Part shown: one piece after another, positions 1 through 28,868 of the stretch
Layout: the number at the start of each line of letters is the position of its first letter
Numbering within the stretch: the first letter of the stretch is position 1
From: a virus
IMG/VR virus record: IMGVR_UViG_3300012936_000116
Location: 1 to 28,868 of that record
Direction: 5' to 3' (one strand)
Length of the DNA: 28,868 bases
Notes under the pieces: model-generated
The model's database searches: none
What the model was told of the DNA's origin: nothing
The model's input: the letters and a program-made list of their open reading frames with translations, nothing else
Made by a program: the position numbers and the translations under genes

Positions 1-486
1 GAGTATGTGTTTAGCGGTCATTTTCACAAGCGTCAGCATAAGGGTAATATTCATTACCTTGGGTCTCCTTTTCCGCATAACTACGCTGATGCATGGGATG
101 ATGACCGTGGTATGATGAAGCTAGAGTGGGGTGGTAAGCCTGAGTATATAGACTTTGATGGTCCTCGGTATCGAACTACCCCACTTAGTAGACTTATAGA
201 CGATAGTGATAGTATTTTAAATTCTAAAACATACTGTCGTGCAGTTCTTGATGTGAACATTTCATATGAAGAAGCAAGTTTTATTAAAGAAACATTCGCA
301 CAACAATACGGTTTACGTGATATTACACTTATGCCAAGTAAGAAAGAAGAACATGCACAAGATTGGCGACAAGTAGACGATTTAGAGGTTGAAAATGTTG
401 ACCAAATAGTGTATAATAGTCTTAATGCTGTTGACAGTGAGATAATCGACAAACGATTACTAGTAGAAATATATAATAACTTATGA
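1..486 (+). CDS. 47: Recombination endonuclease subunit gp47 (Mre11/SbcD-like), 3' part
   Basis: The reading frame is open from the first base, so the 5' part lies outside the window; 161 residues are visible. Near the visible start is SGHFHKRQ, the last metal-binding GHxH motif of Mre11/SbcD-type calcineurin-fold nucleases, followed by a YLGSPFPHNY segment typical of phage gp47. In T4, gp47 is the nuclease partner of the gp46 ATPase; together they resect DNA ends for recombination-dependent replication and help degrade host DNA. The stop codon overlaps the start of gp46 (ATGA at 483-486), which fits translational coupling of the two subunits. The catalytic N-terminal motifs cannot be checked here. 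Confidence 0.93.
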   Translation, partial: EYVFSGHFHKRQHKGNIHYLGSPFPHNYADAWDDDRGMMKLEWGGKPEYIDFDGPRYRTTPLSRLIDDSDSILNSKTYCRAVLDVNISYEEASFIKETFAQQYGLRDITLMPSKKEEHAQDWRQVDDLEVENVDQIVYNSLNAVDSEIIDKRLLVEIYNNL

Positions 487-2255
487 TTAATATAAAAAAT
501 TGTACAATCAAAAACTTTATGAGTGTAGGTAATGTTACACAGGCTGTAAAGTTTGATGAAAACGGTTTAACACTTGTATTAGGTAATAATGTTGACTTAG
601 GAGGTGATGGTTCCCGTAACGGTACAGGTAAAACCACAATTATTAATGCTTTATCGTATGCAATGTACGGAAATGCGCTAACTAATATACGTAAAGACAA
701 TTTAATAAATAAAACTAACGGAAAGGGTATGTTAGTTACCCTCGAGTTTGAAAAGGACAATGTTCGCTATAGAATTGAACGTGGACGTAAACCTAATATT
801 TTTAAGTTTTATATTAACGATAACGATGTTGATGAAAATAATGAAGCTCAAGGCGAAAACAGAGAAACACAGCAAGTAGTTGACAAGCTATTTGGTATGT
901 CGCATGACATGTTCAAACACATTGTTGCACTAAACACATACACAGAGCCATTTTTAAGTATGAAGGCCAATGATCAGAGAGCTATAATTGAGCAGTTACT
1001 CGGAATCACAATGCTTAGTGAAAAGGCAGAGGCTTTAAAAGAACAGCAAAGGCTTAACAAGGATGCAATTAAAGAAGAAGAATATCGTATTAAGGCAGTT
1101 GAAGATTCAAATGCCACAATTGCGAAAAGTATCAGTGACCTTGAACGTAGACAAACATTATGGACAAGTAAAAAACAAGAAACACTGCAAGAACTAGAAA
1201 ACGCAATTGACGTATTAGAAAAAATTGATATTGAAACAGAACTAGCGAATCATAAACTATTAGCTGATTACCTCGAGAAGAAAACACAAGTAACTACACT
1301 TGAAAACGAAATTTCAAAACTGACTAACAGTATATCTAGAGAACAAAAAAGACTAGATAAAGCTAAAAAAGATTTACTGGCAACTGAACAACACGAATGT
1401 TATGCTTGCGGGCAGGCAATTCACGACGAAAAACACGAAGAGATATTAAAATCTAAAAGAGAAGCAGTTACTGAGTCACAAGATCATATTGATAACGATG
1501 TTACATTAAAAGAAGAATATCAAGATGCACTTGAGCAGTTAGGCGAAATAGGTACAGAACCTATTACTCTTTATAATACTGAAAAGGAAGCATATCAACA
1601 TCAAAATCAACTTGATAGTTTACGTACAGAACATACAAACAAACAAGAAGAAAAAGATACATATCAAGAACAGATAGACAGTTTAAAGGAAACCGCAATA
1701 CAAGAAGTTAGTTGGGATAAGATGAATGAACTTGTGCGTGTAAAAGAACACCAAGACTTCCTGTACAAACTGTTAACAAATAAAGATAGCTTCATACGTA
1801 AACGTATTATTGAACAAAACTTACAGTATCTAAATTCTAGACTTGCATACTACTTGACTAAGTTAGGACTACCACATGAAGTTTCTTTTCAACCAGATCT
1901 TGCTGTAGAAATTACAGAACTTGGTCGTGAACTAGACTTTGATAACCTAAGTAGAGGAGAACGTAATAGACTAATACTAGGTCTTAGTTGGTCGTTCAGA
2001 GATGTATTTGAAACAATGAATACTCCTGTAAACTTTTTAGCAATTGACGAACTAGTAGACAGCGGAATGGATACAAATGGTGTTGATAGTGCTTTAAGTG
2101 TTCTTAAGAAAATGGAACGTGAGCGTGGTAAAAACATATTCCTTATTTCACATAGAGATGAACTACAAGGTCGTGTTAACACAATTTTACAAGTTACAAA
2201 AGAAAATGGGTTTACTACATTTAACACTGAAGCAGAAATAGTTGAGGCCGCTTAA
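483..2255 (+). CDS. 46: Recombination endonuclease subunit gp46 (Rad50/SbcC-like ATPase)
   Basis: This 590-residue protein is close to the length of T4 gp46 (560). All SMC/Rad50 landmarks are visible in order: Walker A NGTGKTT (G47-T52), a long charged coiled coil, a zinc hook CYAC (C306, C309), descending coiled coil, an LSRGE signature (L489-E493), Walker B FLAIDE (D522, E523) and an H-loop SHRDE (H557). It is the ATPase and DNA-tethering partner of gp47 and acts on DNA ends in recombination-dependent replication. It starts inside the gp47 stop codon, and its own stop overlaps the next start (TAATG). No key residue is missing. Confidence 0.96.
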   Translation: MINIKNCTIKNFMSVGNVTQAVKFDENGLTLVLGNNVDLGGDGSRNGTGKTTIINALSYAMYGNALTNIRKDNLINKTNGKGMLVTLEFEKDNVRYRIERGRKPNIFKFYINDNDVDENNEAQGENRETQQVVDKLFGMSHDMFKHIVALNTYTEPFLSMKANDQRAIIEQLLGITMLSEKAEALKEQQRLNKDAIKEEEYRIKAVEDSNATIAKSISDLERRQTLWTSKKQETLQELENAIDVLEKIDIETELANHKLLADYLEKKTQVTTLENEISKLTNSISREQKRLDKAKKDLLATEQHECYACGQAIHDEKHEEILKSKREAVTESQDHIDNDVTLKEEYQDALEQLGEIGTEPITLYNTEKEAYQHQNQLDSLRTEHTNKQEEKDTYQEQIDSLKETAIQEVSWDKMNELVRVKEHQDFLYKLLTNKDSFIRKRIIEQNLQYLNSRLAYYLTKLGLPHEVSFQPDLAVEITELGRELDFDNLSRGERNRLILGLSWSFRDVFETMNTPVNFLAIDELVDSGMDTNGVDSALSVLKKMERERGKNIFLISHRDELQGRVNTILQVTKENGFTTFNTEAEIVEAA

Positions 2256-2530
2256 TGGAAGACGATGATTTTACTTTTGACGATATAATATTATCAACAA
2301 GTACAACAATGGATAATACGAGTACATATACAGTTAATATTAGTGATTATACTACTACTGATACTGTTGATCTTTCTGATATTACTGTTAGCACACTAAC
2401 AGGAGATATGTTTGAAACTAGTCGTGATCCAAAACGTACAGTTTTAAGAGAAAGTGGAGATATTCCTGTTGACATTTGGGCTAAATTGTATAACAATAGA
2501 GTACTAGATGTAAAGGAAGATGATGAATAG
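2255..2530 (+). CDS. Small acidic protein of unknown function
   Basis: A 91-residue protein rich in Asp, Thr and Ser, with a very acidic start (MEDDDFTFDD), Thr/Ser/Asp-rich middle and acidic C-terminus (KEDDE). Its ATG shares bases with the gp46 stop (TAATG) and its 3' end overlaps the next gene by 11 bases, so it is embedded in a tightly coupled gene string and is likely real. No known domain is recognised, and no signal peptide or membrane segment is visible. The position after gp46 hints at a nucleic-acid metabolism accessory role, but this is guesswork. Confidence 0.7.
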   Translation: MEDDDFTFDDIILSTSTTMDNTSTYTVNISDYTTTDTVDLSDITVSTLTGDMFETSRDPKRTVLRESGDIPVDIWAKLYNNRVLDVKEDDE

Positions 2531-3224
2531 TTTTGTATTTGATTTAGACGATACATTAACAGATGCAAGACAAGTCATTGACAATGACTTTAAAAACTTT
2601 ATGCATGAGTTTGCCGGCAATAACTCATGTTATATTTGTACAGGCTCAGATTATGGCAAAATAGTAGAACAAATAGGCACAGATCTTTGTAACCAATTTG
2701 AAACAATATTTGCATGTAGTGGTAATCATCACTTAAAGCAAGGCAAAGAGATATACAAAAGCAAATGGCAATTAACATCTGATCAACAAGGCTTTTTAAT
2801 AAAAGAACTATCAAATAATACTCATTTTAAATATAATCCAAGCACAGGTAATCATTTAGAACTACGTACAGGCTCAGCAAATCTAAGTATTCCAGGTAGA
2901 AATGCAACACAAAAACAACGTGATGAATTTGAAATCTGGGAAAAGGCTAACAAATCAAGAGAACCGATAGCAGAACGCTTTAACAAATTATTTCCAGATT
3001 GTGAAGCAATTGTAGCTGGCGTAACTGGCATTGATATTTTTGAAAAAGGCAAAAGTAAGGCACAAGTAAAGGCACTATTAAGCAATATTATATTCTTTGG
3101 TGATCGTTGTTATCCAGGTGGTAATGACTATCCGTTGAGTAGTATTGTTGATACACATTTTCAAATTGATAATGGTTGGAAGCAAACTTTTGAAATATTG
3201 AAAAATCAATACCATAATCATTAG
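2520..3224 (+). CDS. Phosphomannomutase-like HAD-superfamily protein (eukaryotic PMM type)
   Basis: A 234-residue protein with the HAD nucleophile motif FDLDDTLTD near the N-terminus (DxDxT), a conserved-looking ICTGSDYGKIVEQ segment, LSIPGRNATQKQRDEF in the cap region, and FFGDRCYPGGNDYPL near the C-terminus. These match, in order, landmarks of eukaryotic phosphomannomutases: DVDGTLT, GGSDFEK, SPIGRSCSQEER and FFGDKTMPGGNDHE. The family interconverts mannose-6-phosphate and mannose-1-phosphate, feeding GDP-mannose synthesis. Two start codons (2520, 2523) follow an AAGGAAG ribosome site; the second has better spacing. The gene overlaps the acidic protein gene upstream. Activity on sugar phosphate is inferred; another HAD phosphatase role is possible. 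Confidence 0.8.
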   Translation: MMNSFVFDLDDTLTDARQVIDNDFKNFMHEFAGNNSCYICTGSDYGKIVEQIGTDLCNQFETIFACSGNHHLKQGKEIYKSKWQLTSDQQGFLIKELSNNTHFKYNPSTGNHLELRTGSANLSIPGRNATQKQRDEFEIWEKANKSREPIAERFNKLFPDCEAIVAGVTGIDIFEKGKSKAQVKALLSNIIFFGDRCYPGGNDYPLSSIVDTHFQIDNGWKQTFEILKNQYHNH

Positions 3225-3254
3225 ATTTATGAGGACAGATGATATATAGTACGT

Positions 3255-3674
3255 ATGACTTGGACATACCAAGGTAAACCCGTAGAGGAAATACCAGAAC
3301 AATTTATCGGATTTGTTTATATCATCACCAATCTGACTAATGGCAAAAAGTATATAGGCAAAAAACTATCGCAATTTAAAAAAACAAGGCCACCTTTAAA
3401 AGGCAAAAAGCGTAAACGAAGATCACTAATTGAAAGCGATTGGCGTGAGTATTGGGGATCATCCGATAATTTACTAGAAGACGTTAAAAACTTAGGCACA
3501 GAAAACTTTACTAGAGAAATCTTATATTTTTGCACAACTAGAGGACAATTGTCTTATCTAGAAGCTAAAGAACAGTTTGACAGAGAAGTTTTACTTACAG
3601 ATGAATACTACAATGGCATAATAAACGTCCGTGTGGGCGGTTCTAAGGCACTTACTGAATCTTTAAAAAATTAA
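3255..3674 (+). CDS. GIY-YIG family endonuclease (free-standing, homing-type)
   Basis: This 139-residue protein carries the GIY-YIG core as GFVYIITNLTNGKKYIGKK (residues 19-37): the FVY block, then YIG at 33-35. A Lys/Arg-rich stretch follows, then ESDWREYWGSS, a block seen in T4-like phage versions of this family. A Glu-containing helix (LEAKEQFD) supplies a plausible metal-binding acidic residue. Such proteins nick or cut DNA and often promote spread of themselves or of neighbouring introns. It lies directly upstream of an RNA with group I intron features, which may be its partner. There is no C-terminal DNA-binding module as in I-TevI, so target specificity cannot be guessed. Confidence 0.85.
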   Translation: MTWTYQGKPVEEIPEQFIGFVYIITNLTNGKKYIGKKLSQFKKTRPPLKGKKRKRRSLIESDWREYWGSSDNLLEDVKNLGTENFTREILYFCTTRGQLSYLEAKEQFDREVLLTDEYYNGIINVRVGGSKALTESLKN

Positions 3675-3680
3675 TATACC

Positions 3681-3990
3681 CCCTCTATGAAAAGCATTGA
3701 GGAAACAATATTCGTATTGTCAACGGAACTTGCTGGGGGAACCAAACCAAATGAGTGGGCAATCCTGAGCCATTGGATCCCACGGGTATTTCCGAAACAG
3801 TAGTCGTTATTGCGTTTCGGTAGCCTGCGTTTTAAGCGGCGTATAAAGGGGTACAGCAAAACCGCCTCTGCCTTATATAAGGTTGCGCTATAACGATGCA
3901 CCTGATTGCTGGGGTAATGACCTATCAATTTTTTTTTGCACTTGGCCGTAAGCAGGCTAAGTGCGACTGAATTACCAGGGTAATAACTAA
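3681..3990 (+). ncRNA. Group I intron-like structured RNA (core or remnant)
   Basis: This non-coding stretch is visibly GC-richer than its flanks. It contains GGGCAATCCTGAGCCA (3757-3772), the P4/P5/P6-side signature of group I introns such as those in tRNA-Leu(UAA). Pairings I can trace by eye are: a hairpin 3682-3689/3695-3702; a UUCG-capped stem 3705-3710/3715-3720; P3-like CGGAAC 3724-3729 with GTTTCG 3814-3819; P4-like 3732-3738 with 3764-3770 (one mismatch); P8-like 3820-3833 with 3858-3871; P7-like TCGTTAT 3804-3810 with ATAACGA 3890-3896; and a distal 10-bp hairpin 3938-3947/3955-3964 inside GGTAAT/ATTACC (3913-3918/3971-3976). P3 and P7 would form the expected pseudoknot. No canonical P1 U-G splice site and no interrupted host gene is apparent, so splicing is uncertain. 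Boundaries are approximate. Confidence 0.65.
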
Positions 3991-4010
3991 TCATATATAA
4001 AATGTTTATT

Positions 4011-4042
4011 AAAAAATATCAAACGAAATGAAATGAGTTTGA
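4011..4042 (-). terminator. Rho-independent-like terminator of the gp26 transcript
   Basis: Read on the minus strand, a TCAAAC/GTTTGA stem (4037-4042 with 4019-4024) and a 12-base loop are followed by TATTTTTT (4018-4011). It lies just past the end of the gp26 extension. The stem is short and AT-rich, so efficiency is uncertain. Confidence 0.5.
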
Positions 4043-4062
4043 CGATGAGCTTTAGCTCTTCG
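4043..4062. other. Short hairpin between convergent transcripts
   Basis: CGATGAGC (4043-4050), TTTA loop, GCTCTTCG (4055-4062) form an 8-bp stem with one mismatch, immediately beyond the stop of the gp26 extension. It could protect the 3' end or assist termination; no T-tract follows on either strand. Confidence 0.4.
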
Positions 4063-4064
4063 AC

Positions 4065-4301
4065 TTAATACGTTTTAGTATTACCTTTTTTCAAACTTTG
4101 TGCAATCTTTTCTTGTTTATCATTCATACTCTGAATAAATTCTTCGACAAAATAGTAAGGACTATTCCAAATGTCTTGTAAGCTAAATGCGCCTTCGCTG
4201 TATAAGATTGTGTCGTAGACTAATTTACGTAGTTGTCTTGCTTGAGTACTAACATCTTCGATAACTATATCTATGTCATTCGATTGTCGTAGTTGTGCGT
4301 G
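4065..4301 (-). CDS. -1 frame extension of gp26 (gp51-position, tail chaperone C-terminal part)
   Basis: This reading frame has no ATG, GTG or TTG near its beginning but is open straight through the 3' end of gp26 in the -1 frame. From the run of nine T's it continues with 78 codons starting HAQLRQSNDIDIVIEDV and ending KKGNTKTY, then TAA at 4065-4067. The sequence looks like protein: a charged helix, an aromatic SPYYFVEEF segment, then an amphipathic Lys-rich end. A -1 slip on TTT TTT in gp26 would give a fusion of about 352 residues. The position matches gp51 beside gp26 in T4-like phages, but similarity to T4 gp51 cannot be confirmed by eye. The layout copies the G/GT tail chaperone frameshift of lambda-like phages. 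Confidence 0.75.
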   Translation of the reverse strand, partial: HAQLRQSNDIDIVIEDVSTQARQLRKLVYDTILYSEGAFSLQDIWNSPYYFVEEFIQSMNDKQEKIAQSLKKGNTKTY

Positions 4302-5122
4302 AAAAAAAAAGCTGGGTTATACTCAATAGGTGCTTTAAAATCTTCTTCACAACTTGTACATGTAAATGTAAACTCTTTTTGTACGCCATTAGTATTGAGT
4401 GTTGAAGTATGTTCTTTGATAATACTCATTGTTTTAGCGTCTGTATTACTCAGCCATTTTGTTATACTATCCATATCAGTTACTGTGACATCGTCTGGTG
4501 TTTTAATTTGGCTAATACTATCTGCTAGTACAATAAGTGTTGCGGCAGTTGTTTTCTCTAAACTATCTCTCATAATATCTTTAGCTTGTTGAGGATCCAT
4601 TCCTTCATTAATTGCCGCCGCTAATCTGACACTTTCCGTTGTTTTAACTGCACCTGCATTAACACTTGCAAGTGAGTTAGGTTTAAATGTAATTTGTAAA
4701 CCGTTTTCTAATTCAACTTCAAGCGGGTGTTCTTGTAGTTCTTTTACTCTTGCTAGTAAGTTTTTAAGTTCAATTGCATATTGACTTTGTTTTTGACATG
4801 AAGGACATGTTCCTGCAATGTTTAGTTCGCCGCTATGCTGTCCAACTTTAGCCGCAAGTAAAAGTACTTCAACGTCTGGGACAACTACTTCATATGGATC
4901 TGCAATATCAGGAGCAATACTTTGAATAACTTCGTACAATGCTTCACCGTTGTACAGTGTATCTGGTATTTTAAGTAAAAGTTCATCTTTTACACTCATC
5001 GGATATACACCGATTTCTCCATCAGCAGTTAATTTTGGCGGGTTTTTGTACCATCTACCGCCACTAGGTAGCTTTACATAGATTTCTTTTGTCCTATAAT
5101 AGCTGGAAAGTGGATCTGACAC
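4271..5122 (-). CDS. 26: Baseplate hub / tail assembly protein gp26-like
   Basis: A 283-residue protein starting at GTG (5120-5122) behind TAGGAG. The start (MSDPLSSYYRTKEIYVKLPS) and the mid segment with DELLLKIPDTLYNGEA follow the pattern of T4-like marine phage gp26. Two CxxC pairs, CPSC (C106, C109) and CTSC (C255, C258), suggest a zinc site joining distant parts of the chain. T4 gp26 is annotated as a baseplate hub protein needed for assembly. It ends NPAFFF followed by nine unconserved-looking residues, and the FFF is encoded by the T9 slippery run. It is transcribed away from the candidate tape measure gene. Confidence 0.8.
   Translation of the reverse strand: MSDPLSSYYRTKEIYVKLPSGGRWYKNPPKLTADGEIGVYPMSVKDELLLKIPDTLYNGEALYEVIQSIAPDIADPYEVVVPDVEVLLLAAKVGQHSGELNIAGTCPSCQKQSQYAIELKNLLARVKELQEHPLEVELENGLQITFKPNSLASVNAGAVKTTESVRLAAAINEGMDPQQAKDIMRDSLEKTTAATLIVLADSISQIKTPDDVTVTDMDSITKWLSNTDAKTMSIIKEHTSTLNTNGVQKEFTFTCTSCEEDFKAPIEYNPAFFFTHNYDNRMT
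4302..4310 (-). promoter_or_regulatory. Slippery T9 run, candidate -1 programmed frameshift site
   Basis: On the minus strand gp26 reads GCT TTT TTT TTC ACG. The heptamer T TTT TTT sits in the correct zero frame for tandem -1 slippage (X XXY YYZ pattern). The zero-frame stop comes about ten codons later, and the -1 frame is open for 78 codons. I saw no obvious downstream pseudoknot. Confidence 0.7.
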
Positions 5123-5132
5123 GTTTTTCTCC

Positions 5133-5140
5133 TATAAATA
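5133..5140 (+). promoter_or_regulatory. T4-type late promoter for the tape measure gene
   Basis: An exact TATAAATA, the T4-like late promoter -10 consensus, lies 40 bases upstream of the TTG start at 5180 in the 57-base divergent gap. Confidence 0.75.
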
Positions 5141-5152
5141 GTAGTATAAAGT

Positions 5153-5160
5153 TATTTATC
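5153..5160 (-). promoter_or_regulatory. T4-type late promoter for gp26
   Basis: On the minus strand GATAAATA differs from TATAAATA at the first base only. It lies about 30 bases upstream of the gp26 GTG. With the opposite site at 5133-5140 it forms a compact divergent late promoter pair. Confidence 0.55.
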
Positions 5161-5179
5161 ATATTAAGTGAGTAGTTAA

Positions 5180-7078
5180 TTGGCAACTATTAATATTGCA
5201 TTCGGCGGACAAAACATTGGTGTAGAAATTCCAGACATTGCTCTGGAAGTCACTATGCAAGATGTGCTGACTGAAGCAAGACAACAAACAGCCGCACTAT
5301 CAGGACTTGCACAAAAGTTTGGCATTGAACTTGGTGAAGTAAAGCAATCTGTTGACTCTAGTGGCGACCAAGTAACTACCGCTGTAGACAACAATACAAA
5401 AGAAACAAACAGACTTGGTAATGCTATGAGTGGATTAACTCAAGGTATGAACAATGTACAAAATGCCGCTATGGGATTAAAAGGTGATGAAAAAATGTCA
5501 TCGCTTGTTAGTGGAGCCGCTAATGCATTAGGCTTAGGAATGATCGGCGCACAAGTTGGTAGTTTATTTGGTATTATGGAAGAGTTTGGTGCTTCTATGG
5601 GAGCATTGCGTAGAGTTGGTACAGGATACTTAGAAAATTTACAAGACTTACGTGGAGGTGCCGCAGAGGTTGGCTTAGGTCTTGAACGCTTTGGTCAAAT
5701 TGTAACAGAGAATGGTGTTTCAGTTCGTGCATTAGGAAAAAATACTACCGATGGTGCAATGAACTTAATTACTATGAATAAAGAGTTGCGTAATGCTACT
5801 CGTAATGCAGGCTTCTTTGGTATGAGTAGTCAAGAAATGACACTTGCACTTGTTGACGAAGCAGAGATTAGACGTAGAATACATGGACTTAATGTAACAG
5901 ATGTGAATCAAAAACGATCAATGGTCCAAGCAGTTGCTGAACAATTAAAAATGAACGAAGCAATGGCTAAACTTACTGGTCAAGATATTAGAGATAGAAT
6001 CAAAGCAAGTCAAACATTCAGGAGTGATGCAACTAATGCCGCTATATTATCACAATTAAATGGTGATCAAGCAGTAGCGGCAAAAAGTGCAGTTGAAGCA
6101 CTTAGCGCATTAGGTCCAACATTACAAGGTCCTGCACAACAAGCTATTACTAATATACTCGGCGGCTTTGATATGTTTGCTAACAATGAAGAATTCGCAC
6201 AGTTTGCACAAATGGCACAGGCAGCTGGTGTTGATGTTCGTGGAGCGTTTAGTAGTTTAGCACAACAAATAGAAGAAGGTGGTGATGCCGCTACACTTAA
6301 TGCAACTGTATTAGATATTACTCGTTCTCTTAAACAAATTGATCCACAAATGCTTATTACACAATCTCTTGCTGGTAATGCAGGTGCAGGTTTAGTTTTA
6401 GAATCTAGAATGGAATCAGTAAGTGATGGTGCTGACTCATTTGCTACCAGTATTGAAAAAATTACAAAGTCAATTGAAGATCTAAACGAAGCAATTACAG
6501 ATGGTGAGACAGGATTAGCTGGAACACAAGCTGAAATGGAAAGAGGCGCCGCACAGTTTAGAGATCAACTAATGGATTCTCTATTAAAGTCAATGGGTGC
6601 AGGAGACTTAGCTACATCAGCTGATGGGTTTAACAAATTTGTAACTGGTATGGCTAATATAACATCTAATCAAGGATTTAAAACATTTGTAGATGAATTA
6701 ACAAACTTAGTTACACTAACATCTGGTGCTCAAGCAATTGGAAGAATGATTGCAGGTGAACAAGCAGATGCAGGACAATTAGCATTTTTAGCGGCGGCTG
6801 GATTAGATGCCGCTGGTTTAGAAAAATTTGCGGCTGCCGCTAGAGTGGGAGGTTTAGCTTTATCAGCTGATGATATTGCCGCTTCTCTAACTAATTTAGC
6901 ACCAGTTTTAGGTTCTGCATTTTCAGGCGCACTAGAGCCGTTTAAAGATGCGGCAGGTAATTTAAAAGTAGCTATACAAAATTTATTAAATGAACCTGAG
7001 GTAACTTCTTCTAGAAATGAGCAGCCTGACTCTTTCCCTCAAAGTACCACTTCTAATCGTGGGCCAACAATAACATAA
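5180..7078 (+). CDS. Candidate tail tape measure protein (gp29-like)
   Basis: A 632-residue, Ala/Gln/Leu/Gly-rich, mostly helical protein. It has hydrophobic stretches near residues 105-150 (GLGMIGAQVGSLFGIM) and Ala-rich helices around 530-600, the usual look of tape measure proteins. T4 gp29, the tape measure, has 590 residues, so the size is right. No ATG is available; TTG at 5180 begins MATINIAFGGQ and follows a late promoter and a weak AAGTGAG site. The next in-frame ATG would remove 26 residues. Its neighbour, divergently transcribed, is gp26 with a frameshift extension, which fits the usual chaperone-tape measure pairing. The alternative is another large virion protein of unknown role. 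Confidence 0.6.
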   Translation: MATINIAFGGQNIGVEIPDIALEVTMQDVLTEARQQTAALSGLAQKFGIELGEVKQSVDSSGDQVTTAVDNNTKETNRLGNAMSGLTQGMNNVQNAAMGLKGDEKMSSLVSGAANALGLGMIGAQVGSLFGIMEEFGASMGALRRVGTGYLENLQDLRGGAAEVGLGLERFGQIVTENGVSVRALGKNTTDGAMNLITMNKELRNATRNAGFFGMSSQEMTLALVDEAEIRRRIHGLNVTDVNQKRSMVQAVAEQLKMNEAMAKLTGQDIRDRIKASQTFRSDATNAAILSQLNGDQAVAAKSAVEALSALGPTLQGPAQQAITNILGGFDMFANNEEFAQFAQMAQAAGVDVRGAFSSLAQQIEEGGDAATLNATVLDITRSLKQIDPQMLITQSLAGNAGAGLVLESRMESVSDGADSFATSIEKITKSIEDLNEAITDGETGLAGTQAEMERGAAQFRDQLMDSLLKSMGAGDLATSADGFNKFVTGMANITSNQGFKTFVDELTNLVTLTSGAQAIGRMIAGEQADAGQLAFLAAAGLDAAGLEKFAAAARVGGLALSADDIAASLTNLAPVLGSAFSGALEPFKDAAGNLKVAIQNLLNEPEVTSSRNEQPDSFPQSTTSNRGPTIT

Positions 7079-7090
7079 AATAATTAAGTC

Positions 7091-7118
7091 TTGACACAAC
7101 GCATAAATACACTATAAT
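7091..7118 (+). promoter_or_regulatory. Sigma70-type promoter overlapping a late promoter, upstream of gp20
   Basis: TTGACA (7091-7096), a 16-base spacer and TATAAT (7113-7118) are perfect bacterial -35 and -10 hexamers. Inside the spacer is CATAAATA (7102-7109), one base from the T4-type late consensus. Both sites point toward the portal gene ATG at 7137. Confidence 0.65.
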
Positions 7119-7136
7119 AAACAAAAAGAGATTCTT

Positions 7137-8822
7137 ATGAGTTGGAAAAAACATTTTACAGTATACCAGGGTCAAAATACAGAAGCTAAACCTAGCACTG
7201 CTAGTCGCTTTCAAAGTTGGTTACCAGAAGTATACAGTGGTCAACCTAACCGTGTAGAAAGATATGCACAGTATGACCAAATGGACATGGACAGCGAAAT
7301 CAACGCCGCCCTTGACATTATTAGTGAATTCAGTACACAATTAGACGAAACAAATCAACTTCCCTTTTCTGTTAACTTAAACGGTGATACAACAGAAAGT
7401 GAAGCAAAAATCTTGGAACAGTCGCTACGTCAGTGGTGTAACTTACAAGATTGGGATAGACGTTTGTTTAAAACGTTTCGTAATGTGATTAAGTACGGAG
7501 ATCAATTTTTTATTAGAGATCCAGAAACATGGGAATTATATTATGTTAACCCTGTTGATGTTACTAAAGTTATTGTCAATGAAGCAGAAGGCAAAGAGCC
7601 AGAACAATACATTGTTAAAAACTTAGACTTAAACATGAAAACAAAAACTGTAAGTGAGCCAGTACAACATGCAAACACTTATAGTACTGTTAATAGTATG
7701 GCAAGAGGTCAGACAATTGATCGTCAAGGTTATGGTGCAGGCGCAGGTAACTATGCTAACAGTGGTGTTGGTAACATTCAAGAATATAATGTAGATGCTA
7801 CACATGTTATACATACAGCATTAACAGAAGGTATGGACAGCGATTATCCTTTTGGTGCTAGTATTTTAGATCCAATTTTTAAAACATATAAACAAAAAGA
7901 ACTATTAGAAGATAGTATTATTATCTACAGAGTACAACGTGCTCCAGAGCGTAGAGTGTTTTATGTTGATGTTGGTAACATGCCAGCAAACAAAGCTATG
8001 GGTTTTGTTGAACGTGTTAAAAATGAAATTCATCAAAAACGTATTCCAAGTAAAACAGGTGGCGGTACAACTATTATGGATGCCGCATATAACCCACTAT
8101 CAATTATGGAAGACTACTTCTTTGCACAAACTGCTGAAGGCAGAGGTAGTAAAGTTGAAGTGTTGCCAGGCGGTGAAAACTTAGGACAAATTGATGACTT
8201 GCGTTACTTCACAAACAAAATGCTAAGAGCATTACGTGTTCCTAGTTCATACCTACCAACAGGTCCAGAAGATGGAACTGCAACTTATGTTGATGGTAGA
8301 GTTGGAACAGCATATATTCAAGAATATAGATTTAACCAATACTGTCAACGATTACAAAAAATTATAGCACCTGTATTTGATAAAGAGTTTAAACTATTCT
8401 TAAAGAATAGAGGTATTACAATTGATACAAGTATTTTTGATATAAGTTTTGTTAACCCACAGAGCTTTAGTCAGTATAAAGAGATTGAAATCCATGCCGC
8501 ACGTGCTAATGTATTTGGTGGATTAGATGGTTCGCCATATTTGAGCAAACGATTCTTGTTAAGCAAGTACTTAGGCTTAACTGAAGAAGAAATTCTAGAA
8601 AATGAACGTATGTGGATGGAAGAAAACAAATCAGGACAAACGCCAGAAGCAGATAGTCAACCTGGACTAGGTAGCGTAGGTGTACGTAGCTTTGATGTAG
8701 ATACAGGCGATGGTGTTCCTGATGTAGGTAATTTGGAAACAGGTGATACTGAAAGCGGCGAATCTCCGATATCAGGAGCAGAAACTGCAACAACACCAGC
8801 GGCACCTGGAGGAGATACATAA
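7137..8822 (+). CDS. 20: Portal vertex protein gp20
   Basis: A 561-residue protein, close to T4 gp20 (524). The start region (SRFQSWLPEVYSG, then MDMDSEINAALDIISEFSTQ), the GDQFFIRDPETWELYYVNP block, the IYRVQRAPERRVFYVDVGN helix-strand region, and the VEVLPGGENLGQIDDLRYF and PSSYLP blocks are standard features of T4-like portals. The dodecameric portal forms the unique head vertex, nucleates prohead assembly and is the DNA channel. The last 60 residues are a Gly/Thr/Asp-rich flexible tail. The gene opens the head cluster behind a sigma70/late promoter pair. Its stop overlaps the next start (TAATG). Confidence 0.97.
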   Translation: MSWKKHFTVYQGQNTEAKPSTASRFQSWLPEVYSGQPNRVERYAQYDQMDMDSEINAALDIISEFSTQLDETNQLPFSVNLNGDTTESEAKILEQSLRQWCNLQDWDRRLFKTFRNVIKYGDQFFIRDPETWELYYVNPVDVTKVIVNEAEGKEPEQYIVKNLDLNMKTKTVSEPVQHANTYSTVNSMARGQTIDRQGYGAGAGNYANSGVGNIQEYNVDATHVIHTALTEGMDSDYPFGASILDPIFKTYKQKELLEDSIIIYRVQRAPERRVFYVDVGNMPANKAMGFVERVKNEIHQKRIPSKTGGGTTIMDAAYNPLSIMEDYFFAQTAEGRGSKVEVLPGGENLGQIDDLRYFTNKMLRALRVPSSYLPTGPEDGTATYVDGRVGTAYIQEYRFNQYCQRLQKIIAPVFDKEFKLFLKNRGITIDTSIFDISFVNPQSFSQYKEIEIHAARANVFGGLDGSPYLSKRFLLSKYLGLTEEEILENERMWMEENKSGQTPEADSQPGLGSVGVRSFDVDTGDGVPDVGNLETGDTESGESPISGAETATTPAAPGGDT

Positions 8823-9022
8823 TGCGTAGCGGAGAATTTCTAGTAGAATATTATGAAGCAGAAGACGATGAATACCATAATCGTGATATTAAAGATGTTA
8901 GACGTAGTAGATTAACACTAAAACATCTTAATAGATTACGTAAACAACGTGAAATTCATAAGATCGAACATGCTAGTAGATTAGAAAAAGTACAAAAAAT
9001 CTACGCCCGTCCTTCCGAATAA
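8822..9022 (+). CDS. Small charged protein between portal and prohead core (gp67 position)
   Basis: This 66-residue protein has an acidic N-terminal half (FLVEYYEAEDDEYHNRD) and a basic helical C-terminal half (TLKHLNRLRKQREIHK). It starts within the gp20 stop codon, so it is translationally coupled to the portal. In T4 the gene after 20 is 67, a small prohead core protein; position and charge pattern fit, but sequence similarity to T4 gp67 is not evident. The polarised charge could let it bridge the portal and the acidic scaffold. No known domain is recognised. Confidence 0.75.
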   Translation: MRSGEFLVEYYEAEDDEYHNRDIKDVRRSRLTLKHLNRLRKQREIHKIEHASRLEKVQKIYARPSE

Positions 9023-9026
9023 TTTA

Positions 9027-9078
9027 GTGTAAAAAGTACTTATCTTTGGCAATTAGTCAAAAAGTACCGTTTTTACAC
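9027..9078 (+). other. Long imperfect hairpin in the gp20-core protein intergenic region
   Basis: GTGTAAAAAGTACTT (9027-9041) pairs with AAGTAC (9062-9067) and TTTTTACAC (9070-9078), giving 15 base pairs with a two-base CG bulge and a 20-base loop. It may be an RNA processing or partial termination structure separating portal from core expression. The short C/T stretch after it contains TTTTT. Confidence 0.6.
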
Positions 9079-9081
9079 CCT

Positions 9082-9096
9082 TTTTACCAGGTAAAA
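9082..9096. repeat. Perfect inverted repeat TTTTACC-A-GGTAAAA
   Basis: Two 7-base arms surround a single A, too tight for an RNA hairpin, so a dimeric protein-binding site on DNA is more likely than a terminator. It lies directly downstream of the long hairpin and upstream of a putative late promoter. Confidence 0.45.
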
Positions 9097-9107
9097 CGTC
9101 TTGGTTA

Positions 9108-9115
9108 CTAAATAA
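9108..9115 (+). promoter_or_regulatory. Possible late promoter of the prohead core operon
   Basis: CTAAATAA resembles the TATAAATA late element loosely, in the 143-base gap before the core gene. The gene itself has a strong AAGGAG ribosome site (9154-9159). Confidence 0.35.
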
Positions 9116-9165
9116 TAATTGTAAACCAGTCATGGTAAGCCTGAAAATATTTTAAGGAGAAAGAA

Positions 9166-9969
9166 ATGAGTAATCACAAGGATTCACTAGTTAAAGTCCT
9201 TGAGTATCTTGTTAATGAAGAGCGTGAGAAGGCATCAGATCTTCTACACGACATTTTTGTTGAAAAAGCAAAAAATCATTGGTCAGCTTTGTCAGAAAGT
9301 GACGAGTCGGTTGAAGAAGATATCCAAGATGAAGACTTAGACGAAACATATGACGTAAACGAAGAAGAAGTTGAAGAAGCAATTGATTCTTTTGATGCGG
9401 AAGAAGATTTCTTAGATGACATTGAGTCAGCTGAAGAAGAAATCGAACAAGAAGAAGTATTCGGCGAAGATGACGATGAAATGGATGCAGATGATGCAGA
9501 AATGGATCTCGCTATGGATATGGACGGCGAAGGCGAAGAAGCAGAAGCAGAAGACGCTGAAGAAGCAATGGCAAACGTTGAAGATGCAATCGCAGAACTA
9601 CGTGCGGCATTTGCGGATATGATGGGCGATGATGAAGCACCAGCTGAAGAAGAACCAGAAATGGAAGAATCAGTAGCTGAAGCATCAGACGACGATTCAG
9701 AAGACGATGCAGAAGAAATCGAAGAAGAATTTGACGCTCTAGAAGAAAATGCAGAATTAACCGCAGTAAAAGCTGATATGTCAGACGGTTCAGACAATAC
9801 TGGTTCACCAGTTGCTGGCAAGAACGACATGGGCGGAAAAGCAGTTGATATGGCAGGTTCAGAAGAAAAAGGCGGTTCAGCACCGGCTGCAAAAGATATG
9901 GGCGTAGATGGTCCACAAGATGCAGGCGATCCAAAACCAGCTCCAAAGCCAAAAAGAGAAATGAAGTAA
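9166..9969 (+). CDS. Highly acidic prohead core/scaffold protein
   Basis: A 267-residue protein. Residues about 40-200 are dominated by Glu, Asp and Ala in long helical runs; the end is Gly/Pro/Lys-rich and basic (KPKPAPKPKREMK). Extreme acidity, low complexity and location between the portal and the gp21 protease are typical of T4-family core proteins (gp67/gp68 in T4), which fill the prohead and are degraded by gp21. A short ordered N-terminal helix (DSLVKVLEYLVNEEREKASD) may be the interaction part. The sequence is too low in complexity to assign an orthologue. It is probably abundant: the ribosome site AAGGAG is ideal. Confidence 0.8.
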   Translation: MSNHKDSLVKVLEYLVNEEREKASDLLHDIFVEKAKNHWSALSESDESVEEDIQDEDLDETYDVNEEEVEEAIDSFDAEEDFLDDIESAEEEIEQEEVFGEDDDEMDADDAEMDLAMDMDGEGEEAEAEDAEEAMANVEDAIAELRAAFADMMGDDEAPAEEEPEMEESVAEASDDDSEDDAEEIEEEFDALEENAELTAVKADMSDGSDNTGSPVAGKNDMGGKAVDMAGSEEKGGSAPAAKDMGVDGPQDAGDPKPAPKPKREMK

Positions 9970-9972
9970 GTT

Positions 9973-10614
9973 ATGTATAAGTCTTTACAAGAGCACTTAA
10001 CATTTAGTCAGGCAAATATTGTCACCGAAGCTATTGAAGAAGCTAACGGTGGCAAAAGCCTGTATATGAAAGGTATCTTTATCGAAGGTGATGTACGTAA
10101 TCAAAATAATAGAATTTATCCTGCTAAAGAAATTCATGAAGCTGTCAAAACGCTGAATGAAAAAATTAAAAAAGGATTTAGTGTTTTAGGTGAAGCCGAT
10201 CACCCAGACGACCTTAATATTAATCTTGATCGTGTAAGTCACATGATTACTGAAATGGATATTGATGGTAATAACGGTATTGGTAAACTAAAAATACTTC
10301 CGACTCCAATGGGAAACATTTGTAAAACCCTATTGGAAAGCGGTGTTAAACTAGGCGTGTCAAGCAGAGGCAGTGGTAATGTTAATGAAGACGGTAAAGT
10401 CAAAGACTTTGAAATAATAACCGTAGACATTGTTGCCAATCCAAGTGCTCCAGATGCTTACCCTGATCCAATCTATGAAAGAATTATGAATCATAGTAGG
10501 GGTAATGTGTTAATGGATGTTGCTTCAGCTGTTAAGCACGACGACAGAGCACAACGTTATCTCCAGGAAGAGGTGACACAATTTATAAACAACCTGAAGT
10601 ATAGGAGAGATTAA
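9973..10614 (+). CDS. 21: Prohead core protease gp21
   Basis: A 213-residue protein, the same size as T4 gp21 (212). Conserved blocks are GIFIEGDVRNQNNRIYP near the start, GEADHPDD with the likely catalytic His77, GVSSRGSG with the likely catalytic Ser130 or Ser131, and DFEIITVDIVANPSAPDA. This is the herpes-protease-like fold of T4 prohead proteases, which activates inside the prohead, destroys the scaffold and trims the capsid protein after short (L/I)xE sites. It lies between the acidic core protein and gp22, as in T4. Confidence 0.96.
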   Translation: MYKSLQEHLTFSQANIVTEAIEEANGGKSLYMKGIFIEGDVRNQNNRIYPAKEIHEAVKTLNEKIKKGFSVLGEADHPDDLNINLDRVSHMITEMDIDGNNGIGKLKILPTPMGNICKTLLESGVKLGVSSRGSGNVNEDGKVKDFEIITVDIVANPSAPDAYPDPIYERIMNHSRGNVLMDVASAVKHDDRAQRYLQEEVTQFINNLKYRRD

Positions 10615-10615
10615 T

Positions 10616-11701
10616 ATGGCTCACTCAATAGATGAACTATTAAGCTCAGGTGCGCTCTCCGAAGAGGTTAGATCTTCAATCAGTGAAGCATGGGAAACCA
10701 AGCAAACTGAACTACGTGAAGAAGTTGCGGCAGAACTACGTGAAGAATTTGCTGAACGTTATGAAAATGACAAAGAGCAAATTGTAGAAGCAATGGACAC
10801 AATGATTGGCGAAGTTATTGCTAAAGAACTCGAAGAGTTCTCAGCAGACAAAGCTAAAGTAGCAGAAGATCGTGTTTCTTATCGCAAGCATATGTCAGAA
10901 CATGCAGTTGTTCTTGATGAGTTTGTAATGGAAACACTTCGCAAAGAAATTAATGAACTTCGCGAAGACCGTGAGGCACAAGACAAGAATATGGCCGAAT
11001 TAGAAGGCTTTGTTCTTGAGCAACTTACTAAAGAGCTCAACGAGTTTCATGAAGACAAACGCTCACTAGTTGAAGCAAAAGTCAAATTGATTAAAGAAGG
11101 CAAAGAAGCTATCGAGGGTACTAAACGTAAGTTCATTGAAAATGCGGCAACCAAAGTTGAGAGCATTCTTGAAAATACTATTAAGAATGAATTAACAAGT
11201 CTTAAAGAAGACATCCAAGTGGCAAAAGAAAACACATTTGGACGTAAGATTTTTGAAACATTTGCGGCAGAGTTTATGAGTAGCTATCTGAACGAAGGTA
11301 CAGAAGTTGCAAAATTAGGCAAAGATATGGACGAACTTAAGGCACAACTTGATGAGGCAAACAAAGCCGTTGCAGAGAAAGAAGTTCAGCTAACTGAATC
11401 AGCACGTAAGGCACGTATTGATGCAGATAAAGCAGAGCGTAAAGAAATCATGTCAGAAATGATGAACCCGCTTTCAAAGCAACACAAAGAAATAATGAAT
11501 GCATTATTGGAATCTACTAAGACAGAAGATTTACAAAAAGCATTCAATAAGTATCTACCTTCAGTATTGAAAGAAGATACAAAAACTAAAACAAAGAAGG
11601 TACTTAGTGAATCAGCAAAAGAAGTCACTGGGGATAAAACATCAGAAGCAAATGTTGATGACAACATTGTTAACCTTCGTAAATTAGCCGGTATAAGTTA
11701 A
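10616..11701 (+). CDS. 22: Prohead core scaffold protein gp22
   Basis: A 361-residue, Glu/Lys-rich, almost entirely helical protein with long coiled-coil stretches (residues about 30-200 and 235-290), located between gp21 and gp23 as in T4. T4 gp22 has 269 residues, so this one is longer. It is the main scaffold on which gp23 assembles and is then cut to small peptides by gp21. The ATG (10616) directly follows the gp21 stop with GGAGAG upstream. The C-terminal end (NIVNLRKLAGIS) is distinct from the coiled coil and may be the capsid-binding tip, by analogy with other scaffolds. Confidence 0.92.
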   Translation: MAHSIDELLSSGALSEEVRSSISEAWETKQTELREEVAAELREEFAERYENDKEQIVEAMDTMIGEVIAKELEEFSADKAKVAEDRVSYRKHMSEHAVVLDEFVMETLRKEINELREDREAQDKNMAELEGFVLEQLTKELNEFHEDKRSLVEAKVKLIKEGKEAIEGTKRKFIENAATKVESILENTIKNELTSLKEDIQVAKENTFGRKIFETFAAEFMSSYLNEGTEVAKLGKDMDELKAQLDEANKAVAEKEVQLTESARKARIDADKAERKEIMSEMMNPLSKQHKEIMNALLESTKTEDLQKAFNKYLPSVLKEDTKTKTKKVLSESAKEVTGDKTSEANVDDNIVNLRKLAGIS

Positions 11702-11712
11702 GGAGACCGATT

Positions 11713-12870
11713 ATGGACGCATTATTTGAAAATTGGAATGCAACCAAAGACGCATTAACAGACGGTCTAACTGGAACAAAAAAACAAGTGATGGAATCAA
11801 CACTTGAGAACACAAAGCGTTACTTAGCAGAATCTGCTACTTCTGGCGCTACTCAAGCTGGTAACGTTGCTACTTTAAACAAAGTTATCCTTCCAGTGAT
11901 TCGTCGTGTTATGCCAACAGTTATTGCAAACGAAATCGTTGGTGTTCAGCCAATGACTGGACCAGTAGGCCAGATTCACACATTACGTGTGCGTTATGCA
12001 GAAACATTTGATTCAGCAACAGCTGGCGATGAAGCACTAAGCCCATTCGCAATTGCAACTGGATATTCAGGCAACGCAACAACTAACAAAGCAGACGCAA
12101 CTGCATCACTAGAAGGTGAAGCAGGACGCAAAATGAGTATTCAAGTACTCAAGCAAACTGTAGAAGCAAAAACACGTAAGCTATCAGCACGTTGGACATT
12201 TGAAGCGGCACAAGACGCTCAGTCAATGCACGGCTTGGACGTAGAAGCAGAAATCATGCAAGCACTAGCTCAAGAGATTACTGCTGAAATCGACCAAGAA
12301 ATCATTGGTTCACTAGGTTCACTTGCAGGTACAGCCGCTGACACATACGACCAGTCAGCAGTATCAGGTACAGCTACTTACGTAGGTGACGAGCATGCCG
12401 CTCTTGCAGTTCTTATCAACAAGAACGCAAACCTAATTGCCGCACGTACACGTCGTGGCGCAGGTAACTGGGCAATTGTTTCACCAACAATGCTAACAGT
12501 ACTACAGTCAGCAACAACATCAGCGTTTGCACGTACAACAGAAGGCCCATTCGAAGCACCAACAAATACAAAATTTGTAGGTACATTGAACGGCACAATG
12601 CGTGTATATGTAAACCAGTATGCAGCCGACGACACAATCTTAGTAGGATACAAAGGTTCAACAGAAACAGACGCCGCGGCGTTCTATTGCCCATATATCC
12701 CACTAATGAGCTCAGGTACAGTACTTGATCCAGCAACATTCGAGCCAACAGTATCATTTATGACACGTTATGGCTACGTTGAGCTATCAAACCAAGCAAG
12801 TTCACTTGGTAATGCCGCTGATTACCTAAGCAAAATTGCGGTAACAACTAACCAGCTTGCATTTGCATAA
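11713..12870 (+). CDS. 23: Major capsid protein gp23
   Basis: A 385-residue protein containing the gp23 landmarks TLNKVILPVIRRVMPTVIANE, GVQPMTGPVGQIHTLRVRY, a TVEAKTRKLSARWTFEAAQD block and, later, MTRYGYVELSNQA near the C-terminus. It is clearly shorter than T4 gp23 (521), and shorter than I expect for cyanophage versions, mainly in the middle, which suggests a missing insertion domain. A gp21 cleavage site is likely at YLAE/S (after E40), matching the (L/I)xE rule; removal of the propeptide would leave a 345-residue shell protein. AAGGAG precedes the ATG, and a strong terminator follows. Confidence 0.97.
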   Translation: MDALFENWNATKDALTDGLTGTKKQVMESTLENTKRYLAESATSGATQAGNVATLNKVILPVIRRVMPTVIANEIVGVQPMTGPVGQIHTLRVRYAETFDSATAGDEALSPFAIATGYSGNATTNKADATASLEGEAGRKMSIQVLKQTVEAKTRKLSARWTFEAAQDAQSMHGLDVEAEIMQALAQEITAEIDQEIIGSLGSLAGTAADTYDQSAVSGTATYVGDEHAALAVLINKNANLIAARTRRGAGNWAIVSPTMLTVLQSATTSAFARTTEGPFEAPTNTKFVGTLNGTMRVYVNQYAADDTILVGYKGSTETDAAAFYCPYIPLMSSGTVLDPATFEPTVSFMTRYGYVELSNQASSLGNAADYLSKIAVTTNQLAFA

Positions 12871-12895
12871 TAGTTAGTATTATTTTTAAAACTAG

Positions 12896-12922
12896 AACAG
12901 GCTCTTCGGAGCCTGTTTTTTT
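12896..12922 (+). terminator. Strong rho-independent terminator after gp23
   Basis: A nine-base stem AACAGGCTC/GAGCCTGTT capped by a TTCG tetraloop ends in a seven-base T tract. It separates the head cluster from the fibre genes. Confidence 0.95.
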
Positions 12923-12934
12923 GTGGCAAATTAG

Positions 12935-12942
12935 AATAAATA
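12935..12942 (+). promoter_or_regulatory. Late promoter for the 12964-18850 tail fibre/protease genes
   Basis: AATAAATA differs from TATAAATA at one base, lies just after the terminator and 21 bases before the next ATG, with GGAG at 12953-12956 as the ribosome site. Confidence 0.65.
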
Positions 12943-12963
12943 TATGCAACACGGAGAATAAAC

Positions 12964-13500
12964 ATGTCTACACAATTTAAACAAGGTTTAGATGTTAGTG
13001 GTAATATTCAGCTAACAGGAAAGATCACAGGACTTACAGATCCAACTGCCGCACAAGATGCCGCAACCAAAGCATATGTAGATGCTAACTCAGGAGGTGG
13101 CGGTGGAGGCACTACTACTTTAAGTAGAACAACAGTATCAGGAACAACATCAAGTATTGCTGATGAAGCAGATGAAGATATAGATCTTACAGGTACTGCA
13201 AAAGCATATTCAATATTTGATATTACAGTAGATGCGGCAGCATGGGTTAGAGTTTATTCGAGTAGTACTGCAAGAACAGCAGATGCTAGTAGATCAGAAG
13301 GAGTTGATCCAGATCCAGATGCAGGTGTGTTAGCAGAAATCATTACAACAGGAGCAACTACTGTTGCATTTACACCATCTACTATTAGTTTTAATAATGA
13401 TACTGTAGTTACTGATACAATTTATTTAAATGTAACTAACAAATCAGGAAGTACATCTACTATTAGCACTACAATGACTATATTACCTTTGGAAACATAA
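12964..13500 (+). CDS. Small tail fibre-like protein, copy A of the adhesin-protease module
   Basis: A 178-residue protein. Residues 1-42 carry a phage fibre signature (GLTDPTAAQDAATKAYVD), followed by a six-glycine hinge and a beta-rich domain (about 53-178). The C-terminal domain is strikingly similar to the C-terminal domain encoded at 28158-28868: both have SRTTV, TTSSIAD, AAWVRVY, ARTADA, RSEG and ITNK/VTNKSGST-type blocks. Both genes are followed after one base by a subtilisin-like protease gene. It is probably an exposed virion fibre component that the protease binds or processes. No known domain family is recognised for the C-terminal part. Confidence 0.8.
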   Translation: MSTQFKQGLDVSGNIQLTGKITGLTDPTAAQDAATKAYVDANSGGGGGGTTTLSRTTVSGTTSSIADEADEDIDLTGTAKAYSIFDITVDAAAWVRVYSSSTARTADASRSEGVDPDPDAGVLAEIITTGATTVAFTPSTISFNNDTVVTDTIYLNVTNKSGSTSTISTTMTILPLET

Positions 13501-13501
13501 A

Positions 13502-16252
13502 ATGAACTATCACATATATGCTGTTACATTATATAGATTTGAAGATCTTGATGATTTTTATAATGACATGGAAACACCCGGTGGGTCTGTTACAATTCCT
13601 GACAGAAACGTTGATGTCGATTTAAAAAAATTAACTAGTAAAGTAACACACTATAAATTAACTCCTTCGGAAGCAAAACAAGTAGAAACAGATGAAAGAG
13701 TACAATCAGTAGAATGGATTGATCCTGACAGTTATCCTAAACTTTTTTCTTATGCAAGAACTTCATCTCAGAACGCAGATGATTTAAATTGGGGATTAGA
13801 TGTACACAGTGATTCAAGTTTTTCAACTCTTCCTTTTACTGGAAAACATGTGGACGTTGTAATTGCCGACGATGACGGTTGGCAACCAGATCACCCTGAA
13901 TTTTTAGACGATAACGGAAATAGTAGAGTAGTTGAATATAATTGGTATCAACATGCTTCTGAAGTAGGAGATATTTTTAATATTGGTAGAACTTGGGATT
14001 ACACTCGAGACACAAACAACGGTTATCATAATATTCATGTAGCCGGCACTGCGGCAGGTAGATCCAATGGATGGGCAAAAGATGCTAATATATATTTTAT
14101 TGGCTTAGCATTTTCTGGAAATAGTTCAACTTATAATGTTAGCAGTTCGTTAGTTTTTGATTATATTAGAGCTTTTCATAATAACAAACCAATTAACCCA
14201 GTTACTGGTAGAAAAAATCCAACTATTGTTAACAACAGTTGGGGATCGTCACAAGGATGGGGCTTATTTGGTATTAATCCCTTATCAGTAGATAAAATAA
14301 CTTATCAAGGACAAGATAAAACCCCATCAGCAGGAGCAACAACGCAGACTTATTTAGGTAGGTTCGGTGCTTATTCGAAAGATTCATTAGTTTCGTCATG
14401 GCCGTCTAATTTAGATCCGAAAAATAAAACTGTAAAATTTAAAACATCATCTAGTAGTTCTGCACCTACAGTAGTTGATAGAATGGTAACCTGGCCAGCT
14501 TCTTGGGAAAAAATACCTAATCAAGTTTTAAGTTTTACATCCGACAATCCTTCTAATAGTAACAATGAAATTTATGTACAAGGAGCAGTTGATGTTAGGA
14601 ATGATACATTAATTGAAGCAACTTGCGAAAATTCTCAAAGTTATATACGTCTTAAAAAAATTATTAATAATACTCTTAGTTTAGATGTGAATTTTTACGG
14701 CCCTGACATTAGTATCGACATGCGTGGGTTAACTAGAATGGGATACTTTCCGTATCCTGTTCCGTTTAGATTTATAGTTGAAAGTCATCCAGCACCAGGC
14801 GATACAATAGAATATGATGTAGGCTGGAATATATCAACTCATGAATATAATACACAAACTTTAAGTAATACAGATATAGACACATTAAGTGAGGATTGGG
14901 TTGAAATTCCCAAAGAGGAACTTATTTCTCCTAGTCCTACAAGTTATTCAGGAACTGCAACAGAAATAACACACGATCCATTACCTGGAACAGATTACCA
15001 AGATTTTGAAAATGATGGGTGGACATACCATCCACATTATGATGACCAAGCAGGACAACATATTACTGATTATGATAAATTTGTTTTACCATGGGATATT
15101 AGTTATTTAGGCGAAACATATGATACTATTTGGGCACATTATGGCAGTTATTTAACATTCGGTGAAAAAAGTGCTCATACTAAAATAGTCAATGATTATA
15201 CTCCCTTATTACCAAAATTGTTTGTTGGTGCACAAGATGTTCAACTAACCGGAGGATTTGCAAGTTTATCATCTTCTAGGTACAGAGAGTATCTGTATTC
15301 CAAGTCAGAAGGAACTGCTCCTAACAGAAAATTTAGTATTGCAAACTTAATGTGGGAATCTTATTTAAGTAGGCAGTTTGGAAGAGTTTGGGGATCAAGT
15401 CCCGATTTATTATGGAAAGCCACTTTTTACGAAAACGAAGTTGATAGAATAGATATATCTATAGGAGAAAATAGTGTAGTCGAAAATGTCGGCGGATGGA
15501 CTCTAGACGAAATTAAACAATATGGATTTACAGGAAGACAGTACGGATATTATTCATCATCTTTAGTGACAGATATAATGAGTGCAATAGATGATGGAAT
15601 TATTTTAGTATGTGCAGCCGGTAATGACAACAATGCACAATATGATCCTACACATATAAATTATAATAATCATTTAACTCTTACTACTGGTAGTGAAGTT
15701 TATTATAATCGAGGAGGTACACCAGGTGCGGCAGGCGGAATAGACGATAATGCAATAATTACAGTAGGTGCATTAGATCATATTAAATTTAGCGGAAAAG
15801 AAACCAGGACCGATTTTTCTAATATTGGAAATTTAGTAGATGTTTTTTCAGCTGGCGAAGGAATACAAAGTGCATGGCCTGATTCAGGTAAAACAGGTAC
15901 TGGTTATCCTGTTACAAAAAACGGATACAAATATGCAAAAATTAGAGGAACTAGTATGGCTTCTCCTCAAGTGTGCGGAATTCTAGCTTGCTTATTAGAG
16001 AAATATCCAGATATGAATCAAAAACAAGCTAGAGAAATATTAAATACATTTTCTATAAAAAACCAAATGTATGACCTTCCGCCTGGTACATGGGATCATG
16101 TCAGATCTCTTGAAGAAGCAAATAATAGAGTTTTGTTTTTAAAAAATACAAGAAAAAATAATAAACCTACGTATCCTCCTGTTTTTAAAGGTAGACAAAG
16201 AACAGGCGCATTATATCCACGTAATCAAATCCGTAGACGAAAAAAAGTATGA
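13502..16252 (+). CDS. Large subtilisin-like (S8) protease with internal insertion, module copy A
   Basis: A 916-residue protein. Residues 1-80 form an inhibitor/propeptide-like domain with the FYNDMETPGGSVTIP motif. The catalytic triad is present: Asp123 (VVIADDDGW), His176 (YHNIHVAGTAAG) and Ser818 (GTSMASPQVCG), with oxyanion Asn708 (CAAGNDNN). Between the substrate-binding strand VNNSWG (244-248) and Asn708 lie about 460 residues, where ordinary subtilases have a few dozen, so a large domain is inserted in the catalytic fold. The C-terminus is basic (ALYPRNQIRRRKKV). There is no N-terminal secretion signal, consistent with virion delivery or action inside the infected cell. The gene starts one base after the stop of the small fibre gene. 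The substrate is unknown. Confidence 0.88.
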   Translation: MNYHIYAVTLYRFEDLDDFYNDMETPGGSVTIPDRNVDVDLKKLTSKVTHYKLTPSEAKQVETDERVQSVEWIDPDSYPKLFSYARTSSQNADDLNWGLDVHSDSSFSTLPFTGKHVDVVIADDDGWQPDHPEFLDDNGNSRVVEYNWYQHASEVGDIFNIGRTWDYTRDTNNGYHNIHVAGTAAGRSNGWAKDANIYFIGLAFSGNSSTYNVSSSLVFDYIRAFHNNKPINPVTGRKNPTIVNNSWGSSQGWGLFGINPLSVDKITYQGQDKTPSAGATTQTYLGRFGAYSKDSLVSSWPSNLDPKNKTVKFKTSSSSSAPTVVDRMVTWPASWEKIPNQVLSFTSDNPSNSNNEIYVQGAVDVRNDTLIEATCENSQSYIRLKKIINNTLSLDVNFYGPDISIDMRGLTRMGYFPYPVPFRFIVESHPAPGDTIEYDVGWNISTHEYNTQTLSNTDIDTLSEDWVEIPKEELISPSPTSYSGTATEITHDPLPGTDYQDFENDGWTYHPHYDDQAGQHITDYDKFVLPWDISYLGETYDTIWAHYGSYLTFGEKSAHTKIVNDYTPLLPKLFVGAQDVQLTGGFASLSSSRYREYLYSKSEGTAPNRKFSIANLMWESYLSRQFGRVWGSSPDLLWKATFYENEVDRIDISIGENSVVENVGGWTLDEIKQYGFTGRQYGYYSSSLVTDIMSAIDDGIILVCAAGNDNNAQYDPTHINYNNHLTLTTGSEVYYNRGGTPGAAGGIDDNAIITVGALDHIKFSGKETRTDFSNIGNLVDVFSAGEGIQSAWPDSGKTGTGYPVTKNGYKYAKIRGTSMASPQVCGILACLLEKYPDMNQKQAREILNTFSIKNQMYDLPPGTWDHVRSLEEANNRVLFLKNTRKNNKPTYPPVFKGRQRTGALYPRNQIRRRKKV

Positions 16253-16261
16253 GTATATTAA

Positions 16262-18850
16262 ATGTCCATTAATATTGATCACTCACGAGATAGTATAAGC
16301 GCAAGTAATACTGCTAATATTTTAACAATAGCCGGCACAGGTGCATTAGCTATTCCAGTAGGAAATACTAGTCAGCGTCCTCAACAAACTATTCCAGGAC
16401 AATTGAGATTTAATACAACAACACAAGGTATGGAAGTATCAGACGGTAGTAATTGGTCTGATTTAACCGGTAGCGACTTAGACAAAGATACTTACATTAA
16501 ATATGAAACTTCTACTGGTTCAGATGAAGATACAATTTATTTTTATAACGCTAATACATTAAGTGCAACACTAGATAGTACTGCATTTGATACCAACAAG
16601 ATTACAGTAGTAGATGTTGAAGTAAGCAATACATTAGATGTTACTGTGACAGCTACATTAGCAAGTGCAAGTGTAACAGACTTAACAGATACTCGTATTG
16701 TATATGCTGGTGCAAGCGGTGAACTACAAGATAGTGCAAACTTAACATTTGATGGAACTACATTATCTAGTACATTTGCAGGAGACTTAACTGGAGATGT
16801 AACAGGAAACTTAACAGGTGATGTAACCGGTAATGTAACAGGCGATGTTACTGGAAATATATTTCTCAATGATAGTCACAAGATTAAGTTAGGTGACGGA
16901 CCTGACTTAGAAATCTATCACAATGGCACTGACAGTTTTATAGATGATGTAGGTGCAGGAAGTATATTCATACGTTCGGGTACAATATATCTTCAAAACG
17001 CCGCTGGTACTAAAACAAGTATTCAAACTAATGCTGGTGCAGGACAAACTTTATACTTTAACAATAGTCCAAAATTTGAAACAACAACCAATGGTGTTAC
17101 TATTACCGGTTCTATTACAGGTGACTTAATAGGTGATATAACTGCTGGAACAATAACCGACGGTACTCTTACTATTAGTTCTGGAAGTATTACTGGTGCG
17201 ACTGCTATCACTGCAAGCAATACAATTACTGCAAACACATTTACTGATAGTGTATTATCTATTACAAATGGTAATATAACTAGTGCAACAACTGTTACAT
17301 CAGACACTATAACAGGTACGACTATAACAGATGGCACACTATCTATTGCCAATGGCATAATAACTGATGCTGTAGACGCTACATTTAGTGGTGACATATC
17401 AGTTGGTGGCGATGTTACTATATCTGGAGACTTAACTGTACAAGGAACAACAACTACGGTAAACAGTACAACAACTAGCATTGTTGATCCAATTATGTTT
17501 ATTGGCGGTAATGCAGACGGCACTCCTCTTACTGTTGATGATAACAAGGATAGAGGTGTTGCATTTGAATATCATAATGGTACTAGTGCTAAAACAGGAT
17601 TTTTCGGTTGGGATGATAGTGCAGAAAAGTTTACAATGATCGCAGATGCTACAATTACTAGTGATGTTGCTAGTGGTAGTGTTGGTAACTTTATTTTAAA
17701 TGACTTAGATTCATCTACAATAAATGTTGAAACAATAAATGTATCTACTGAAGCTTATATTATAGATCCAAATAATGTTGATCCTGATAAACGTATAGCA
17801 ACTGCAATTGTAACAAGTTCGACTGTTCCTACTAGCGGTGTAAAAGAAGGAGATTTATGGGTTGACAGTGACAGTTTAAATCTATATATGTATAGTAATA
17901 GTGTATGGGTTCCTCTTTCTCCAGGTATTGCGAGTAGTGTGAATACTAATGTACTCGGACTTACTGATCTTAGTGTTACAGTAAATTCTGTAGGTACAGC
18001 AAATTTAACATATGATAACACAACTGGTATATTCAGTTTTACGCCTCCAGATTTAAGTTCCTATGCAACACAAGCCGGATTAACAACATTAACTAACAGT
18101 TTTAACACACATGTTGCAAGTTTGTCTGCCGTTGCACTTAGTGGTGATTACGGAGACTTATTAAACAAACCTACATTATCAACAGTTGCAAATACAGGCG
18201 ACTACGGAGATTTGTTAAACGCTCCAAGTGTTCCTGTTAACCTAGCTGATTTATCAAATATAGATAATTCTAATCCTGGTAACGGACAAGTTTTAAAATA
18301 TAATGGAACTACAGGTAAATGGCAACCTGCTACAGATAATACAAGTACTGCAACTGGCGGAGTACTAGGATTTGGAGACTTAACAGTTAGTGTACAAGCA
18401 CCAGATACTGTAAATCATCCAAACGGCACTTTAACATATTCAGGAACTGGAATTACAAAAGGTCAATTTAGTTTTGTACCTGTTAATACATCTTTGTTTG
18501 CTAAAAAACAAAATGCAGATGGAGTAACGATAGAATTTGGTGATGCTCAAGATACTAAAATATCCTATATCAGATCTTCTAATGTATTAGATATTGAACT
18601 TGAACAGAATGCTACAGGAATACAAGTAACTGATAATGGAACTCCTGTTTTCGAACTTTCTAAAACTGGTAACTTAGAAGTAACAGGTGATTTTATAGGA
18701 ACAGGTAGTATCGCAAGTGTTACAACTACTGTTCCTAGTAGTAACACAGATACAGGAACAAAAGGTCAAATAGCATATGATGCATCTTATGTTTACATAT
18801 GTGTTGCTACTAACACTTGGATACGTTCTGCAATTGATAATAGTTTTTAA
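16262..18850 (+). CDS. Repeat-rich tail fibre / virion structural protein
   Basis: An 862-residue protein of low-complexity beta-rich repeats (Thr, Gly, Asp, Ser, Ile). Residues about 176-200 repeat GDVTGN-type units; 290-370 repeat ITDGTLSI/TITSGSI-type units. Around 395-470 is a block found in many marine phage fibres (TTTVNSTTTSIVDPIMFIGG, then KTGFFGWDDSAEKF). Later repeats include ALSGDYGDLLNKPTL and NGQVLKYN. It ends with a GTKGQIAYDASYVYICVATNTWIRS cap. These features point to a trimeric, elongated fibre contacting the host surface. It follows the protease by nine bases, in the same transcript. Its stop is shared palindromically with the opposing Nudix gene. Confidence 0.82.
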   Translation: MSINIDHSRDSISASNTANILTIAGTGALAIPVGNTSQRPQQTIPGQLRFNTTTQGMEVSDGSNWSDLTGSDLDKDTYIKYETSTGSDEDTIYFYNANTLSATLDSTAFDTNKITVVDVEVSNTLDVTVTATLASASVTDLTDTRIVYAGASGELQDSANLTFDGTTLSSTFAGDLTGDVTGNLTGDVTGNVTGDVTGNIFLNDSHKIKLGDGPDLEIYHNGTDSFIDDVGAGSIFIRSGTIYLQNAAGTKTSIQTNAGAGQTLYFNNSPKFETTTNGVTITGSITGDLIGDITAGTITDGTLTISSGSITGATAITASNTITANTFTDSVLSITNGNITSATTVTSDTITGTTITDGTLSIANGIITDAVDATFSGDISVGGDVTISGDLTVQGTTTTVNSTTTSIVDPIMFIGGNADGTPLTVDDNKDRGVAFEYHNGTSAKTGFFGWDDSAEKFTMIADATITSDVASGSVGNFILNDLDSSTINVETINVSTEAYIIDPNNVDPDKRIATAIVTSSTVPTSGVKEGDLWVDSDSLNLYMYSNSVWVPLSPGIASSVNTNVLGLTDLSVTVNSVGTANLTYDNTTGIFSFTPPDLSSYATQAGLTTLTNSFNTHVASLSAVALSGDYGDLLNKPTLSTVANTGDYGDLLNAPSVPVNLADLSNIDNSNPGNGQVLKYNGTTGKWQPATDNTSTATGGVLGFGDLTVSVQAPDTVNHPNGTLTYSGTGITKGQFSFVPVNTSLFAKKQNADGVTIEFGDAQDTKISYIRSSNVLDIELEQNATGIQVTDNGTPVFELSKTGNLEVTGDFIGTGSIASVTTTVPSSNTDTGTKGQIAYDASYVYICVATNTWIRSAIDNSF
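16786..16862 (+). repeat. Tandem short repeats encoding (G-D/N-V/L-T) units
   Basis: An 11-12 base motif of the type GGAGATGTAACA recurs about six times with drift, encoding GDLTGDVTGNLTGDVTGN. Expansion or contraction by slippage would change fibre length without a frameshift when units move in multiples of three. Confidence 0.6.
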
Positions 18851-18857
18851 AAACTAT
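18840..18857. repeat. 18-base perfect palindrome carrying both convergent stop codons
   Basis: ATAGTTTTTAAAAACTAT reads the same on both strands. Plus strand: AGT TTT TAA ends the fibre; minus strand: AGT TTT TAA ends the Nudix protein. The two genes overlap by four bases and both end in Ser-Phe. It may act as a weak bidirectional terminator. Confidence 0.7.
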
Positions 18858-19299
18858 CTAACCAATTTAATTCATCACGATTTGCATTTTCCAAAATAGT
18901 AGTAATTTTATCAACCATATCTGGTTTTTCTAATACAACACGTGCTCCACGATGTAAAGGTTTTGGCCATCCGTTTATTTGTACCCACGCATAGCCTGCG
19001 CTTTCTCCATTTGTTATAGGCACAAATTCTTCATAAACAGTTATAACAAATGTGTGATATGTAAAGTTTTTATCGTTACTTAAAAATGTATGTATAGGAT
19101 AAACTTTTTCTACACTAGGAAGTTTTCCTAATTCTTCTTCACATTCACGTAATAATGTTTCTATAGGACGTTCAGAGTTTTCACTTTTACCACCCCAAAA
19201 ACTCCAAGTTAATGGATGTGATACTTTTTTGCTACGTTGTTGTAGCATTATGCGTCCTGTGTTGAGTGCTAAAAAACAACAACCACTTGCTGATATCAT
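18847..19299 (-). CDS. Nudix hydrolase
   Basis: A 150-residue protein with a near-complete Nudix box: GGKSENSERPIETLLRECEE followed by ELG, matching GX5EX7REUXEEXGU with the metal-binding Glu residues present; the last position is Lys rather than hydrophobic. The preceding WSFWGGK is the usual entry to the box. The family hydrolyses nucleoside diphosphates linked to another group (oxidised nucleotides, ADP-ribose, caps, ApnA); the substrate is not deducible. Its ATG overlaps the gp15 stop (ATGA), so it is coupled to a virion gene, an unusual setting for a nucleotide enzyme. No secretion signal. Confidence 0.88.
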   Translation of the reverse strand: MISASGCCFLALNTGRIMLQQRSKKVSHPLTWSFWGGKSENSERPIETLLRECEEELGKLPSVEKVYPIHTFLSNDKNFTYHTFVITVYEEFVPITNGESAGYAWVQINGWPKPLHRGARVVLEKPDMVDKITTILENANRDELNWLDSF

Positions 19300-20696
19300 A
19301 GATAGATTCGCCAGTAACCCGGGTTGTACAGTCCTTCAAATGCATTAACCCAAGATGTTCCGTTCCATTTTAATTTGTCTTTTGTTACTAAGTTAGAAGT
19401 AAATTGTTCTGTTGTAACTGTACTACTATCAAATACAATATTCCATTGTGTTGTAGAACTATCATATTCGATAATATCATTTTTACTTGCATTACTTCCA
19501 CTCCAACCAGATCCTGCTGGAATGTTTTCTGTTAACAAATATCTGTCGCCGTTAGAGGCTGCGGTAAGTGTACCGTCTCCTGGGTAATTTAATTGTGGAT
19601 CTATAATTGCATCCACTGCGGTTTGTGTGTCTGCTGGTAGTGTATTTGTATCTAATACAACTTTAAGTATATTTTTATTAGCAGTTGCATAAACTGTGCC
19701 GATAATATCTTTACTTGTATCACCTGGATCCGCTGTCTGCTTCAAACGTATTTGACTAACACCGTCACGTATTTCTCCGTATGATAGTAATTCTTTTTGC
19801 CATTCTAATAGACCACCTGTGTCATCTGTGCTACTTGTATTTCTGTGTCTGAGACTAGCAGTAGCATCTCCGTTTGCATCAACTTCAAATTTCATTTTAA
19901 AATTATCAAGTGTAACAACTGCAAAACTTCTAAAAATAGGAGTATAAGTTCCACCTGCACGTAAACTATCTAAGTCTTGATCTGTAACTTCGTCAATGTT
20001 ATCAATAATAGTATGAATAACTGTGTTACGCATAACTTTAGCTGGTGGATTAATTAATACTGGCATTTCAAATGTTAAACTACTAATATCAATAATATCG
20101 TCAACACCTCCAGGTATACTACGTATACTCCAAGCACTACTAATTAATTCAACATAACTCAAACTACTCCAGTCTAATGGATTATTAGTTGTGTGAATAT
20201 TAAGTGTTGGATTGAATAATACAAGTATTTGTTCTAACAGTTGCAATTTTTGTTCAGTATTACTTGTCCAAATATCACACTGCATTGTAAGTATATATGG
20301 AACAGGCTGATGTCTTTTAATAGTATAAACATTACCTATTTCGTTTTCATAATTACTTGTTTCTTCGTTATACTTTTTTTCGTATACTGGCACATTTTCT
20401 TCAAACTGTGGATAAGTTCTATTCTGTGGAGCAAGTTCTAAACCTGTAACATAGCAACTAACAAACGGAACACTATTTAAAACATTCTCACTGTTTTCTT
20501 TTACAATATGTGCCGCCATACGATTAACATCACCATAGCGGACTGGTACAGTCTGATGTATTGTGTTACCATCTTCATCTGTACTCATAGCAATTTGAAA
20601 TCCAGCAAAGATTCTTATAAACTGTTGAATGTATCTGCGTAATTGCTTATCGTAAAAATAAGGAACAGCGGTAATTTTTGTATTGCCTTTGGCCAT
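19296..20696 (-). CDS. 15: Tail sheath stabiliser / completion protein gp15-like, with C-terminal extension
   Basis: A 466-residue protein, against 272 in T4. Residues 1-215 follow the gp15 pattern: YFYDKQLRRYIQQFIRIFAG near the start, TVPVRYGD, PVPYILTMQCDIWTSNTEQK, LEQILVLFNPTLNI and ISSLTFEMPVLINPP. In T4, gp15 forms the hexameric ring capping the tail tube and sheath where the head joins. Residues about 230-466 are additional; the end (NGDRYLLTENIPAG, KNDIIEYDSSTTQWNIVFD, then YNPGYWRIYL) resembles fibre-end domains of the DUF2793 kind. AGGAC precedes the ATG. The gene lies inside a fibre operon. Confidence 0.8.
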   Translation of the reverse strand: MAKGNTKITAVPYFYDKQLRRYIQQFIRIFAGFQIAMSTDEDGNTIHQTVPVRYGDVNRMAAHIVKENSENVLNSVPFVSCYVTGLELAPQNRTYPQFEENVPVYEKKYNEETSNYENEIGNVYTIKRHQPVPYILTMQCDIWTSNTEQKLQLLEQILVLFNPTLNIHTTNNPLDWSSLSYVELISSAWSIRSIPGGVDDIIDISSLTFEMPVLINPPAKVMRNTVIHTIIDNIDEVTDQDLDSLRAGGTYTPIFRSFAVVTLDNFKMKFEVDANGDATASLRHRNTSSTDDTGGLLEWQKELLSYGEIRDGVSQIRLKQTADPGDTSKDIIGTVYATANKNILKVVLDTNTLPADTQTAVDAIIDPQLNYPGDGTLTAASNGDRYLLTENIPAGSGWSGSNASKNDIIEYDSSTTQWNIVFDSSTVTTEQFTSNLVTKDKLKWNGTSWVNAFEGLYNPGYWRIYL

Positions 20697-20716
20697 TATA
20701 TAGTCCTATCTGTATG

Positions 20717-20724
20717 TATTTATT
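20717..20724 (-). promoter_or_regulatory. Late promoter upstream of gp15
   Basis: On the minus strand AATAAATA, one base from the late consensus, lies 21 bases before the gp15 ATG in the 30-base gap after the propeller protein stop. Confidence 0.5.
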
Positions 20725-20726
20725 TG

Positions 20727-23700
20727 TTATGCTCCCGCACCTGATAATCCTGCACCGCCTTCACTGTTTGTACCTGATACTAAACTACCAAAACTAGAAG
20801 CTGTGCCAGGCGTATCATAACTTACATATTGTAAAGCAGTACTACCATTACCTCCAGATCCTGAATAGCCTCCTCCAAATACTGCTCTTGTTTCATTAGA
20901 ACATGCAGATACTCCATATAAATTAGAAGATAAATCTCCGAAGTCAGTTGCATCAGTATCTGATGCAATTGTTAAATAATCTATAGTGCTTACTGCACTA
21001 TAATCTTTACCACCTGCGAATAGTGCTCTTGTTCCATTGCTTGTTCCTGTTAGTTTTCTTCTAGCTTCTGTTAAGTCTCCTAGTTGTGAAGAACTTCCGG
21101 TAGTTTGAATAGTAAATTTTTCTGTTTGTATTCGTCTAGTATAAGAACTATAGTAACCTCCTGCTTTAATACCATATGTTGCATCTGCCGCACCAGCACT
21201 TTGAGCAATAGAAAGTGCAAGGTCTCCAAAATCAGCTCCTTGAAGTTCTGCAATATCTAATGAAATATAATGCATAACAGTAGAAACATTATTAAAAGAC
21301 TCAGCGCCTCCAAAAATTACACCTCTATTACCATCAGAGACGCCAGCACTAAATGCAGTTGCACCTAATAAATTAGTCCATTGATATGCATTACTTGTTA
21401 TAGATGTTGTAACCCAGTTTACTGTACTAGTACCTCCTCCAGTTTCCTCAGTTGTAGAGCCTCCGCCGAAGTAGCCACGTGTTCCATTGGATATACCTGC
21501 TCGATATCCTCCTTGTGATACTGTTCCAAAATCAGAAGCATCACCTGTGGTTGTTATATCAAAGTATTGTATTTTATTTTTATAAGTACTGCTTGATGCT
21601 CCTCCTATTAATCCACGATCTCCAATAGCTTTGTATGTGTATCCACCTGTTGGAGTTGGATATACTGAATCATAAATGTACAAAGCACCAGTGTTTATTA
21701 CTAGAGAACCACTAGGTGCAGAATCTTCATTCATTGCACCTATTGCTGAATTACCATTATCTAATATAGATACTGGAGATCCAAAATAGTCGTTGGTACT
21801 ATTACCATATGTATTTGGATTAGATATTGTTGTCATATATGAGCCACTGTTAATATTATAGATATAAGCGGCACCACTATTAGTGCCGTCTAAGTCTCTT
21901 GCGCCTACGATTAAGAAGTTATCAGACCCATGAACAGCAAGTCCAAAATAGTCGTTCTGTCCACCATATGCAGGATTATTTTTTGAATATATATGCGATG
22001 CATCAGTAAGATTAAATACGTCAACTCTACCAGAATTGGTATTTGTTCCACTATCGTCAACACTCGTTGCACCTCTTGCACTAACAACTATATGTTTATT
22101 TGTTAATGCAACGTGGTATCCAAATTGGTCATTTGCATGAAATGACGCTCCAGAAGCTCCGGGGTTGTCAATAGTATGTACAAGTGCGCCTGTATCTAAT
22201 CTATAAAGATATGCTTTACCGCCTTCGTTCTCTTGTGAATTATCAAACGATTCATATGGTGCTCCAACAAGAGCAAAATTTTCATTTAAGGCAACTGAAT
22301 AACCAAACCAGTCTGTTGTTCCGGGTTCACTGTCTGGATTATTAAGAGTATATGCAAGTGATCCGTCACTCATATCAAATATATATGCCGCTCCTGCACT
22401 TGTTCCATATGTTCCAGAATCTTCTTGATAAGTACCTACTACAGCATAATCATCTGTCAGAGCAACAGCCGTGCCGAATCCATCGTTTGCTTGAGATCCG
22501 TATGTATTCGGATTGTTTAGCGTATATTTTAATGAACCGTCACTTAAATTAAACACATACGCTTTACCACTACCTGATCCACTTCCTGTATCTTCATAAG
22601 GAGCACTTGCAATTACATAGTTTTCAGATATACTAACACCAAAACCAAAGTAGTCGTCTTGAGATGTTCCATAGGTATTTGGATTTGTAATTGTTCTTTC
22701 TAATGCACCGGTACTGTTATTGTATATGTAAACTTCTCCCGATGAAGTATTTGAACCATCATCTTTCTTGTGTGAAGAAACAACAGTACTTGTAGAATTC
22801 ATTCCTTTAGATGTTTTACCTGAACTTAAAGTATCAGAATAGGCTAGTCCGGGTGTTTGAATAGAATGACCTAAAGTAATCCATGCAACTTCTCCGATAG
22901 AAATTAATGCAGATGATGCAAGTGGAGAAAATTCGCTATAAACATTTTGGTTTCTGGAAATTCTAAGATTAAATCTTTCGTTTTCTCCAGATTCGTCAAG
23001 TATATCGTTTAGTACATTTACTGTAACAGTTGCTTGGCTATTTGAAAAAGTCGCTGTACCACTACGTGTTGCAGAATCAAAATCATCTATTTCAGTAAAA
23101 GAATATGGGTCAACTTCCCAATAAACTGTCGAACCATCTGGTATACCTGTTGATGTAATTGTAAACACAACAGAATCACCTTCGTTTACTGTATTTCCTG
23201 ATGTATTATTACTAATTGTATATGTGTTAAGAACTTTAGCTCCACTATAATTATAATTCAGATTAGATACATCCCATCGGTATAGTGGATTAGTATCTAG
23301 TCCACCATCTGATGAATAAATGTCTACGATATAGAAGTTATCATTTGCAAATGCAGTTGGAAATGTTCCTCGAGAAGATGTTCCTAATACTTGTCCGCTA
23401 TCATTAGTATAAGAGTCACTAATATCTTGTTCCCATGCATCTTTAGAAAGTGTACTAATATCCCATGCTGTACCTAAAGTCCATGATGTTATTCCTACTA
23501 CGAAACCAGAAGCACTAAATACACCATATAATTTTGTACCATCATCATTGAATTCTACTCTGGTTGGTACAAACTGTGTTCCGCCTGATACTTGATTAGT
23601 AGTACTTGTTGCTTCGAAGTTATGCCACGACCGTGTTCCTGCTGTTGACAGATCATAAGGAGTACTCAATGGATATTCTAGCATTTGTACATCTTGATTC

Positions 23701-25154
23701 CAATTTGGATATCCTGTTAAAACAAATAGTTTTGACCCGTCATTATTAAACCAAAAACTTATAGGAAAATGATCACTTGATCCCATACCGGCAGCTTCTT
23801 CAGCAGTAGTAGAGCTAGTAAGAGTAAATGTTTGTGTAGGATTCCATGAAGTGACTGTAGTTATATCCCAAGCACTTGATAATGAAAATTTATAAATTGA
23901 TCTATACCAAAATTGTTGTCCGGTTGCGGTATTGCTAAACATTACATAAAGTGTCATTCCGTCATCACTTATCCAATGATCCTTAGATACTTTGTCTAAC
24001 ATTGGATAACCAGATAAATTTTCTAATTCATTTATACTACTAGCAGTACTGCTAGTTGATATATCGTACGCTGTACTTAATGTTGAAATTCTTAAATCTC
24101 GGTGTAGATTGTTACTTCCGTCACGGTAATTACCACTATACATAACTTTAGTTCCATTATCTAAAATTGTAATATTTCCGCTATAGTAGTCATATTCAGC
24201 ATTTGCATCTGATGTGTCAATATATGCTCGTCCGAGCATTGTTGCTTCTGTTTCTAGAGCATTTATAGTGCCAATAACAGATGAATCAAAATAAGTAAAA
24301 GCTCTACCATTTTGATTTGTATTACCGTGTATTATTAAATAATCATCAGCTACTGTGAGACTATAAGGATAATCTATATCATAGTCTGTTGTAATATATG
24401 TATCGGTGATTGATGAAGTAGTTAAATCGTATGGAGTTGATAATTCTAATTTCCAAATTTTATCGTCTGTAACTTGAGATTGTACAATGAACGCAATAGT
24501 TCCTGTTTTATTAAAGTCTATTCCCCAAAGTCTATCGTTTGTGCCAACTATTGATGTAGAACTATGTGTTATTTTAGTAGACCCAGATAAAGAATATGGA
24601 GTAGAAGCTGTTACTTCTAATATACCGCTACCGTCAATGGATGCAAACATTTTAGTTCCGTCATTATTCCATGTAAGATTTTTTATATAATTAATAGAAG
24701 TAATATAAGTATTTGGTGTTGTAGACATAGTTGATATATCGTACGGTGTTGATACGTTAAATTCAACAATTCTAGGACGATCTGTAGTTCCACTTTGCAT
24801 TTCTGCACCTACATAAATTTTTGTTCCATCGTTATTCCAATTTGTATGAAAAGTATCTGATAAATTAGGATAAGCGGCAAGTTTTTTTGTAGTGTAAGTA
24901 GAAGTTGCAAGATCATACGGAGTACTTAAACTGTATTCTGAAATTGAAAAAGAAGTTGAACCAGAAATTTCCATATCAACCAAATAGGCTTTTGATCCAT
25001 CGTTATTAAATGAAACACCGTGTGCAAAATATCCAGACATACTATGTATGTTTGGAGATTCGGGAACAACTTGATATGCACTTCCAGCACTCGCATCATC
25101 TGATTTTACTGCATGTGTAAAAATACTTCCGTTTAAAACGCTAAGAATTGGCAT
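20727..25154 (-). CDS. Giant multi-propeller adhesin-like virion protein
   Basis: A 1475-residue protein. Residues about 40-640 hold repeats of the form FNNDGSKLYV...EYSLSTPYDLSTA, a WD/YVTN-like beta-propeller pattern. Residues about 640-750 look like a Calx-beta domain (NTVNEGDSVVFTITS, then DILDESGENERFNLRIS). Residues about 755-1170 hold six or seven FG-GAP/integrin-alpha-like repeats (DYFGFGVSISENYVIASAPY). Residues about 1175-1475 hold kelch-like repeats (SNGTRALFAGG, DATDFGDLS). It ends in a Gly/Ser/Ala tail. The N-terminus is short, with no secretion signal. The composition suggests a receptor-binding or carbohydrate-binding tail component. It lies between a fibre gene and gp15. Confidence 0.85.
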   Translation of the reverse strand: MPILSVLNGSIFTHAVKSDDASAGSAYQVVPESPNIHSMSGYFAHGVSFNNDGSKAYLVDMEISGSTSFSISEYSLSTPYDLATSTYTTKKLAAYPNLSDTFHTNWNNDGTKIYVGAEMQSGTTDRPRIVEFNVSTPYDISTMSTTPNTYITSINYIKNLTWNNDGTKMFASIDGSGILEVTASTPYSLSGSTKITHSSTSIVGTNDRLWGIDFNKTGTIAFIVQSQVTDDKIWKLELSTPYDLTTSSITDTYITTDYDIDYPYSLTVADDYLIIHGNTNQNGRAFTYFDSSVIGTINALETEATMLGRAYIDTSDANAEYDYYSGNITILDNGTKVMYSGNYRDGSNNLHRDLRISTLSTAYDISTSSTASSINELENLSGYPMLDKVSKDHWISDDGMTLYVMFSNTATGQQFWYRSIYKFSLSSAWDITTVTSWNPTQTFTLTSSTTAEEAAGMGSSDHFPISFWFNNDGSKLFVLTGYPNWNQDVQMLEYPLSTPYDLSTAGTRSWHNFEATSTTNQVSGGTQFVPTRVEFNDDGTKLYGVFSASGFVVGITSWTLGTAWDISTLSKDAWEQDISDSYTNDSGQVLGTSSRGTFPTAFANDNFYIVDIYSSDGGLDTNPLYRWDVSNLNYNYSGAKVLNTYTISNNTSGNTVNEGDSVVFTITSTGIPDGSTVYWEVDPYSFTEIDDFDSATRSGTATFSNSQATVTVNVLNDILDESGENERFNLRISRNQNVYSEFSPLASSALISIGEVAWITLGHSIQTPGLAYSDTLSSGKTSKGMNSTSTVVSSHKKDDGSNTSSGEVYIYNNSTGALERTITNPNTYGTSQDDYFGFGVSISENYVIASAPYEDTGSGSGSGKAYVFNLSDGSLKYTLNNPNTYGSQANDGFGTAVALTDDYAVVGTYQEDSGTYGTSAGAAYIFDMSDGSLAYTLNNPDSEPGTTDWFGYSVALNENFALVGAPYESFDNSQENEGGKAYLYRLDTGALVHTIDNPGASGASFHANDQFGYHVALTNKHIVVSARGATSVDDSGTNTNSGRVDVFNLTDASHIYSKNNPAYGGQNDYFGLAVHGSDNFLIVGARDLDGTNSGAAYIYNINSGSYMTTISNPNTYGNSTNDYFGSPVSILDNGNSAIGAMNEDSAPSGSLVINTGALYIYDSVYPTPTGGYTYKAIGDRGLIGGASSSTYKNKIQYFDITTTGDASDFGTVSQGGYRAGISNGTRGYFGGGSTTEETGGGTSTVNWVTTSITSNAYQWTNLLGATAFSAGVSDGNRGVIFGGAESFNNVSTVMHYISLDIAELQGADFGDLALSIAQSAGAADATYGIKAGGYYSSYTRRIQTEKFTIQTTGSSSQLGDLTEARRKLTGTSNGTRALFAGGKDYSAVSTIDYLTIASDTDATDFGDLSSNLYGVSACSNETRAVFGGGYSGSGGNGSTALQYVSYDTPGTASSFGSLVSGTNSEGGAGLSGAGA
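21640..22740 (-). repeat. Diverged tandem repeats of ~165-190 bp encoding FG-GAP-like blades
   Basis: Related segments reading CCAAARTAGTCGT or similar on the plus strand recur near 21780, 21949, 22115, 22304, 22480 and 22650. Each encodes DxFGxxVxxxxxxxxVGA-type blades. They are diverged in DNA but could still recombine. Confidence 0.65.
23500..25060 (-). repeat. Diverged repeats of ~170-190 bp encoding FNNDGSK blades
   Basis: CCRTCRTTATT-type segments (encoding NNDG on the minus strand) recur near 23542, 23730, 24658, 24829 and 25005, with weaker copies between, at roughly blade-sized spacing. Confidence 0.55.
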
Positions 25155-25166
25155 ATTGTTTTTTCC

Positions 25167-26396
25167 TTATGAGTACGATGCTAAATGTCCGATTACAGTA
25201 TAAGTACCGCCACTGTTCATAATTGAAAATGTTACAGTATCAGTTCCACTTGCTGTACCAGTTGGAGCAGATCCTCCTTGCCATTTAATAGTCTGTGACG
25301 ATCCTCCTATTTCAACTGCATTTGGAATATATGCAGTTGCACCTTGGTCTAAAATAAGTGTCACAGCATTAACTTGGTTTGTGCTTATTGACATATTTGT
25401 AAAGTTTGCAGTAAAGTCTGCGGCAATACTACTGTGTCTAAAAATATGACTGCTACTAGTATCATGCTCAACTGTACCTGTTGCTCCACTTAGTGGGGTA
25501 ATTTTTTCAATTACGCCTGAGATTGTCATTGGATTAGTAAATGTTTTTTCTAATTCTTGCCAAACTGGAGCACCCATTACATTTAATGTACCACTTGTAT
25601 TATTAGATCTAAATCCACTTGTAAACGTTAATGACTTAACTCGTTGGTTTGCCCATTCAGTTCCGGAATTATTATAACTTGTACCACCTGCGGTAATTAC
25701 TGTATCATCTTCTAATACAAAACTTTCAATACTAACACCGTCAAAACTTGGATGACTATAAGATACTAACCACAACGGAGTTGTAAATGTAATAGTAGGA
25801 GTAACAGTACCATATGGAAAACTAATAGTACCGTTACTAACACTTACAGAACCAAATCCTTGCCCACCTGTAATACTTGCAACTTGTGTATTTTGAAGTC
25901 CCGCTTCAGCACCTGCAACTGTTTTACTCCAGTTAGCAGTGTTTGGATTAAACCAAAGTTCATTTAATGATTCTGTACTTGGTGTACTTGTTTCTATTTG
26001 TACTTGAGAATATGTAGTACTAAATGCTCCACTACCACCTCCGCTAGATACTGTGCTTGGCTTCCATAGTGAAGTAGCATTATCCCAAACAAGTGCTTGT
26101 CCGTCTGTAGGTGCTGATGTAGTTGTATCAACGTCAGATAAATTATCTATAGCAATGCTAGGTAAATCAGCTAAAGTAAGTGATGGTGCAGGAGCATCAC
26201 CAAATGATAAATTTCCACTTCCATCTGTTTGTAACACTTGTCCGTTTGTTCCATCAACACTTGGGTATGTTAGTGTTGCTATTTCAATTGGATCATGTGA
26301 TACACCATTCCAACTACTACCGTTCCAAGTCCATACAGTGCTTCCTACTGTATGTGTATCATTAACATTTGGGTTGCTTGGAAAATTAATTGCCAT
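25167..26396 (-). CDS. Tail fibre protein
   Basis: A 409-residue protein with a marine phage fibre start (MAINFPSNPNVNDTHTVGST, then WTWNGSSWN), repeats DGTNGQVLQTDGSGNLSF and NLSDVDTTTSAPTDGQALVWD, and a C-terminal domain (residues about 290-409) with NMSISTNQVNAVTLILDQG, then TAYIPNAVEIGG and QTIKWQGGSAPTG, a module common at fibre ends in ocean phages. The start codon overlaps the protease stop (TAATG). The ribosome site AGGAGAAGAGG lies inside the codons for the protease's basic tail. It is probably a distal host-contact protein. Confidence 0.82.
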   Translation of the reverse strand: MAINFPSNPNVNDTHTVGSTVWTWNGSSWNGVSHDPIEIATLTYPSVDGTNGQVLQTDGSGNLSFGDAPAPSLTLADLPSIAIDNLSDVDTTTSAPTDGQALVWDNATSLWKPSTVSSGGGSGAFSTTYSQVQIETSTPSTESLNELWFNPNTANWSKTVAGAEAGLQNTQVASITGGQGFGSVSVSNGTISFPYGTVTPTITFTTPLWLVSYSHPSFDGVSIESFVLEDDTVITAGGTSYNNSGTEWANQRVKSLTFTSGFRSNNTSGTLNVMGAPVWQELEKTFTNPMTISGVIEKITPLSGATGTVEHDTSSSHIFRHSSIAADFTANFTNMSISTNQVNAVTLILDQGATAYIPNAVEIGGSSQTIKWQGGSAPTGTASGTDTVTFSIMNSGGTYTVIGHLASYS

Positions 26397-28156
26397 TATC
26401 CTCTTCTCCTAATCTTTCGTCTTGGATATATAGTACCAGAACTTGGTCTACCTGCCAATCCGTATGTATTATTTGCTATATTGCCTTTTGTATTTCTATG
26501 GTTCTTCCACAGTGCTATTCTATCAATATCTGAACCGTCTATGCTTACTCTTGTAGATACATCTACATCTATTGCGTCTGCTGTGTCTGCCATCAATCCT
26601 GTGACAGCATTGTTTTGTAAATATGTTCTTGCTTGGTCATTTGTTAGTGTAGGATATACTTCTGCTAAACAAGCCAACATACCTGCTATAAAAGGTGAAG
26701 CGTAACTTGTTCCGTTTTGCATACCCATTGTATCCCATTTCGGAGTATTGTTTTCCTGTCCGTAATAAGGATTACCATAAGTAATATCGTCTTTCATCAT
26801 AGCACCCATTACAGTCTCTCCTGCGGCATATACATCTATGCCCGGACCCCAGTTACTGAAGTCTGCTTTACCTTGGTCTATACGGTTGCTTAATGCTCCT
26901 ACGTTTATTGCTCCGTTGAATGAGAACTTGTCGCCACGCATGTAATAATCTCTAAATGGATAGTAGCCATTGAAGAAATAGTCTTTGTTTGCATAAGCGG
27001 CACCATCAACTAAGTAGTTGTCCCAGTTAGCGCCACCTGATACATCAGTGTATCTGTTGTTGTTGCCAGCCGAAGTAACCACAATAATGCCTTCTGATAT
27101 AGCATCTACTAAATCACTGTTAGGTGAAGGACTGTTTACTGAGAAGTTAGTGTTACTGGTAAATGAAGTCCACGATTTACCAGCGTTCTTGTACACCCCA
27201 CGTTCCAACAGTTCAGTATCATCTAGGAATGTACTGCCGTCGCCTTTGTCTAATGTTACACCTTGGAAGTGTGCTAAACTCGCACCTGAATAGTAGTTGA
27301 TTGTTCCCAAACTTGCATTTACAATGGTAGGATTCTTTCTACCTGTTTCTGGGTTGATTGATTTGTTTGCGTGAAATTCTCTTATGTAAGCAAAAGTTCT
27401 GTCAGTGGTACCACCACCTGATTTGCTTTGCTCGTAAGTCCCATCAAACATATATACATTAGCATCTTTAGCAAGTCCAAATCTTTCACCTGCCGCATAT
27501 GCCGCCACTGCCGTTGGATGGTTATGTTCTTGATTATAGTTGTCACGAGCATCTGCGTTGCTGTATGTGTAGTTTGTGCCACCTGAGATTGTGTTGTAGT
27601 GTTGTCCCCAATTGTAGTCTATTAATCTGCTTGAATATTCTGCGTGGTCACTACATGTGTTGTTTTCTACAATAATGATATCTACATTCTTGCCACTTGC
27701 TGAATATGTTACACTAGTATCAACACGTTTATCAGCTGAACTTGCGGCATCGTTACCCCAACCTGATCTGTTAGTGCTTTCAATGTGTCTTAACATTCCC
27801 CAAGAGAAGTGATCATTATTGGTATATGTGACTCTAGTGTCACCATTAGCGTTTGTAAATGTTGATCCAGTTGGACTTGAGTTTTTAGTAAATCTACCGT
27901 TGTATGTAGCATCTTGTACTAAGTTCTGTTTGTCTAACACACTCTGTGGAACAACCACTTCTACTCTGTCATCATAACTTACATTTCGTGCTTCTTCAAG
28001 CGTGAGCATATAACCTGTAGTTCTTGAAGTTGGACGTCTATCTTCACAATCTACTTTTCTAAATGGAATAGTTATAGCACCACCAGGTGTTTCCATATCA
28101 TCATAAAAAGAGTCAATGTCCACACCACGTTTAAGTGTAACTTGAAACAGTTCCAT
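26396..28156 (-). CDS. Subtilisin-like (S8) protease with Glu for the catalytic Asp, module copy B
   Basis: A 586-residue protein from ATG 28154-28156, chosen over an upstream in-frame ATG at 28180 because GGAGG sits six bases before it and it is one base after the preceding stop. The N-terminal domain (FYDDMETPGGAITIP, residues 17-31) matches copy A. Triad positions are His213 (HNHPTAVAAYAAG) and Ser484 (NGTSYASPFIAG), with an oxyanion-type VTSAGNNN. The Asp motif reads VDIIIVENNTC, placing Glu164 where copy A has Asp123. The tail is basic (TIYPRRKIRRRG). There is no large insertion, unlike copy A. It may be inactive, slow, or a binding protein; the Ser and His argue against simple decay. 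Confidence 0.85.
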   Translation of the reverse strand: MELFQVTLKRGVDIDSFYDDMETPGGAITIPFRKVDCEDRRPTSRTTGYMLTLEEARNVSYDDRVEVVVPQSVLDKQNLVQDATYNGRFTKNSSPTGSTFTNANGDTRVTYTNNDHFSWGMLRHIESTNRSGWGNDAASSADKRVDTSVTYSASGKNVDIIIVENNTCSDHAEYSSRLIDYNWGQHYNTISGGTNYTYSNADARDNYNQEHNHPTAVAAYAAGERFGLAKDANVYMFDGTYEQSKSGGGTTDRTFAYIREFHANKSINPETGRKNPTIVNASLGTINYYSGASLAHFQGVTLDKGDGSTFLDDTELLERGVYKNAGKSWTSFTSNTNFSVNSPSPNSDLVDAISEGIIVVTSAGNNNRYTDVSGGANWDNYLVDGAAYANKDYFFNGYYPFRDYYMRGDKFSFNGAINVGALSNRIDQGKADFSNWGPGIDVYAAGETVMGAMMKDDITYGNPYYGQENNTPKWDTMGMQNGTSYASPFIAGMLACLAEVYPTLTNDQARTYLQNNAVTGLMADTADAIDVDVSTRVSIDGSDIDRIALWKNHRNTKGNIANNTYGLAGRPSSGTIYPRRKIRRRG

Positions 28157-28157
28157 A

Positions 28158-28868
28158 TTACGCCTCCAGTTGTAGTACATGTAGTGTTGCTGTCACTACT
28201 CCTGTACTTCCTGTTTTGTTCGTAATTCTAGTAGCAATATTAGCAGTTACTGGATTGTCATCGTTAAAACCATATGCACCTGGACTAATTAAAATTGTTT
28301 GTGCGCTCGATGTAATTACTTCTGCAATTACACCTGCATCGGCTGCTGGATCTGTACCTTCTGATCTACCAGCATCTGCTGTTCTAGCCGCATTACTTGC
28401 ATATACTCTAACCCATGCCGCACCATCTGTTTCGATTTTCATTAGCATATAGCCTTTAAAACCTGTAACATCGACATCTTCGCTTGCACCATCTGCAATA
28501 CTTGAAGTTGTAGCCACAACAGTTGTTCTACTTTCTAAAGTTCCACCACCGCCTGATACAGTTGTAAAACTAAAATTTCCTGAACCATCTGTAGTAAGAA
28601 CTTGTCCGTTTGTGCCATCACTAATACTTAAATCAGTTAAATCTGTAGGTACATCTGAATTATTTGCTAATTCAATCCAATTACCGCCGTGAGCAAAATA
28701 ACCTTTGCCTGTTGCATGTACATGTGCAAACATACCATGATAAGTTGAAGCACTTGGTAAGTCTGCAAGTTGCGAATACACATTACCAAACAACACTTTG
28801 TTACCGTTCATGTCTAAGTCTGAATTTGTATCAACTGTTCCTGCCGGTCCTTGTGGACCCGTTGCACC
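28158..28868 (-). CDS. Collagen-like tail fibre protein, module copy B (5' end outside the window)
   Basis: The frame is open to the right edge; 236 residues are visible. The first visible part is GATGPQGPAG, collagen-type Gly-X-Y triplets, so the protein extends further and the ATG at 28811 is probably internal. Next come VLFGNVYSQLADLPSASTYHG, an ANN-type linker, DGTNGQVLTTDGSGNFSF (shared with the fibre at 25167-26396), a GGGG hinge, and a C-terminal domain similar to that of the 178-residue protein at 12964-13500. It is followed after one base by protease copy B. It is probably a trimeric fibre with the shared domain as its tip. Confidence 0.85.
   Translation of the reverse strand, partial: GATGPQGPAGTVDTNSDLDMNGNKVLFGNVYSQLADLPSASTYHGMFAHVHATGKGYFAHGGNWIELANNSDVPTDLTDLSISDGTNGQVLTTDGSGNFSFTTVSGGGGTLESRTTVVATTSSIADGASEDVDVTGFKGYMLMKIETDGAAWVRVYASNAARTADAGRSEGTDPAADAGVIAEVITSSAQTILISPGAYGFNDDNPVTANIATRITNKTGSTGVVTATLHVLQLEA

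Follow-up and report, generated by a model that had tools for sequence, protein, structure and literature searches.

The gp26-like gene of this virus ends shortly after a run of nine Ts, and a second frame that lacks a nearby start codon lies open across the run. Does one gene here yield two proteins through a programmed -1 frameshift? In the window, by which we mean the whole 28,868-nucleotide stretch of DNA that was analysed (an IMG/VR virus contig), the locus is very probably a lambda G/GT-like tail assembly chaperone (TAC) gene of an uncultivated T4-like phage of marine/jumbo type, encoding TAC-N and a frameshifted TAC-NC. Its parts are as follows.

4271..5122, minus strand: TAC-N, the gp26-like zero-frame ORF of 283 aa, with a GTG start at 5122, assigned by matches to PF12322 and phrog_150.
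4302..4310, minus strand: T9 slippery run, with T TTT TTT at 4310-4304 and T TTT TTC at 4307-4301, both in phase.
4065..4316, minus strand: -1 frame ORF (TAC-C domain) of 84 codons, about 79 of them after the shift, recognized by selection, homology and predicted fold.

The zero-frame protein terminates in ...NPA FFF THNYDNRMT*, and its stop codon occupies 4273-4271 on the minus strand. The codons near its end are AAC CCA GCT TTT TTT TTC ACG. The run reads AGC TTTTTTTTT CAC and contains exactly nine Ts (4310-4302), within which the two slippery heptamers overlap. In the -1 frame, positions 4316 to 4068 are free of stops, and a stop codon follows at 4067-4065. Of the 84 codons in this frame, number 64 is the first ATG; a TTG at codon 75 is the next that could serve as a start, and GTG is absent. 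The preliminary description had reported the FFF encoded by T9, the in-register heptamer, the open and startless -1 frame and the CxxC pairs of the gp26-like protein. All of these details hold on the minus strand, and the pairs are CPSC (residues 106-109) and CTSC (residues 255-258).

The zero-frame protein belongs to the T4_baseplate family (PF12322), which it matches at E = 2.7e-14 with 53.8 bits against a curated cut-off of 24.5, and it also matches the baseplate hub family phrog_150 (E = 2.2e-18). Its AlphaFold model (pLDDT 86) is confident up to FFF and disordered beyond, and its fold matches in BFVD are predicted T4-like baseplate hub proteins (E = 7e-25). The -1 domain is predicted to form a four-helix fold (pLDDT 81) and is homologous to the -1 domains of jumbo phages (hhalign E = 4e-10). 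As the sole query it found no relatives in phage records by tblastn and no family match. Sequence and fold searches of the PDB with TAC-N and the -1 domain returned no solved tail chaperone and no match at E <= 0.001.

The TAC gene lies beside a portal gene and a large ORF, as it does in jumbo phages.

5180..7078, plus strand: large ORF of 632 aa, a candidate tape measure protein by its position between the TAC gene and the portal gene.
7137..8822, plus strand: T4-like portal protein gp20 (PF07230, E = 1.3e-111).

The 632-aa ORF is kept in the window clade at about 40% identity and is transcribed divergently from the TAC gene. It matched no family profile, tape-measure families included. The neighbor of the TAC gene is annotated as a tape measure protein in HTVC008M and as tape-measure-like in phiM12. 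The preliminary description had likened the locus to the G/GT layout next to the tape measure; the frameshift layout stands, but the tape-measure label is less secure, given a divergent ORF without a family match whose name derives from position.

Another pair of features adjoins the TAC gene on its other side.

3255-3674, plus strand: SegE-like GIY-YIG protein gene (PF19835), identified by profile match.
About 3675-4005, plus strand: structured RNA of about 330 nt, identified by covariation.

In the window and in related loci (L213-L274), the RNA lies between the SegE-like gene and the end of the TAC -1 ORF. Its covariation is extensive: 97.9% of cells are paired and 17 pairs show double changes, a result reached in 0 of 500 shuffles. 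There is no match in Rfam. Nucleotide identity of the RNA is 77-80% where the neighboring proteins have about 42-60%. The core motif occurs in 62 viral contigs, in 49 of which TAC-N lies within 3 kb in a fixed orientation. A SegE-like gene is found upstream on the same strand in all 48 loci with at least 1.2 kb of upstream sequence, and about 155-176 nt separate its end from the core motif (L213-L274). The nuclease-like gene and the structured RNA are possibly a conserved pair, or possibly share only synteny.

The slip site is conserved among relatives of the window. The nearest named relatives are the jumbo phages PA5oct/Cassandra, Atu_ph07, 121Q, BF and XaC1. All five carry T6 at the same Phe codons followed by a -1 ORF of about 75 codons, and the sequence similarity of this ORF extends to codons ahead of any ATG. 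Viral contigs scanned with an alignment query yielded 74 loci, and 57 including the window after removal of duplicates and one truncated contig; a single-protein query, unlike the alignment query, found no matches. The in-phase heptamer and a -1 ORF of 70-85 codons are present in 57/57 of these distinct window/jumbo-type loci. A wider window clade was gathered through the neighboring RNA element. The site and the long -1 ORF occur in all 35 of its distinct loci, about six of which were already counted among the earlier contigs; the run is exactly T9 in 31 and T6 in four.

The cyanophage scan was anchored on gp26 of P-SSM2 and gave 68 scorable distinct loci, 67 of which combine T TTT TTC with a -1 ORF of 58-65 codons. 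In the exception, contig L165 (2640-2760), TAC-N and TAC-C are fused in frame, with TCTTTTTGG where the others have T6C. Either the frameshift was lost naturally here or the contig was misassembled. In-phase sites are also present in P-SSM2, Syn9, S-PM2, HTVC008M (T8), phiM12 (T7), phiW-14, RaK2 and Moby. The heptamer search covered in-phase sites near the ORF end; among the aligned sequences, the run coincides with the same conserved Phe codons. The preliminary description had suggested examining related phages for the T run and the -1 frame, and both are kept, the run at the same codons, across more than 150 distinct relatives.

Single-copy PF12322 genes carry the slip site, with the exception of Vi01-type phages and RM378. 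Ackermannviridae (Vi01, phiEa2809; L022, L199, L212) and Vibrio D506 (L210) keep the -1 TAC-C domain without a canonical heptamer. Two Ackermannviridae have ATTTTCATTTAA in common at the stop. Rhodothermus phage RM378 (L031) has a T7 run that is followed by an extension ORF in the +1 frame, not the -1 frame.

Codon and substitution patterns indicate that the extension is coding. In the -1 frame, dN/dS stays below 1 for all pairs tested, those from the window clade among them, so this proposed check points to purifying selection. The pN/pS of the -1 domain is 0.27-0.61 in the window clade, 0.08-0.26 in jumbo phages and 0.07-0.33 in cyanophages. Across the extension, both remaining frames are interrupted by stops in all loci (57/57 window/jumbo-type, 67/67 cyanophage). 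Because the run is conserved, the other frames are interrupted and the -1 frame has a dN/dS below 1, the T9 run and its -1 ORF are not a chance combination. The codon preceding FF ends in T in 96% of jumbo/window loci and 100% of cyanophage loci, where codon usage predicts 60-64%. The Phe pair is TTT TTC in 67/67 cyanophages, though TTT makes up only about 70% of Phe codons. The protein alignment is unbroken through the junction, with FF and a Leu shortly downstream retained. These comparisons establish, at the sequence level, that both frames are coding and under selection and that the site is conserved in position and phase. Two marks of a frameshifted chaperone gene are found here: a conserved in-phase heptamer at the 3' end of a short ORF, and an overlapping -1 ORF that is under protein-level selection and needs no start of its own.

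The preliminary description had further suggested that gp26 and gp51 of marine phages are one frameshifted gene, and the cyanophage and related genomes bear this out. In P-SSM2, S-PM2, Syn9, HTVC008M and phiM12, the match to gp51 (phrog_634) is the -1 frame that overlaps the end of gp26. In P-SSM2 (L195) and S-PM2 (L196), the annotated gp51 starts at an ATG past the slip site and appears as a gene of its own, a 'baseplate hub assembly catalyst'. These two phages share the gene pair and the site with the window; they differ from it in having T6 rather than T9, a C-domain of other sequence and an annotation as two genes. The window -1 domain has no detectable similarity to the gp51-type C-domain (phrog_634), with hhalign E values of 0.97 for the cyanophage domain and 0.66 for T4. 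Its link to the gp51 C-terminus is therefore positional.

T4 itself encodes two genes, whereas the single-gene arrangement is common to most of the T4-like phages examined. Both gp26 and gp51 match PF12322, and T4 gp26 ends in ...KEFFELL* with the codons GAG TTC TTT and no slippery site. T4 gp51 extends in frame past the PF12322 domain, and its C-terminus is homologous to the cyanophage -1 domain (phrog_634 E = 1.2e-23; hhalign E = 4e-5). Two in-frame copies and no poly-T heptamer were found in all four Straboviridae examined (T4, RB43, Aeromonas 31 and an Acinetobacter phage), and a single PF12322 copy in each of 14 other phages counted. Homologs that lack a T run and have the downstream part as a gene with its own proper start had been named beforehand as evidence against the frameshift. 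Such homologs exist in T4 and other Straboviridae, yet T4 gp51 corresponds to the whole fusion encoded in one frame and is compatible with the model. The pattern fits duplication of an ancestral frameshifted gene, after which one copy lost the site and the other was fused in frame. T4 apparently is derived in having two genes, a direction of change that follows from the distribution of the two arrangements and not from a tree.

We propose that normal translation would produce TAC-N (283 aa), and that a minority of ribosomes would slip back one base at T9, on T TTT TTT and/or T TTT TTC. The slipped ribosomes would read about 79 more codons and make TAC-NC of about 352 aa, whose extra helical domain may correspond to the T domain of lambda. 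If the lambda system is a guide, TAC-N could coat the tape measure protein and a few copies of TAC-NC could recruit tail-tube subunits. We infer slippage, its rate and the chaperone function for the window gene; all comparative evidence agrees with the first suggestion of a -1 frameshift that yields both a short chaperone and a fused one. Stimulators differ between the groups. An SD-like GGAGG lies about 10 nt upstream of the slippery site in 65/67 cyanophage loci, unlike in the window group, and is likely a -1 stimulator; stable RNA is predicted downstream of the site (mean z -2.6 in 34 sampled loci). An upstream Shine-Dalgarno-like stimulator was found in 1/57 window/jumbo-type loci, and no stable RNA structure was found downstream of the window site (z -0.7).

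The same fusion could arise without ribosomal slippage if RNA polymerase slipped on T9, yielding mRNA with one extra or two missing U. This is a live rival because T9 is fixed in most of the window clade, even if we consider it improbable: the exact T9 of 31/35 clade loci is longer than the T6 of jumbo and cyanophage relatives, and the ribosomal stimulators sought for the window were not found. Polymerase slippage operates in bacterial IS elements and in genes for type III secretion, and in E. coli the site U_UUU_UUU promotes shifting less strongly than A_AAA_AAG (PMC5009743). Against it, both heptamers are still in phase within T9, and the same architecture is present in T6 relatives. Since polymerases generally do not slip efficiently on runs of only 6 nt, the ancestral mode was probably ribosomal slippage. 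An ancestral T6 ribosomal site may, on a rather doubtful reading, have lengthened to an exact T9 at which polymerase slippage sets the ratio of short to long chaperone wholly or in part. If true, the recoding mechanism would have switched at a conserved tail gene.

Two further explanations dispense with recoding, and both were rejected as explanations of the -1 ORF. If ribosomes re-initiated, or translation were coupled, at the stop of the zero frame, the downstream frame would be a separate gene, as databases annotate it. This reading could draw on an ATG three codons past the site in many cyanophages and on the TAATG stop/start overlap in 121Q and BF. It is very unlikely, considering that the first -1 ATG of the window comes only at codon 64, that Syn9 and L191 lack the cyanophage ATG, that protein conservation reaches from the ATG upstream to the slip site and that the slippery codons are frozen beyond codon usage. 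A sequencing or assembly error might split one in-frame gene at a homopolymer, and in-frame fusions do exist in contig L165 and as T4 gp51; such an error is extremely improbable, since the phase and the exact run length recur in more than 150 distinct loci and also in finished genomes of named phages. Ribosomal -1 frameshifting at the T run is the reading we retain.

The arrangement resembles known systems to differing degrees. In lambda, -1 ribosomal slippage gives a short and a fused chaperone (PMC5009743). Like lambda gpG/gpGT, the window locus has a short ORF, a -1 site near its 3' end, an overlapping startless -1 ORF and a product of the tail assembly module; unlike lambda, it has a T9/T6 site, a larger N-part, two CxxC pairs and divergent orientation from the candidate tape measure gene. 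The likeness rests on arrangement, not on a sequence relation. T4 gp26/gp51 share family PF12322/phrog_150 and short and long forms with the window, but are two genes without a slippery site rather than one gene with T9, and a 2016 review by Atkins lists T4 as an exception to the conserved G-T frameshift (PMC5009743). The TAC locus of Vandenendeviridae (phage Adele) also has a poly-T motif at the end of TAC-N and a -1 ORF that is uninterrupted in all genomes; it differs from the window in its family and its invariant GTTTTT motif (PMC12846349).

The preliminary description knew of no firm account of such a frameshift in T4-like phages. This does not hold, since Vladimirov, Gautam and Davidson 2022 (Virology 566:9-15), as cited in PMC10885494 and PMC12846349, identified T4-like TAC genes. 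Citing that work, the PRFect paper (PMC10885494) describes T4-like phages that have a short gene alongside a fused one, and the 2025 Adele paper (PMC12846349) calls poly-T slippery sites in T4-like TAC-N genes known. According to these citing papers, both the principle of the frameshift and what these genes do in T4-like phages had already been published. Because they credit both the genes and the poly-T sites to that study, the window gene is a new example of a published system. The additions made here are the window clade, its exact T9 and the breadth of conservation.

Judged from sequence comparison, conserved recoding at the T run, with a short and a longer fused protein, is almost certainly common to T4-like phages of the ocean and to giant phages. 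Of the loci scored, L165 is the only cyanophage one to lack the frameshift site, and none from giant T4-related phages lacks it. What is annotated as 'gp51 baseplate hub assembly catalyst' in cyanophages would then be the second half of a fusion, as would the small ORF that follows the 'baseplate hub' gene in jumbo-phage annotations, and both are due for re-annotation.
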